A DNA stretch of 64,000 nucleotides from Comamonadaceae bacterium (GTDB taxonomy: Bacteria; Pseudomonadota; Gammaproteobacteria; Burkholderiales; Burkholderiaceae_C). This document shows, piece by piece, positions 1 to 64,000 of the stretch. The notes beneath the pieces were generated by a model. It had not been told where the DNA came from. It ran no database searches and worked only from the letters and a program-made list of their open reading frames with translations. Position 1 is the first letter of the stretch, and each line of letters opens with the position of its first letter. Both the position numbers and the translations under genes were made by a program. The DNA is taken from the NCBI GenBank assembly GCA_947442105.1, contig CANEVH010000001.1, forward strand, positions 1 through 64,000. The letters are read 5' to 3'.

Positions 1-627
1 ATAACTCAAAACGCGATGGAGTCCAAAACCGCAATCAACAAACCAATAAAGACTTAGAGCAGACGCGAAACTGACCATACACCGCAAACTAGCCATGCCG
101 ATGTCACGACAAAGCGGAGCCATTATGCGCCTATTCGGGTATTGCGCCTGCTTTGTTTCACAAACTTATCGAATAAAGAAGATGTTTTGTTGACAAAAAT
201 CACCCCTTCGCAGATTTTGCTGGGGTTTTTCTCCCCAATTCGCTTAGCGTTCCGGCGCGGCGCTGATTTTGTGGATCGAGCCATCGGCGCCGTCGAACCC
301 GTCTTGCCGGCTCATGCGCAAACCAACTTTGAGCTGGAGTAAGCCGCAGACCGCGAAACCACTTGCCAGCGCCCACACTACACCGCAGGTGCCGATCAGC
401 TACGCACCCGGAGATACGCCTCCCACGCCGCCCAAAAGTATGCGCTGAGTGTCAACGCCCTGCTTGAGTGCTTGCATCACCCGCCTTTGCGAAATTGCCT
501 TATCTCGGTGCAAGCTTCGCAGCATGAGGATATCTGCACCGATGTATACCAATACCTACGCCGCTTCTGTGATCCTTGCCATTTTGTGGTGCGTTTATCT
601 GCCGGGGTGGTCGAATACCATGGGGCG
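1..627. other. Region without a recognisable gene
   Basis: I see no supportable gene here. The longest open stretch (142-342, plus strand, TTG start) encodes 66 residues that I do not recognise and has no clear ribosome binding site. The stretch just before the transporter gene was checked for a manganese (yybP-ykoY) riboswitch because that family often has one, but the conserved core was not found. The 5' part is more AT-rich than the flanking genes. Confidence 0.5.
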
Positions 628-1188
628 ATGGAAGCATTTTTAGTCTCAACGGGCATTGTTGCCCTGGCCGAAATGGGCGACAAGACCCAATTGTTGGCTC
701 TGGTTCTCGCGCTGCGTTTTCGCAAACCCTGGCCCATCGTGGCGGGCATTCTGGTTGCTACCTTGGCCAACCACGGCTTAGCCGGGGCGGTGGGCGCGTG
801 GGTGACGACCTTTGTCGGGCCGCAGGTGTTGCGCTGGATACTGGCAGCGTCATTCATCGGTATGGCGGTGTGGATGCTGATTCCCGACACGCTGGACGAC
901 GGCGATGCCAAGGCCGCGCCGCGCTGGGGCGTGTTTGGTACCGCGTTGGTGGCGTTTTTCTTGGCGGAGATGGGCGACAAGACGCAAATCGCTACTGTGA
1001 TGCTGGCCGCCCGCTACCAGGCCTATTTTTCTGTGGTGGCGGGTACGACGCTGGGCATGATGCTGGCCAACGCGCCGGTGGTCTGGCTGGGCGAGCGCAT
1101 GACGCGCTTGGTGCCCATGCGCGTGGTTCATGTCGTCTCTGCGCTGGTTTTTGCCGCGCTGGGTGTGGTGGCCTTGGTGGCGGGCTAG
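628..1188 (+). CDS. TMEM165/GDT1 family cation (Mn/Ca) transporter
   Basis: This encodes a 186-residue inner-membrane protein of the GDT1/UPF0016 family, whose studied members move manganese or calcium across membranes in exchange for protons. The two family signature motifs are both visible: EMGDKTQ near residue 13 and again near residue 116. They sit in the two halves of an internally duplicated protein with about six hydrophobic segments. The open frame continues upstream to 472, but the ATG at 628 places the first signature motif in the usual N-terminal helix and gives the usual family length of about 190 residues. It stands alone; the next gene is preceded by its own leader. The metal specificity cannot be read from the sequence. 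Confidence 0.85.
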   Translation: MEAFLVSTGIVALAEMGDKTQLLALVLALRFRKPWPIVAGILVATLANHGLAGAVGAWVTTFVGPQVLRWILAASFIGMAVWMLIPDTLDDGDAKAAPRWGVFGTALVAFFLAEMGDKTQIATVMLAARYQAYFSVVAGTTLGMMLANAPVVWLGERMTRLVPMRVVHVVSALVFAALGVVALVAG

Positions 1189-1190
1189 CT

Positions 1191-1240
1191 TTCATGGACC
1201 TGCGCAGCACCCCCACTATCGTGAACGTTCTTGCACGGCA
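1191..1240. repeat. Dispersed ~50-bp inverted repeat, copy A (degenerate)
   Basis: This is one of three copies of an intergenic repeat (others near 3301 and 34703). The shared pattern is CTTTCATGAAGGTGCGCAGCAC, then a short spacer, then a segment like TCATGAAAGTTCTTGCACG. This copy keeps the TGCGCAGCAC centre and the TTCTTGCACG end, but the arms have decayed. It lies between the GDT1-like gene and the metX leader. Confidence 0.6.
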
Positions 1241-1289
1241 AAGACCGCACGCCCGCTAGGTGGGACACGGGTGAAAACCGATGCGTTGC

Positions 1290-1295
1290 TATACT
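1290..1295 (+). promoter_or_regulatory. Candidate -10 element for the metX leader
   Basis: The hexamer TATACT lies about seven bases before the first base of the predicted riboswitch fold, where a transcription start would be expected. No convincing -35 hexamer is visible at 17 bases, so the call rests on position and the -10 alone. Confidence 0.4.
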
Positions 1296-1302
1296 TTCAA
1301 CC

Positions 1303-1356
1303 CAGCGCCAATTTGCTCCAGCTTGCGGGCGCTTAATAAATACAGCTAAACCCGGA
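1303..1356 (+). promoter_or_regulatory. Probable SAM-II (metA-motif) riboswitch upstream of metX
   Basis: The segment has the architecture of the SAM-II aptamer. A perfect 6-bp P1 stem (AGCGCC at 1304-1309 with GGCGCT at 1328-1333) encloses an A/U-rich loop beginning AATTT. P1 is followed directly by the conserved 3' string TAATAAATACAGCTAAA, which compares closely with the family's GAUAAAUGUAGCUAAA. In the family this 3' strand folds back into the P1 loop as a pseudoknot that binds S-adenosylmethionine and represses methionine synthesis genes. Here it precedes metX, the classic target. SAM-II is known mainly from alphaproteobacteria, so a betaproteobacterial copy is notable. I recognised it by eye, not by covariance search. 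Confidence 0.75.
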
Positions 1357-1375
1357 CCCCGCGATCATTGTTCTG

Positions 1376-1410
1376 ACCCGGCCCCGCGTTTGGCGTTGCC
1401 GGGTTTTTTT
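1376..1410 (+). terminator. Intrinsic terminator/attenuator abutting the metX start codon
   Basis: A hairpin with CCCGGC and GCCGGG arms is followed by seven T residues, and the next base is the metX ATG. The segment CCCGGACCCCGCG at 1351-1363 almost repeats the 5' arm region CCCGGCCCCGCG at 1377-1388. The 3' end of the aptamer could therefore compete for the 3' arm of the terminator. This suggests control by premature termination when SAM is bound, possibly together with hiding of the start region. The mechanism is inferred. Confidence 0.65.
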
Positions 1411-2724
1411 ATGCTGATCGCCACACCCCAATCGATGCACTTTGACGCGCCACTGGCATTGGCCAGCGGCGCGTCCATCCGCGCCTATGGCCTGAGTTTT
1501 GAGACCTACGGCCAGCTCAACGCGGACCGGTCCAATGCGGTGCTGGTTTGCCACGCGCTGAACGCTTCGCATCATGTGGCGGGCGTGTACGCCGGTCAGG
1601 CCAAATCCGAGGGCTGGTGGCACAGCATGATTGGCCCCGGCAAGCCACTGGACACCGACCGCTTTTTCGTCATCGGTGTAAACAACTTGGGCTCGTGCTT
1701 TGGCTCCACCGGCCCCATGCACGTCAACCCCGACAGCGCCGAAGGCCAGGTCTATGGCGCAGACTTTCCGGTGGTCACGGTCGAAGATTGGGTGAACGCG
1801 CAAGCCTTGCTGCTTGACCGTTTGGGTATCCAAACCCTGGCCGCCGCGATGGGCGGCAGCCTGGGCGGCATGCAGGCGCTGGCCTGGACGCTGCAATACC
1901 CCGAGCGCGTGCGCCACGCCGTGGTGATTGCCAGTGCACCCAACCTCACCGCAGAAAACATCGCCTTCAACGAAGTCGCGCGCCGCGCCATCGTCACCGA
2001 CCCCGACTTCCACGGCGGCCACTTTTACCGCCACGGTGTGGTGCCCAAACGCGGCCTGCGCATCGCCCGCATGATCGGCCACATCACCTACCTGAGCGAC
2101 GACGTGATGAACGCGAAGTTTGGGAGGCAACTTAGAAGCGCAGTGGCACGCGTGAGGGAACCAGAATTTGCCGCCGGGCCGCCCCAAGGCAAATTAGCCC
2201 CCCCGGGGGGCAGCGCAGCACACGAAGAGGCAAGCGTGGGGGCCACAGAATTTGCCGCCGGGCCGCCCCAAGGCAAATTAGCCCCCTCGAGGGGCAGCGC
2301 AGCACACGAAGTGGCAAGCGTGGGGGCCTATCTTTACAGCACGCAAGAGGTCGAGTTCCAGATCGAGAGCTATTTGCGCTACCAAGGCGACAAATTTGCC
2401 GACTACTTTGACGCCAACACCTACCTCTTGATTACCCGCGCTTTGGACTATTTCGACCCGGCGCGCGAACACGGCGGCAGCCTGACCAAGGCCTTGGCGG
2501 GCGCCAAAGCCAAATTCTTGCTGGTGAGCTTTGCCACCGACTGGCGCTTTGCACCGGCGCGCAGCCGCGAGATCGTCAAGGCGCTCCTGGACAACCAGCG
2601 CGACGTGAGCTACGCCGAAATCGACGCGCCCCACGGCCACGACGCGTTTTTGCTGGACGACGCGCGCTACCACGACGTGGTGCGGGCTTATTTCAACAAC
2701 GTGGCGCAGGAGGTGGGCGTATGA
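1411..2724 (+). CDS. metX: Homoserine O-acyltransferase MetX, with an in-frame repeat insertion
   Basis: MetX acylates the hydroxyl of L-homoserine, the first committed step of methionine synthesis. Members are annotated as acetyltransferases, although some proteobacterial ones use succinyl-CoA. The alpha/beta-hydrolase catalytic elements are present: nucleophile Ser in GGSLGGMQ, Asp in FATDWRF and His in PHGHDAF. The product is 437 residues, about 55 longer than usual. The excess is two tandem copies of an 84-bp unit (2164-2328) encoding a Gly/Ala/Pro-rich 28-residue repeat at about residues 252-306, between KFGRQLR and YSTQEVEF in the lid region, where relatives run on directly. Reading frame and all later motifs are intact, so the enzyme may still work. 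The start follows the terminator U-tract directly. It overlaps metW by ATGA. Confidence 0.92.
2164..2244. repeat. 81-bp palindromic coding repeat, copy 1 (inside metX)
   Basis: This is the first of three copies in the window. The unit contains two hairpins: ATTTGCC paired with GGCAAAT across a GC-rich loop, then GCCCCC paired with GGGGGC. These are followed by a tail reading roughly CAGCGCAGCACACGAAGNGG and CAAGCGTGGGGGCC. In metX it is translated in the plus direction as a Gly/Ala/Pro-rich peptide beginning [16 protein letters not shown]. The length is a multiple of three and no stop arises in that frame. Confidence 0.9.
2248..2328. repeat. 81-bp palindromic coding repeat, copy 2 (inside metX, tandem)
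   Basis: This second copy lies 84 bp after the first, in the same orientation, separated by three bases. It differs at a few positions; the second hairpin reads GCCCCCTCGAGGGGC here. It is translated in the same frame as copy 1, giving a 28-residue periodicity in the protein. Confidence 0.9.
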
Positions 2725-3302
2725 GCGACCAGACGATCCAACACGCCCTGGCGCAGCTGGTGCCCCACGGTGCCCGCGTGCTCGACCTGGGCTGTGGCGA
2801 CGGCGCCATGCTGGCGCACTTGCAGGCCACGCGGGGTTGTACCGGCTATGGCGTGGAGATTGACGACGCCAATGTGCTGGCCTGTGTGCAGCGCGGCGTC
2901 AACGTCATACAGATCAACCTGGACGAGGGCTTGGCGATGTTTGACGACGCCTCGTTTGACGTGGTGCTGCAAATCGACACCCTGCAGCACCTGCGCAACG
3001 CCGAGGTGATGCTGCGCGAAACCGCGCGCGTGGGACGCATCGGCATCGTTGCCTTTCCCAACTTTGCCCACTGGCCCAACCGCCTGAGCGTGTTGCGCGG
3101 GCGCATGCCGGTGACCAAGCGCCTGCCCTACGAGTGGTACGACACGCCCAATATCCGCGTCGGCACCCACGCAGACTTGGGCGCACTGGCGCAGCGCGCG
3201 GGTCTGCGCGTGGTGGACAGCTTTGGCTTGTCCGACGGCCAGACGGTGCGCTTTCTGCCCAATTGGCGCGCGGGCACCTCGGTCTACAAGCTGGCGCGTT
3301 AA
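2721..3302 (+). CDS. metW: Methionine biosynthesis protein MetW (SAM-dependent methyltransferase fold)
   Basis: MetW is a 193-residue class I methyltransferase-like protein regularly encoded beside metX in proteobacteria and needed together with it for methionine synthesis in several species; its exact biochemical role is less settled. The SAM-binding glycine loop [12 protein letters not shown] is at residues 20-31 and the acidic motif VEID follows near residue 45. The conserved family segment NFAHWPNRL is near residue 113. The start overlaps the metX stop by ATGA, indicating translational coupling, so it falls under the same SAM-responsive leader. Confidence 0.93.
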
Positions 3303-3352
3303 CTTGCATGAAGGTGCGCAGCACCCGCAATCATCAAAGTTCTTTCACGTTG
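3301..3352. repeat. Dispersed ~50-bp inverted repeat, copy B
   Basis: The sequence after the metW stop carries AACTTGCATGAAGGTGCGCA, then GCAC, a short spacer, and TCATCAAAGTT plus TTTCACGTT. Its outer arms form an imperfect 11-bp inverted repeat and GTGC-GCA-GCAC forms an inner hairpin. It may act as a weak terminator for metXW. Confidence 0.7.
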
Positions 3353-3473
3353 CCGCGGTTAAAAAATGGGGTGTGCTAAGCTTGATTCGTCGGGTTGTCA
3401 GCTGCCCGGCATCGAACTTTTTGGTTCCAAGACGGTGTCCCGTCCAAACGCTGCTCACGCTCAGGAGCAAACC

Positions 3474-4336
3474 ATGGACACCGCTTTTTCCGAAATTCCC
3501 CTCATTTCTCCGCGCGCGCTGATGCCTCTTTTGGGCAGGCCGCAATCCCCTTTGTTGCTGGACGTGCGCAGGCGCGGCACTTTTGCAGCCCACGCCACAT
3601 GGATTGCAGGGGCCTGTTGGGTCGATCCAGAACGCGTCAACGAGTTTGCCAGCAGCCGGGCGCCAGGGGAGGTGGTTGTTTACTGCCAGTACGGACACAT
3701 TGTCAGCGCCGAGGCGGCCAAAGTCCTTCGCGCCGCCGGTTGGCGTGTACAAAAGCTTGCCGGTGGAATCGCGGGCGGCGAAGTCGGCGTGGATGCCAGC
3801 GAAGACATCGCCGAATGGGCCTGTACCGAGTTGCCAAAGGTACATAAACGAGAGGACTGGGGGCTGACTGGATTGGCGCCCAGCCGCTGGGTCACCCGTG
3901 CGCGTCCAAAGATAGACCGCATCGCATGCCCATGGCTGGTGCGCAGATTCATCGACCTTTCAGCGGTTTTTTTCTATGTGCCCCCGTCCCAGGTGCTGGC
4001 TGCGGCGTCAGAGCGCGGTGCGGTGTCTTTTGACGCAGAAGGCGCGCAGATAGCGCACCTTGGAGATGGGTGCACCTTTGACGCCCTATTGCACGGGACG
4101 GGGCTGAATACACCCGCGCTGAATCTACTTGCCACCATCGTGCGTGGTGCGGACACTGGGCGGCCAAGCTTGGCGGATGCGTCGTGTGGTTTGCTGGCCA
4201 TTTCATTGGGAATGTCACGCATTCACAGCGACGATCATTCCCTGCTGGAGGCCATGATGCCGGTCTACGATGCGCTCTACGCCTGGTGTTCTGCGCAGAT
4301 CTCATGCCCTGTTGAAGCGGCTAAAAAGGGCCAGCC

Positions 4337-4340
<4 letters not shown>
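3474..4340 (+). CDS. Rhodanese-ChrB fusion, chromate resistance protein
   Basis: This 288-residue protein has an N-terminal rhodanese-like domain (about residues 8-110) with a cysteine at the active-site loop position (VVYCQYGH, Cys71) and a C-terminal ChrB-type domain (about 130-285). ChrB proteins accompany ChrA and have been described as chromate-responsive regulators or chromate-modifying enzymes. ATG 3474 was chosen because AGGAG lies just upstream and the rhodanese domain begins soon after; an upstream in-frame start at 3366 has neither. Its stop overlaps the chrA start by ATGA, so the two form an operon. The sulfurtransferase half might use a redox-active thiol in handling chromate; that is inference. 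Confidence 0.82.
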
Positions 4341-5758
<1,418 letters not shown>

Positions 5759-5803
5759 ATATCGTTTACGGGTTGGGTTTACCCCCCTATCCGCCCAACT
5801 GCC

Positions 5804-6140
5804 TTGCCCCGCCACACCCCCCGGCCCCCTCTCCTCCCCAGCGGGGAGGAGAGGGGGAGCAGACAGCCACATTTGATTTTGTCGCTTCGGCTAGCCTTCT
5901 ACTGGCCTTGCACCTGTGGGTATGCCTGCGACGTCTAGAAACGGCGCCGTCGCCGCGACGGCTTTCGGGGCTTGGGCGCAGCAGCCTTCTGGAAGATTCC
6001 CGGCTCGGCGCCGTCGTTACCAAGCTCTGCCGCCTTTTGCCAAAGGACAGGTCCCGGTGGTGCCTTGGCCGACGCGACGAAATCCAGCGTGGCTGTTAGC
6101 CCCCTATCTCGCCCGCTGGGCGAGATAGGGGTTGGGGAAG
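5804..6140. repeat. Hairpin-flanked ~340-bp dispersed repeat, locus 1
   Basis: This unit also occurs at 45950-46285. The ~215-bp core (5882-6098) matches 46007-46219 closely with small indels. It is flanked by long perfect palindromes: 15-bp arms at 5825-5839/5843-5857 (CCCCCTCTCCTCCCC, loop AGC) and 14-bp arms at 6101-6114/6118-6131 (CCCCTATCTCGCCC, loop GCT). The core holds the self-complementary GCCGTCGCCGCGACGGC and two copies of GGCGCCGTCG. On the minus strand it encodes a tail ending KPSRRRRRF then a stop; a 4-bp difference breaks that frame in the other copy. It fills most of the 460-bp gap between chrA and hyi. I cannot name the family; a MITE-like element or the remnant of a gene end are both possible. 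Confidence 0.8.
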
Positions 6141-6218
6141 AGAGCGGGAAGAAGGTGCTGCTAGTCGCTACCTCTCCAGTGGAGCCTAAACTTTGACATC
6201 AAACTTTGGAGTTTCCCA

Positions 6219-7088
6219 ATGCCCCGCTTCGCCGCCAACCTCAGCCTGCAATACAACGAAGTGCCCTTTCTGGAGCGCTTCGCCGCCGCCGCGCTAGACG
6301 GCTTTGCGGCGGTGGAATACCTGTTTCCCTACGCCTTTGACGCAGCGGCACTGGCTGCGAAATTGCATGCGCACGGCTTGCGCCAGGTGCTGTTCAACGC
6401 GCCACCGGGTGGCAGCGAGTTGTCTGCCATGGCCAGTGCCTGGGAACGCGCGGAGCGCGGCACCGCGTGCCTGCCTGGGCGCGAGGCTGAATTTCGTGCG
6501 GGCATCACGCAGGCGCTGCATTACGCCCAGGCTTTGCGGTGCCCGCGTGTGCATGTGATGGCCGGGCTGGCGCCGGTCGGCGTAGAGCGTGCGCGCTTGC
6601 AGGCCACCTACGAGGCTAACTTGCGCTGGGCCGCCGCGCAGGCCGCGCCGCTGGGCGTGACGCTGCTGATCGAAGCCATCAACGGACGCGACATGCCGGG
6701 CTACTTTTTGCAGCGCCAGGCCGACGCGCACGCCACGGTGCAGGCGGTGGGGTCTGCGCACTTGCAGGTGCTGATGGACCTGTACCACTGCCAGATCATG
6801 GAAGGCGACCTGAGCGCCAAGCTGCGCCAGTACCTTGCGCCCCCAGACGGGCAAGCCAGCTGCGTGGGCCACATCCAAATTGCCGGCGTGCCCCAGCGCC
6901 ACGAGCCCGACGTGGGCGAGTTGAACTACGACCACCTGTTTGCGTTGATCGACAACTTGGGCTACCCCGGTTGGATAGGCTGCGAATACCGGCCCGCGCG
7001 CGGCACGGCGCCGGGGGCTACGCACGACGGTCTGGGCTGGCGGGACCGTGCTCTGGCCGCCAGCACGGCGCCCGCCGCGAGTGCTTAG
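6219..7088 (+). CDS. hyi: Hydroxypyruvate isomerase / 2-oxo-tetronate isomerase family protein
   Basis: A 289-residue TIM-barrel sugar isomerase of the Hyi/OtnI family, which interconverts hydroxypyruvate with tartronate semialdehyde or isomerises 2-oxo-tetronates. The N-terminal [15 protein letters not shown] and the metal/catalytic glutamates in LIEAIN (about residue 147) and GCEYRP (about residue 256) fit the family, as does [12 protein letters not shown] near residue 187. No glyoxylate-pathway partner such as gcl or glxR is adjacent, so its substrate cannot be fixed from context. The preceding 80 bases follow the repeat and must hold the promoter. Confidence 0.85.
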
Positions 7089-7101
7089 TGGCCTGGGCGC
7101 G

Positions 7102-7827
7102 CTAGCAGCCCAGCAAGTCGGCCAGCACCAGCAGGTCGCGCGCGTGCAGGTCGTTGGCGGGATGGGGCTGCACGTCCTTGGGGTGCTTGGCGCCCAGCTC
7201 CAAGGGCCGCTCGATGTAGGCGGTGCGCAGTCCGCAGGCTCGCGCGCTGGCCAGGTCATCGTGGTGCGTGGCCACCAGCAGCACCTGCGCGGGCGCCACG
7301 TCAAACACCCGCGCCACGCCGCCATAGGTGCGCGGGTCGGGCTTGTAGGCCTGGAAGGTCTCGGCGCTCAAAATGCAGTCCAAGGGCAGCGCCGCTTGCT
7401 TGGACAGGCGGGTGAGCAAATTCAGGTTGCCATTGGACAAGGTGCACAGAATGTACTTGTGCTTGAGCCGGGTCAGTCCGGCCACCACGTCGGGCCAGGC
7501 GGCCAGGCGGTGCCACACCAAGTTGAGCTGCGCGCGCTCCGCATCGCCCAAGTGCGCCAGGCCAAAGTCGGGCAGGATGGCATCCAGAATTTGCCGGTGC
7601 AAATCGTCTATCAGCGTCCACGGCTGCGCGCCTGACATCACCCGCGCCATGGCCGGTGCGTAGCCCGCGCGCCAGGCCAGCGCAAACGCGTCGCCGTCCA
7701 CCTGCGGGTAGCGTTGCTGCATTTCCCGCACGATGCTGCCGTGCCAATCCACGATGGTGCCAAAGATGTCGAAGGCCAGGACTTGGAGCGTTTGTGGGTC
7801 AAGCGCAGGGAGTGCGGTGGTGGGCAT
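7102..7827 (-). CDS. Haloacid dehalogenase type II (HAD superfamily)
   Basis: A 241-residue HAD-fold hydrolase of the type II haloacid dehalogenase group, cytoplasmic enzymes that hydrolyse 2-haloalkanoic acids or act as small-molecule phosphatases. The HAD motifs are in order: nucleophile Asp in LAFDIFGTIVDWHG (about residue 17), Ser in CTLSNGN, Lys in YKPDPRTY and the acidic pair in THHDD. The start at 7827 is preceded by AAAGGACTT. It converges on hyi and diverges from the M20 peptidase gene with a short shared upstream region. The true substrate is unknown; many such proteins are not dehalogenases in vivo. Confidence 0.83.
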   Translation of the reverse strand: MPTTALPALDPQTLQVLAFDIFGTIVDWHGSIVREMQQRYPQVDGDAFALAWRAGYAPAMARVMSGAQPWTLIDDLHRQILDAILPDFGLAHLGDAERAQLNLVWHRLAAWPDVVAGLTRLKHKYILCTLSNGNLNLLTRLSKQAALPLDCILSAETFQAYKPDPRTYGGVARVFDVAPAQVLLVATHHDDLASARACGLRTAYIERPLELGAKHPKDVQPHPANDLHARDLLVLADLLGC

Positions 7828-7934
7828 GTTGAAGTCCTTTGGCGTTGCAGCGTGGTGGGAGGATAGCGGCAAGCGTGGCATCATGGCGCGGTGCACTTTT
7901 AACCAGTTCTGCGTCTTGCCCCTGGAGATTTTTT

Positions 7935-9407
7935 ATGACCGCTCGCCTGCCTGACACCGTTTTAAACCCCACCCAAGCCCTGGACCAGGTCAGCCAAGCC
8001 TGGGACAGCGACATCGTGGAGCGCCTGAGCGAGTACATCGCCATCCCCGCCAAGTCGCCCGCCTTTGACGCCGACTGGGCCGCCCACGGCTACCTGGAAA
8101 CTGTGGTGCGCAACACCGCGCAGTGGATTGAGGCGCAAAAAGTGGCCGGCCTCACGCTCGAAGTGGTGCGCCTGCCCGGTCGCACGCCAGTGCTCTTGTT
8201 TGAAGTGGCCGCCACCCGCAGCGCGCAAGACGGGGTGGGCGCGCAAACCGTGCTGATGTACGGCCACCTGGACAAGCAGCCCGAGTTTTCTGGCTGGCGC
8301 AGCGACCTGGGGCCGTGGACGCCCGCGTACCAAGACGGCAAGCTCTATGGCCGGGGCGGCGCCGACGACGGTTACGCCGCCTATGCGGCCATTGCCGCCA
8401 TTCAGGCGCTCAAAACCCAAAAGGTGGCGCACCCGCGCATCATTGGCTTGATCGAGACTTGCGAAGAAAGCGGCTCTTATGACCTGCTGCCTTACGTGGA
8501 CGCGCTGCGCACGCGCCTGGGCGATGTGGGCCTGGTGGTGTGCCTGGACTCGGGCGCAGGCAACTACGACCAGCTGTGGCTGACCAACAGCCTGCGCGGC
8601 ATGGCCAGCGGCGTGCTCAAGGTGGAAATATTGACCGAAGGCGTGCACTCGGGCGACGCCAGCGGCGTAGTGCCGTCAAGCTTTCGCATCCTGCGCCACC
8701 TGCTTGACCGCCTAGAAGACAGCGCCACGGGCCGCTTGCTGCCCGAGAGTTTTTACTGCCCGGTGCCGCCTGAGCGCATGGCCCAGGCGCAGGCCACGGC
8801 CGACATTCTGGGCGACGAGCTGTACAAGCGCTTTCCCTGGGCGCACTACGACTGCGGCGGCGCCAGCCAGTTTGCGCTGCCCACTACCACCGACCCGCTG
8901 CAAGCCCTGCTCAACCGCACCTGGCTGCCCACGCTCAGCGTCACTGGCGCCGACGGTTTTCCTGAGATGAAAAACGCCGGCAATGTGCTGCGCCCCTACA
9001 CCGCCTTCAAGCTCTCCTTGCGCCTGCCCCCGCTGGTGGAGGCGGCTGGCGCGGTGCAAGAACTCAAAGTCCTGCTGGAAGACAACGCGCCTTACCAGGC
9101 CAAAGTCACTTTCGAGGGCGGCGGTGGCGCCACCGGCTGGAACGCGCCCAGCACCGCGCCTTGGTTTGAGCAGGCCCTGAACGCCGCGTCCCAGGCGCAC
9201 TTTGGCGCGCCCTGCGGCTACATCGGCCAAGGCGGCACCATTCCTCTGATGAACATGCTCAGCACCGGCTTTCCCAAAGCGCAAATGATGGTCTGCGGCG
9301 TGCTCGGCCCCAAGAGCAACGCTCACGGGCCCAATGAGTTTTTGCACGTGCCTTATGCCAAAAAACTCACCGCCGCCGTGGCCCAGGTGATCGCCAGTTT
9401 TCCCTGA
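7935..9407 (+). CDS. M20 family metallopeptidase (dipeptidase-like)
   Basis: A 490-residue zinc-dependent exopeptidase of the M20 family (ArgE/DapE/carnosinase-like), expected in the cytoplasm. Metal and catalytic residues are recognisable: His in MYGHLDKQP, the bridging Asp and partner in GRGGADDGYAAY, and the Glu pair in ETCEESGSYDL. A typical dimerisation lid domain follows, then HGPNEFLHV with the last metal ligand near residue 468. ATG 7935 is preceded by CTGGAG. It is followed closely by the alpha/beta-hydrolase gene on the same strand (about 18 bases), so the two are probably co-transcribed. The peptide substrate cannot be predicted. Confidence 0.85.
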   Translation: MTARLPDTVLNPTQALDQVSQAWDSDIVERLSEYIAIPAKSPAFDADWAAHGYLETVVRNTAQWIEAQKVAGLTLEVVRLPGRTPVLLFEVAATRSAQDGVGAQTVLMYGHLDKQPEFSGWRSDLGPWTPAYQDGKLYGRGGADDGYAAYAAIAAIQALKTQKVAHPRIIGLIETCEESGSYDLLPYVDALRTRLGDVGLVVCLDSGAGNYDQLWLTNSLRGMASGVLKVEILTEGVHSGDASGVVPSSFRILRHLLDRLEDSATGRLLPESFYCPVPPERMAQAQATADILGDELYKRFPWAHYDCGGASQFALPTTTDPLQALLNRTWLPTLSVTGADGFPEMKNAGNVLRPYTAFKLSLRLPPLVEAAGAVQELKVLLEDNAPYQAKVTFEGGGGATGWNAPSTAPWFEQALNAASQAHFGAPCGYIGQGGTIPLMNMLSTGFPKAQMMVCGVLGPKSNAHGPNEFLHVPYAKKLTAAVAQVIASFP

Positions 9408-9425
9408 AACACGCGTCCGAAACCC

Positions 9426-10295
9426 GTGGAAAGCCCCGCCATGACCACCGCCCAACGGTCCGACATCTCCACCCCCCACGGCGCCACGCTGGCCGTGCGC
9501 GACTGGCCGCTGCCCGCAGCCGTGCTGCCGCGCGCCATGGTGCTCATCGTCCACGGCCTGGGCGAGCACAGCGGGCGCTACGAGCACGTGGCGCAGCAGC
9601 TCAATCGCTGGGGCTTTGTGGTGCGGGCTTTTGACTTGGGCGGCCACGGCCAATCTAGCGGCGCGCCCGGCAGCCTGGCCGACGACAACCGCCTGCTCGA
9701 CGACTTGGCCTTGGTGATGGACCGCAGCCGTGCGCTCTTGGCGCCGGGCGTGCCGCTGGTGTTGTTGGGCCACAGCCTGGGCGGATTGATCGCTGCGCGC
9801 TTTGTGTCGCTCAGTTTGCGCCCGGTGGACGCCCTGGTCTTGTCCAGCCCGGCGCTGGATGCGGGCCTCAACGCCTTTCAAAAGCTGCTGGTAGCCACGC
9901 TGCCCAAAATCGCGCCCAACTTGCGCGTAGGCAATGGACTGAACGCCAACTACCTGTCCCACGACCCGGCCGTGGTGGCCGCCTACCGCGCTGACCCGCT
10001 GGTGCATGACCGCATCAGCGCCCGGCTGGCGCTGTTTATCGCCCAGGCGGGTGCACAAACCCGCGCGCTGGCCGGGCTGTGGACGGTGCCGACCTTGCTG
10101 CTCTACGCCGGGCAAGACCGGCTGGTCAACCCGCAAGGCAGCCGCAGCTTCGCCCAGCACGCCCCGGCGGATGTGGTGACCAGCCAGTGCTTTGAGGGCC
10201 TGTACCACGAGATATTCAACGAGTTGGACGCTGCGCCGGTATTTGCGGCTTTGCAACAGTGGCTGGCTCAGAAGTTCGCCAATCAGGCCGTCTGA
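9426..10295 (+). CDS. Alpha/beta hydrolase, monoglyceride-lipase/lysophospholipase-like
   Basis: A 284-289-residue serine hydrolase related to monoacylglycerol lipases (Hydrolase_4 family). It shows the oxyanion-hole region IVHGLGEHSGRYEHVA, the nucleophile elbow GHSLGG, the acid in YAGQDRLVNP and His in GLYHEIFNE. The frame can start at GTG 9426 or ATG 9441; the ATG start (284 residues) begins closer to the conserved part. No signal peptide is evident, so it is likely cytoplasmic. It lies directly downstream of the M20 peptidase gene. Confidence 0.85.
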   Translation: MESPAMTTAQRSDISTPHGATLAVRDWPLPAAVLPRAMVLIVHGLGEHSGRYEHVAQQLNRWGFVVRAFDLGGHGQSSGAPGSLADDNRLLDDLALVMDRSRALLAPGVPLVLLGHSLGGLIAARFVSLSLRPVDALVLSSPALDAGLNAFQKLLVATLPKIAPNLRVGNGLNANYLSHDPAVVAAYRADPLVHDRISARLALFIAQAGAQTRALAGLWTVPTLLLYAGQDRLVNPQGSRSFAQHAPADVVTSQCFEGLYHEIFNELDAAPVFAALQQWLAQKFANQAV

Positions 10296-10344
10296 GTTTC
10301 TTGCGCGGTCAGCTCGGCGACGGTCGATAAACTGGGAAAAGGTG

Positions 10345-10668
10345 CTACTTCACAGGCGTTTTTTCCCAGGGGCGGGCGCGCTTTTTTTGGGACTCGTCCC
10401 ACTGATAGCCTGCAGATCCTATGCAGCCATGGGCATCGCGGTCAGAGCCGGGCAGGGGCTGCTTGCTTGTGTCGTCAGCGGCTTTTTGCTTGCGCTCCAA
10501 CTCGTCAAAAACCTTGCGCACTTCCTGTCGGCAAGATTGGTATTGGTCACTGTTGGAGAGGTACTGGTTACACCGCTTCTCCGAAACATCTTTGACCGTG
10601 CCACACCCTTGCAGCAAAGCAGCACAGGCGCAGACGGATACAAAGATGAATCGAACCGAGTTAGACAT
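10345..10668 (-). CDS. Small hypothetical lipoprotein
   Basis: A 107-residue protein with a lipoprotein signal peptide: a basic start (MSNSVRFIF), a hydrophobic core and a lipobox ALLQGCG with the acylated Cys near residue 22. The mature part is charged, with additional cysteines (EKRCNQYL, YQSCRQEV, DAHGCIGS) that could form disulfides in the periplasm. I do not recognise a domain. The start at 10668 is preceded by GGGAGCG. It stands alone between the hydrolase gene and rsmE. Confidence 0.6.
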   Translation of the reverse strand: MSNSVRFIFVSVCACAALLQGCGTVKDVSEKRCNQYLSNSDQYQSCRQEVRKVFDELERKQKAADDTSKQPLPGSDRDAHGCIGSAGYQWDESQKKRARPWEKTPVK

Positions 10669-10800
10669 AAAGCGCTCCCAAACATTGAAAAAATGATCCA
10701 TTTCACGGCCTTTAGCATTGGCTCAACGCATTTTGCCCTTGAGCGTTTGCGCGGCGGTTTGGGCTTTGAGCGGAAAAACTACTTTGCCCATGTTTATGGC

Positions 10801-10860
10801 GTTCCCCCACTCTCTCCCCCAACCCCTCGCCCAGCGCGCGGGGGGTGTGGCGGGGTATAG
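10801..10860. repeat. Short GC-rich palindrome of the same hairpin family
   Basis: The string CCCCCAACCCCTCGCCCAGC followed by GCGCGGGGGGTGTGGCGGGG resembles the hairpins flanking the large dispersed repeats, including the GGTGTGGCGGGGTA tail also seen near 46258. It lies downstream of rsmE on the minus strand and could also serve as its terminator. Confidence 0.5.
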
Positions 10861-10880
10861 CGAAAGAATTATCTTGAAAG

Positions 10881-11660
10881 CTAAACCAGCCGCGCCAACG
10901 CGGTAAGCGCCGCGGTCTCAGCGCGCAGCACCCGCGCGCCCAGCGACACCGGGGCAAAGCCGCAGGCCAGCGCGGCGTCTTCTTCGGCCGCGCTCAAGCC
11001 GCCTTCGGGGCCAGACAAAAAAACCACTTCCTGCACCGCATCGCCGCTAGGCGTCGTATCGCGCAAGGGCTGCGACCCTTCGCGCAGCGAAAGCAGCAAC
11101 CGCGCAACCGCACCTTGACCGGTGCCCGCAGCCTCGTCGCCTGGCAAAGCCCGCAACCAGTGCGCCAGCGTCGCCACCGGATGCACCAGCGGCACGCGGT
11201 TGCCACCGCACTGCTCGCAGGCCGATACCGCCACGCTTTGCCAGTGCGAGGTCTTCTTGTCGGCGCGCTCGCCGGACAGGCGCAGCACGCTGCGCTCGCT
11301 CATCAGCGGCTGGATGCTGACCACGCCAAGTTCGGTGGCCTTTTCCACCAGCCAGTCCATGCGGTCGTTGGCCGGCATGGCCAGCGCCAGGTGCACCGCG
11401 CGCGCGGGTTCTCGCTCCACCGCCTGGTGCGCGCCTACTTGCACTTGCACGTGGCTACGCCCCATTTGCGTCACCGTGGCGGCAAACTCGCCGCCTGGGC
11501 TGTCGGCGCTGCCTGCCACCGTCCAGCCGGGGCCGTGGTTAAACAAGGTGATGCTGTCACCCGGCTGCAGGCGCAGCACCTGCACATGGCGGGCGGCACC
11601 GGCTGGCAGCTCCAGCAACGCACCCGTATGCAGCGGTGCCGGGCAAAAAAAGCGCGGCAT
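10881..11660 (-). CDS. rsmE: 16S rRNA (uracil-1498-N3)-methyltransferase RsmE
   Basis: RsmE is a SPOUT-class methyltransferase that places N3-methyl on U1498 of 16S rRNA in the 30S decoding region. The 259-residue product has an N-terminal PUA-like RNA-binding domain (about 1-75) and a C-terminal trefoil-knot domain with the signatures VEKATELGV, SGPEGGLSAAEE and LGARVLRAETA. It lies immediately downstream of amgK on the same strand: the stop of amgK and ATG 11660 are separated by two bases, so it is probably translationally coupled. Confidence 0.93.
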   Translation of the reverse strand: MPRFFCPAPLHTGALLELPAGAARHVQVLRLQPGDSITLFNHGPGWTVAGSADSPGGEFAATVTQMGRSHVQVQVGAHQAVEREPARAVHLALAMPANDRMDWLVEKATELGVVSIQPLMSERSVLRLSGERADKKTSHWQSVAVSACEQCGGNRVPLVHPVATLAHWLRALPGDEAAGTGQGAVARLLLSLREGSQPLRDTTPSGDAVQEVVFLSGPEGGLSAAEEDAALACGFAPVSLGARVLRAETAALTALARLV

Positions 11661-11662
11661 GG

Positions 11663-12853
11663 TCAAGCGGCGCCGGGGCTGCGGCCAAAGCCAAAGACGT
11701 TAGGCTCTTCTATGCCCTCAATCTTGTCAACCAGACGCAGCAGGGGTTTGAGTTCGCGGTAGCGGGCGCAGGTGGCGCGTATGTAGGTAATAAAGCGCGG
11801 CGTGTCGGCCAGGTACTGCGGCTTGCCGTCGCGCAAGGTCAGGCGGACAAAAATACCAGCGACTTTCAGGTGGCGCTGCAAGCCCATCCATTCCACCGCC
11901 CGGTAAAACACGCCAAAGTCGTCGCCCACTGGCAGCCCAGCTTGGCGCGCCTTTTGCCAATAACGCACGGTCACGTCCAGGCAAAAGCCCTCGTCCCAGC
12001 TCAAAAAGGCGTCGCGCATCAGGCTGGCAATGTCATAGGTAATCGGGCCGTAGACAGCGTCTTGGAAATCCAGCACGCCCAATTGGCTGCCGCCTGCCGG
12101 GGCCATGGGATTTGCCGCCGGGCCGCCCCAAGGCAAATCAGCCCCCTCGGGGGGCAGCGCAGCACACGAAGTGGCAAGCGTGGGGGCCATCAAGTTCCTG
12201 GGCATGAAATCCCGGTGCACATAGACGCTGGGCCAGGCCAGGTTGTCGGTGATGATGGTCTCAAAAGCGGCGTCCAGCACCTTGCGTTGGGCGGCGTCCA
12301 GCGCCACCTGGCGGTGCTGGGCGATGTACCACTGGGGAAACAGTTCCACCTCGCGGCGCAGCAGTGCGTGGTCGTAGGGCGGCAGCACGCCGGGGCGCGA
12401 GGCTTTTTGCAAGGTGATGAGGGTGTCGACCGCTTGCAAATACAGCTCCAGCGGCGGTGGGGCGGCGGGGTCGATGACCTGCATCATGGTGCGCGCCCCC
12501 AGGTCGGTCAGCAGCATGAAGCCATGGGCCTCATGCCAATCCAGCACCGCCGGTGCGCGCAGCTGGGCGTCGTGCAGCAGTTGCGCCACCTTCACAAAGG
12601 GCGCGGAGTCTTCTTTGTCGGGCGGGGCGTCCATGATGACCAGGCTCTCACCGTGGTCACCACCCGAAGTGTCAATGCGCAAATAGCGGCGAAAGCTGGC
12701 GTCGGCGGAGGCCGGGCGCAGACTGGCCGGGTTCAGGAAGAAGTGCTTTTGCAAATCGGCCAACCAGGTATTGAACTGGGCTTGGCGCTGGGGGTCAGAC
12801 CAGCTTAGGGCGCTGGGCGCAGCGGCTGGGGCGGGTGGCTTGGTGGGGCTCAT
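11663..12853 (-). CDS. amgK: N-acetylmuramate/N-acetylglucosamine kinase AmgK with an in-frame repeat insertion
   Basis: AmgK phosphorylates MurNAc and GlcNAc at the anomeric position for peptidoglycan sugar recycling; MurU then makes UDP-MurNAc. The 396-residue protein has the phosphotransferase fold with the catalytic motif VHRDFMPRNLM (about residues 213-223) and metal-binding LDFQDA (about 257). Between these two motifs lies a ~27-residue insertion from an 81-bp repeat (12110-12188), read on the minus strand as a Pro/Ala/Gly-rich peptide. In relatives the two motifs are only a few residues apart. The frame is intact. MurU, usually the next gene, is instead at 32.6 kb. amgK is divergent from lptD. 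ATG 12853 gives the normal N-terminus. Confidence 0.9.
   Translation of the reverse strand: MSPTKPPAPAAAPSALSWSDPQRQAQFNTWLADLQKHFFLNPASLRPASADASFRRYLRIDTSGGDHGESLVIMDAPPDKEDSAPFVKVAQLLHDAQLRAPAVLDWHEAHGFMLLTDLGARTMMQVIDPAAPPPLELYLQAVDTLITLQKASRPGVLPPYDHALLRREVELFPQWYIAQHRQVALDAAQRKVLDAAFETIITDNLAWPSVYVHRDFMPRNLMAPTLATSCAALPPEGADLPWGGPAANPMAPAGGSQLGVLDFQDAVYGPITYDIASLMRDAFLSWDEGFCLDVTVRYWQKARQAGLPVGDDFGVFYRAVEWMGLQRHLKVAGIFVRLTLRDGKPQYLADTPRFITYIRATCARYRELKPLLRLVDKIEGIEEPNVFGFGRSPGAA
12110..12188. repeat. 81-bp palindromic coding repeat, copy 3 (inside amgK, read antisense)
   Basis: This copy has the same plus-strand sequence as the two in metX, with only a few substitutions: ATTTGCC...GGCAAAT, then GCCCCCTCGGGGGGC, then the CAGCGCAGCACACGAAGTGG tail. 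Here the host gene runs on the minus strand, so the opposite strand is translated. The element therefore lacks stops in at least one frame on each strand. Confidence 0.9.
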
Positions 12854-12898
12854 GGATAATCCATTTTCTATTGTTTTGTGACTGGTTTTTAACTGCCC

Positions 12899-15253
12899 AT
12901 GCCTTATTCCGCGCGCGACTTGCCCGTTCGGCCGCCCGCCAAGGCACCTTGGGCAATGGCCCGCCGCTGGGTGCTGCTTGCCTGGGGCTTGGGCGGATGG
13001 AGCATGGCGCACGCCCAGACCGCCGAAGCACGTGCGCCAGCACCAGACGCCCCGGTGTATTTGGAAGCCGACCGCCTGACCAGTCGCACCGATCTGGACG
13101 CCGTGCTCGAAGGCGGTGCGCAGTTGCGCAAGGGCAGCACCACCGTGCGTGCGGACCGGCTCGAATACGACATGCCCACCGACACGGCACGCGCCACCGG
13201 CCATGTGTGGCTGAGGCGCGATGGCAATACCTACCAAGGCCCCTATCTGGAGCTGCAGGTCGATGCCTTCGAAGGCTTTTTTACCGCGCCAAGCTACGAG
13301 TTCGCGCAAAACGGCGCTCACGGCCAGGCCGCGCGGGCCGACTTTGCAGACAGCACCCACATGACGGTGCACCAAGCCACCTACACCACTTGCAAACGCA
13401 AGCCCGGCCCGGACTGGCTGCCCGACTGGGTGCTCACCGCCGCGCGCATTGACATCGACAACGACGAAGAGATAGGCCTGGCGCAAAGCGCGGTGCTCAG
13501 TTTCAAGGGCGTGCCGCTGGTGCATGTTTGGCCCATCAGTTTTCCTCTCACCGAAAAACGCAAGAGCGGCGTCTTGCCACCCACCATCGGGCTCGACAAC
13601 GCCAACGGCGTGGAAGTGTCCACCCCTTACTACATCAACATCGCCCCCAACCGAGACGCCACCGTCACGCCCACCCTCATGACCGCGCGCGGCGTCAATC
13701 TGGGCGGCGAATTTCGCTACCTGGAGCCCAGTTACACCGGAACGGTTCGCCTGAGTTACATGCCCGAGGACAAGTTGCGCGCTGCCGACCGCTGGGGTGC
13801 TTCCCTGGCACACACCGCTAGCGTGGACACTGCTCTGGGCGGCGTCACACTTGCGGCCAATATCAACCGCGTCAGCGACGACAACTACTGGCGCGATTTC
13901 ACCAACACCAGCGCGGTCAACACAGGCAGCCAGATCGCCGGGGCGACCCAGCGGCTCTTGCCCGCCGACCTCACAGCGTCTTGGGGCCGGGGCGACTTTT
14001 CATCGTCGCTCAAGGTGCTGAAATGGCAAACCCTGCAAGACGCCAGCGCGCCCATTGTTCCGCCCTATGACCGGGTGCCGCAGTGGGCCGCACGCTATGG
14101 GCAAAACAATATTCGCGGCCTGGACTGGTCGGTGAACACCGACCTGACGCAGTTTGAGTCCGACCGCACGCTCACCCTGCAACCCAATGCGCAACGGGTG
14201 TTTGCATTGGCGCAGGCCAGCTATCCCATCATCCGCCCGGCGGGATTTCTGACGCCCAAGCTGCAGTTGCACAGCACCAGCTACCAGTTTGACGCCAGCT
14301 ACCTGGGCAACCAAGTCGCCGATAGCACGGTGCCCACCTTTAGTTTGGACAGCGGCCTGGTGTTTGAACGCGATGCCCGCGTGATGGGGCGCGCTGTGGT
14401 GCAAACGCTGGAGCCGCGTGCGTTCTACGTCTACACCCCTTACCGCAACCAGAGCACGCTGCCCAATTACGACACCGGCGCCAACGACTTCAATTTCGCC
14501 ACCATCTACACCGAAAACGCCTTTGTCGGCCATGACAAAATTTCTGACAACAACCTGCTCACCTTGGGCCTGACCACGCGCTACCTCGACGCCGACAACG
14601 GCGCCCAATTGGTCCGCCTGGGGGTGGCCCAGCGCCTGCGCTTTGAGGACCAAAACGTCACCCTCAACTCCGCCACGGCAGGGGCGGTCTCGGGCGTGAG
14701 CGACATCTTGCTCGGTGCCTCGGCCAACCTGACGGAGCGCTGGGTGGTGGACTCCACGGTGCAATACAACGGCCGCACCGACCAGTCGGAGCGCTCGGTG
14801 CTGGGTGTGCGCTATCAGCCCTCGAACTACCGGCTCTTCAATGTCGCCTACCGCTTTCAGCGAGACCTCAGCGAGCAAATCGACACCAGCTGGCAGTGGC
14901 CAATAAACGACCTGTGGGGTGACGCCGGGCAGAACCTGGGCGCAGGGCAGGGCCAGGGCGAGGGGCGCTACTACTTCTTGGGCCGCATGAACTACAGCCT
15001 GCGCGAGGGACGGCTGGTCGATAGCGTACTGGGCGTCGAGTACGATGCGGGCTGCTGGATCAGCCGTGTGGTGGTGGAACGGGTGCAAACCAGCGCCGAA
15101 ACCGCCAACCAGCGCCTGATGTTTCAGCTCGAATTCGTCGGATTTACCCGCATTGGCCTGAGTCCGGAAAAAACCCTCACCTCCAACATCTCGCACTACC
15201 AAAACCTGCGCGACTCCAGCGCCGCAGGAAGCGGCAACCGCAAATACGACTAA
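12899..15253 (+). CDS. lptD: LPS-assembly protein LptD
   Basis: LptD is the outer-membrane beta-barrel that, with LptE, inserts lipopolysaccharide into the outer leaflet. The 784-residue product has a signal peptide (best from the internal ATG 12956: MARRWVLLAWGLGG, cleavage after AHA), an OstA-like jellyroll domain starting at about residue 52 (VYLEADRLTSRTDLDAVLEG) and a long C-terminal barrel. The family's cysteines are represented by TTCKRKPG near residue 164 and by GCWISRVV near residue 718. It is divergent from amgK and begins an envelope operon with surA six bases downstream; SurA is the chaperone that LptD assembly depends on. Confidence 0.93.
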   Translation: MPYSARDLPVRPPAKAPWAMARRWVLLAWGLGGWSMAHAQTAEARAPAPDAPVYLEADRLTSRTDLDAVLEGGAQLRKGSTTVRADRLEYDMPTDTARATGHVWLRRDGNTYQGPYLELQVDAFEGFFTAPSYEFAQNGAHGQAARADFADSTHMTVHQATYTTCKRKPGPDWLPDWVLTAARIDIDNDEEIGLAQSAVLSFKGVPLVHVWPISFPLTEKRKSGVLPPTIGLDNANGVEVSTPYYINIAPNRDATVTPTLMTARGVNLGGEFRYLEPSYTGTVRLSYMPEDKLRAADRWGASLAHTASVDTALGGVTLAANINRVSDDNYWRDFTNTSAVNTGSQIAGATQRLLPADLTASWGRGDFSSSLKVLKWQTLQDASAPIVPPYDRVPQWAARYGQNNIRGLDWSVNTDLTQFESDRTLTLQPNAQRVFALAQASYPIIRPAGFLTPKLQLHSTSYQFDASYLGNQVADSTVPTFSLDSGLVFERDARVMGRAVVQTLEPRAFYVYTPYRNQSTLPNYDTGANDFNFATIYTENAFVGHDKISDNNLLTLGLTTRYLDADNGAQLVRLGVAQRLRFEDQNVTLNSATAGAVSGVSDILLGASANLTERWVVDSTVQYNGRTDQSERSVLGVRYQPSNYRLFNVAYRFQRDLSEQIDTSWQWPINDLWGDAGQNLGAGQGQGEGRYYFLGRMNYSLREGRLVDSVLGVEYDAGCWISRVVVERVQTSAETANQRLMFQLEFVGFTRIGLSPEKTLTSNISHYQNLRDSSAAGSGNRKYD

Positions 15254-15258
15254 CCACC

Positions 15259-16566
15259 ATGAAACTGCATTTCTTGGCCGCTGCGGCCGCCTTTGTTGCT
15301 CTGCTTGCTGGCGGCCCCAGCGCCGCGCTTGCGCAGAGCAGCGAGGGTGGGGATTTCATCGTTGCGCTGGTGAACTCTGAGCCGATCACCAATGGCGAGT
15401 TGCAGGCCCAAATCAAGCAGGTCACCGAGCAGCGCGCGCAGCAGCGCCAAGCACTTCCACCGGCGGACCAACTGCGCGCCTTGGTGCTTGAACGCATGGT
15501 CAACGAGCGCGCGCAATTGCAGCTTGCACGTGATTTCGGCATGCGCGCCGATGCGGGCGCCATTGACCAGGCCGAAAGCAATCTCGCAGCCCAGAACCAG
15601 ATGGACCTGGCCCAGTTCCGCCAGAGCCTGAGCCAGCGGGGCATCAGCCAAACCGCTTTTCGCGAGCAGATCCGCGACCAAATTATGCTGAGCCGCCTGC
15701 ATGAGCGCGAGGTGGATTCGCGTGTGCGCGTCACGGACACCGAGGTGGAAAACGCCCTGGCCGCGCGCCAGGCCGCCAATGCCGACCCGCTGGCGCAAGA
15801 AATCAATCTGGCCAACCTGCTGGTGGCACTGCCGGAGAACCCAACGCCTGCCCAAGTAGCGCAGGCGCAAAACCAGGCCCAGCAGCTGCTGGCGCGCATA
15901 CGCGCGGGCGAGAAGTTCGAGGCGCTGGCCAAAGAGCTGTCCTCCGCCGAGCGCAGCAACGGTGGGTCGCTGGGCCTGCGCCGCGCCGACCGCTATGCGC
16001 CGCTGTTTGTCAATGCGGTCCAAGGCCTGGCAGTGGGCCAGGTGTCGGAGCCGGTGCGCTCCGATGCAGGCTTTCATCTCTTGCTGCTGGTGGAGCGCCG
16101 CGCGGGCAACCCGGCGCAGATGCTGATGCAAACCCGCGCGCGCCACATTTTGCTGCGCACCAGCGCGCAGCTGAGCCAAGCCCAGGCGGTGGCCCAACTC
16201 AGTGATGTGCGCGCGCGCATCATGGCGGGCGGCACCACGTTTGAAGCGGCGGCGCGCGAATTGTCGCAAGACGGCAGCGCCGCCCAAGGCGGCGACCTGG
16301 GCTGGGCCAATCCGGGAATGTTTGTGCCCGAATTTGAGACGGCCATGGACCGCCTCAAAGAGCGCGAAATCAGCCAGCCTCTGGTCTCGCGCTTTGGCGT
16401 GCACTTGCTGCAGGTGATGGAGCGGCGCAGCGTCGAACTCAGCCCCGCCCAAGTGCGCGACCGCCTGCGCGCGGAACTGCGCGCCCAGCGCACCGAAGAA
16501 GCCTTTGCCGCCTGGGAGCGCGATGTGCGCAACCGCGCCTACGTCGAAATCCGCGAGCCGCGCTGA
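15259..16566 (+). CDS. surA: Periplasmic chaperone / peptidyl-prolyl isomerase SurA
   Basis: SurA escorts unfolded outer-membrane proteins across the periplasm. The 435-residue product has a cleavable signal peptide ([19 protein letters not shown], cleavage after ALA), an N-terminal SurA chaperone domain (about 30-160) beginning [14 protein letters not shown], and two parvulin-type rotamase domains (about 180-280 and 290-395) marked by [11 protein letters not shown] and [17 protein letters not shown]. It follows lptD with a five-base gap and precedes rsmA. pdxA, often found between surA and rsmA in proteobacteria, is absent here. Confidence 0.93.
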
Positions 16567-16604
16567 ATGCGCGATTTGCGCTACGCCATGCCGATCCCGT
16601 CCTG

Positions 16605-17390
16605 ATGCAGCACATTGCGCGCAAGCGCTTCGGCCAGCACTTTTTGTCGGACGGCGCCATCATCGACGCCATCGTGAACGCCATCGCCCCGGTGCCGGGC
16701 CAGCACGTGGTCGAAATTGGTCCGGGCCTGGCGGCGCTCACCCAACCCCTGGCAGAGCGCTTGGGCGCCTTGACCGTGATTGAGCTAGACCGCGACCTGG
16801 CGCAGCGCCTGCGCGCGCACCCGCAGTTGCGGGTCATAGAGTCTGACGTACTGCGCGTGGACTTTGGCGCCTTGGCATCACAGCCCTGGCCGGGCGAGGC
16901 GGCGACGGCGGCTATGGCGCAAAAAATGCGCATCGTGGGCAACCTGCCCTACAACATTTCCACGCCCATCTTGTTTCACCTGTTGCAATACGTGGACTTG
17001 GTGCAAGACCAGCATTTCATGCTGCAAAAGGAAGTGGTAGACCGTATGGTGGCCGCGCCCGACACCTCGGATTTCAGCCGCCTGAGCGTGATGCTGCAAT
17101 GGCGCTACGCCATGGAGAACGTGCTGTTGGTGCCGCCGCAGAGCTTTGAGCCGCCGCCGCGTGTAGACAGTGCGGTGGTGCGCATGCTGCCACTGGACGC
17201 GCCGCCGGCGATTGATGCAGCGTTGTTGAGCGAGCTGGTGCAAGTGGCTTTCAGCCAGCGGCGTAAGCTCATCCGCCACACCTTGGGCCGCTGGTTGGAG
17301 GCGCGCAATTTCAGGGGTAGTTTTGACCTGCAACGCCGGGCGCAAGAAATTCCGGTGGCCGAGTTTGTCGCTCTGGTGCAGCAGTTGTAA
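16605..17390 (+). CDS. rsmA: 16S rRNA (adenine-1518/1519-N6)-dimethyltransferase RsmA (KsgA)
   Basis: RsmA dimethylates A1518 and A1519 in the 3'-terminal loop of 16S rRNA, a late 30S maturation step. The 261-residue protein shows the family start [10 protein letters not shown], the SAM-binding motif [12 protein letters not shown] (about residues 43-54), VIELDRDL and the catalytic NLPYNIS motif (about residue 112). ATG 16605 lies 38 bases after surA. A strong bidirectional terminator follows, closing the lptD-surA-rsmA unit. Confidence 0.94.
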
Positions 17391-17411
17391 AGGCTGGTGG
17401 GCAGCGCCCCC

Positions 17412-17459
17412 GCATTCGGTGCCGCATTCGGCGTTGCATTCCGTGCCGCATTTGGAGTA
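17412..17459. repeat. Four tandem 12-bp repeats
   Basis: Four consecutive 12-mers with the core GCATTCGGTGCC are present: GCATTCGGTGCC, GCATTCGGCGTT, GCATTCCGTGCC and GCATTTGGAGTA. They sit between the rsmA stop and the terminator. No function is evident. Confidence 0.6.
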
Positions 17460-17467
17460 ATTCACCC

Positions 17468-17499
17468 ATGAAAAAGCCCGCAGAAGCGGGCTTTTTCAT
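17468..17499. terminator. Bidirectional intrinsic terminator
   Basis: A perfect 14-bp inverted repeat (ATGAAAAAGCCCGC / GCGGGCTTTTTCAT, loop AGAA) with A- and T-tracts at both ends. It can terminate rsmA on the plus strand and the barstar-side transcript on the minus strand. Confidence 0.85.
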
Positions 17500-17530
17500 G
17501 GTGCTCGGACGCAAGCCGATGCAATTGCGC

Positions 17531-17746
17531 TTAGGCGGCAGCGAGCCAATATCCCGCGTTAAACGGGCTGCTCATGCGCAGCGCCAGGGGCGATACGTCA
17601 ATGAGAAAGTCGCTGGGCAGCTTGTCGCGGCCTGCGCCCGATTCCGGTCCTGGCACGGCCAGAGGGTTTGCGTCGTTGTTTGCCTGATTCGCCCGTTCTG
17701 CTTGGCTGGTTTGTGCAGAACGGGCTACAGAAAAGAATAGAAGCAT
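17531..17746 (-). CDS. Possible small hypothetical protein downstream of barstar
   Basis: An open frame of 71 residues that continues the barstar transcript in another frame and ends just before the bidirectional terminator. Its C-terminal half (RDKLPSDFLIDVSPLALRMS) uses codons like the flanking genes, which argues for selection as protein or for a decayed gene end. I recognise no family, and no ribosome binding site decides the start, so it may be spurious. Confidence 0.25.
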   Translation of the reverse strand: MLLFFSVARSAQTSQAERANQANNDANPLAVPGPESGAGRDKLPSDFLIDVSPLALRMSSPFNAGYWLAAA

Positions 17747-18126
17747 CGGAACGGAATTTTCCGGTCCCCCCAATAGTCTGCGGTGTCGCGGAAGATGTCG
17801 AGCAACTGCTCGCGCGCCTCTTTGTCGAACTTGGCATTGGCCGGAATGTGCTCTAGCACTGCCACAAACCCCGGCTGCGGGCCAGACTTGTGCACCGGGT
17901 CTGTCATGCTGTCGTACAGCGCGTCAAAGTTCTTGCCCGCGTTGGTGGCCAGCGTGAACTGCGCACCAATCAAATCGAGCACATCTTGCTTGGTCTGGGC
18001 ACTGCCCAAATTGGCGTACAGGAAGTGGTGTCCCAAACCTTGGGCAGCTTCCTGCAAATCCGACACGCTAAAAGCGCGTATCGATTGAACGATATTCGTT
18101 CTTACGGTCCGAAGTGGCGTATCCAT
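17725..18126 (-). CDS. Barstar family ribonuclease inhibitor
   Basis: A 133-residue barstar-type protein, the cytoplasmic inhibitor of barnase-like guanyl-specific ribonucleases. Family features are the acidic helix FDKEAREQLLDIFRDTADYWGD and the terminal FRCFYS strand; an upstream stretch (VSDLQEAAQGLGHHFLYANL) matches the RNase-facing helix-loop region. It lies 32 bases downstream of the secreted ribonuclease gene on the same strand, the arrangement expected for a toxin with its immunity protein. The match is from recall of the family; alignment was not run. Confidence 0.8.
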   Translation of the reverse strand: MDTPLRTVRTNIVQSIRAFSVSDLQEAAQGLGHHFLYANLGSAQTKQDVLDLIGAQFTLATNAGKNFDALYDSMTDPVHKSGPQPGFVAVLEHIPANAKFDKEAREQLLDIFRDTADYWGDRKIPFRCFYSFL

Positions 18127-18158
18127 CCTCGACTCACTTTCATCAATAAAAATTCAAT

Positions 18159-18524
18159 TTAAGGCACGATCATGCGAAAACTCGCATAGTGATCGGCCGT
18201 GTAGTAACAAACCTCTGGTGTAGTGGCTGGGCCACCGCACACAATTCTTTGGGCTCCACGGTCCCGCGAGCCCGGCGTTTTGACGGTGTATTCGCGGTAA
18301 AAACCCCGCTTTTGCAGGGGCAAAAGGCGTTCGCGGTTACCGAAAATGACACCGTCTTTTTCAAAAGGAAAGGGGCCGCCACGTTGAATGTTGCGCAAGG
18401 TTTCGACGCCCGACGCAGGCAAGGCCTGCTGCGAAATCGTCGCGAGTTGCCCCTGTAACGCAGGCGCTGCCGACGCGCCCAGGGCCAGTGGAAGCACCAA
18501 AAGCGCCACCATGCGACGCAGCAT
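18159..18524 (-). CDS. Secreted barnase-like guanyl-specific ribonuclease
   Basis: A 121-residue protein with a signal peptide (MLRRMVALLVLPLALGASAA, cleavage near ASAAPA) and a microbial RNase N1/T1 (barnase/RNase Sa) domain. The conserved pattern GGPFPFEKDGVIFGNRERLL is followed by FYREYTVKTPG with the catalytic Glu, by DRGAQRIV with the catalytic Arg, and by YYTADHYASFR with the catalytic His. Such enzymes cleave single-stranded RNA after G. All catalytic positions are present, so it should be active. Its barstar-type inhibitor is the next gene. ATG 18524 was preferred because it starts the signal peptide; the frame is open to 18578. Confidence 0.85.
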   Translation of the reverse strand: MLRRMVALLVLPLALGASAAPALQGQLATISQQALPASGVETLRNIQRGGPFPFEKDGVIFGNRERLLPLQKRGFYREYTVKTPGSRDRGAQRIVCGGPATTPEVCYYTADHYASFRMIVP

Positions 18525-18739
18525 ATGTTGCGATGCCCCGTTTGCTGCACGCCGTGTCACCTTCTCGCCCCAAACCACGTCAAAACCTTGTCAACGATCA
18601 AAAAAACTGCCCAAAACCGAAGGGCGATTGTCGTTGATCCCCTGTATATGCGCAATAGGCTTTCCCCAAGATACTGGAAAAAGCCAAGGGTTTACCCGAA
18701 ATTTTTGCGCTACTTCGGCCTGCCCCTGCCAGGGACTCT

Positions 18740-19093
18740 TTAGCGTGGCTTGCCGAGATGGCGCATCAATTGTTCGCTTCGGCTGTCGCTTGGGTTTGTG
18801 TCGTCTTGGGGTTTTGCGGTACGCACGCCGTGCACGCCCAGGATGCTGACAAAAAATGCGTCCGCCCCCGCTTTGCCTGCGGCGTCCATGAGGCCAATGA
18901 GCGTGGCGAAATGCACCTCGCTGGCGTCGGCCTCGGTGCTGCCAAAGCGGCAGGCAAAGTCCCAGTAGTCCACACCTTCGGGCAAGGCGGCGCGGCGCTG
19001 GCGTGCCACGTACTTGCGCACTTCGTGTTTGCTGGCGTCGAGCAGGCGGTCACGGTGGCGGCCTTCGACAGTGAGTTGGAATAGTTTTTTCAC
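18740..19093 (-). CDS. Conserved hypothetical protein (DUF6172-like)
   Basis: A 117-residue protein beginning MKKLFQLTVEGRHRDRLLDA with a basic N-terminal half (KHEVRKYVARQRRAALPEG) and the segment WDFACRFG. I believe it belongs to the DUF6172 family of short conserved proteobacterial proteins; function unknown. No signal peptide or membrane segment is seen. It stands alone between maeB and the ribonuclease gene, all on the minus strand. Confidence 0.65.
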   Translation of the reverse strand: MKKLFQLTVEGRHRDRLLDASKHEVRKYVARQRRAALPEGVDYWDFACRFGSTEADASEVHFATLIGLMDAAGKAGADAFFVSILGVHGVRTAKPQDDTNPSDSRSEQLMRHLGKPR

Positions 19094-19135
19094 GCAGTCC
19101 TATTAAATGGGGCCATTATTGGGCCGTTTGCAGTG

Positions 19136-21499
19136 TCAGCGTGCGGCGTTGGCATCGGCCACGGTGAGCGCGGTCATATTCACAATGCGCCGCACCGTGG
19201 TGCTGGCGGTGAGCACGTGCACCGGCTTGGCCGCGCCCAAGAGCACTGGCCCAATGGCAATGTTGCCGCCCGCAGCCGTTTTGAGCAGGTTGTAAGCGAT
19301 GTTGGCAGCGTCGATATTGGGCATGACCAGCAGGTTGGCGTCCCCTTGCAGCGGGCTGTTGGGCATCAGCGCAGCGCGGGCGTGGCCGTCCAGGGCCAGG
19401 TCGCCGTGCATTTCGCCATCGACCTCAAGCCAAGGTGCGTCTTGTTGCAAGATGCGCAAGGTCTCGCGCATTTTCACGGCGCTGGGCTCGTTGCTGCTGC
19501 CAAAGTTGGAGTGGCTCAAGAGCGCGGCTTTGGGCGCAATGCCAAAGCGCAGCATCTCTTCTGCCGCCATCACAGTAATGCGCGCCAGTTCTTGTGCGCT
19601 CGGGTCGTAATTGACGTGGGTGTCCACCACAAACACCTGGCGCCCGGGCAACATCAGGCCGTTCATGCAGGCGTAGATTTGCACATCCCGGCTGCTGCCC
19701 ACCGGCGCCGAGTGGCGTTTGCCAATCACCTGGTCGATGTAGTTCAGGTGCAGCGCGGTGGTGCCCCAGGTGCCGCAAATCAGCCCGTCCACGTCGCCCT
19801 TGTGCAGCAGCATGGCGCCTATGAGCGTTAAGCGCCTGCGCATTTCGATCTTGGCCACCTGCACGGTCACGCCTTTGCGCTCGGCCATGCGGTGGTAGGT
19901 TTGCCAAAAGTCGCGGTAGCGGTGGTCTTGCTCGACGTTGACCACGGCGTACTCGTGGCCCTCGCGCAAGCGCAGGCCGAATTTGGCAATGCGCTCGGCA
20001 ATCACTGCGGGGCGGCCAATCAGCGTGGGCATGGCCAGACCCTCGTCAACCACGATTTGGGTGGCGCGCAGCACGCGCTCGTCTTCGCCCTCGGCAAAGG
20101 CCACGCGTTTTTTGAGCGCGTGCTTGGCCATGGCAAAGATGGGGCGCATGGTGGTGCCCGAGGCGTAGACAAAGCTTTGAAGTCGCTCGCGGTAAGCGTC
20201 CATGTCGACGATCGGGCGCAGCGCCACGCCGCTGTCAAACGCGGCCTGGGCCACGGCCGGGGCGATTTTCATCATCAGGCGCGGGTCGAAAGGCTTGGGG
20301 ATGAGGTATTCCGGGCCAAAGGCGAGCTGTTCACCGGCGTAGGCCGCAGCCACCACGTCGCTTTGCTCGGCCTGGGCCAGTTCGGCAATGGCGTGCACGG
20401 CGGCGATTTCCATCTCCACCGTGATGGTGGAAGCCCCGGCGTCCAGCGCGCCTCGGAAGATGTAAGGGAAACACAGGACGTTGTTGACCTGGTTGTGAAA
20501 GTCGCTGCGCCCGGTGGCCATGATGGCGTCGTCGCGCACGGCTTTCACTTCTTCGGGCAAGATTTCAGGCGTGGGGTTGGCCAGGGCAAAAATGAGCGGT
20601 CGGGCCGCCATGCTTTTCACCATGTCGGGTTTGAGCACGCCGCCCGCCGACAAACCCAGAAACACGTCCGCGTCGGCAATGATCTCGCGCAGCGTGCGCG
20701 CCTCGGTCTTTTGGGCGAAAAACTCCTTGTCCGCGTCCATCAGTTCGGTACGGCCCTCGTAGACCACACCGGCTAAGTCGGTGACATAAATGTTTTCACG
20801 TGGAATGCCCAGTTTGACCAGCAGGCCCAGACAGGCCAGCGCGGCGGCACCGGCGCCGGAGGTGACCAGTTTGATCTGCTTGGGGTCTTTGCCCACCACT
20901 TTGAGGCCATTGAGAAGCGCCGCGCCCACCACGATGGCAGTGCCGTGCTGGTCGTCATGGAAGACCGGAATCTTCATGCGCTCGCGCAGCTTGCGCTCTA
21001 CATAAAAGCAGTCTGGCGCTTTGATGTCTTCGAGGTTGATGCCGCCAAAGGTCGGCTCCAGCGAGGCAATGATGTCGACCAGCTTGTCCAGGTCGTGTTT
21101 TTCATTGATTTCGATGTCAAACACGTCAATACCGGCAAACTTTTTGAACAAAACCCCTTTGCCCTCCATCACCGGCTTGGCCGCCAGCGGACCGATGTCG
21201 CCCAGGCCCAGCACTGCCGTGCCGTTGGTGATGACCGCCACCAGGTTGCCCCGGCTGGTGTACTTAAAGGCGTTGTTGGGGTCTTTGACAATTTCTTCGC
21301 ACGGAGCGGCCACGCCGGGCGAATAGGCCAGCGCCAGATCGTGCTGGTTGAGCAACTGCTTGGTCGCCGCAATCGCGATTTTTCCGGGGGTGGGGAATTG
21401 GTGGTATTCCAGCGCGGCCTGGCGCAGCTGGGCCCGTTGTTCTAGCGCCGCCGCTGCATGGGCTGCTGCGCTGGGGGTGGGTAGGGAGTCGTGGGCCAT
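19136..21499 (-). CDS. maeB: NADP-dependent malic enzyme MaeB (malic enzyme-phosphotransacetylase fusion)
   Basis: MaeB oxidatively decarboxylates malate to pyruvate with NADP. The 787-residue protein has the malic enzyme catalytic domain (about 20-155: [36 protein letters not shown]), the NAD(P)-binding domain (about 160-400: [25 protein letters not shown]) and a C-terminal phosphate-acetyltransferase-like domain (about 430-785) that is usually regulatory rather than catalytic. ATG 21499 has AAGGACG upstream. It is followed by two small genes of unrelated function. Confidence 0.94.
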
Positions 21500-21675
21500 T
21501 GTGCGTCCTTGGGTCGCTGGGGCGGACCGGGCAAAAAAGCCGTTTTCCGCTGTGCTGCTGAGGGGGGCGATTGTAGTCTTGGGGACTTTTAGCGCCCTGG
21601 TGAACGGCGCCCTTATGACGCTGTTCTGCCGCTGTTGCCAGCCCTTGGGGGCGCTCGGCAATGCTGCTAACTGTC

Positions 21676-21698
21676 AAAAAGGTGCGCAGCACCTTTTT
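21676..21698 (-). terminator. Intrinsic terminator for the rubrerythrin operon
   Basis: A perfect 10-bp stem (AAAAAGGTGC / GCACCTTTTT, loop GCA) lies just after the rubredoxin reductase stop on the minus strand. Its GGTGCGCAGCACC core is shared with the ~50-bp dispersed repeats. Confidence 0.75.
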
Positions 21699-21713
21699 GA
21701 GAGTGCTTCCACC

Positions 21714-22934
21714 TCACAGCACGGTGGTCTTGGCCAGCTCCATGCGCCGTGTGGTTTGCCCGCCGGTCAGTACAAAGCCGCGTTGCTGCCCCTCCGGGTC
21801 CATAAAGCGCCAAACGCCACCGCTTTGCGCGGCTGCGGCGTCTTGCGCATCAGCCACCCAGGCGCCGGCCTGCACCGGGTGGGGAGCCGCCACGACCGTG
21901 GGCAGCGCCGGGGTCTTGATGGACACCGGCATGAGCGGAAAAACCAGCGCGGTGGGTGTGCCGGTCAGTGTGGCCGCCAGCGCACGCGCGGCGTTCATGA
22001 TGGGCATGACGTAAGGCAGGGTGCGCGCACCGGCGCTGGCATATTGGGCGCAGTCGCCCAGGGCAAAAACCTGGGGCGCACTGGTTTGCAGATGGTCGTC
22101 CACCACCACGCCACGCTCGCAGGCAATGCCTGCTGCGCTGGCCAGCGCGGTGTCGGCGCGCAGGCCAATGGCGCTGAGCACCACATCGGCGCCCAGCACG
22201 TCGCCGGTAGACAGTGTGACCGCCAGCGGCGAGGCGTCCGTGCTGTGCTTGACGGCTTGCACCGTGGCGCCAAAGTGCCACACCGCGCCCAGCGCCTGCA
22301 AGGCGGCGCGCAATTGCTCGCCTGCGGCGGCGGGCAGCAAGGCGGCCAGGGGGCGCTCGGTCGGGTCCACCACGTGTACGCGGTAGCCGCCCAGCAGCAA
22401 GTCATTGGCAAACTCGCAGCCAATCAGGCCCGCACCCATGATGAGCACGGTTTTGGGCGCCGCGCCCAGCGTGCTTTGAAAGTGCGCCAGGTCGGTAAGC
22501 TGGTTGATGGACTGCACGCCTGCGCTGGCGTCGCCTTGCAGCGGCAGGCGGATGGGGTGCGCGCCGGTAGCAAGCACCAGTTGGCCGTAGGCTTGGGTGT
22601 GGGTGGCGCCGTCAGCGGTGCTAAGCGTCAGGGTTTTTGCTTGGGTATCGATGCCGCGGACCACCGTGTGGGCGTGCAGAGTCACATTCAAGGTTTCGGC
22701 CATCTTGGCCGCGGGCGTGGTGACCAGTTGCTCTGCGCTGCGCTTTTGCGCGCAGGCATTGGACAGCGTGGGCTTGGCGTAGAAGTCGCCGCTGTCTAAA
22801 GTGACCAGCACGATGGGCGTGCTTGTGTCGAGCTTGCGGAACTCGCGGGCCGTCGTCCAGCCCGCCAAGCCGGCGCCGACGATGACCAGGGCCGCTTGCT
22901 CGTGCGCTGCGTGGGGGGTGGGGACGGCGCTCAT
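21714..22934 (-). CDS. Rubredoxin-NAD(P)+ reductase (FAD-dependent)
   Basis: A 406-residue flavoprotein of the pyridine-nucleotide-disulfide-oxidoreductase fold. It has an N-terminal FAD-binding GAGLAGWTTAREF (about residues 20-32), a second nucleotide-binding loop IMGAGLIGCEFAND near residue 165 and the FAD motif VFALGDCAQY near residue 290. The closest fit is rubredoxin reductase, because the rubredoxin gene lies directly upstream (stop and start codons adjoin) and rubrerythrin precedes that. The three would form an NAD(P)H to rubredoxin to rubrerythrin electron chain for peroxide reduction. Confidence 0.88.
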   Translation of the reverse strand: MSAVPTPHAAHEQAALVIVGAGLAGWTTAREFRKLDTSTPIVLVTLDSGDFYAKPTLSNACAQKRSAEQLVTTPAAKMAETLNVTLHAHTVVRGIDTQAKTLTLSTADGATHTQAYGQLVLATGAHPIRLPLQGDASAGVQSINQLTDLAHFQSTLGAAPKTVLIMGAGLIGCEFANDLLLGGYRVHVVDPTERPLAALLPAAAGEQLRAALQALGAVWHFGATVQAVKHSTDASPLAVTLSTGDVLGADVVLSAIGLRADTALASAAGIACERGVVVDDHLQTSAPQVFALGDCAQYASAGARTLPYVMPIMNAARALAATLTGTPTALVFPLMPVSIKTPALPTVVAAPHPVQAGAWVADAQDAAAAQSGGVWRFMDPEGQQRGFVLTGGQTTRRMELAKTTVL

Positions 22935-23099
22935 TCAGATGGCCACGACTTCAAAGTCGGCCTTGGCCACGCCGCAGTCTGGGCAGGCCCAAGTCTCGGG
23001 CACATCGGCCCACAGGGTGCCGGGGGCGAGGCCGTCTTCGGGGCGGCCAGCGGCCTCGTCGTACACAAAGCCACACACGATGCAGATATAGGTTTTCAT
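22935..23099 (-). CDS. Rubredoxin
   Basis: A 54-residue rubredoxin. Both iron-binding CxxC knuckles are present: [12 protein letters not shown] and [12 protein letters not shown], giving the four-cysteine Fe site. The spacing (about 30 residues between knuckles) and length are typical. It starts at ATG 23099 and its stop is immediately followed by the reductase ATG. It probably carries electrons from the reductase to the adjacent rubrerythrin. Confidence 0.95.
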
Positions 23100-23155
23100 G
23101 GGTTTTCTCTCAAAAATAGAAGTGAATAAGTTTTGCGCACGTCCATCGACGCAAA

Positions 23156-23671
23156 TTACTTGGCCGTGACTGTAGCGAGAACCGATTGGTAGTGTTTGGC
23201 GTGGCCCTCTTCCACCTTGGTCAGGGCGGCAAAGCGCTTTTGCGCCTTGTTGAGCGTGGCTTTCAGGGCGGTGGCTTGGGCCAATGCGGCCTGAAAGGCC
23301 TCGGCGTGCTCGCGGCTTTCGGCAATTTGTGCATCGATTTCGGCCAAGGCTGCGGCGTTGCCCTCTGCTTCGGCGGTTTTGCGAAAGCCGGGGTACATCT
23401 CGGTGTATTCGTAGGTTTCACCCGCAATCGCGATTTCCAAGGACTTGGCAGACGTCATGCTGGCCTTCGGGTAGAGCAAGTCCAGGTGACCAAACGCGTG
23501 CATCAGCTCTTGGCTGGCGGTGTCTTCAAACGCCTGGGCGGTGGTGTCGTCGCCGCGTTCGCGCGCCAGTTTGGCGAAGTAGCGGTATTTGGTGTGCGCC
23601 ATCGATTCGCCGGCAAAGGCAGATTCGAGGTTGGCCATGGTTTTGATCTCGGGGCGGCTGGGGGTGGTCAT
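23156..23671 (-). CDS. Rubrerythrin-like diiron peroxidase
   Basis: A 171-residue ferritin-like four-helix protein of the rubrerythrin family that reduces hydrogen peroxide. Diiron ligand motifs are visible: [18 protein letters not shown], the first E/ExxH-type pair [13 protein letters not shown], and the second half with [14 protein letters not shown] and [10 protein letters not shown]. It lacks the C-terminal rubredoxin domain of classical rubrerythrin; a separate rubredoxin gene 56 bases downstream supplies that part. The first gene of the operon, it has a plausible promoter and an OxyR-like palindrome upstream. Confidence 0.9.
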
Positions 23672-23700
23672 GGTGCGAACTCCTGGGGATGCTTACAAAT

Positions 23701-23726
23701 TGCCCATTGAGGGATTTCAATGGGCA
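23701..23726. promoter_or_regulatory. Inverted repeat in the rubrerythrin 5' leader
   Basis: A 9-bp perfect inverted repeat TGCCCATTG / CAATGGGCA with an 8-base spacer, between the promoter and the start codon. It may be an operator or a leader hairpin; nothing further identifies it. Confidence 0.4.
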
Positions 23727-23735
23727 TGGGGGGGA

Positions 23736-23802
23736 ATCATAGGCCTGGTTTATTGATTGGGCCAATTGCAAATCGCTAATGGATTGATAGTTTCTATCGG
23801 TT
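23736..23802 (-). promoter_or_regulatory. Candidate rubrerythrin promoter with OxyR-like site
   Basis: On the minus strand, TTGGCC (23760-23765) and TATGAT (23736-23741) are separated by 18 bases. About 20 bases upstream of the -35 is the palindrome GATAGTTTCTATC inside ATTGATAGTTTCTATCGGTT (23783-23802). It resembles ATAG/CTAT-type OxyR sites, although the central spacing is shorter than the E. coli consensus. Peroxide-inducible control would suit the gene product; this is inference. The rest of the gap up to 24017 shows nothing else. Confidence 0.4.
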
Positions 23803-24017
23803 GACCGCTGTGGCGCTGGACCGGGCGGGGTCCGTGGGCGCCAGGGCTCATCTGTCGCTGCGCGCCAGAAAATCGCCCCAGCGCCCACTGCCCCGCCCGG
23901 CCCAGCGAGTGGTTTGCCGGTCCTTCAGACGCTTAAATTATCGAGACGGCAGGCTTCTGTAGCAGTGTGACAGCGCACAAACCGTCGCGCAGACCCTGCG
24001 CTGAAGACTGCGGGCGT

Positions 24018-26318
24018 TTAGAGCTTGAGTTCGAGTTTGGCAGCGACGTTGATGGATGAGGGTGCGGTGCTTTGCGTGGCCTCGCGCAGCGACTGGCCTG
24101 CGCTGTTGCTGCTCAGCACCGTGCCGCCGCTCAAGTAGTCGCGGGCGCTGAAGTTGCTCGCACTCAGGCGCAGCAGGGCGCTGGGACTGAAGGTCCAGAC
24201 CAGCGAGGCGTCGGCCACCAGCTTGTCGCTTTGAAACGCCTGCTCGGTGGCGCTGAGTTGGGTGGTGTAGCCCGGCGTGTAGTTCAGGTTGCCGCTGATT
24301 TTGAGCGGCCAGCCGCGCACGGCGTAGTCGGCGCCCAGATTGGCGCTGCCGTCGGGCTGCTGGTCTATGCGGTTGTTGGGGCCGGGCACGCCGTCCACGC
24401 TGGAGCGAAACAGGCTGAGGTTGGCGCGCAGGTCCACGGCTGGCGCCTGGGGCAGCCACTCGGTCAGGCGCAGCTTGGCCTCTAACTCAATGCCTTGCGT
24501 GGTGGCGCTGCCCACGTTTTGGGTGCGGGTGACCCAGCGCTGGCTGTCGGACCAAGAAACCGTCTCCAGGGCAGTTTGGTTGCGCATCAGATTGCTGATC
24601 TGGCGGGTAAACACATTGGCGCTGAGCAAGCCGCCGCCGGCCAGGTAGTGCTCAAAGGCCAGGTCAATGCCGGTGGCCAGTTCGGGCTGCAAGTTGGGGT
24701 TGCCCGCGCGGTCGGACTGCGATTCGGTGTTGCTGCCGCTGGGGTACATCGTATTGATCGTGGGCCGGGCGATCAGCTTGCCCAGATTGGGCGCGCGGTA
24801 GCTGCGCGTCAGGCTCAGGCGAAACTGGTCTTTCACCGCCAGGTCGGGCCGCCACACGCCATGCAGCAGCGGCGTGAGCACCGCGCTCTGGTTGCTGATT
24901 TGCGGGTCGTTGACCGTGGGGCTGCCCACGGTGCGTATGCCTTCCCAGCGCAGGCCCACGTGGGCGGCCCAGTGGGGGTTGATCTCCCATTCGTCTTGGC
25001 TGTACACGGCCAGGCGCTGGCTGCTGGCAAGCAAAGTGCCGTCAAAGTCGCTCAAAGGGCTTTGGCCGTCTTGCAGGGTGCTTGCGGTCTCGTTGCGCTG
25101 GTTGGATTCGAGCTCCAGGCCAGTGACCAGGTTGTGCTTGTCGGCAATCGACTGGGTGAGCTTGGCACTGCCCGAGACCGTGGTGTCTTGCTGGTCGGAC
25201 TGCTGCGCCAAGGCGCTGGCCGCGTTGGGCACGCCGCCCGTGCTGCCGCCGCTGTTGAGGGTTTGCGATGTGTAGCGCCATTGGCTCTGGCCCACGCTGG
25301 CGTTGAGCAGCAGCTTGGCGCCATCGTCCAACTTGCGCGCCCAGCTGCCGCCCGTGCGCAGCAGCTGGAAACGGCTGGTGGTATTGCCCACGCTGCTGGC
25401 ATAAGGCAGGTCGCCACCGGTTTGCGTCAGTCGGCTGCTGGACTCGCCGGTGCCCTGGGAGACGATGAACATAGGCGTGAGCGTGAAAGTGTCGCCGCCT
25501 GTGCCACTCCATTGCAGGCGCGCATTGGAATGCAGCATGTCGCGCTGGCTGCTGCCCGTGCTGCTCTCAAACTGGGTTTGGGTGCTGCCCGCGTCCAGGT
25601 TGTCGGTCTGGGTGGTCTTGCTCTGGTCGTTGTTGCGCTCGTTGTGCATGACCGACACCGACACGTTGTAGGCCACGCCGTCCACCGTGTCGTTGCGCGA
25701 CCAAGACGCGCCGGGCGTGGCGCGTCCGTTTTCCACGCCCACACCTGCGGTGGCATTGTTCAGGCGCTTGGTGTAGCCGCCGCGGGTGACGATGTTGATG
25801 GTGCCGGCAATCGCGCGGGCGCCGGTCTCCGCGGTGGGTGCGCGGAAGATCTCGATGCGCTCCACCTGTTCGGGCGCCATGTCGTCGGTGGAAAAACCGC
25901 GCGGCGCTGGTTCGCCGTCAATCAATATTTGCGTGTAGCCGCTGCCCATGCCGCGCATGCGGGGCGCGCCGCCGTGGCCGGGGCGCCCGCTGGTGGTCAC
26001 ACCCGGCAGGCGCTTGAACAGCTCGCCCAGGGTGGAGTCGCCATAGCGCTCAATCTCTTCGCGCCCGACCACGATCTTGGCGGCGGTGGACTGGCGCCGC
26101 TCCTCGCCCTCGCGGTTGGCGCGGATTTCTACCGGTTTGAGCGTTGGTGCCTCGGCGGGTGCGGGCAACGGGCTTGGTGTTGGCGCTGTGGTCGGGCTTT
26201 CTGTTGCCGCACTGGGGGCTGCGGGCGCACTCGCTTCTTGCGCGCCCACGGCGCCGGTCACCAGGCCCAGCGTCAGGAAGGTGGCGCCAAAGCGCCGAGG
26301 TGGGGAAATGAAGTTCAT
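24018..26318 (-). CDS. TonB-dependent outer-membrane receptor
   Basis: A 766-residue outer-membrane transporter that takes up a ligand (iron chelate or similar) using TonB energy. It has a signal peptide ending GAVGAQ, a Pro/Ala/Thr-rich linker, and a possible TonB-interacting stretch LKPVEIRANREGEERR near residue 60. A plug domain follows (about 80-190: LGELFKRLPGVTTSG, RMRGMGSGYTQILIDGEP, QVERIEIFRAP, GTINIVTRGG), then a 22-strand-type barrel ending in ...AAKLELKL, where a terminal aromatic residue is more usual. No siderophore synthesis or periplasmic binding genes are adjacent, so the ligand is unknown. No Fur box was convincing. Confidence 0.9.
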   Translation of the reverse strand: MNFISPPRRFGATFLTLGLVTGAVGAQEASAPAAPSAATESPTTAPTPSPLPAPAEAPTLKPVEIRANREGEERRQSTAAKIVVGREEIERYGDSTLGELFKRLPGVTTSGRPGHGGAPRMRGMGSGYTQILIDGEPAPRGFSTDDMAPEQVERIEIFRAPTAETGARAIAGTINIVTRGGYTKRLNNATAGVGVENGRATPGASWSRNDTVDGVAYNVSVSVMHNERNNDQSKTTQTDNLDAGSTQTQFESSTGSSQRDMLHSNARLQWSGTGGDTFTLTPMFIVSQGTGESSSRLTQTGGDLPYASSVGNTTSRFQLLRTGGSWARKLDDGAKLLLNASVGQSQWRYTSQTLNSGGSTGGVPNAASALAQQSDQQDTTVSGSAKLTQSIADKHNLVTGLELESNQRNETASTLQDGQSPLSDFDGTLLASSQRLAVYSQDEWEINPHWAAHVGLRWEGIRTVGSPTVNDPQISNQSAVLTPLLHGVWRPDLAVKDQFRLSLTRSYRAPNLGKLIARPTINTMYPSGSNTESQSDRAGNPNLQPELATGIDLAFEHYLAGGGLLSANVFTRQISNLMRNQTALETVSWSDSQRWVTRTQNVGSATTQGIELEAKLRLTEWLPQAPAVDLRANLSLFRSSVDGVPGPNNRIDQQPDGSANLGADYAVRGWPLKISGNLNYTPGYTTQLSATEQAFQSDKLVADASLVWTFSPSALLRLSASNFSARDYLSGGTVLSSNSAGQSLREATQSTAPSSINVAAKLELKL

Positions 26319-26477
26319 GGTTCAGGCAGAAATACCCTGACGGTAACCGCAGCCGGTAAAGCCCTGGTGACCGCCAGGGTGCGCAAGCGCATGCGAAGCG
26401 CACTATTGCGCAGGGGCGCGGGTTGGGAATCCTTCCGTGAACGGAAGCGCTATGCGCCCGCAACGCCCCTGCCACCG

Positions 26478-27869
26478 CTAGCCGCGCATCAGCGCCTCAA
26501 TCGCGTCCACCTCCACCGGCACGCCCCGGCTGATCAGCTCGCAGCCTGTCTCGGTGACGATGGCGTCGTCCTCAATGCGGATGCCAATGCCATGGAACTG
26601 CTCAGGCACGCCGGGCGCGGGGCGCACGTAAATGCCGGGCTCAATGGTGAGCACCATGCCCGCGCGCAGCACGCGCGCCGGGCGGTTGACGATGGACTCA
26701 CCCGTGAGCGCATCGCGCCGGGTGGTGGCCTGGCCGATTTCGCTGGGCTCGGTGTAGGCGCCGCAGTCGTGCACGTCCATGCCCAGCCAATGGCCGGTGC
26801 GGTGCATATAAAACGGAAAGTAGGCGCGCTTCTCAATCACATCTTGCAGGCTGCCCACCTTGTTGGCGTCCAGCAGCCCCAAGTCCAGCATGCCTTGGGC
26901 CAGCACTTTCACGGTGGCTTCGTGCGGATCGGTAAATCGCGCGCCAGCGTGCGTCGCGCCCACCGCCGCTTGCTGCGAGGCCAGCACCAGCTCGTAGAGC
27001 GCGCGCTGCGGCCCGGTGAACTTGCCGTTGGCCGGAAAGGTGCGTGTGATGTCTGAGGCGTAGCCGTCGAGTTCGCAACCCGCGTCAATCAGCACCAGTT
27101 CGCCGTTGCGCACCAGCCCGGCGTCGGCCCGGTAGTGCAGCACGCAAGCGTTCTCGCCGGCCGCCACGATGGAGCCATATGCCGGGCACTGCGAGCCGTG
27201 GCGGCGAAATTCGTGCAGCAGCTCGGCGTCCAGGTGGTATTCGCGCACCTCTTGGCCCGCGCGCAGCATGCGCGCGCTGAGCTGCATGGCGCGGACGTGG
27301 CCCCCGGCGCTGATCTGCGCGGCGCGGCGCATGGTGGCTTGCTCAAAGGCGTCTTTGACCAGGCGCATCTCGTCCAGCGGCTCGCACAAGTCGCGCTGCG
27401 CCGATGGGCACAAAGTGCCGTAGCGCACCCGGTCGCGCAGCGGCTGCAGCCAGCCGTTGACGCGCGCCTCCAGCCCCTTGTGCGTGGCAAACGGATACCA
27501 CACGGTGTCGCAGCCGTCCATCAGCAGCGGCATGCGGGTGTCCAGCTCGTCAATCGCATAGGCCTCGTCCACCCCCAGCGCGGCGGGCGCGGCCTGCGGC
27601 CCCAGGCGAATGCCGTCCCAGGTCTCGCGCTCCAGGTCCTTCGGCAGGCAAAACAGCACCGTCTTGCCGCTCCCGGTAATCGCCAGCCAGGCCCGAGGCT
27701 CGGTAAAGCCGCTCAGGTAATGAAAGTAGCTGTCAAAGCGGTACAAAAAGTCCGCGTCCCGGTTGCGCTGCTGCTCGGGTGCGGTGGGAATCAGCGCGAT
27801 GCCGTGGCTGCCGATGTGGGCGGCCAGGCGGGCGCGGCGGGTGGAATAAGGGGGGGATTGGGGCGTCAT
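26478..27869 (-). CDS. pepP: Xaa-Pro aminopeptidase PepP
   Basis: PepP removes the N-terminal residue from peptides with proline in second position. The 463-residue protein has the N-terminal creatinase-like domain (about 1-165) and the pita-bread metallopeptidase domain. Metal ligands are recognisable: Asp in LIDAGCELDGYASDITRTFP, His in HRTGHWLGMDVHD and Glu in TIEPGIY and GIRIEDD. It is normally the third gene of an amgK/murU/pepP neighbourhood; here the region just upstream is occupied by a TA module. A 29-codon copy of its 5' end is found at 31617-31706, evidence of a past duplication. Confidence 0.94.
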   Translation of the reverse strand: MTPQSPPYSTRRARLAAHIGSHGIALIPTAPEQQRNRDADFLYRFDSYFHYLSGFTEPRAWLAITGSGKTVLFCLPKDLERETWDGIRLGPQAAPAALGVDEAYAIDELDTRMPLLMDGCDTVWYPFATHKGLEARVNGWLQPLRDRVRYGTLCPSAQRDLCEPLDEMRLVKDAFEQATMRRAAQISAGGHVRAMQLSARMLRAGQEVREYHLDAELLHEFRRHGSQCPAYGSIVAAGENACVLHYRADAGLVRNGELVLIDAGCELDGYASDITRTFPANGKFTGPQRALYELVLASQQAAVGATHAGARFTDPHEATVKVLAQGMLDLGLLDANKVGSLQDVIEKRAYFPFYMHRTGHWLGMDVHDCGAYTEPSEIGQATTRRDALTGESIVNRPARVLRAGMVLTIEPGIYVRPAPGVPEQFHGIGIRIEDDAIVTETGCELISRGVPVEVDAIEALMRG

Positions 27870-27918
27870 GGGGGCATTTTAGGAACAGCGGGCTTGTAAG
27901 CACCATGCCAGGACTTAA

Positions 27919-27938
27919 ATACGGCATAGCCGTATAAT
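27919..27938 (+). promoter_or_regulatory. higBA operator palindrome and -10 box
   Basis: A perfect 7-bp inverted repeat ATACGGC-ATA-GCCGTAT (27919-27935) overlaps the -10 hexamer TATAAT (27933-27938), as expected for autorepression by a DNA-binding antitoxin. Only seven bases separate the -10 from the toxin ATG at 27946, so the toxin message would be leaderless or nearly so. Confidence 0.7.
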
Positions 27939-27945
27939 TTTGGCC

Positions 27946-28257
27946 ATGCACACCGTCTCTGAGACCGAAGTATTTCAAAAGTATGCAGCCACTGTGTGGA
28001 CGGACGCAGATCGCACCGAGTTCATCAACTGGATTGCTGCCAATCCGCTGGCTGGCGATGTAGTGCCTGGCACCAATGGTTGTCGCAAGGTGCGCTGGAG
28101 TCGCAGTGGCATGGGCAAACGCGGAGGAGTTCGGGTCATCTATTTCAACGCATTCGAAGGACAAATATGGCTTTTGATCGTGTACGCCAAAGCAAAGTTC
28201 GACAACCTGCCAGCTAATTTTTTGGCAAAACTGAGAGACGAGGTAAGAAATGGCTAA
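27946..28257 (+). CDS. higB: HigB/RelE-type toxin
   Basis: A 103-residue RelE-superfamily protein, a ribosome-dependent or free mRNA endonuclease toxin in the studied members. The pattern GTNGCRKVRWSRSGMGKRGG followed by VRVIYFNAFEGQIWLLIVYAKAKFDNL is typical of the toxin-first HigB-like group. ATG 27946 was chosen; there is no ribosome binding site in front of it, in keeping with a leaderless transcript. It overlaps the antitoxin gene by eight bases. It is divergent from pepP and sits at the left edge of the accessory zone. Confidence 0.85.
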   Translation: MHTVSETEVFQKYAATVWTDADRTEFINWIAANPLAGDVVPGTNGCRKVRWSRSGMGKRGGVRVIYFNAFEGQIWLLIVYAKAKFDNLPANFLAKLRDEVRNG

Positions 28258-28549
28258 GCCCACCACCACTGCGGACCAAGAAATGGAGCAGTTCCAGAAC
28301 GACTTGCTGCAATCTGTGCGGCAAATGAAGGCGGGCAAGTCGGCCCGCACAAGCACCGTGACACTCACACCTGCGGCGCAAGCGCGTAGCAAGGTGGGCG
28401 TGTCCCAAGCCGCCTTTGCCCAGTTACTGGGGGTGTCCGTGCGCACCTTGCAGGACTGGGAACAGGGCCGCAGGGAGCCCTCGGGCGCCGCAAAAACATT
28501 GCTGCGCATTGCAGCAAGGTCGCCCGAGGTGGTGAGAAGCTGCGCTTGA
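28250..28549 (+). CDS. higA: HigA-type antitoxin, helix-turn-helix
   Basis: A 99-residue antitoxin with a XRE-family helix-turn-helix at about residues 50-75 (KVGVSQAAFAQLLGVSVRTL) followed by QDWEQGRREPSG, the usual ending of this domain in HigA/NadS-type antitoxins. The N-terminal part would bind the toxin. It overlaps the toxin gene and should bind the palindrome over the shared promoter to repress the operon. Confidence 0.85.
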   Translation: MAKPTTTADQEMEQFQNDLLQSVRQMKAGKSARTSTVTLTPAAQARSKVGVSQAAFAQLLGVSVRTLQDWEQGRREPSGAAKTLLRIAARSPEVVRSCA

Positions 28550-28926
28550 GGTGCTTAAAACGGTTTGCTTGCCTTTGGTGAAGAGCTTTCAACAATGAGG
28601 GGTGGAAGTGGAGGGGAGCGTAGTTTGGTTGAGCAGCGATTCCCGCCCTTGGTGAGCGGCAGCTTTCTGGAAACTCAATTTGTTTTTCGCGGAAGACCAG
28701 TTGTAGCGGACTAAATGGTGCATCCGGCAATGCTTGGTTCGGGCATTTGGTCTGGATCCAATTCGACCCGAATCTGCCCCGTTCCGGCCCCTTTCTGAAA
28801 TATCCGTGGTGCTAGGCCTGATTCAGAATTTGGATGCCAATAACTTACCAAAAAACTGATATTATGCTCTGTTGTATTTGATGCCTCCATGCTAAGAATG
28901 GAGGTTCCTCCTTGTCGCTTTAGAAG
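28550..28926. other. AT-richer spacer between higBA and the ATPase gene
   Basis: No convincing gene is present. A minus-strand frame (28711-28932, 73 codons) has no recognisable similarity. Near the ATPase start there is a stem CCTCCAT (28884-28890) / ATGGAGG (28898-28904) that overlaps a second palindrome GGAGG-TT-CCTCC (28900-28911). These alternative hairpins carry the only strong ribosome-binding-like sequence and could control translation of the ATPase gene. A TATTAT at 28860-28865 may be its -10. Confidence 0.4.
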
Positions 28927-30426
28927 ATGCAAATGACAAACCTCAATCAGTTCTTAAAAATAAACTTTGGTTATGCCAGTGCTCAGCAGGAAGGAACTAG
29001 AGCACCAGACTTGCTTATTGGCGGGTATTTGGATCTTCATCAAATATGTGAAAAAGCGATATCTGGCCCAGAGTTCCTGGTGCTCGGATACAAGGGGTCC
29101 GGCAAATCAGCAATTTCGGAACGCCTTCGACTCCTTCATCAGAACGATAGCGAGGTATTCCTTACTAATATCGATCTTGCGGATTTTCCATACACCACTT
29201 TCTCGCAAATAGTGCCCGGAAAAGATGCGCCACAATCACGATACCCGACAGCTTGGTCGTGGATTTTAATAATTCACTTTCTCGCCTCCTTTGAACGTGA
29301 TGCGAATTTAAATGTCCCAGATGGCACATCATTTAATCAGACGATGTCTCTCCTTCATCAGATGGGACTTTTGCCAATAATGGGTTTGCCTAATTTAATT
29401 CGTGTATCAGGTGAGACGGCTGTTAAAGTAAATATTCCTCCATTTTTCGAGGGGCAGCATAAGCGGCAAAACTCTCAAATTGACGTCCCCTACTTTGTTG
29501 AAAATCTGAAGCGCCTTCTTAATAATCTTCGGACGCCTAATAAACATATACTAGTGCTTGATGGATTAGATGAGATAGTAACAACTCAATCTGCTCAGTG
29601 GGATTCGCTAGGCGCCCTTATTTTTGAGGTAAACCGTCTCAATACTACTTTTGCTGCAAATGGTGTTAGTGCAAAGATAATTCTTCTATGTCGAACCGAC
29701 ATTTTTGAATTATTGGAAGGAGCCAATAAAAATAAGATTAGACAGGATTCAGCGATAGAGCTTGACTGGTATAGCAATCCTTCATCACCCGCCAAGTCTC
29801 GACTTGTAAGTATCGCGGACCTTCGGGCAAAAATGGCGCTGGGGAGAGATTCAAACGTATTGGATGAATTTTTCCCTGAGAAGCTTTTCAACAAAAAAAC
29901 TTCTCTTTCACTCTTAGAGACAACGCGTCATACACCTCGTGATTTTCTTCAGCTTTTAAAGACTATTCAAAACGCCTGCATCGATAGCGGAATAAATTTC
30001 TATAATATTCGAAATGGCTTGCGAAAATACTCCATTGAATATTTCTTACCAGAAATTATTGACGAACTTCAAGGGTATGTGACTTCAAATGAGGCCAAAG
30101 AATTTTTTCGACTTGCAGGAGCCCTAAGACAGCGTGATTTTTCTCAACAAGACCTATATCGTCTCGCCGTAACCGACAATTCAACGCTGAATGTCGAGAA
30201 AATCGACACTATTCTTCGGGCTTTATTTGAATGCAGTGGGATTGGAAACATTCAAACACTGCCGCGTAAACGTGTTATTTTCACTTTCCGCTATCGAAAT
30301 AGACATACGCCATTCAACATCAGGGGGCGCATGTTGCTGCATAGAGGGTTATGGGGTGCCATGAATCTGCCCGTAGATCAAGCTTTGGGACGCGATGTTG
30401 ATGAAGATACAGAAATAGAGTCTTAG
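28927..30426 (+). CDS. P-loop ATPase, Sll1717-like (STAND/AAA-type NTPase), horizontally acquired
   Basis: A 499-residue NTPase. The Walker A motif GYKGSGKS is at residues 54-61 and Walker B HILVLDGLDE at 207-216, the latter of the LxxLDGLDE form seen in STAND/NACHT-like ATPases. A sensor-1-like ILLCRTDIFE follows near residue 257 and a basic helical region ETTRHTPRDFLQLLKTI near residue 340. The C-terminal third is predicted helical with no membrane segment. The best match I can recall is the Sll1717-type P-loop ATPase family; function is not established. Codon use is strikingly AT-rich (many ATA, TTA, AGA) beside GC-rich neighbours, indicating recent transfer. It lies between higBA and a decayed murU copy. 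A role in phage defence is a guess from context. Confidence 0.75.
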   Translation: MQMTNLNQFLKINFGYASAQQEGTRAPDLLIGGYLDLHQICEKAISGPEFLVLGYKGSGKSAISERLRLLHQNDSEVFLTNIDLADFPYTTFSQIVPGKDAPQSRYPTAWSWILIIHFLASFERDANLNVPDGTSFNQTMSLLHQMGLLPIMGLPNLIRVSGETAVKVNIPPFFEGQHKRQNSQIDVPYFVENLKRLLNNLRTPNKHILVLDGLDEIVTTQSAQWDSLGALIFEVNRLNTTFAANGVSAKIILLCRTDIFELLEGANKNKIRQDSAIELDWYSNPSSPAKSRLVSIADLRAKMALGRDSNVLDEFFPEKLFNKKTSLSLLETTRHTPRDFLQLLKTIQNACIDSGINFYNIRNGLRKYSIEYFLPEIIDELQGYVTSNEAKEFFRLAGALRQRDFSQQDLYRLAVTDNSTLNVEKIDTILRALFECSGIGNIQTLPRKRVIFTFRYRNRHTPFNIRGRMLLHRGLWGAMNLPVDQALGRDVDEDTEIES

Positions 30427-30814
30427 GTATTAATGCCCGAAAGGGGCAAACACAATCGGAAACGGACAATGCCCCGTTAGCAGGAGTGGTAACTGCGTCC
30501 TTTCCGTCTCTGCCGACTGACAGCCTGCACGCTGAGCTGCTGCAATAGGGCACGGAGTACCGGAGAGTGAGTCGTCCCTGGGTCTTATCGCGGATGCCCA
30601 AGTCGTTAGAGATTAAACGGCAGGTATGTGGCGGGAAGATCGGCAAACTGGAGACCTACTATCAGCCTGTTGCAGTCGACTCTCGCTCTCTCTGAATCCT
30701 GCTTATCTCAAACGCCCTGCGCGAATGTCTAAGCAGAAACAATCAACAAATCCCTAGATCACGCCAAGCTTTTTGCTTCAAGTGATTCCCCAAGTCCCCA
30801 CTCACACGCACCCG
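30427..30814. other. Non-coding spacer at the right end of the ATPase insert
   Basis: No gene supported. Composition changes back from AT-rich to GC-rich across this segment. No terminal inverted repeat, integrase or tRNA is visible that would mark an element end. Confidence 0.4.
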
Positions 30815-31608
30815 CTACCCATTGACCTCCGCCAAGCGCCCCGGCGTCCCCACATCCGTCCAAGCCCCGGTGTAAAGCGACGCCCCCACGGCTTCCGCGT
30901 CCATGGCCGCGCGCAATAGCGGCGCAAGCGGCGCTTTGAGGCCTGCCGGGTTGCCTGCTGGAATAGTGCACCAGGCGGCCTCAAAGAATGCCGCCGGTAG
31001 AGCGCAATGGTGCTGAACGTGTAGCGCTGTGGCGCGTCCGTGCCGTCGGGCGTTGCGACCTTGGGCAGGTTGAGCGCCAGTCCTTGCTCGGACAAACCAA
31101 AGTCGCCGCCGAGGTTGTGCGCCGGGTTGGGTACCAGCCAAATGTGGGCCAGCAAGCCGCTGGCGGCAAAGGTGGCCATGGCGGCGGGGTCGAACACAAA
31201 GTCGGACGCAAACACATCACCCGCTGCCACCCAAAACACATCGGCCAAGTGCGGCAAGGCGCGGACGATGCCACCGGCGGTTTCTAGCGCACCGCCAAAG
31301 TCCCGCCCCTCGTGCGAATAGCGCAGCGTCACGCCAGTGCTGCCACCCGGAGCCACTGAAGCCACGGCTTGAACGGCAGGCGCCGGGTTGAAACTGTCGC
31401 CAAAGCACGATTCAATCTGTTCCCCGATCCAAGCGGTGTTCACCACCGCCGCCTCGCACACCGCGCGTGCCAGCGCTTCCAGGTGCCATTGCAGCAGCGG
31501 TTTGCCGCGCACTTGCAGCAGCGGCCTGGGGCAGGTGTCGGTCAGCGGGCGCATGCTCTCGCCGCGACCGGCGGCCAGAGGCAAGGCGGTGGCGGGGCGC
31601 TGTGCCAT
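30815..31608 (-). pseudogene. murU: Frameshifted second copy of murU
   Basis: This encodes a MurU-type nucleotidyltransferase closely similar to the intact copy at 32586-33383. The N-terminal signature LAAGRGESMRPLTDTCPRPL is present, with Gly-Glu-Ser in place of Gly-Glu-Arg. Near 30990 one base is missing: the frame that reads STIALYRR continues as HSLRPP, while the proper ending (AFFEAAWC to GTPGRLAEVNG) is in the next frame and stops at 30815. If read in one frame from 31608 the product ends aberrantly at 30802. It therefore looks inactive. Its start is fused to the end of a pepP fragment, showing that it arose by tandem duplication. Confidence 0.85.
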
Positions 31609-31616
31609 GGGTCGCC

Positions 31617-31706
31617 TTAACGCTCAGGCGCGGTGGGGATGAGTGCGACGCCGTGGCTGCCGATGTGGGCGGCCAGGCGGGCGCGGCGGGTGGAATGGGG
31701 CGTCAT
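31617..31706 (-). pseudogene. pepP: Remnant of the pepP 5' end (29 codons)
   Basis: Reading from ATG 31706, the frame encodes a 29-residue peptide starting MTPHSTRRARLAAHIGSHGV, nearly identical to the N-terminus of PepP (residues 1-33, with a small internal deletion), then stops eight bases before the murU-copy start. The similarity to the true pepP extends about 30 bases upstream of the ATG (TTTTAGGAACAGCGGGCT). This marks a murU-pepP tandem duplication in which the extra pepP was cut off after about 28 codons. Confidence 0.85.
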
Positions 31707-31871
31707 GGAGACGTTTTAGGAACAGCGGGCTCGTGAGCGGCTATGCCTTCTGGTCTCGGCGTCAGTAGGCTGTGTCGGTAAAAGCAAAATTCGATAAGCG
31801 TCTCGCCAAGTTGAAATATCAAACGCCACGCTTGGAATTCATTCATTGGGGAGTGGCGCTCAGCACATTCC

Positions 31872-31900
31872 TTGACGATGACTAAACTCAGACCTACATT
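31872..31900 (+). promoter_or_regulatory. Promoter of the second TA module
   Basis: TTGACG (31872-31877) and TACATT (31895-31900) are spaced by exactly 17 bases, about 28 bases before the antitoxin start codon. No clear operator palindrome was identified. Confidence 0.6.
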
Positions 31901-31927
31901 CAGTTTTTTCAATGCGCGGGGCTCGCT

Positions 31928-32206
31928 ATGCCATCCATTACCAACATCAAGTCCATTTCCTACCTCAAGAGCCATGCTGCCCAGATTTCCGAAGATCTGG
32001 AGCGCAATGGCAATCCCTTCTTTATTACCCAAAATGGGGACGCCCGCATGGTCATTGAGAGCGTCAAGCAGTACCAAGAAAAGCAATCGCTTATCGCCGC
32101 CCTAAAGATCGTGGCCTTGGGGGAAAAAGACCGGGTTCAAGGCAAAGGCATTTCTGCTGCTGACTCGCGGGCTCAGTTGCTGGCGGCCCGTCAAACGCGC
32201 AAATAA
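31928..32206 (+). CDS. Phd/YefM family antitoxin
   Basis: A 92-residue antitoxin of the Phd/YefM fold: N-terminal SITNIKSISYLKSHAAQISE (DNA-binding half, 'prevent-host-death' type) and central NPFFITQNGDARMVIESVKQ followed by a charged, toxin-binding C-terminus. It is expected to neutralise the downstream RelE/ParE-type toxin and repress the operon. Its stop overlaps the toxin start (TAATG). It lies between the pepP remnant and the intact murU. Confidence 0.85.
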   Translation: MPSITNIKSISYLKSHAAQISEDLERNGNPFFITQNGDARMVIESVKQYQEKQSLIAALKIVALGEKDRVQGKGISAADSRAQLLAARQTRK

Positions 32207-32526
32207 TGGCGGTCATCATTCTTCCAGATGCGCAGGATGACTTGCTTTCGCTTCAGGAGTACATGCTGGACAAGTGGAGCGAGTCGGAATGGCGCAAGGC
32301 CGAGGACGAAATCTTTGAAAAGCTGGCGTTGGTAGATACAGGTTTTTTGACCGGGGCGCCTGTCCAAGAGCTTGCTTTGGTGGGAATCTTTGAATACCAA
32401 AACGTCTTTACCTCACACCACAAGTTGGTGTATCGGCGTATCGACACGGAGGTGTATGTCTACGCCGTTGCGGCGCACCGGCAAGACTTTCCCACGCTTT
32501 TAATGAAGCGTTTGTTGAAAATCTGA
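32206..32526 (+). CDS. RelE/ParE family toxin
   Basis: A 106-residue RelE/ParE-superfamily toxin with the typical opening VIILPDAQDDLLSLQEYMLD and the central HKLVYRRIDTEVYVYAVAAHRQDF strands. ParE members poison gyrase and RelE members cleave mRNA; which applies cannot be read from this sequence. One-base overlap with the antitoxin gene. It converges on murU with a 60-base gap. Confidence 0.83.
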   Translation: MAVIILPDAQDDLLSLQEYMLDKWSESEWRKAEDEIFEKLALVDTGFLTGAPVQELALVGIFEYQNVFTSHHKLVYRRIDTEVYVYAVAAHRQDFPTLLMKRLLKI

Positions 32527-32585
32527 TCCTCAGCCCTTGGCTGGCATGCCTGCACGCTGCCATTGCGAACCACTGCGCGTGCGAG

Positions 32586-33383
32586 TTACTTGAAATTGAG
32601 CTCCGCCAAGCGCCCCGGCGTCCCCACATCCGTCCAAGCCCCGGTGTACGAGCTCGCACTCACTTGGCCCGCGTCCATGGCCGCGCGCAATAGCGGCGCA
32701 AGCGGCGCTTTCACTCCCGTCGGGTTGCCCGGCGGAATGCCGCACCAGATGGCCTTAAAAAAAGCACGTCGGTAAAGCGCGATGGTGCTAAAGGTATAGC
32801 GCGGTGGCGCGCCCGCGTTGGCGGGTGCCGCGACCTTGGGCAGGTTCAGCGCCAAGCCATCGGCAGACAGGCCAAAGTCCCCGCCGGGGTTATGCGCCGG
32901 GTTGGGCACCAGCCAAATCTGGGCCAGCAAGCCGCTGGCGGCAAAGGCTGCCACGGCGGCGGTGTCGAACACAAAGTCCGGCGCAAACACATCGCCCGCC
33001 GCCACCCAAAACACATCGGCCAGGTGCGGCAAGGCGCGGACGATGCCACCGGCGGTTTCTAGCGCGCCGCCAAAGTCGCGCCCCTCGTGCGAATAGCGCA
33101 GCGCCACGCCGGTGTTGGCGTGCGCAGGCGTCGTAGCCACGGCGCCAGCGCGGGGCGCCGGGTGGAAATGTTCGCCAAAGCGCGCCTCAATGTGCTCCCC
33201 GAGCCAGGCGGTGTTGACGACAGCCGACTCGCAGCCCGCGCGCGCCAGCGCTTCCAGTTGCCATTGCAGCAGCGGTTTGCCGCGCACCTGCAGCAGGGGC
33301 TTGGGGCAGGTGTCGGTCAGCGGGCGCATGCGCTCGCCGCGACCGGCGGCCAGCAGCAAGGCGGTGGCGGGGCGCTGCGCCAT
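32586..33383 (-). CDS. murU: N-acetylmuramate alpha-1-phosphate uridylyltransferase MurU (intact copy)
   Basis: MurU converts MurNAc-1-phosphate and UTP to UDP-MurNAc in the peptidoglycan-sugar salvage path that bypasses de novo, fosfomycin-sensitive synthesis. The 265-residue protein has the nucleotidyltransferase signature LAAGRGERMRPLTDTCPKPL (residues about 10-30), VAAGDVF with a metal-binding Asp near residue 110 and a full-length C-terminus GAWTDVGTPGRLAEL. The partner kinase gene amgK is 20 kb away instead of adjacent. The start is ATG 33383; the Old Yellow Enzyme gene ends nine bases upstream on the same strand. A frameshifted paralogue lies 1 kb downstream. Confidence 0.92.
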   Translation of the reverse strand: MAQRPATALLLAAGRGERMRPLTDTCPKPLLQVRGKPLLQWQLEALARAGCESAVVNTAWLGEHIEARFGEHFHPAPRAGAVATTPAHANTGVALRYSHEGRDFGGALETAGGIVRALPHLADVFWVAAGDVFAPDFVFDTAAVAAFAASGLLAQIWLVPNPAHNPGGDFGLSADGLALNLPKVAAPANAGAPPRYTFSTIALYRRAFFKAIWCGIPPGNPTGVKAPLAPLLRAAMDAGQVSASSYTGAWTDVGTPGRLAELNFK

Positions 33384-33391
33384 GGGCAAGC

Positions 33392-34513
33392 CTAGCGCGT
33401 GCCCACGCTGGCGCCGGCAAACGCGGCTTGCGCGCCGCGCGGCAGGCAGCGCCAGTAGGCGGGGTTGGCCTCTACTTGGCCACCCAAAGCGACCGCCGCC
33501 TGCCAGCCCCAGCGCGGTTGGTACAAAAAGGCGCGCGCCAGCGCCACCAGGTCGGCGTCACCGGCTTGCAGCAGCGCTTCGGCCTCAGCGGCTTCGGTGA
33601 TCAGGCCCACGGCCGTGGTCGCCATGCCGGTGGCGGCGCGGATGGCACGCGCAAAGGGCACCTGGTAGCCGGTGGCCAGTGGAATCTTTTGTTGGGGCGA
33701 CACGCCGCCTGAGGACACGTGGACAAAGTCGCAGCCCGCCGCCTTGAGCGCGGTGCAAAACGCCGTGCTTTGCGTTATGTCCCAGCCACCTTCCACCCAG
33801 TCGGTGGCCGACAGGCGCAGGCCCAAGCAGCCGCTATAGGCCTGGCGTACGGCGGCAAACACTTCCAGCGGAAAGCGCATGCGGTTCTCCAGGCTGCCGC
33901 CGTAGGCGTCGCTGCGCTGGTTGGCCAGGGGTGACAAAAACTCGTGCAGCAAATAGCCGTGGGCGGCGTGCAGCTCAATGGCGTCCACGCCGATGCGCAC
34001 TGATCGCAGGGCCGCGGCCACAAAGGCGTCGCGCACGCGCGCCAGGTCGGCTTCGGTCATGGCGTGGGGTGCGGGCTCGTGGGGCAATTGCGCCAGTGCC
34101 GAAGGCCCTTCGGTTTGCCAGCCGCCCTGCTCGGGCGACAGCAGTTGCCCGCCCTGCCAGGGAAGCGCGCTAGACGCCTTGCGCCCGGCGTGCGCTAACT
34201 GAATACACACCGCCGTGTGAGGCGCCAAGGCGCGGGCGCGGTGCAAGTGGTCGGCCAGCGCGGCTTCGGTAGCCTCGTCCCACAATCCCAGGCAGGCCGG
34301 GGTGATGCGGCCCTCGGGCAGCACAGCGGTGGCCTCAATGGTGAACAGGCCCGCGCCGCTATTGAGCAAATTGCCCCAGTGCATCAGGTGCCAGTCGGTG
34401 GCCTGGCCGTCACGGGCGGCGTACTGGCACATGGGCGCCACCACGATGCGGTTGGGCAGGGTCAGGCCACCTTGGGGCGAAGGCAGGGTCAGGGGGGAAA
34501 ACAGCAGGCTCAT
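33392..34513 (-). CDS. NADH:flavin oxidoreductase, Old Yellow Enzyme family (YqjM/XenA-like)
   Basis: A 373-residue FMN-dependent ene-reductase with a TIM-barrel fold that reduces activated C=C bonds with NAD(P)H. Family motifs: VVAPMCQYAARDGQATDWHL (with the redox-tuning Cys of the YqjM class, about residue 27), QLAHAGRKAS (about 103), the substrate-anion pocket VDAIELHAAHGYLLHEFLSP (His, His about 180) and GGSLENRMRF. ATG 34513 is preferred over an upstream in-frame start because the N-terminal strand begins there. It leads the OYE-murU unit on the minus strand. Confidence 0.9.
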   Translation of the reverse strand: MSLLFSPLTLPSPQGGLTLPNRIVVAPMCQYAARDGQATDWHLMHWGNLLNSGAGLFTIEATAVLPEGRITPACLGLWDEATEAALADHLHRARALAPHTAVCIQLAHAGRKASSALPWQGGQLLSPEQGGWQTEGPSALAQLPHEPAPHAMTEADLARVRDAFVAAALRSVRIGVDAIELHAAHGYLLHEFLSPLANQRSDAYGGSLENRMRFPLEVFAAVRQAYSGCLGLRLSATDWVEGGWDITQSTAFCTALKAAGCDFVHVSSGGVSPQQKIPLATGYQVPFARAIRAATGMATTAVGLITEAAEAEALLQAGDADLVALARAFLYQPRWGWQAAVALGGQVEANPAYWRCLPRGAQAAFAGASVGTR

Positions 34514-34702
34514 GGGGTGGGGGTTCCAAGGGTAAAAATGATTGCGGAGATTCTGCCGCCTTTTGTTCGAGCTGCCGGTGCACATCTCTGGGCGATGGGC
34601 GAAGTGGATGCTCTCGATCGGGCGGGCCGGGAACTCCCTTGGGGGGCGTCGCTAAAATAGATTACTGCGCCGTGACAGTCTGCATTGGCGCGCTAACCCC
34701 CC

Positions 34703-34757
34703 TAACTTTCATGAAGGTGCGCAGCACACCCGATCATGAAAGTTCTTGCACGTTAAC
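34703..34757. repeat. Dispersed ~50-bp inverted repeat, copy C (best preserved)
   Basis: Perfect outer arms AACTTTCATGA / TCATGAAAGTT flank an inner GTGC-GCA-GCAC hairpin; the TCTTGCACGTT tail follows. It lies about 25 bases before the transketolase start codon. It could be a leader hairpin for tkt; the sequence relation to copies A and B argues for a mobile or spreading repeat. Confidence 0.75.
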
Positions 34758-34778
34758 AACACACCGGAGACGATCCCC

Positions 34779-36839
<2,061 letters not shown>

Positions 36840-36972
36840 AGCGGCGGTTCATCCGCCCCCACCCCGGTGCCTGTGCGGAGGTGCTGGGGAAGTGCTTGGG
36901 AAGAGGCAGGCCCCTAAAATGGGTTTGGTTGCCAAAAAGGCATTCAACAAACAGCAAGCTTTGAAGGGCCCG

Positions 36973-37944
36973 ATGTTGCGACGCTTTGTTCTTTCCCGCA
37001 TTTTTGCATCTGTGCCCCTGGCGCTGCTCGTGGCATGCGGCGGTGGCAGCGGCACCGATGGGGTGCCGACCCCTCCACCAAGCACCCATGACCAGGTGCT
37101 CACCCAAGCCACCGGCATATCGGCCCAGCCTTTGCCGAACAACCTGTTTCGCGTGGTGCTAACGCCGGCAACAGGTGTTGATGCCGCCGCCTTTTGTGTG
37201 CGCACCGACAGCGCCACGCCCACAGCCACTGACGCCTGCTTCCAGTCCGCCAGCACACAAGACATTGCAGCCCAGGGCAGCGCCACCGTTTCTACGGTGC
37301 TGCGCGCCTGGACCCGGTCCAGCGCGGGGGCAGTGGCCTTCCACCAACTGCTGTCCATGCCCGGCAAGACCTGCAGCGCAGCCGCCTATGCCGCCTCTGG
37401 CGCCACCACGGGTTCAACGGCATGCCTAATTACCGACAGCGGCGAGTTGGTGATTGCGCTGGAGTCCGACAAGGCGCCGATCACGGTGAACAACTTTGTG
37501 CGCTACCTCAACAGCGCCTTTTACAACGGCACTTACTTCCACCGTGTCAAGGCCGGTTTTGTGGCCCAGGGCGGCGGTTTTGTATGGACGGGCAGCGCAT
37601 ACAGCAAAAAGACCAGCCCCTACGCCAGCATTGCTTTAGAGAGCCCGGCTAGCACCGGCCTGTCCAACACCAAAAACACCGTGGCCATGGCGCGCAGCAC
37701 GGCGCTGGATTCGGCCAGTACCGAGTTCTTTATCAACCTGGTGGACAACACCTCCCTAGACACCTTGGGCGGCGGCTATGCGGTGTTTGGCCGGGTGGTC
37801 TATGGCCAAGTTACTGGGCAGGCACCGGCTTCAACCCTGGACAGCATGGCCGCAGTACCGGTGTTCGCCAGCACGGTCTTGGGCGGCGAAGTGAGCCAAC
37901 CCACCACCCCTATCGCCTTGCAGTGGGCCTACCAAATCAAATAA
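36973..37944 (+). CDS. Cyclophilin-type peptidyl-prolyl isomerase lipoprotein
   Basis: A 323-residue protein with a lipoprotein signal (MLRRFVLSRIFASVPLALL then VACGGG, acylated Cys near residue 22), a Gly/Ser/Pro-rich linker, an uncharacterised middle region with a pair of possible disulfide cysteines, and a C-terminal cyclophilin domain from about residue 160 (GELVIALESDKAPITVNNFV, FYNGTYFHRV, GFVAQGGGF, NTVAMARSTALDSASTEFFI). The catalytic Arg of cyclophilins is in YFHRV. It is immediately upstream (16 bases) of the large SwmB-repeat secreted protein gene, suggesting that the isomerase assists folding of that protein. The additional N-terminal 140 residues are unusual for the family. Confidence 0.85.
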   Translation: MLRRFVLSRIFASVPLALLVACGGGSGTDGVPTPPPSTHDQVLTQATGISAQPLPNNLFRVVLTPATGVDAAAFCVRTDSATPTATDACFQSASTQDIAAQGSATVSTVLRAWTRSSAGAVAFHQLLSMPGKTCSAAAYAASGATTGSTACLITDSGELVIALESDKAPITVNNFVRYLNSAFYNGTYFHRVKAGFVAQGGGFVWTGSAYSKKTSPYASIALESPASTGLSNTKNTVAMARSTALDSASTEFFINLVDNTSLDTLGGGYAVFGRVVYGQVTGQAPASTLDSMAAVPVFASTVLGGEVSQPTTPIALQWAYQIK

Positions 37945-37960
37945 AGCGCCTACCCTGCCC

Positions 37961-40900
37961 ATGAGCCCAAAATCCCCATCCGCCGCTGCCTCTGAGTCCG
38001 CCGCAAGCCAGGTACTTGCTCCGACGCTTGGGGTGCAGGCCCCCAACGCGCCGCTCAGGCTACCAAACCCTGAGGCCACGGCGCGCCAAGCACGCAAGGC
38101 TGCGCGCCCCAGTGCCGATGGGGCCACAGAGCCCGTTTTTGACGTCACAGATAGCAGCCCTGCTGACGCACCCAGCGTGGATGCGCAGCAGTCGCTACTG
38201 CCGCCAGAGCAAGGCGAAACGCACCAATCTACCCTGTTATTGGCCCAGGCGGACACGCCCCCCACCACGCCAGGCGCCACTGGCGCCGCCGCCCCTTCCT
38301 TAAACGCCAGCGCCCCGGCTGCCAACACTTCCGCCATGAACGCCGGGGCTTCCCCCGCCAATGCGCCGTCCAGCGCTAGCGTTTTTGCCTCCGCGTTCGG
38401 CGCGGCGCCCCTGGGCGCCATCGCCAGTGGCGGCGTGTTGCTGGCCGTGGCCTTGAGCCGCGCCAGCAGCAGCACGCCCAGCACCCCCGCCGACACGGTG
38501 GCGCCCCAGTTGCTCAGCGCAGCCACCAGCAGCGACGGCAAGACGATTGTTTTGAGCTACAACGAAGCCTTGGGCACCAGCGTGCCCGCCGCCAGTTCCA
38601 TGGCGGTGAGCGTCGGCAGCGGCACGGTGGCAGTGAGCAAAGTGGCGCGGGGCAGCGACGGCCAGTCCCTGGAGCTGACCCTGGCCAGCGCGATCACCTC
38701 GCCGCAAACCGTGAGCGTGAGCTACACCGCGCCTGCGGCGGTGCTGTCTGGCGGCGTGGACTTTTCGACTGCCACCAAAGACGTGGCGGGCAACCGCGCT
38801 GCCAGCTTCACCGCCCAGGCCGTTACCGTGAACGACGGCGTCGCGCCCACCGTCACCGCCAGCAGTGCTTTCACGTCCGCCGACGCCACGGTTGTCGTGC
38901 TGACCTATTCCGAGGCCTTGCTGGCCAGCCAGGCACCCGCCGCCAGCGCGTTTACCGTGACCTGCGATGGCGTAGCCAACCCGGTCGCGGCAGTGGACGT
39001 GGTGGGCAGCGAAGTGCGCCTCACGCTGCAAAACAAGCTCTCCAGCACCTCCGGCAACGCGAACCTGCTGACCGTGGCCTACACCGCGCCCGCCAACGAC
39101 AGCACCACCACCAACGCCGCGCTGCAAGACACGACGGGCAACGCCGCCGCCTCAATCACCAGCCCGCGCCTGATCAGCAACCATGTGTTTGACTTGCTTG
39201 CGCCCACCGTGGGCAGCGCAGCGAGCAGCAAAGACGGTCAGCAAATCACGCTGACGTTTTCGCAAACCCTGGACGCGCTCAAAACCGCCGACGGTAGCGC
39301 CTACAGCGTGCAAGTCACCGAAAACGGCAGTACCCGCAGCGTGGCGGTCGACACCGTGACCGTGTCTGGCGCCACAGCGGTGCTGACTTTGCACGAGCGC
39401 CTGAGCAATGCAAGCGCCGGTTTGGCCGTGGGCTACACCGACCCCAGCAGCGCCAACGACGCGCAGGCCCTGCAAGACCTGGCGGGCAATGACGTAGCCA
39501 GCTTCACCGGCCAGAGCGTTACCAACCAAATCGACACCCTGGCCCCCAGCTTCACGCGGGCGAGTTTCAAAGACGCCAAGACGCTGGTACTGACCTTCTC
39601 AGAAGCCCTGGCAGCGCAGACAGCGGCGGCGGAAGCGTTTGCGGTCACCAACGCGGGCAGCGCGAACGCGGTCACCGCCATCAAGGTCAGCGGCAGCACC
39701 CTGGAACTGAGCTTGAGCAACGCGGTGGCCTCCGTCGAGGCCACCACCCTGGTCTACACCGCGCCCACCGCCGACGCCACGGCGACCAACGCCGCCGTGC
39801 AAGACTTGGTGGGCAATGACGCCGCCGCCATCGCCAGCCAAGCGGTCGACACCACCCGCCCCGGCTTGCTCACGGCGGCCACCGGTACGGCGGCGACCTC
39901 GGTGGTGTTGACCTTCGACGAGACCTTGCAGTCCACCAGCTTGCCAGCAGTGGGCAGTTTTCAGGTGCTGGGCAGCGTCTCCGGCTTGCACACCGTGAGC
40001 AGCCTGGGCGTTAGCGCGGGCGTGCTGACGCTCACCCTGACCACCGGCTTGCTACCCACCGAGACGGTGCGCCTGATCTACACCGCGCCCACGGACAGCA
40101 TTGCCACCAGCAACGCTGCCCTGCAAGACCTGGCAGGCAACGACGCACTCAGCCTGGGCACGCCTGCGCCGCTGGAGGTGACCAACAAAATCGCCCCTGT
40201 GCTGGCAAGCAAGGCGCTGGCGCTTAACGCCGCAGGCACCGAGCTGAGCGACCTGGTGCTGACGTTTAACGACACCTTGAACTCTGGGAGCGTGCCCGCT
40301 ACCAGCAACTTTACGGTGATGGACAACGGCAGCCCGGTGGGCGTGGCGTCGCTGGAGATCAACGGCAAGACGGTGACGCTGCATCTGGCAAGCCCCTTGA
40401 GCGCCTCGGGCACCGTGAGCGTGGCCTACGCCGCGCCGTCCACCTCTGCGCTGGCCGACACGGATGGCAACGCGGCTGCCAGCTTTGGCACCAGCGCAGT
40501 GGCCAGCCTCAAGGTCGGTACGGCGGCGGCGGACACCCTCACTGGCACCACGGCAGCCGAATACTTTTTGGGCAGCCTGGGCAACGACACGCTCACCGGT
40601 GGTGGCGGCGCAGACCAATTAGTCTGGCCCACGCTGGCCAGTCCGGGTAACTTCACCCAAACGGTCAAGGACTTTGGTTTCAAAGGCGCCAGCGGCAGCT
40701 TGCAAGGCAGCGCTGAGGCCGATGTGCTGGACTTGTCGCACTTTCTGTTGGGCCTGGCAAGCACAAGCAATGTCAGCACCTACCTGCAATTTGCCAAAGA
40801 CGCCAACAACAAGCTGGTGCTCCACGTCGACCACGACGGCGGCAGCAGCTTTGAGCCCGATGCGCACTGGGTGTTTGACAACGTCAGCATCAACAGCGCC

Positions 40901-41020
40901 AACCAGTTGCTGGTCAACGGCAGCACGGTTGCGGCCACGGCGACGGGCCTGAGCGGCGTGCTGGGGCTGGGCAATGTGCTCGACCAATGGCTGGCGGACA
41001 AGCAGCTCATAGTGCTGTAG
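37961..41020 (+). CDS. Large SwmB-repeat protein, type I secreted (adhesin/S-layer-like)
   Basis: A 1019-residue protein, Ala/Ser/Thr-rich and acidic, with no N-terminal signal peptide. An N-terminal low-complexity region with a hydrophobic patch (about 140-165: GAAPLGAIASGGVLLAVAL) is followed by six ~100-residue SwmB-type beta domains (about 180-860). Each opens with AP-x-L/V...LVLTFSEAL-like strands and closes with VxYTAP...NAAxQDLAGNDAAS. Then come RTX-like GTAAADTLTGTTAAEYFLGS and LGNDTLTGGGGADQ (Ca-binding nonapeptides) and a C-terminal VCA0849-type type I secretion signal (LDLSHFLLGL, LHVDHDGGSSFEP). Related proteins act in motility or as surface adhesins. No ABC exporter genes are in the window. 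Confidence 0.88.
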   Translation: MSPKSPSAAASESAASQVLAPTLGVQAPNAPLRLPNPEATARQARKAARPSADGATEPVFDVTDSSPADAPSVDAQQSLLPPEQGETHQSTLLLAQADTPPTTPGATGAAAPSLNASAPAANTSAMNAGASPANAPSSASVFASAFGAAPLGAIASGGVLLAVALSRASSSTPSTPADTVAPQLLSAATSSDGKTIVLSYNEALGTSVPAASSMAVSVGSGTVAVSKVARGSDGQSLELTLASAITSPQTVSVSYTAPAAVLSGGVDFSTATKDVAGNRAASFTAQAVTVNDGVAPTVTASSAFTSADATVVVLTYSEALLASQAPAASAFTVTCDGVANPVAAVDVVGSEVRLTLQNKLSSTSGNANLLTVAYTAPANDSTTTNAALQDTTGNAAASITSPRLISNHVFDLLAPTVGSAASSKDGQQITLTFSQTLDALKTADGSAYSVQVTENGSTRSVAVDTVTVSGATAVLTLHERLSNASAGLAVGYTDPSSANDAQALQDLAGNDVASFTGQSVTNQIDTLAPSFTRASFKDAKTLVLTFSEALAAQTAAAEAFAVTNAGSANAVTAIKVSGSTLELSLSNAVASVEATTLVYTAPTADATATNAAVQDLVGNDAAAIASQAVDTTRPGLLTAATGTAATSVVLTFDETLQSTSLPAVGSFQVLGSVSGLHTVSSLGVSAGVLTLTLTTGLLPTETVRLIYTAPTDSIATSNAALQDLAGNDALSLGTPAPLEVTNKIAPVLASKALALNAAGTELSDLVLTFNDTLNSGSVPATSNFTVMDNGSPVGVASLEINGKTVTLHLASPLSASGTVSVAYAAPSTSALADTDGNAAASFGTSAVASLKVGTAAADTLTGTTAAEYFLGSLGNDTLTGGGGADQLVWPTLASPGNFTQTVKDFGFKGASGSLQGSAEADVLDLSHFLLGLASTSNVSTYLQFAKDANNKLVLHVDHDGGSSFEPDAHWVFDNVSINSANQLLVNGSTVAATATGLSGVLGLGNVLDQWLADKQLIVL

Positions 41021-41104
41021 CGGCGCTTGCCTGGCGCAAAAGTCCCGGTGCGATACTTGGGGCCGGGCATGTCCCACCCCCTTATTTACAACGACTGGAG
41101 TTAG

Positions 41105-42106
<1,002 letters not shown>

Positions 42107-42119
42107 AGGGAACCCCAGC

Positions 42120-42917
42120 ATGACGCGCCGGCTCAAGATAGGCATTAGCGCCTGCTTTTTCTACCCCGACCCGGCGCGCGCGGCCTACGCGCCCAAAACC
42201 CTGCAGTACATCGAGCAAACCACCGCCCATTGGGTGATGGCAGGCGGCGCGCTGCCCGTGATGGTGCCTGCGCCCTTGGACGCCTTGGCGCAGACGGAGG
42301 CGGCAGTGGACGTGCACGACTACGCCGACTGGCTTGACGGCCTGGTGCTGCACGGCGGCTCGGACGTGTGGCCCGGTAGCTACGGCGAGACGCCCTTAGA
42401 CCCCCGCTGGCACGGCGACCGCAATCGCGACGCCTACGAGATCGCGCTCGTGCATGCGTTTGTGAAGGCAGGCAAGCCGGTGTTCGGTATTTGCCGGGGC
42501 TTGCAGCTCATCAACGTCGCCTTTGGCGGAACCTTGTACCAAGACATTGCCACCCAGCGCCCCGACGCCCGCGCGCACCGCGATGCCGAGGTGTATGACC
42601 TGCATTTCCACCCGCTCGAAGTGGTGGACGGCAGCCGCTTGCAGCGGCTTCTGGGCGCGCAGACAGACAGCAAAATCAATAGCATCCACCACCAGGGCAT
42701 CAAAGACCTCGCCGCCGACTTTGCCGTGGAGGCGCGCTGCCCCGACGACGGCGTGATCGAAGCCATTCGCCATACCGGCAGCGCTTACGTGGCGGCGGTG
42801 CAATGGCACCCCGAGTTCCACCAGGCGGCCCTGGGCACGCTGGACGACAGCGCCCTGCGCGCCGACTTCTTGGCTGCTGCGCGCACGGCGCAGACCGGTC
42901 ATACCCTTGGCCTATGA
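42120..42917 (+). CDS. Gamma-glutamyl-gamma-aminobutyrate hydrolase family protein (class I GATase)
   Basis: A 265-residue peptidase C26/PuuD-type class I glutamine amidotransferase fold. The triad is visible: Cys in [11 protein letters not shown] (about residue 124), His-Glu in VQWHPEFH (about 223-225). HHQGI near residue 182 is typical of PuuD, which hydrolyses gamma-Glu-GABA during putrescine use. No other put/puu genes are near, so the substrate is uncertain. It is followed by the YqhA-like gene. Confidence 0.87.
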
Positions 42918-42939
42918 TTGCCGAATTAAGGAGTTTTTC

Positions 42940-43548
42940 ATGCCAGAAACCAAGCCACCCGCTCGCCAAGAACGGCCACTACGGCCTCTTCCCCGCCTGA
43001 TATTTGCGAGCCGCTGGCTGCAGTTGCCGCTCTACCTGGGGCTGATCGCGGCTCAGGGCGTGTATGTCTTTCATTTCTGGGTCGAGCTGGTCCACTTGCT
43101 TGAGGCCGCTTTTGGCAACCAGACGGCCTTGCAGGCTCTGGTGACCAGCATGGGTTACCAGTCGGCGGCACCGCTGACCGCGCTGAACGAGACGCTGATC
43201 ATGCTGGTGGTGCTGGCGCTGATTGACGTGGTCATGATCTCCAACCTGCTGATTATGGTGATCGTGGGCGGCTATGAAACCTTTGTCAGCCGCATGGACC
43301 TCCAAGGCCACCGCGACCAGCCCGAGTGGCTGGACCATGTGAATGCGTCGGTGCTTAAGGTCAAACTCAGCACCGCCATCATTGGCATCAGCTCCATCCA
43401 CCTGCTCAAAACCTTTATCAACGCCGCCAACTACGACGTCAAGGTGCTGATGTGGCAGACCGTAATCCACGTGACCTTTTTGCTCAGCGCGCTGGCGATT
43501 GCGTACACCGACCGTATTTTGATCTCCACCCAAGCGCTTAAGCATTGA
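42940..43548 (+). CDS. YqhA/TIGR00645 family inner-membrane protein
   Basis: A 202-residue membrane protein with about four hydrophobic segments ([20 protein letters not shown] near residue 25; a long pair near 85-115; one near 140; one near 170). It matches the UPF0114/YqhA family of conserved proteobacterial membrane proteins by segments such as [12 protein letters not shown] and [20 protein letters not shown]. The function is unknown. AAGGAG immediately precedes ATG 42940, which decides the start over 42907. Confidence 0.85.
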
Positions 43549-43561
43549 GCGCTTCGAGGGC

Positions 43562-44143
43562 CTAGAACTGGTCCGGGTTCTTGCCCTTGAAGGGCGCGTA
43601 AAACGTCTTAATCGCCACCATGTCGGCCTCAATATCGCCCGTGGGTTCAAACACCGGCCCTAGGCCGCTGATCTTGCGCTCGTAGTCCATAAAGGCCATT
43701 ACGACGGGCACCTGGGCGCCCAGGGCGATGTAATAAAACCCGGTCTTCCAGTAACGCGCCTTGCTGCGCGTGCCTTCGGGTGTCACTACCAGCTGCAGGG
43801 GGCCGTCGGCGTCTCGCAAAGCGGTAACAGACGCCGCCACCACGTTGTTGGCGCTTTCGCGGCGCACCGGTATCCCGCCCAGCCACATCATCACGCTCCG
43901 AAAGGGCGGTTTGAATATTTGCTCTTTGCCCATCCAATACACGTTCAGGCGCAGGGTAAAGGCCACCATCAGCATGTAGGGCAAGTCCCAGTTGCTGGTG
44001 TGGGGCGCGGCGATCATCACGCACCTGCGGCCGTGGGGTGGCAGCTGTCCGCTGACCTTCCAGCCCGTCAGTTTTAAAACCGTCAGGGAAAAGCCGCGCA
44101 GCACGGTGTTGACCACCGGCGTATCAAAAATGGTCCGGTGCAT
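43562..44143 (-). CDS. 1-acyl-sn-glycerol-3-phosphate acyltransferase-like (PlsC family)
   Basis: A 193-residue membrane-associated acyltransferase with the family's catalytic HxxxxD motif (PHTSNWD, about residue 48) and the glycerol-phosphate-binding TPEGTRS motif (about residue 121). The short length and the GWKVSGQLPPHGRRCVMIAA start fit the small PlsC-like acyltransferases rather than the main PlsC. It converges with the YqhA-like gene, and the cation-efflux gene lies upstream on the same strand (24-base gap). Confidence 0.82.
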   Translation of the reverse strand: MHRTIFDTPVVNTVLRGFSLTVLKLTGWKVSGQLPPHGRRCVMIAAPHTSNWDLPYMLMVAFTLRLNVYWMGKEQIFKPPFRSVMMWLGGIPVRRESANNVVAASVTALRDADGPLQLVVTPEGTRSKARYWKTGFYYIALGAQVPVVMAFMDYERKISGLGPVFEPTGDIEADMVAIKTFYAPFKGKNPDQF

Positions 44144-44167
44144 GGGCGTCCATCAAAAAAAGAAGTT

Positions 44168-45115
44168 TTAGTGAAGTACCGCGTCGTGGTCTGCGTCCGG
44201 TCGGTGCGCGGGGTCCACATGGGTCATGAGGTTGAGCACGCGGTGGCGGCGCATCACCGCTGCGCGGGCGGCCACGGCAATGTTGTGGCCTTGTTCGACG
44301 GTAAGCATAGCGTCCACTTCAATGTGCGCGTCCACCACCACCATGTCACCCATCTTGCGGGTACGCACATCGTGCACCCCGGCTACGCCGGGGGTTTGGC
44401 GCAGCGTGGCGCGTATGGCTTCTACCTCTTCTGCGTTCACAGCGCGGTCCATCAGGTCGTGCAGCGCGTCCCAGCCAAAGCCCCAACCCATCTTGCCGAC
44501 CATGATGCCCACAATCAGCGCGGCAACCGGGTCTAGCAGCGGATAACCCAACAGGTTGCCAATCAGCCCCAGCCCCACCACCAAGCTGGACGCCGCGTCA
44601 GAGCGCGCATGCCAGGCGTTGGCCACCAACATGCTGGACTTGACCTGCTTAGCCACTTTAAGCATGTAACGAAACAAAATCTCTTTGGCGGCCAAAGCCC
44701 CCAATGCCACCCACAATGCAGAAATGTGCGCCGTAGGAATGCTCTCAGGCGTCTCGAGCTTGACCACCGCCGACCAAACCATGCCCACGCCGACCATCAG
44801 CAGCAGCAGGCCCAGCACCAGCGAGGCGGCGTTTTCAAAGCGCTGGTGCCCATAGGGGTGCCCCACATCGGCGTCTTTTTGGCTATGGTGACCGGCCAGC
44901 AGCACCACAAAGTCCGCCACCAGGTCAGACAGCGAGTGAATGCCGCCGGCCACCAGGGCCTGCGACTTGGCAGCAATGCCCACGGCAATTTGCGTGGCAG
45001 ACAGCACCACGTTGACCCCCACGCTGACCCAGGTGGTGCGCGAGGCCGCACGGGCCCGCTCCGCCGGGGTATGGCTGCTGTGCTCGGAGTCGTCGTCGAT
45101 TTCGGTGAAGTTCAT
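44168..45115 (-). CDS. Cation diffusion facilitator (zinc/iron efflux) transporter
   Basis: A 315-residue CDF-family protein that exports divalent cations by proton exchange. Six hydrophobic segments are visible, with paired metal-site motifs HSLSDLVADF (about residue 60) and HARSDAASS (about 169), followed by a cytoplasmic C-terminal domain (about 225-300, including VVDAHIEVD and HRVLNLMTHVDP). The C-terminal tail is rich in His and Asp. The metal is not determinable by eye. It lies head-to-tail with the vapBC operon (seven-base gap). Confidence 0.9.
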   Translation of the reverse strand: MNFTEIDDDSEHSSHTPAERARAASRTTWVSVGVNVVLSATQIAVGIAAKSQALVAGGIHSLSDLVADFVVLLAGHHSQKDADVGHPYGHQRFENAASLVLGLLLLMVGVGMVWSAVVKLETPESIPTAHISALWVALGALAAKEILFRYMLKVAKQVKSSMLVANAWHARSDAASSLVVGLGLIGNLLGYPLLDPVAALIVGIMVGKMGWGFGWDALHDLMDRAVNAEEVEAIRATLRQTPGVAGVHDVRTRKMGDMVVVDAHIEVDAMLTVEQGHNIAVAARAAVMRRHRVLNLMTHVDPAHRPDADHDAVLH

Positions 45116-45121
45116 CGGGGC

Positions 45122-45550
45122 CTATACCAAAACCAGGTGCTTGGGGTCGGCGCCCACAACGGCGCTCAAGGGGATGCGCTGGTCAAAGCTTACCAGCCGC
45201 CCCTTACGCTTCACGGCCAGCGCCAGCAGGTACAGGTCGGTGAGCTGGCGCGCACTGTGCATATGGCTGTGTTCGAAGGAGTTGGTGTCCAAAATGCTCA
45301 GCTCGTCTGGCCAGAGGTCGTGAAAAGGGGTTTGGGTGGAGCTGCGCAGCATCTGCACCAGGCTGGCCAGGGGCTGCGGGCTGCTGTACTGCGCCTGCGA
45401 CATGATGCGCAAGCAGCCGTTTTGCGTCAGAGGGCAGCTGGCCCAGCCGTGTTCGATGTTCGTCTCGAACCACAGTGCTGCGCGCTCGTGGTGCACATGG
45501 TCACGATCGTGCAAGGCAATCAGCACGTTCACGTCGAGCAGCGCCCGCAT
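45122..45550 (-). CDS. vapC: VapC-type PIN-domain toxin
   Basis: A 142-residue PIN-domain ribonuclease toxin. The acidic active-site residues are at the expected places: Asp in LLDVNVLIALHDRDHVHH (residue 6), Glu in the central helix (HHERAALWFETN), and Asp in SARQLTDLYLLALA and SFDQRIPL. ATG 45550 overlaps the antitoxin stop by one base; an upstream TTG is also possible. The TA-type PIN proteins usually cut tRNA or rRNA. Confidence 0.85.
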   Translation of the reverse strand: MRALLDVNVLIALHDRDHVHHERAALWFETNIEHGWASCPLTQNGCLRIMSQAQYSSPQPLASLVQMLRSSTQTPFHDLWPDELSILDTNSFEHSHMHSARQLTDLYLLALAVKRKGRLVSFDQRIPLSAVVGADPKHLVLV

Positions 45551-45816
45551 CAAATGCCCTCGGCGTCGCGCAAGCGGTCGATCAAGGCATTGCTGACCAC
45601 ACCGCCGCGCGCGGGCAAGGGTTGGATGCCGTAGGAGGCCAGCCGTTCCGACACCGGGAGCGCTGTGGCGGGTGCTTCGGTAGGCGCCGCCGCCCCGGCT
45701 TGAAAAGCGCGGCGGGCGAGCGCGCTGATGGTTTGGCCCAGCGTCGTCTTGTCGCGGCGCGCCAGCTCTTTGGCGGCCAAGAGAACGTCGTCTTCAATGT
45801 CCAGGGTGGTGCGCAT
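45550..45816 (-). CDS. vapB: VapB-type ribbon-helix-helix antitoxin
   Basis: An 88-residue antitoxin with an N-terminal ribbon-helix-helix DNA-binding motif (MRTTLDIEDDVLLAAKELAR then RDKTTLGQTISALARRAF) and a C-terminal PIN-toxin-wrapping tail. First gene of the vapBC operon; the repeat region lies upstream. Confidence 0.85.
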   Translation of the reverse strand: MRTTLDIEDDVLLAAKELARRDKTTLGQTISALARRAFQAGAAAPTEAPATALPVSERLASYGIQPLPARGGVVSNALIDRLRDAEGI

Positions 45817-45949
45817 TGGTGTTCATCTTTCAAAAGGGGGCTTGATGCGTGATGCTAAGGCATCAAAAGCGTTCCCGCCTGTGTCTTGCTGGCCGGTCTT
45901 GATATTGTCTGAACGCTTGGGCCCTGGCGGGGCTGGGGTTTGCCCACTC

Positions 45950-46285
45950 TCCCCCAACCCCTCGCCCAGCGGGCGAGAGGGGGGCCAAAGTCCGAATTTG
46001 GTTTCCTCGCTTCGGCTAGGCTTCTACTGGCTTAGCACCTGTGGGCAGGCCTGCGGCACTTTGGAACGGCGCCGTCGCCGCGACGGCTTTCGGGGTTTGG
46101 GCGCAGCTTCTGGAAGATTCGCGGCTCGGCGCCGTCGTTACCAAGCTCTGCCGCCTTTAGCCGAAGGGCAGGTCCCGGTGGTGCCGTAACCCACGCAACG
46201 AAATCCAATGTGGCTGTTGGCTCCCCCTCTCCTCTCCGCTGGGGAGGAGAGGGGGTTGGGGGGTGTGGCGGGGTAAGTTCCGCCC
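45950..46285. repeat. Hairpin-flanked ~340-bp dispersed repeat, locus 2
   Basis: This is the second copy of the unit at 5804-6140. The core (46007-46219) aligns closely with locus 1 and is flanked on the left by a CTCGCCC-AGC-GGGCGAG hairpin (45961-45977) and on the right by CCCCCTCTCCTCTCC-GCT-GGGGAGGAGAGGGGG (46223-46255). The two hairpin types are swapped left to right compared with locus 1. It occupies the 500-bp gap between vapB and topB; the remainder (45817-45949) shows nothing else. Confidence 0.8.
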
Positions 46286-46321
46286 CGGTTGGGGGAGGGA
46301 AGGGGCCGGAGATCGGGCGGG

Positions 46322-49321
<3,000 letters not shown>

Positions 49322-49414
49322 GTGACTACAATTCCGTTCTCTGGCGCACGCACCAGCGCGCACTCGCAGGCACGCACACGCGCACCCATACGATTCACCA
49401 TACCAAATTTTCCC

Positions 49415-49906
49415 GTGCTCAAAAAAACCGTGCCTGTTCCTGGCAGCCGCCGCACCCAAGTCCGTGAGTCGGGCATCCACGGCAAGGGCGTGTTTGCGAT
49501 GCGCGATTTTGCCGAGGGCGAGACCATCATGGAATACACCGGCGAGATCATCAGCTGGCAAGAAGCCCAGGACCGCCACCCGCACGACCCGAGCAACCCT
49601 AACCACACGTTTTACTTCCATCTTGACGACACCCGGGTGATCGATGGCCTGCGCAAGGGCAATTCGGCCAAATGGATCAACCATTCCTGCGACGGCAACT
49701 GCGAGGCCGACGAGGTGCGTGGGCGCATTTTTATCAAGGCCTTGCGCAATATTGCGGCCGGGGAAGAGCTGCATTACGACTACGGTCTGGTCACCGACGA
49801 GCGCTACACCGCCAAACTCAAGGCCGAATTCCCCTGCTGGTGCGGCGCCAAAAACTGCCGTGGCACCCTGCTGGCGCCCAAGCGGCCGCAGTGGCGCAAA
49901 CGCTAA
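49415..49906 (+). CDS. SET-domain lysine methyltransferase
   Basis: A 163-residue SET-domain protein, predicted to methylate lysine side chains with SAM. Motifs in order: GIHGKGVFAMRDFAEGE, IMEYTGEIIS, the cofactor-binding NHSCDGNC (about residue 97), the catalytic Tyr region GEELHYDYG and a post-SET zinc cluster FPCWCGAKNCRG (CxCx4C). The frame is open from GTG 49322, directly beside the topB ATG. I prefer GTG 49415 because the divergent promoters need space and the SET core starts soon after; neither start has a strong ribosome binding site. It shares its promoter region with topB, whose tail is lysine-rich. The C-terminus (APKRPQWRKR) is basic. Confidence 0.82.
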   Translation: MLKKTVPVPGSRRTQVRESGIHGKGVFAMRDFAEGETIMEYTGEIISWQEAQDRHPHDPSNPNHTFYFHLDDTRVIDGLRKGNSAKWINHSCDGNCEADEVRGRIFIKALRNIAAGEELHYDYGLVTDERYTAKLKAEFPCWCGAKNCRGTLLAPKRPQWRKR

Positions 49907-49972
49907 AAGCAGGCACCGCCGCATTCGGCTATCCCTCTGCCGCCCCCACCTTACCCCACCCTAGCCGCTTCC

Positions 49973-50812
49973 ATGCTCGCCGCCGACCTTGCCCCGCCTT
50001 TGCTGTGGCCGGCCGAGGCCATTTGGCAGACGGTGGAGCCTTTGCTTCCCGGATTTAGCGTCGAGGTTCTGCCGGAGCTGCCGTCTACCAACACCGAACT
50101 CATGCGCCGCGCCCGCCTGGGCCGCGCCGACCCCGTGCTGCTGCTGGCCGAGCGCCAAACCGCTGGGCGCGGCCGCCTGGGGCGCCACTGGAGCAGCCAC
50201 GGTGCCGATGCGCAGACGCCCACCGCCCGCGCCACAGCGTCGCTGACATTTTCACTGGGTCTGGCCCTGGAGCCGCAGGACTGGTCGGGCCTGTCTTTGG
50301 CGGTAGGCCTGGCGGTGGCGCACAGCCTGCACCCCGATGTGCGGCTCAAGTGGCCCAACGACCTGTGGTTTGACAACCGCAAGCTGGGCGGCATCCTGAT
50401 TGAGACCGCCGCCGTGGGTGGCTTGCGCTACGCAGTCATAGGCATCGGCCTCAATATCGAACTCCCTGCCGCGCACGGGCTGCGCACGCCCCCGGCGGCG
50501 CTGCGCGAGTTGCTACCGGCCATGGACGCCGCCGCCGCGCTGGCTTGCATTGCTTTGCCACTGGTGCACACCCTGCTGCGCTTTGTCACCGAGGGCTTTG
50601 GTCCCTTGCGAGCGGACTTTCATGCGCGCGATGTCTTGTTGGGCTGCGCGGTGGAATGCACCGACGGTACGGTGGGCCAGGCGCGGGGCGTGGACGCCAG
50701 TGGCGCGCTACTGCTGCACACCGCCAGCGGACTGAAAAAAATCAGCAGCGCCGAGGTCAGTGTGCGCGCGCAGGCCCAACCACCAAGGAGCCACACGGAT
50801 GGGCCGGGCTGA
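49973..50812 (+). CDS. birA: Biotin-[acetyl-CoA-carboxylase] ligase
   Basis: BirA activates biotin as biotinyl-AMP and attaches it to the biotin carrier protein of acetyl-CoA carboxylase. The 279-residue protein has the catalytic domain only, without the N-terminal helix-turn-helix of the E. coli repressor form. Motifs: LPSTNTELMRRA, the biotin-loop ERQTAGRGRLGRHW (about residue 61), LKWPNDLWFDNRKLGGILIE (about 125) and a C-terminal SH3-like domain. It overlaps the next small membrane protein gene by 14 bases. Confidence 0.92.
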   Translation: MLAADLAPPLLWPAEAIWQTVEPLLPGFSVEVLPELPSTNTELMRRARLGRADPVLLLAERQTAGRGRLGRHWSSHGADAQTPTARATASLTFSLGLALEPQDWSGLSLAVGLAVAHSLHPDVRLKWPNDLWFDNRKLGGILIETAAVGGLRYAVIGIGLNIELPAAHGLRTPPAALRELLPAMDAAAALACIALPLVHTLLRFVTEGFGPLRADFHARDVLLGCAVECTDGTVGQARGVDASGALLLHTASGLKKISSAEVSVRAQAQPPRSHTDGPG

Positions 50813-51233
50813 TTTCGTGGCCCGCAGTGCGGCGGCTGTGCGCCAGCCCGCTTGGCTGGTGCCGCTGTTGCTGCTGTTTTTGAACGTTGGCTTTTATGCC
50901 TGGTCGCAGGGCGCCCTGGCCATGTGGGGCTTGACCAGCGTGTCTGCCCAGCAGGGTGTGGACGGGGACATTGCGCCCGGTGGTATGCGCTTGCTTACGG
51001 CTGACGAGGGCTTGCAGGTGCAAGCCCGCGCAGAGCGTCAGGCCCGCGAGGCGCAGGAAGCGGCCCAGGCCCAAGCTGCGGCGCAGGCCAAAGCGCAGGA
51101 CAAGGAAATGGTGCTCGAATTTGAGTCTGCACGCAAAGCGCCGTCACCAGCGCCGGGGTCGGCCAAAACCAAGCGCGCTAACCCTATCGTCAAGCTCAAG
51201 CTCAAAAATCCACGCCGCGAAAGCGAACGGTAA
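50799..51233 (+). CDS. Small membrane-anchored protein, Ala/Gln-rich
   Basis: A 144-residue protein with one N-terminal transmembrane helix (WLVPLLLLFLNVGFYAW, about residues 19-35) and a periplasmic Ala/Gln/Lys-rich stretch predicted as coiled coil (AQAQAAAQAKAQDKEMVLEF) ending in a basic tail. I recognise no domain. AAGGAG precedes ATG 50799. It is likely coupled to birA, where divisome-related SPOR proteins are often found in relatives, but no SPOR domain is present here. The 3' end overlaps the convergent sensor kinase gene by about 30 bases. Confidence 0.65.
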   Translation: MGRADFVARSAAAVRQPAWLVPLLLLFLNVGFYAWSQGALAMWGLTSVSAQQGVDGDIAPGGMRLLTADEGLQVQARAERQAREAQEAAQAQAAAQAKAQDKEMVLEFESARKAPSPAPGSAKTKRANPIVKLKLKNPRRESER

Positions 51234-52641
51234 AGCATGCGCCGGGGGGCGTCTGCCCTGGGCGGCTGTCTTCGACCGACACGGTGGCGCGGTGTTGTTT
51301 GGCAATCTCCAGCACGATGGGCAACCCCAGGCCCGAGCCATCGGCCTCGTTGCCCAAAGCGCGGTAAAAAGGCTGAAACACCAGCTCACGCTCGGCCGGC
51401 GCAATGCCGGGGCCGGTATCCTCCACCTGCAGCACCAGCGCCTTGCTAAACGGATCGACCAGCACGCGCGCGGTAATCATGGCCGCCTTGCCCGTACGCG
51501 GCAGGGTGTAGTTGATGGCGTTGTCCACCAGGTTGCGCACCATTTCTTGCAGCAGCGTGGCGTTGCCCATGAGCACTACGCCATCGGTCTCGGGCTCGGC
51601 GCCTTCGTAGCCAATGTCAATCTGTTTTTCAACCGCGCGCGGCACGCAGTCCCGCACCACGTCCATGGTCAGGCGCGCCAGGTTGCAGGGCAGGTGCGCC
51701 AGCACGGCGGCGCTGCTCTCGGCGCGCGCCAGCGCGAGCAGCTGGTTGACGGTGTGGGTAGCGCGTATGCTGGAGCGCCCGATGTGGCGTAGCGATTGTT
51801 TGAGTTCTTCGGCGCTGGCGTCTTGGCGCTGGGCCAGGTCGGCTTGCATGCGCAGGCCCGCTAGCGGCGTCTTGAGCTGGTGCGCAGCGTCGGCCAGAAA
51901 GCGCTTTTGCGTGGCAATCGAGTCTTTGAGCCGCATCAACAAATCGTTGACCGAGGACACCAGCGGCACCACCTCCAGCGGCACGGCCTCCACGTCCAGC
52001 GGGCTCAGGTCCTCTGGGTTGCGCGCGCGAATGCGCTCCTCCAAGTGGTTCAAAGGCTTGATCGCTTGGGCCAGCGCCAGCCAGACCAGCAGCACCGCCA
52101 GCGGCAAAATCACAAACTGCGGCAGCATCACGCCCTTCACAATCTCGGTGGCCAGCACCGAGCGCTTGTCCATGGTCTCAGCCACCTGCACCAGCGCCAG
52201 CGGGCCGCCGGGCAAATCCACCCGCACCCACATATAGGCTACCTTGAGGTCTTGGCCGCGCAACTGCGCATCGCGCAGCCGCACCTCGCCCACGGGGGCG
52301 CGCTCGTCGTCTGGTGGGAATGGCAGGCCTTTTTCGCCGCTAAAAAATTCGCCACTTGGCCCCATCACCTGGTAGTAGACAGTGTCCGCATCGTCGGCAC
52401 GCAGCAGCTCGCGCGCCGGCTGGGGCAGCACAAAGTGCACCTCGTTCTTCTGCACCGTGATCAGCTGCGCCAGCGCCCCCACGTTGTACTCCAGCGCCCG
52501 GTCAAACGGCTTGCCCGCAATCCCCTGCGCCACCAGCCAGGTCAGCACCAGCGTCACCGGCCACAGCAACAAAATCGGCGTGAGCATCCAATCCAAAATC
52601 TCACCAAACAGCGAGCGCTGCTCACGCTGGAAAAGCTTCAT
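51202..52641 (-). CDS. Two-component sensor histidine kinase (TctE/QseC-like)
   Basis: A 479-residue inner-membrane kinase. It has a first transmembrane helix (about 20-40), a periplasmic 2CSK_N-type sensor region (about 42-165, AGKPFDRALEYNVGALAQLI), a second transmembrane helix, HAMP (about 190-245), HisKA with the phospho-acceptor His in DAAHQLKTPLAGLR (about 262), and HATPase_c with N box NLVDNAINYT, G1 VEDTGPGIA and G2 GSGLGLPIV. It follows the response regulator gene directly (stop TAG, then ATG). The N-terminal domain type is found in kinases that respond to tricarboxylates (TctE) and others. Confidence 0.9.
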   Translation of the reverse strand: MKLFQREQRSLFGEILDWMLTPILLLWPVTLVLTWLVAQGIAGKPFDRALEYNVGALAQLITVQKNEVHFVLPQPARELLRADDADTVYYQVMGPSGEFFSGEKGLPFPPDDERAPVGEVRLRDAQLRGQDLKVAYMWVRVDLPGGPLALVQVAETMDKRSVLATEIVKGVMLPQFVILPLAVLLVWLALAQAIKPLNHLEERIRARNPEDLSPLDVEAVPLEVVPLVSSVNDLLMRLKDSIATQKRFLADAAHQLKTPLAGLRMQADLAQRQDASAEELKQSLRHIGRSSIRATHTVNQLLALARAESSAAVLAHLPCNLARLTMDVVRDCVPRAVEKQIDIGYEGAEPETDGVVLMGNATLLQEMVRNLVDNAINYTLPRTGKAAMITARVLVDPFSKALVLQVEDTGPGIAPAERELVFQPFYRALGNEADGSGLGLPIVLEIAKQHRATVSVEDSRPGQTPPGACFTVRFRGVDF

Positions 52642-53316
52642 TTAGCTTTGAATTTTTTCCAGGCAATAGCCCAGGCCCCGCACCGTGGCGATGCGGATCG
52701 GGCCTTTTTCGATCTTTTTGCGCAGGCGGTGGATATACACCTCAATGGCGTTGTTGCTCACCTCTTCGCCCCATTCGCACAGGCGCTCCACCAGCTGGTC
52801 TTTGCTCACCAGGCGCCCGGTGCGTTGCAGCAGCACTTCGAGCAAACCCAGTTCGCGGGCCGAGAGTTCCACCATCTTGCCGTCGATGGTGGCCACGCGG
52901 CCCGATTGGTCGTAGGTCAGCGGGCCGTGCTTGATGTTGCTGCTCGTTGCCCCCATGCCCCGGCGCACCAGGGCGCGGGCGCGGGCTTCTAGCTCTTGCA
53001 GGCTAAAGGGCTTGGCCATGTAGTCGTCGGCGCCGTAGTCCAGGCCTTTGACGCGCTCTTCCACGCTGTCGGCCGCTGTCAATATGAGCACGGGCAGCGT
53101 CGAACCGCGGGCGCGCAGGCGTTTGAGCACCTCCAGGCCGTGCATCTTGGGCAGGCCCAGGTCCAGAATCAGCAGGTCAAACTCGGTGTTGGTCATCAGT
53201 GCCGCATCGGCCTCGGTGCCGCTGGCCACGTGGTCCACCGCAGCGCCTGCACTGCGCAGGGCGCGCAGCAGTCCATCGGCGAGCACCTGGTCGTCTTCGG
53301 CGATCAAAATCCGCAT
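52642..53316 (-). CDS. OmpR-family response regulator (TctD/QseB-like)
   Basis: A 224-residue regulator. The receiver domain has the acidic pocket EDD (residues 7-9), the phospho-acceptor Asp in LLILDLGLP (about residue 51), Thr in LTA and Lys in MAKPFSLQEL. A winged-helix DNA-binding domain follows (about 130-222, ELSARELGLLEVLLQRTGRL ... RLRKKIE). It is the first gene of a pair with the sensor kinase immediately downstream. Targets are unknown. Confidence 0.92.
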   Translation of the reverse strand: MRILIAEDDQVLADGLLRALRSAGAAVDHVASGTEADAALMTNTEFDLLILDLGLPKMHGLEVLKRLRARGSTLPVLILTAADSVEERVKGLDYGADDYMAKPFSLQELEARARALVRRGMGATSSNIKHGPLTYDQSGRVATIDGKMVELSARELGLLEVLLQRTGRLVSKDQLVERLCEWGEEVSNNAIEVYIHRLRKKIEKGPIRIATVRGLGYCLEKIQS

Positions 53317-53466
53317 ACGGGTCTCCTCGCGCTGGGGCGTTGTAATGGCTTGTTGTCGGAATTGGAAAAAGCATTCTAGGACTGCCCCCGTGGGGCGCGT
53401 TCGTTTCGGCCTAGGGGTTTGCCCCTGCGCCGGGTGCTGTCGGGCACTGGCGCTCTAGGCCGCGCT

Positions 53467-53949
53467 TCAGGCCGCGCTATAGGCCTCCAGCCCCAGCGCC
53501 ACCACCGTGGCCACCTCGGTGCCGATGGCGCTGCGCAACTCTTTTTCGGCTTGCGCCACGCTGTCTTGGTAGGCCGCCAACCAGGCCCGCCCGGTGGCGG
53601 TAAAGCACACGCGCCGCGCGCGCGCGTCCAGGCCATCGGCTTGGCGCTGCACCAGGCCCCAGGCCTCGCACTGGTTCACCAGCGTGCCCATGGCTTGTTT
53701 GCTCATGCCCGCTCGCTGCGCCAGTTCGGTCAGGCGCGCGCCTTCGGGCGGTAGGTGGCGGGTGACCTGCCAGTGCGCCGCCGCCAGTTGCCCGCGCCCG
53801 GCCAGGTTGGACAAGCCCAGCGACACGCCGGGGTGCTGCGCCATGAGCGCCATCACACGGGCGTCAAAGCGCTCCAGGCCCAGGCGCAGCCAGTGGCCCA
53901 GGTGGTTGTGGCGCCAGGTGTCGGGCGCGGCGTGGGGCGGGTTGGACAT
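53467..53949 (-). CDS. MarR family transcriptional regulator
   Basis: A 160-residue winged-helix regulator of the MarR type. The helix-turn-helix region GARLTELAQRAGMSKQAMGT then LVNQCEAWGLVQRQADG followed by the wing DARARRVCFTATGRAW is characteristic. Such proteins respond to small phenolic or oxidising ligands. It is divergent from recA with about 145 bases between; the second gene neighbour is the response regulator. The regulated genes are not evident from context. Confidence 0.88.
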   Translation of the reverse strand: MSNPPHAAPDTWRHNHLGHWLRLGLERFDARVMALMAQHPGVSLGLSNLAGRGQLAAAHWQVTRHLPPEGARLTELAQRAGMSKQAMGTLVNQCEAWGLVQRQADGLDARARRVCFTATGRAWLAAYQDSVAQAEKELRSAIGTEVATVVALGLEAYSAA

Positions 53950-53983
53950 GGTGTTAATAGTAATGCAAACTGACTAAAAATAG

Positions 53984-54031
53984 CTTAAACGCATTTACAA
54001 ACTGCCTATAAACTACTGTTCAAGCATCCAG
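53984..54031 (+). promoter_or_regulatory. recA promoter with LexA-type SOS box
   Basis: TATAAA (54007-54012) serves as a likely -10, with CTTAAA-like sequence about 17 bases upstream. Directly after it lies CTGTTCAAGCATCCAG (54016-54031), a near match to the LexA consensus CTGT-N8-ACAG (one mismatch). LexA bound here would block transcription until DNA damage. Confidence 0.6.
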
Positions 54032-54095
54032 CCTGTGCTTAACACCAGAGGCGGGATTTCACGGTTCCCCACCCTACCCCTAGAGGAGATTTCTC

Positions 54096-55181
<1,086 letters not shown>

Positions 55182-55279
55182 AACCGCCCAGCGCGGGTAC
55201 CGCCATGGCGGCGGCCCCGTGCGGGTGTCGCCGCCCCAAAGCCCCAGCGGCCTCGCCGGTTTAGTCCATCACCCTCTCC

Positions 55280-55750
55280 ATGGCAACAAGCACCCCCCTG
55301 TCGCTCACTGGCCGCGCGCTGCGCCTGCTCAGCGCCCGCGAGCATTCGCGCGCGGAGTTGGAGGCTAAGCTCGCGCAGCATGAAGAAACCCCTGGCGCGC
55401 TGGCCCAAGTGCTCGACACGCTGGCGGCCAAAGACTTCATCAACGAAGGCCGCGTGGTCACCTCGGTGCTGCACCGGCGCAGCGCCAAACTCGGAACCGC
55501 CCGCATCAAGCACGAGTTGCAATCCAAAGGCCTGGCGCCCGAGGCGGTGGCCCAAGCGGTCAGCGACCTCAAAGCGAGCGAGATGGCGCGCGCCCATGCG
55601 GTCTGGTACAAAAAGTTTGGCAGCCCCGCTGCCACGCCCGCCGAGCGCGCCAAGCAGGTGCGCTTTCTCGCCAGCCGTGGCTTCGGCGGCGAGGCGATTG
55701 CGCGCGTGGTTTCGGGGGCGTTTGATACGGATGATGCGGATGGGGTGTAA
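55280..55750 (+). CDS. recX: Regulatory protein RecX
   Basis: RecX caps or destabilises RecA filaments. The 156-residue protein begins SLTGRALRLLSAREHSRAEL with the three-helix RecX repeats (SxRELxxKL pattern: HSRAELEAKL, TARIKHELQSKGL, AERAKQVRFLASRGFGGEAI). Position directly after recA confirms the call. The mazEF TA module begins 38 bases later. Confidence 0.93.
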   Translation: MATSTPLSLTGRALRLLSAREHSRAELEAKLAQHEETPGALAQVLDTLAAKDFINEGRVVTSVLHRRSAKLGTARIKHELQSKGLAPEAVAQAVSDLKASEMARAHAVWYKKFGSPAATPAERAKQVRFLASRGFGGEAIARVVSGAFDTDDADGV

Positions 55751-55788
55751 AAGTTATACTTTGGTGTAACTTCAAAAGGATCAATACC

Positions 55789-56049
55789 GTGACTACTGCA
55801 ACCTTGCGCTCCGTTGGCGGCTCGGTCGTTATGGCAATTCCCAAGCCCTTTCTGGAATTGCTGCGTCTGAAGTCGGGCGAAAAGGTCGAGTTAGACGTAC
55901 AAGATGGGCGTCTGGTGGTGGCGCCGCAAAAGAAAGCCGCCTACGCTCTGGCCGACCTGCTTGCCCAGTGCGACGCCCAAGCGCCGCTTAGCGCGCAAGA
56001 CCGCGAATGGCTGGACGCTGCGCCTGTGGGCCTGGAAGACGTTTCCTGA
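55789..56049 (+). CDS. mazE: MazE/AbrB-type antitoxin
   Basis: An 86-residue antitoxin with an N-terminal AbrB/SpoVT swapped-hairpin DNA-binding domain (LRSVGGSVVMAIPKPFLELL then RLKSGEKVELDVQDGRLVV) and an acidic toxin-binding tail ending LEDVS. The start is GTG 55789 with AAAAGGA upstream. A TATACT -10-like box (55755-55760) overlaps an imperfect palindrome GTTATAC / GGTGTAAC that may be its operator. Confidence 0.87.
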   Translation: MTTATLRSVGGSVVMAIPKPFLELLRLKSGEKVELDVQDGRLVVAPQKKAAYALADLLAQCDAQAPLSAQDREWLDAAPVGLEDVS

Positions 56050-56070
56050 TTCGCAAACACTTCATCCACC

Positions 56071-56415
56071 ATGCGTATCCCCGACCGAGGCGACATTTGG
56101 CTCGCCAACCTCAACCCCACCGCAGGCCGAGAACAACAGGGCCTACGCCCCGTGTTGGTGGTTTCTCAGCGTGATTTCAACCGTTTGGGCCTGTGCGTGG
56201 TCTGCCCGATCAGCCAGGGAGGCCAGCAAGCGCGCTTTGCCGGGTTTACCGTTACCCTGATGGGCAGCGGCACCCAAACCCAGGGCGTGGTCATGTGCAA
56301 CCAGCCCCGCACCATTGACATGGGCGCCCGCAACGGCCAATGGGTGGAATACAGCAGCTCCGCCATTGCTGATGAAGTGGTCGCCCGCTTGATGCCTATC
56401 TTTCAGGCCCTGTAG
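56071..56415 (+). CDS. mazF: MazF/PemK-type endoribonuclease toxin
   Basis: A 114-residue mRNA interferase. The family opening RGDIWLANLNPTAGREQQGL and RPVLVVSQRDFN is followed by the catalytic Arg-containing VCPISQ and a C-terminal QPRTIDMGAR strand. Sequence-specific cutting of single-stranded RNA is expected. 21 bases downstream of the antitoxin gene. Confidence 0.87.
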   Translation: MRIPDRGDIWLANLNPTAGREQQGLRPVLVVSQRDFNRLGLCVVCPISQGGQQARFAGFTVTLMGSGTQTQGVVMCNQPRTIDMGARNGQWVEYSSSAIADEVVARLMPIFQAL

Positions 56416-56432
56416 GCCTGGCCCAGAGCTAC

Positions 56433-56533
56433 TCACATCCCCAACATCAACTCCAAATTCTGCACCGCCCCCCGTTAGCGCCTTTGCCCAACTTGCCTGG
56501 GCCCGCCGTCAGCAAGCGTGGGCAACGCGGCCC
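56433..56533 (-). pseudogene. argC: Degenerate duplicate of the argC 3' end
   Basis: The first ~58 bases (TCACATCCCCAACATCAACT ... GCGCCTTTGCCC) match the argC 3' end at 57955-58013 with about six differences including a one-base indel; weaker similarity continues for some 40 bases more. Both copies point the same way. Together they form a direct repeat that brackets the signal peptidase gene and a TA module. The copy no longer encodes the ArgC C-terminus because of the indel. Confidence 0.8.
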
Positions 56534-56630
56534 ATTCGTAGCCTCTGCTACCATTGTTTTTGACAAACATTCCGTGGCCCACCAGTCACTGCGGAGTGAC
56601 CACCATGGCAAACCAGAGGGAGCAAACGCA

Positions 56631-57299
56631 ATGAAATCTTTTTGGACTTCTCACCGCGGATTCATACTTTTCTTGGTGTTTTTCGGACTGTTTCGCACGG
56701 CAATTGCGGACTGGAATCCGATTCCTTCAGGCTCCATGCGCCCTTCCTTATTAGAGGGCGATGTGGTGCTGGTCAACCGCCTCGCCTACGACCTGAAAGT
56801 GCCACTCACCAAGCTGTCTTTGGCCCGTTTGGGGGAGCCGCAGCGCGGCGATATCGTCGTCTTCTTTTCACCCAAGGACGACACCCGCCTCATCAAACGG
56901 CTGGTCGCGCTACCGGGCGATACGGTGGAAATGCGCAACGGCGTGCTCATTGTGAACGGCGAGGCAGCGCGATATTCCGAGGCAAGGCAGTTTCAAGAGC
57001 CGATGGATGAAGGCCCAACGCTGCATGCCTTGCGACTGCACGAGCGCTTGGGCGCGCGTGAGAACCAGATTCAGTGGTTGGCAGGCGTGCCATCGTTGCG
57101 GTCTATTCCGACCTATCGCGTGCCCGAAGGCCACTATTGGATGATGGGGGATAACCGGGACAACAGCGCCGACTCGCGCTACTTCGGTCCCGTGCCTCGG
57201 CATTTAATGGTGGGCCGCGCCCATCACCTGGTTCTTTCCGTGGCCTTTAAAGAAGACTGGTTGCCGCGCTGGGAGCGCTTTGGCATGCCCTTGTCCTGA
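56631..57299 (+). CDS. lepB: Signal peptidase I (type I leader peptidase paralogue)
   Basis: A 222-residue inner-membrane serine protease that removes signal peptides. It has one N-terminal transmembrane helix (GFILFLVFFGLFRTAIADW), catalytic Ser in IPSGSMRPSLL (about residue 36), catalytic Lys in DTRLIKRLVALPGD (about 90) and the conserved C-terminal MMGDNRDNSADSRYFGPVP. Unlike the main lepB it is not next to lepA or rnc, and it has one rather than two N-terminal helices. GAGGGAG precedes ATG 56631. It sits in a block bracketed by argC end repeats, so it is probably an acquired additional enzyme. Confidence 0.9.
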   Translation: MKSFWTSHRGFILFLVFFGLFRTAIADWNPIPSGSMRPSLLEGDVVLVNRLAYDLKVPLTKLSLARLGEPQRGDIVVFFSPKDDTRLIKRLVALPGDTVEMRNGVLIVNGEAARYSEARQFQEPMDEGPTLHALRLHERLGARENQIQWLAGVPSLRSIPTYRVPEGHYWMMGDNRDNSADSRYFGPVPRHLMVGRAHHLVLSVAFKEDWLPRWERFGMPLS

Positions 57300-57311
57300 C
57301 GCATTCCGGCA

Positions 57312-57674
57312 TCACTGACGCTTAGGTCCCGCCTTCGCCAAGTCAGCAACCAGCTCCGCCACCCGCACCATGGCGGATTGGTAGACGGCGCTGTCTTCGC
57401 GCTTGTCGACCGCCATCACCATCACGATAAGCACATCGTCTTGCACGCCGTAAACCAGGCGATAGCCTTGTTTGCGCAGTTTGATCTTGTAGTGGCCGGA
57501 CAGGGCACCGTGCAATTGGGCGCCTGGCACGTGCGGGTTGTCCAAGCGTTTTTTGAGCAGTTTGCGCAGCGTCTCTTTGACGGAACCATCTAGCGCCTGC
57601 CATTCGGTCCACGCGCTGGGGACAAACTGCAAACGGTACTTGGGTTTGGGCTTGGGCTGCGGCTCAGATGGCAT
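57312..57674 (-). CDS. RelE-type toxin
   Basis: A 120-residue RelE-family toxin: KYRLQFVPSAWTEWQALDGS, VPGAQLHGALSGHYKIKLRK, YRLVYGVQDDVLIVMVMAVDKRED. The basic C-terminal region carries the Arg/Lys residues used for mRNA cleavage in the family. The start at 57674 (or ATG 57680) overlaps the antitoxin gene; the longer frame to 57770 is unlikely to be used. It converges with the signal peptidase gene (12-base gap). Confidence 0.85.
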   Translation of the reverse strand: MPSEPQPKPKPKYRLQFVPSAWTEWQALDGSVKETLRKLLKKRLDNPHVPGAQLHGALSGHYKIKLRKQGYRLVYGVQDDVLIVMVMAVDKREDSAVYQSAMVRVAELVADLAKAGPKRQ

Positions 57675-57915
57675 CGACATCGACTTCGATGGCATTGGCC
57701 CGCTCGCCCATGCGCGCGAGCACGGTGCGGTGCAAATCTTGGTCGGCCAGCTCGTCGAGCATGGCTTCAAACAGGGCGGGCTCCACCATATAAAAGGCGG
57801 CCTTGTTGTGGTTTAACACCGCTACCGGTCGGCTTTTGGCGTCACGCAGCACGGCAGCCGGGTTTTTTTTGAACTCGGACATGCTGATGGTGACGTCAGA
57901 ATAAATCGCTTGCAT
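57664..57915 (-). CDS. Phd/YefM-type (RelB-like) antitoxin
   Basis: An 83-residue antitoxin with SDVTISMSEFKKNPAAVLRD in the DNA-binding half and AFYMVEPALFEAMLDELADQ in the dimer/toxin-contact region, typical of Phd/YefM proteins. First gene of the TA operon, overlapping the toxin start by 11 bases. It lies downstream of argC with about 40 AT-rich bases between. Confidence 0.85.
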   Translation of the reverse strand: MQAIYSDVTISMSEFKKNPAAVLRDAKSRPVAVLNHNKAAFYMVEPALFEAMLDELADQDLHRTVLARMGERANAIEVDVDAI

Positions 57916-57954
57916 AAATTAGCTCCAAATTAAGCGCTAATAATAGCGCCATAT

Positions 57955-58890
57955 TCACATCCCCAACATCAACTCCAAGTTCTGCACCGCCGCGCCGCTG
58001 GCGCCTTTGCCCAGGTTGTCCAGGCGCGCTACCAGCACGGCGTGGGCGAAGCCGTCGGCGGCCGCGTCGTTGGCAAACACGCGCAGCTCCATCTGGTTGG
58101 TGTCGGCCAGGGCCACGGCGTCTAATTTGTTGTCGGGCGTAGCGGGCTCCACCGTCACAAAGCGGCTGCCCGCGTAGTGGGCGCGCAAGGCGTCTTCTAG
58201 GTCTTGGGCGCTTGGTTGGCCCGGCAGCGTATCCAGGTGCAGCGGCAGTTGCACCAACATGCCTTGCGCAAAATTGGCGACCGAGGGCACAAACAGTGGG
58301 CGGCGGGTCAGACCGGTGCAGTGCATGATTTCGGGGATGTGCTTGTGTTTGAGGCCCAGCGCGTACAGCTCCAGCGCGGGCGCGGTGCCTGCTTCAAAAG
58401 CTTCGATCATGGGCCGCCCGCCGCCTGAATAGCCGCTGACCGAGGGCAAGCACACGGCAAAGTCGGCAGGGATCAGGCCCGCGTCAATCAGCGGGCGCAG
58501 GAGCGCAATAGCGCCGGTGGCGTAGCAGCCGGGGTTGGCCACCCGCTGCGCGCTGGCGATGCGCTCAGCCTGGCCCGCGCACAGTTCGGCAAAGCCATAC
58601 ACCCAGCCCGGCGCCGTGCGATGCGCGGTGGAGGCATCAATGATGCGCGGACCTGGCGCGCCGGTCTCACGCGCCAGCGCATCCACCATGGCCACGGATT
58701 CAAGGGCTGCGTCATCGTGCAGGCACAAAATAACCACATCGGCCTGCGCCAGCAATGCGCGTTTGGCGCTGGCGTCTTTGCGCAGCGCGGGGTCTATGCG
58801 CAGCAGCTCAATGCCGACCATGGCGCCTAGACGCTCGCGAATTTGCAGGCCGGTGGTGCCTGCCTCGCCGTCGATGAAGATTTTTTTCAT
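57955..58890 (-). CDS. argC: N-acetyl-gamma-glutamyl-phosphate reductase, short (type 2) form
   Basis: ArgC reduces N-acetyl-glutamyl-phosphate to the semialdehyde in arginine synthesis. The 311-residue protein is the short type 2 form. It has the NADP-binding start [27 protein letters not shown], the catalytic Cys in [15 protein letters not shown] (about residue 122) and the His-containing region KHKHIPEI. The end NLELMLGM is duplicated at 56433, suggesting that its 3' end was the site of an insertion. Upstream is a 196-base gap before the divergent sucCD operon. Confidence 0.93.
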
Positions 58891-59086
58891 AACAATGACC
58901 GTCGGTGTTCGGGGCGGACGGTGGGGCTAAAAGGCGAAAAGTGAGGCAGCAAATCGCGTAAGAAGATGGCAAGTTTGGTGCACCGCACCATGATACAGTT
59001 CTCGGCTTCCGCACCTAGGGCCGGGTTCCCCTGCTTGGTGCAGGCGCAGGTCTGGCACCGTTTGTTCTGTCGCAAAGAGAGAAATC

Positions 59087-60256
59087 ATGAAGATCCACGA
59101 ATACCAAGGCAAGGAAATCTTGCGCAATGCGGGCGTGCCCGTTCCCCGCGGCATCCCCGCATTCACCGTGCAAGAGGCCGTTGAAGCGGCGCAAAAACTC
59201 GGCGGCCCGGTGTGGGTGGTCAAGGCCCAAATTCATGCGGGCGGTCGTGGCAAGGGCGGCGGCGTGAAGCTGGCGCGGTCGATTGACGAAGTCAAAGCCC
59301 TGGCCACCGAAATATTGGGCATGCAACTCGTCACCCACCAAACCGGCCCGCTGGGCCAAAAAGTGCGGCGCTTGCTGATTGAAGACGGCGCGGATATCAA
59401 AAAAGAGTATTACGTGTCTGCGGTGACCGACCGCGCCAGCCAGCGCGTGGCCATGATTGTGTCGAGCGAAGGCGGCATGGACATTGAGGGCGTGGCCCAC
59501 GACACGCCCGAGAAAATCATCACCGAAATCGTCGACCCCGCCCTGGGCCTGACCGACGCCCAAGCCACAAAGCTGGCCGACGCCATTGGCGTTCCCGCAG
59601 GCTCTACCGCCCGGGCTGTGGACGTGCTGCAAAAGCTGTACAACATCTACATGGACACCGACGCCAGCCTGGTCGAGATCAACCCGCTGATTTTGGAAGG
59701 CAACGGCAACATCAAAGCTCTGGACGCCAAGTTCAACTTTGACGCCAACGCCCTGTTCCGCCACCCCGAAATCGTGGCCTACCGCGATCTGGACGAAGAA
59801 GACCCGGCCGAGATTGAGGCCAGCAAGTTTGACCTGGCTTACATCAGCCTGGACGGCAATATTGGCTGCCTGGTCAACGGCGCTGGCCTGGCCATGGCCA
59901 CCATGGACACCATCAAGCTGTTTGGCGCCGAGCCCGCTAACTTCTTGGACGTGGGCGGCGGCGCAACCCCCGAGAAAGTGACCGAAGCCTTCAAGATCAT
60001 GCTGAAAAACCCCAAGGTCAAGGCCATTTTGGTCAACATCTTTGGCGGCATCATGAAGTGCGACACCATTGCCACCGGCATCATCGTGGCCTGCAAGGCG
60101 GTCAACTTGTCCGTGCCCCTGGTGGTGCGCATGAAGGGCACCAACGAAGAGATGGGCAAGCAAATGCTGGCCGATTCTGGCCTGCCCATCATCAGCGCCG
60201 ACACGATGGCTGACGCCGCCCAAAAAGTTGTTGCCGCTGTCAACGCCCACGCCTGA
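59087..60256 (+). CDS. sucC: Succinyl-CoA synthetase (ADP-forming) beta subunit
   Basis: SucC with SucD interconverts succinyl-CoA and succinate with substrate-level phosphorylation in the TCA cycle. The 389-residue protein begins [20 protein letters not shown], contains the ATP-grasp domain ([18 protein letters not shown] near residue 46; LVEINPLI near 198) and the C-terminal ligase domain with [17 protein letters not shown] and [10 protein letters not shown]. sucD follows after 41 bases. GAGAGA precedes ATG 59087. Confidence 0.96.
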
Positions 60257-60297
60257 TACCCCGTTTCGGCCACGCCTCAGCCAGAAAGAACCCAGCC

Positions 60298-61191
60298 ATG
60301 TCCATCTTTATCAACAAAGACACCCGCGTGATCACCCAAGGCATTACCGGCAAAACCGGCCAGTTCCACACCGAGAAGTGCCAGGAATACGCCAACGGTA
60401 AAAACTGCTTTGTCGCCGGTGTGAACCCCAAAAAAGCGGGCGAGTCGATTTTCAATATTCCGATTTACGCCTCGGTCAAAGAAGCCGCGCATGAGACGGG
60501 CGCCACCGTGTCCGTGATCTATGTGCCGCCCGCCGGTGCCGCGGCCGCCATCTGGGAGGCTGTTGAGGCCGACCTCGACCTGGCGATCTGCATTACCGAA
60601 GGTATTCCGGTCAAAGACATGCTCGAAGTGCGCAACCGCATGCGCGCCAAAGTGGCCGCTGGCGGCAAAGAAACCCTGTTGCTCGGCCCCAATTGCCCTG
60701 GTTTGATCACGCCCGACGAGATCAAGATCGGCATCATGCCCGGCCACATCCACCGTAAAGGCCGCATTGGCGTGGTTTCGCGCTCGGGCACGCTCACGTA
60801 TGAGGCCGTGGCCCAACTCACCGAAATCGGCCTGGGCCAAAGTAGCGCCGTGGGCATTGGCGGCGACCCCATCAATGGCCTCAAGCACATTGACGTCATG
60901 CGCTCCTTCAACGACGACCCGGACACCGACGCCGTCATCATGATTGGCGAAATCGGCGGCCCCGACGAGGCCGAAGCCGCCCGCTGGTGCAAGCTCAACA
61001 TGAAAAAACCCATCGTCGGCTTTATCGCTGGTGTCACCGCCCCTGCGGGCAAGCGCATGGGCCATGCTGGTGCTCTTATCAGCGGTGGCGCTGACACGGC
61101 CGACGCCAAACTCGCCATCATGGAAGAGTGCGGCTTCACCATCACCCGCAACCCGTCCGAGATGGCCAAGCTGCTCAAGGCGCTCTTGTAA
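60298..61191 (+). CDS. sucD: Succinyl-CoA synthetase (ADP-forming) alpha subunit
   Basis: The 297-residue alpha subunit contains the CoA-binding domain (GITGKTGQFHTEKCQEYANG near residue 16) and the ligase domain with the phospho-His in MGHAGALISGG (about residue 247). It is co-transcribed with sucC. A terminator follows the stop codon by about 65 bases. Confidence 0.96.
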   Translation: MSIFINKDTRVITQGITGKTGQFHTEKCQEYANGKNCFVAGVNPKKAGESIFNIPIYASVKEAAHETGATVSVIYVPPAGAAAAIWEAVEADLDLAICITEGIPVKDMLEVRNRMRAKVAAGGKETLLLGPNCPGLITPDEIKIGIMPGHIHRKGRIGVVSRSGTLTYEAVAQLTEIGLGQSSAVGIGGDPINGLKHIDVMRSFNDDPDTDAVIMIGEIGGPDEAEAARWCKLNMKKPIVGFIAGVTAPAGKRMGHAGALISGGADTADAKLAIMEECGFTITRNPSEMAKLLKALL

Positions 61192-61257
61192 ATACAATCG
61201 CCCCCGCCGTACTGGCAAAGCGGGCGGCGGGCCACACCCGCCCCGCAGCGCAGCCTG

Positions 61258-61295
61258 AGTGCCCCGACCACCGTCTGGGCACTTTTTCTTTTTTT
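61258..61295 (+). terminator. Intrinsic terminator of sucCD
   Basis: A 7-bp stem AGTGCCC (61258-61264) / GGGCACT (61277-61283) followed by a T-rich run (TTTTTCTTTTTTT). Confidence 0.75.
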
Positions 61296-61315
61296 GAGCC
61301 TGCCTTGGAGCGCGC

Positions 61316-61995
61316 TTGGAATTTCTACAAACCCCCGATTTCTGGATTGGCCTGCTAAAGATCGTCTGGATCAACATCATCCTCTCAGGTGACAACGCCG
61401 TCGTCATTGCCCTGGCCGCGCGCAGCCTGCCGCCCGCGCAGCAAAAAAGGCCGTGCTGTTTGGCTCGGGCGCGGCCGTGGTGTTGCGCATTGGCCTCACC
61501 GTCGTGGCCGTGCGGCTGCTTGAAATTCCGTACCTGCAAATCGTGGGCGGCGCCTTGCTGCTTTATATCGGCGTGCAATTGCTCAGCGAACAAGGTGGCG
61601 ACGAAGGTGAAGCCAAACACCACGGCAGCCTGCTGGCCGCAGTGCGCACCATTTTGATTGCCGACCTGGTCATGAGCCTGGACAACGTCATTGCCGTGGC
61701 CGCCGCCGCCAAAGGCAGCATGCTGCTGCTGGTGCTGGGCCTGGCCATTAGCATTCCGCTGGTGGTATTTGGCAGCACGCTCATGATCCGCCTGATGGAG
61801 CGCTTTCCCGTCATCGTCACCCTGGGCGCCGCGCTGATTGGCTGGGTCGGTGGCGAAACCATGGCCAGCGACAGCGCCATTGCGCCCTTGCTGCACACCC
61901 AGACCTGGCTGCACCAAATCGCCCCGGCGCTGGGCGCAGCCTTGGTCATTGCCCTGGGGCGCTGGCTACAGCACCACGAGAAAAACAAATCTTAA
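61316..61995 (+). pseudogene. TerC family membrane protein, frameshifted in an A-tract
   Basis: Together the two frames encode a typical TerC/YjbE-type membrane protein of about 226 residues, a family linked to metal (Mn) efflux and tellurium resistance. The first part (61316 TTG start) reads IVWINIILSGDNAVVIALAA with the key Asp, then goes out of frame at about 61445. The second frame (from 61453) carries LFGSGAAVVLRIGLT, LIADLVMSLDNVIAVAAAAK with the second Asp motif, and the C-terminus. Only six A residues are present at the junction (CAGCAAAAAAGG); seven would restore the reading frame. It could be a real mutation, a sequencing error or a slippage site. Confidence 0.85.
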
Positions 61996-62066
61996 TTTGG
62001 TGTATTTGGTGTAATCCGGTGCGGGCAGTGAAAAAAGCGAAGAAAAAATCGTAATAATTATCAGAA

Positions 62067-62082
62067 GCGCACTTTTTTTGCC
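62067..62082 (+). promoter_or_regulatory. Candidate sigma-54 promoter of pilA
   Basis: GCGCAC-TTTTT-TTGCC fits the -24/-12 pattern (TGGCAC-N5-TTGCA) with correct spacing and the invariant GC pairs. Pilin genes in proteobacteria are often transcribed by sigma-54 with PilR. The predicted start would leave an AT-rich leader of about 65 bases. Confidence 0.6.
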
Positions 62083-62158
62083 TAGAATGTGTCGGTGCGG
62101 CTTGCACAAAGGGCAAGTTCCCGCCCTAATTTTTGTTGATAACTTAATGAGGATTTTT

Positions 62159-62599
62159 ATGAAACAGTCTATGCAAAAGGGTTTTACCCTGATCGAGCTG
62201 ATGATCGTGGTTGCGATCATTGGTATTTTGGCTGCGGTGGCATTGCCGGCATACAGAGACTACACCGCACGCGCCAAGGTTTCAGAGGTCCTGTTGGCTG
62301 CTAGTTCCGGGCGCGCCACGGTCGCTGAAGCTGCGGTTACTTATGCAGCAATGCCGGCCAGCAATTCAATCGGACTAACCAGCCAAGTTTCTAAATACGT
62401 CGCTTCGGTTTCTTATTCCCTGTCGGGTACAATAGGAATCATTACCGCTACGGCGTCAAGTACTGGCTCAGGCCTGCCCACTGGTGCTGCTGGTAATACG
62501 ATAACTTTGGCAGGTACTTACAGCGCCACTGACGGTACTGTGTCTTGGACGTGTGGCGGCACTATTTCGGCGCAGTATAGGCCGGCGAGCTGCAAATAA
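62159..62599 (+). CDS. pilA: Type IV pilin, major subunit (PilA-like)
   Basis: A 146-residue class a type IV pilin. A short positively charged leader (MKQSMQKG) is cleaved by PilD before [16 protein letters not shown], with Glu5 present. The helix continues to [21 protein letters not shown]-terminal disulfide loop is formed by Cys in VSWTCGG and RPASCK. The start at 62159 has TGAGGA at ideal spacing. The Ser/Thr-rich middle offers glycosylation sites, and a PglL-type O-oligosaccharyltransferase gene follows. Base composition is lower in GC than the flanking housekeeping genes. Confidence 0.93.
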
Positions 62600-62697
62600 T
62601 GGGTGAAGCGCAAAAAACTGTAGTTAAGCCAAACCTATTTAAAGACAAATAGAAATTGTTATAACTACTAGCCAACGCTGATTCTGTAGAGTATCCA

Positions 62698-62730
62698 AAC
62701 CCAAGTTTCATATAATTTGGGTTTTTTTTC
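62698..62730 (+). terminator. Intrinsic terminator of pilA
   Basis: Stem AACCCAA / TTTGGGTT around an AT-rich loop, followed by eight T residues. Confidence 0.8.
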
Positions 62731-62740
62731 GCCTCGCAAA

Positions 62741-64000
62741 ATGTACAAGTTAAAAATTTTTTCGTTTATCGAGGCAAATGTGCGTAAGTCGTACTCACTG
62801 AACCCGGTATGGGCTGTGTTGGGAGTTTGTAGTTTGGCGTTTGTCTGGCTGGCGCCAAACCATGCCTATCCTTGGCTCGCATTTTTTGGCGATGCGCTAA
62901 TTGGATCAGTATTTGCGCTGGCAGTAGCTGTGATTTGGTACTACCACTCTAGGCGCCCAGAAATTTATAGAGTCAATGTACTGTCTGCGGCTTTGCTTGC
63001 AGTACCACTGCTGCAATATGCCACTGGAGGCATTTACTTTTTTGGCCATGCCTTGGTTTGTTCGCTGTATTTATGTGGGTTTCTGTTGGCACAAATAGGC
63101 GCTCAAATGGCGGAGAAAAAATACCCGGGTCGGCTTAGTGCCATTTTGTTTTCTGCTGTTTTGTTAGCAGCGATTGTTTCTGTGGGTCTTGCGTTGCACC
63201 AGTGGTTGGGATTGACCCAAAGTGCAAATGCAACTGACATTTTGGTATTGGGCTATGAAGGTGATCGACCGGTTGCCAACCTAGGCCAGGCAAACCATCT
63301 TGCGACACTGCTAGTTTGGGGAATAGTGGCAGTCGCATTTGGCGTCTGGCGTGGTGTACTGGGGCGTTGGACCGCATGGATTGCGGTCGCTTGGCTGTTG
63401 ACGGGTCTGGCGTTGACCCAGTCACGTTCTGGGCTCATCAGTCTGCTGCTGGTTTCGCTGTTCGCCGTGGTCTGGCGGCCAGTCAGTTGGCTACCCCGAA
63501 TTCGATGGTTTGTAGCAAGCCTGTTCGCGTGGTATGCCCTGTGTTTATGGGCGGCGTACGAGCTTCGAGGTTTGCTGCTTCTTGGTGCCAAGAGTTCAAT
63601 TTTGGAGCGTTCCACGGGTGCGATACGTCTAAAAATATGGGAAATCTTCCTAGATGCCAGCACACAGCATCCCTGGCTAGGCTTTGGTTTTGACCAAGCG
63701 ACCTCTGCACATGTCGCGGTGGCGGATCGCCATTCCTCCCTGGACTCCGTTGCGGCGCAAGCCCACAACCAACTACTGGACTTCGTGGTGTGGATGGGTT
63801 GGCCAATCGGCCTAACTTTTGGCGCTGCTTTGGTGATCTGGTTCTTGGTGGCTTGGCGCCGCGTGCGTGAAATACCGGACGCATTGGGGATGCTGTTTAT
63901 CAGTGTGGTGTTTGTGCACTCCCTGCTTGAGTACCCATTGGCCTATGCCTATTTTCTATTGCCGGTGGGTGCAATGATCGGTATCATGAATGTGCGATTG
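62741..64000 (+). CDS. pglL: PglL-type O-oligosaccharyltransferase (partial, runs off the window)
   Basis: The frame is open to the end of the window (420 codons, no stop). It encodes a polytopic membrane protein of the PglL/Wzy_C group that transfers lipid-linked glycans to Ser/Thr of pilins in the periplasm. Visible features: several hydrophobic segments from about residue 22, the family motif RPVANLGQANHLATLL (about residue 182), LALTQSRSGL (about 225), HPWLGFGFD (about 312) and the QAHNQLLDF loop (about 340). ATG 62741 comes directly after the pilA terminator and lacks a ribosome binding site. GTG 62780, preceded by GAGG, is an alternative. Adjacent to pilA, so pilin is the likely acceptor. 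Confidence 0.88.
   Translation, partial: MYKLKIFSFIEANVRKSYSLNPVWAVLGVCSLAFVWLAPNHAYPWLAFFGDALIGSVFALAVAVIWYYHSRRPEIYRVNVLSAALLAVPLLQYATGGIYFFGHALVCSLYLCGFLLAQIGAQMAEKKYPGRLSAILFSAVLLAAIVSVGLALHQWLGLTQSANATDILVLGYEGDRPVANLGQANHLATLLVWGIVAVAFGVWRGVLGRWTAWIAVAWLLTGLALTQSRSGLISLLLVSLFAVVWRPVSWLPRIRWFVASLFAWYALCLWAAYELRGLLLLGAKSSILERSTGAIRLKIWEIFLDASTQHPWLGFGFDQATSAHVAVADRHSSLDSVAAQAHNQLLDFVVWMGWPIGLTFGAALVIWFLVAWRRVREIPDALGMLFISVVFVHSLLEYPLAYAYFLLPVGAMIGIMNVRL

What the first reader, a model, noticed from the sequence alone, without database searches (positions are those of the whole stretch)
12110..12188. The same element is translated from the opposite strand inside AmgK
The third copy has the same plus-strand sequence as those in metX but lies in a minus-strand gene, so its complement is decoded. 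It sits between the kinase catalytic loop (HRDFMPRN) and the metal-binding LDFQD motif, which are nearly adjacent in relatives. An element that stays open in a frame on both strands and is tolerated in two enzymes may be adapted to protein insertion.
Basis: partly seen in the sequence, partly recalled or inferred. Interest (0 to 1): 0.75.

Follow-up and report, generated by a model that had tools for sequence, protein, structure and literature searches.

The report
Repeat element translated inside core enzymes
A roughly 80-base hairpin-forming repeat found in several beta-proteobacteria sits inside many conserved genes of this bacterium without breaking their reading frames, because it is read as a short flexible peptide, in either orientation but almost always in one of two reading frames.

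Summary
In detail: window 12110-12188 is a third copy (94-96% identical) of the repeat in metX, read in frame on the opposite strand in a loop of AmgK. It is not a two-gene curiosity: 9 of 13 copy blocks in this draft genome lie in frame in conserved genes. The element is very probably the published beta-proteobacterial repeat element (BRE), also in Bordetella and Achromobacter, there mostly outside genes. Its first hairpin varies from copy to copy with compensatory changes at all seven pairs. Adaptation by open frames is not supported: copies are hardly more open than shuffled DNA (4.96 against 4.73 frames). Instead, in-gene copies use two of six frames, the two poorest in Arg/Lys (own 9 of 9 sites; other genomes 19 of 21, p about 1e-6). 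This fits selection on the peptide after insertion, as with Rickettsia palindromic elements. Relatives show the AmgK loop empty, filled in either orientation, or with partial copies. Where species share an insert it is usually far better conserved at silent sites than the gene around it, which tolerance alone does not explain. How it moves is unknown.

The parts
12110..12188 (+). Repeat element, copy 3, inside amgK; its complement is translated ([26 protein letters not shown])
11663..12853 (-). amgK (N-acetylmuramate/N-acetylglucosamine kinase, aminoglycoside-phosphotransferase-like), 396 aa, open across the insert
12110..12138 (+). Hairpin 1: copy-specific stem 12110-12116 / 12132-12138 around a conserved loop GCCGGGCCGCCCCAA (inner stem 12120-12122 / 12126-12128)
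   Evidence: covariation
12141..12155 (+). Hairpin 2 GCCCCC-TCG-GGGGGC (its C-run may instead pair with the terminal GGGGG)
   Evidence: almost invariant, so not tested by covariation
12157..12179 (+). Hairpin 3 with compensatory pairs
12182..12188 (+). Conserved 3' end GGGGGC plus one base
2166..2244 (+). Repeat element, copy 1, inside metX, translated in sense ([26 protein letters not shown])
2250..2328 (+). Repeat element, copy 2, tandem with copy 1 (84-base period), translated in sense
   Evidence: only one copy at this site in G011 and G070
1411..2724 (+). metX (NCBIfam NF047916 homoserine O-succinyltransferase MetX, 633 bits, over cut-off), host of copies 1 and 2

Best explanation
A non-autonomous, hairpin-forming dispersed repeat of about 75-82 bp, very probably the published beta-proteobacterial repeat element (BRE), lands in short spaces between genes and also inside genes. 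SHOWN: in-gene copies are in frame, stop-free, in either orientation, and nearly always in two of six frames, which give peptides rich in Gly/Pro/Ala/Ser and poor in Arg/Lys (..GPPQG..APSGGS..VGA and APT..LPPEGA..GGPA). SHOWN: the AmgK loop is empty, filled in either orientation, or holds part of an element in different relatives. INFERRED: insertion is not strongly phase-selective, and cells keep only insertions that fall in a permissive loop, with total length divisible by three and in a frame whose peptide is inert. The element later copies in tandem, decays or is deleted, sometimes leaving a few codons as new loop sequence. NOT KNOWN: the enzyme that moves it and what its hairpins do.
For: Own genome: 9 of 13 blocks in frame, hosts identified. 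Four near-complete relatives: 20 of 71 sites in frame; of the 30 sites whose flanking coding frames run the same way without an open in-frame read, 23 have the upstream stop codon at or before the element's edge and 7 read through it as a C-terminal extension, so by stop position none is a mid-gene break (the other 21 sites were not examined this way). Frame use: own 9 of 9 (expected 3.5, p 1.6e-4), other genomes 19 of 21 (expected 8.3, p 1.3e-6). The hardly used frames s0 and a1 are open in 95% of non-coding copies but have the highest Arg+Lys (0.23 and 0.22 against 0.10 and 0.08). AmgK loop series. Empty orthologues for all nine own in-frame hosts; at Mpl three relatives instead hold a short relic-like stretch. 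Shared inserts and tandem-number changes in MetX and PurL. Covariation of hairpin 1.
Against: No clean target-site duplication or single insertion motif, so mobility is inferred only from dispersion and filled/empty sites. A purely tolerated insert should drift, but most shared inserts have far fewer silent changes than their host genes. No protein or RNA evidence of translation. Frame restriction could also come from an insertion-phase preference. Two of 21 sites use another frame, and one of these (L094) matches no NCBIfam family at 1e-25, so it may be a miscall. In-frame calls rest on a codon-usage model trained on 32 reading frames of this window.
Confidence: 0.72

Rival explanations
1. 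The element is a selected, functional nucleic-acid site (binding, folding or processing signal), and genes act as landing pads for it; its DNA sequence is conserved for its own sake even inside coding regions.
For: Seven orthologous in-frame pairs: 8.5 silent changes in 170 sites against 60.3 expected at the flank rate (p about 2e-16). In nine comparisons at sites whose loci were also reached through the host protein, element identity is 0.82-0.99 against 0.65-0.84 at third positions of conserved flank codons. Flanks close to the element are no more alike than distant ones (0.866 against 0.874), and most shared sites keep their own hairpin-1 sequence, against conversion by other copies. Stem covariation.
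Against: Patchy presence: many relatives lack the element at the same site. The pairs were mostly found by similarity to the element, which favours conserved ones; one search is less exposed to this but leaves out the partial and relic-like sites (AmgK L051, L052; Mpl). AmgK and MetX/G070 changed their hairpin 1. No orientation preference in genes. Eight of 37 sampled genus genomes have no match at E<=1e-3.
Confidence: 0.3
2. REP/RAYT-like system: a Y1 (IS200-family) single-strand transposase recognises the hairpins and moves them.
For: Single-strand structure under covariation; a Y1_Tnp protein (a single match in 16 of 22 genomes, mostly about 240 aa) is present in 20 of 22 genus genomes tested, including this one (G000:C16:38490-38825).
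Against: It is also present in seven of seven tested genomes without element matches (G002, G005, G010, G017, G019, G027, G028) and not detected in two that have the element (G018, G031). No significant element match in eight fetched loci around such genes; no related palindrome by eye in the two loci searched for palindromes.
Confidence: 0.15
3. The insert is removed before function (mini-intron, mini-intein or translational bypass).
For: It interrupts conserved enzymes that should work.
Against: Nine of nine own in-frame sites keep the frame and lack stops in the frame used, which removal would not require (though the in-frame class is defined by this), and frame use follows peptide make-up. 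The insert is about 80 bases; no Rfam family matches it at gathering score.
Confidence: 0.04
4. The filled genes are silent or the inserts are assembly artefacts.
For: Draft genome (97 contigs) with two contigs ending in element arrays.
Against: Same-site inserts in other assemblies (G011, G024, G026, G070) and in-frame inserts in near-complete genomes. Host genes of seven pairs show purifying selection in the flanks (pN 0.016 against pS 0.36).
Confidence: 0.03

Closest known systems
BRE, Beta-proteobacterial repeat element (Hot et al. 2011, PMC3110155; section 14 read in full, other passages by search)
   Different: That paper leaves function open and, in the section read, gives no reading-frame, secondary-structure or host-protein analysis. 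Here in-gene insertion is the rule in one genome and nearly confined to two frames. Identity letter by letter was not tested: the BRE sequences are in a supplement I could not read.
Rickettsia palindromic elements (RPE; Ogata et al. 2000/2002, seen only through passages in reviews PMC10969869 and PMC2229807)
   Same: Short palindromic mobile repeats inserted in frame in conserved protein genes; one filled enzyme (guanylate kinase) is reported there as translated and active.
   Different: RPEs are about 105-150 bp and reported for Rickettsia. Here the genomes are beta-proteobacterial (2.1-5.8 Mb), both orientations are used, each with its own frame (I did not check this for RPE), with a copy-variable hairpin and tandem copies.
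MITEs found in genes: ERIC/RU-1, RU-2, Correia/NEMIS (PMC2229807 passages)
   Same: Non-autonomous, 100-200 bp, hairpins, in-frame fusions.
   Different: By eye no terminal inverted repeat and no consistent target duplication here; the element consists of three successive hairpins.
REP elements with RAYT transposases (PMC3733652 seen in search listings only; otherwise recalled)
   Same: Small palindromic repeats, often near gene ends (recalled).
   Different: No link found to the Y1 transposase of these genomes; in-gene copies are common.

Membership tests
BRE | Sequence of the BRE as listed by its authors | not testable with these tools
   List S1/Fig. 6 not readable (supplement look-ups 0); I saw no element sequence in section 14 or the passages found
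BRE | Present in Bordetella, Comamonadaceae and other beta-proteobacteria, in tandem with few bases between units | tested here: met
   Named loci of Bordetella (genomosp. 5, trematum, petrii, ansorpii), Achromobacter, Polaromonas, Rhodoferax; tandem Bordetella copies
BRE | Length 75-91 bp, G+C about 69% (63.7-78.9%) | tested here: inconclusive
   Here about 75-82 bp full copies; 22 matches in 10 of the 14 fetched Bordetella loci are 50-76 bp (profile-trimmed, some cut by contig ends) at 76% G+C, range 69-83%
BRE | Known loci, e.g. next to lexA in B. pertussis/B. bronchiseptica | tested here: inconclusive
Rickettsia palindromic element | In-frame insertion in conserved protein genes with a tolerated peptide | tested here: met
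   (that the peptide is inert is inferred)
Rickettsia palindromic element | Host is Rickettsia | tested here: not met
   The named carriers are beta-proteobacteria. Works like an RPE; not filed as one
Rickettsia palindromic element | RPE sequence family | not tested
   No RPE sequence was compared
MITE | Terminal inverted repeats and target-site duplication | tested here: not met
   By eye no terminal inverted repeat in 60 aligned copies and no consistent duplication at the nine filled/empty host sites; only AmgK shows a candidate (ATGGCCCC)
REP/RAYT | Cognate Y1 transposase gene flanked by the repeats and matching their distribution | tested here: not met
Self-splicing intron or intein | Intron fold or splicing motifs | tested here: not met
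   No Rfam match at the element; insert of only 28 codons; intein motifs not searched

The most novel reading that the evidence does not exclude
The repeat is a selected structured DNA/RNA element that uses tolerant loops of conserved enzymes as landing pads: its nucleotides are conserved in place (at most shared sites including the site's own hairpin 1) about six- to seven-fold more than the silent sites of the host gene, while its peptide only has to be inert. Core enzymes would then carry a regulatory or architectural DNA signal read through in two codon frames, one per orientation, and its decay would leave new protein loops.
Probability: 0.3. Interest if true: 0.82.

Novelty: new variant of a known kind. 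Interest (0 to 1): 0.62.

Why it matters
It extends coding by mobile repeats, best known from Rickettsia, to a beta-proteobacterial repeat, in both orientations. It gives a natural experiment on which inserted peptides enzymes tolerate: same DNA, six frames, two commonly kept. The AmgK loop shows different states of insertion and loss in living relatives, a direct view of how new loop sequence may arise. The silent-site conservation of shared inserts makes the open question of BRE function testable.

Tried and rejected
Openness of frames as an adaptation: not supported. Folding energy of the single copy: not better than shuffles (z -0.75); the structure claim rests on covariation alone. RNAalifold preferred pairing of the C-run with the terminal G-run, so hairpin 2 is uncertain. 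A copy-specific 5' arm taken from the target site: not supported by the biotin carboxylase empty site (by eye). Target-site duplication: only a candidate at AmgK (ATGGCCCC). RAYT link: no support. Gene breakage by non-in-frame copies: none seen among 30 sites, by stop position only, host families not checked there. The first two frame counts had a faulty hairpin anchor; one search replaces them. The MetX pair had misaligned flanks and was dropped; with it the figures are pS 0.069 against 0.389. In one search five orthologous duplicates (and L023, L052) were dropped before the test, and copies without an anchor (8 of 135) were left out, L091, L108 and two of the eight AmgK-series copies among them; the six remaining AmgK-series copies, all in the two frames, were not in the test either. 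One search printed nothing (faulty search motif; repeated). Literature: in the listings I saw no report of in-frame use of this repeat beyond the sentence in PMC3110155; the library holds only open-licence papers.

Full report
WHAT IS THERE. The window copy at 12110-12188 is 94-96% identical to the tandem pair in metX and lies on the same strand, while amgK runs on the other, so its complement is decoded. From PRN to LDFQD there are 120 nt here and 36 nt in 8 of the 30 orthologues looked at; against PDB 3csv the two aligned stretches are 31 residues apart here and 6 there. The host is an AmgK-type kinase (NF045759, 365 bits, below its 550-bit cut-off).

IN THIS GENOME. The DNA search gives 22 matches at E<=1e-3 in a 3.64-Mb draft of 97 contigs, grouped by a profile (51 copies, 82 positions) into 13 blocks. 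A codon-usage model trained on 32 window reading frames and applied only to the flanks of 13 blocks in frame inside a gene. The hosts are AmgK, MetX (2 copies), a biotin carboxylase subunit, Mpl (3 copies, one shortened), Rep helicase, IcmF, PurL (2 copies), ValS and an MsbA-like ABC exporter. A tenth block (2 copies), which the model puts in another frame, is open into the N-terminus of PyrR, start codon uncertain. The rest are an array seen at two contig ends, one beside ftsZ and one beside lpxC (one place counted as two blocks, inferred), and a copy between infB and rbfA; these four genes are named by eye from the translations. Arrays between genes may be lost in contig gaps, so the in-gene share may be inflated.

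IN THE GENUS. 29 of 37 sampled genomes of the genus have matches. In four near-complete ones I took all matches listed (73 rows, which scored 40 of 44 and 40 of 41 candidates in two of them; 71 sites). Context: 20 in frame; 25 with flanking coding frames on the same strand but in different phase; 5 same phase with a stop; 12 with one coding flank; 7 opposite strands; 2 neither. For the 25+5 sites, 23 have the upstream stop codon at or before the element's edge and 7 read through the element and stop just past it, so by stop position none looks like a gene broken in the middle; the other 21 sites were not examined this way. In-frame hosts include RecQ, HrpA, PEP carboxylase, RelA (two sites in one gene), UvrA, GlpK, RadA, MurG and P-type ATPases; L101 and L094 matched no family at 1e-25. 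The genus name is not given by the tools; a named Rhodoferax record carries the repeat, so Rhodoferax is likely but not shown.

ELSEWHERE. A DNA search of 399 genomes of the order found matches in 42, scoring at most two candidates per genome, so this is a lower bound. After dropping repeats of the same site and sites near locus ends, 6 of 107 sites are in frame. Three of these are in Comamonadaceae (L247, Polaromonas L250 twice), one is in an unplaced Burkholderiales bin (L294), one in Achromobacter (L264) and one, with low scores, in Bordetella (L276). The codon model was not retrained for these genomes. In-gene insertion thus looks like a habit of the Comamonadaceae side.

FRAMES. In-gene copies read ..GPPQG..APSGGS..VGA in sense or APT..LPPEGA..GGPA in antisense. 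With the frames named from the own genome, 9 of 9 own sites (expected 3.5 given each copy's open frames, p 1.6e-4) and 19 of 21 sites elsewhere (12 of 14 in the four genomes, 7 of 7 among best matches of other genomes; expected 8.3, p 1.3e-6) use them. The own-genome p-value is not corrected for choosing the frames from those data; the other is out of sample. The frames are not chosen for lack of stops: among 79 non-coding copies a1 and s0 are each open in 95%, a2 in 92%, s2 in 85%. Open frames per copy are 4.96 against 4.73 in shuffles. Arg+Lys is 0.10 (s2) and 0.08 (a2) against 0.14-0.23 in the others. I infer a filter on the peptide.

STRUCTURE. In 60 aligned copies (chosen from 112 full-length ones) a three-hairpin structure has 91.2% of cells paired (79.7% in shuffles), with 170 cells changed on both sides against 54.5 in shuffles (0 of 500) and 28-52 when slid. 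All seven pairs of stem 1 change on both sides; helices 4 and 5 (hairpin 3) add four more such pairs, in all 11 against 8.9 in shuffles (7 of 500). The number of further pair types is no higher than in shuffles (34 against 34.3). Hairpin 2 hardly varies and could pair otherwise. A single copy does not fold better than shuffled sequence. Copies in the same array can have wholly different stem 1 with nearly the same rest. Rfam has no match there.

AMGK AS A SERIES. Of 30 orthologous loops (the 30 best-matching of 59 genomes with AmgK) five hold a full antisense element, one a lengthened antisense element (L058), one a sense element (L054), and two partial ones (L051, L052); eight are minimal (36 nt) and the other 13 are of intermediate length (57-69 nt), of which L062 and perhaps L064 look like relics by eye. 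Insertion points differ by a few codons, which suggests several events (inferred).

SHARED INSERTS. MetX (two copies here, one in G011 and G070), PurL (two here, one in G070 and G011), Rep (also G070, G026) and IcmF (also G024) are filled at the same place; other relatives are empty there. In seven orthologous in-frame pairs (eight; MetX dropped for misaligned flanks) silent changes in the insert are 8.5 of 170 sites against 60.3 expected from the flanks; pN is 0.025 in inserts and 0.016 in flanks. Among 15 pairs from three genomes, in-frame inserts average 0.973 identity (n=4), full-length others 0.936 (n=9) and flanks 0.87, with no gradient near the element; two pairs with a partial copy, one of them not orthologous (P-type ATPase against GlpK), were left out of the insert means but not of the flank means. 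Most of these pairs were found through element similarity, which favours conserved copies. The less exposed set (nine comparisons) still gives 0.82-0.99 against 0.65-0.84 for third positions, AmgK and MetX/G070 being the least conserved; partial and relic-like sites are not in it. I cannot explain this by tolerance alone; it is the main reason for the second reading.

KNOWN OR NEW. The element matches the published BRE in taxa, size and tandem habit (section 14 of PMC3110155); letters could not be compared. The in-frame habit resembles Rickettsia palindromic elements (review passages). In the listings I saw nothing on frame-restricted, two-orientation coding use of this repeat. Translation, mobility and function remain untested by experiment.

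Noticed in passing
window 3390-3454: Rfam chrB-b RNA (RF03086) exactly at its gathering score (36.5 bits); the gene beside it was not examined.
   Followed up: no
L112 and L143 (G034, G007): RelA/SpoT homologue; in G007 it carries two elements at different sites in one gene, one of them in the otherwise rare frame s0 (GGQR).
   Followed up: partly
L121 (G007) and L033 (G021): Glycerol kinase filled at what looks by eye like the same place in two species, with hairpins 1 and 3 of different type, as if the element had been exchanged or rewritten in place.
   Followed up: no
L038:1-230 and L040:1-212: A tandem array ends two contigs, one beside ftsZ and one beside lpxC (named by eye); true copy number unknown.
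   Followed up: no
G000:C16:38490-38825 (L335): Y1 (IS200-family) transposase-like gene of about 240 aa; the family is found in 20 of 22 tested genomes of the genus; no link to the repeat found.
   Followed up: partly
four near-complete genomes, 23 sites: Copies between co-directional genes sit directly behind the upstream stop codon (19 of 23 within 15 bases), in both orientations; seven more extend the upstream protein's C-terminus.
   Followed up: partly
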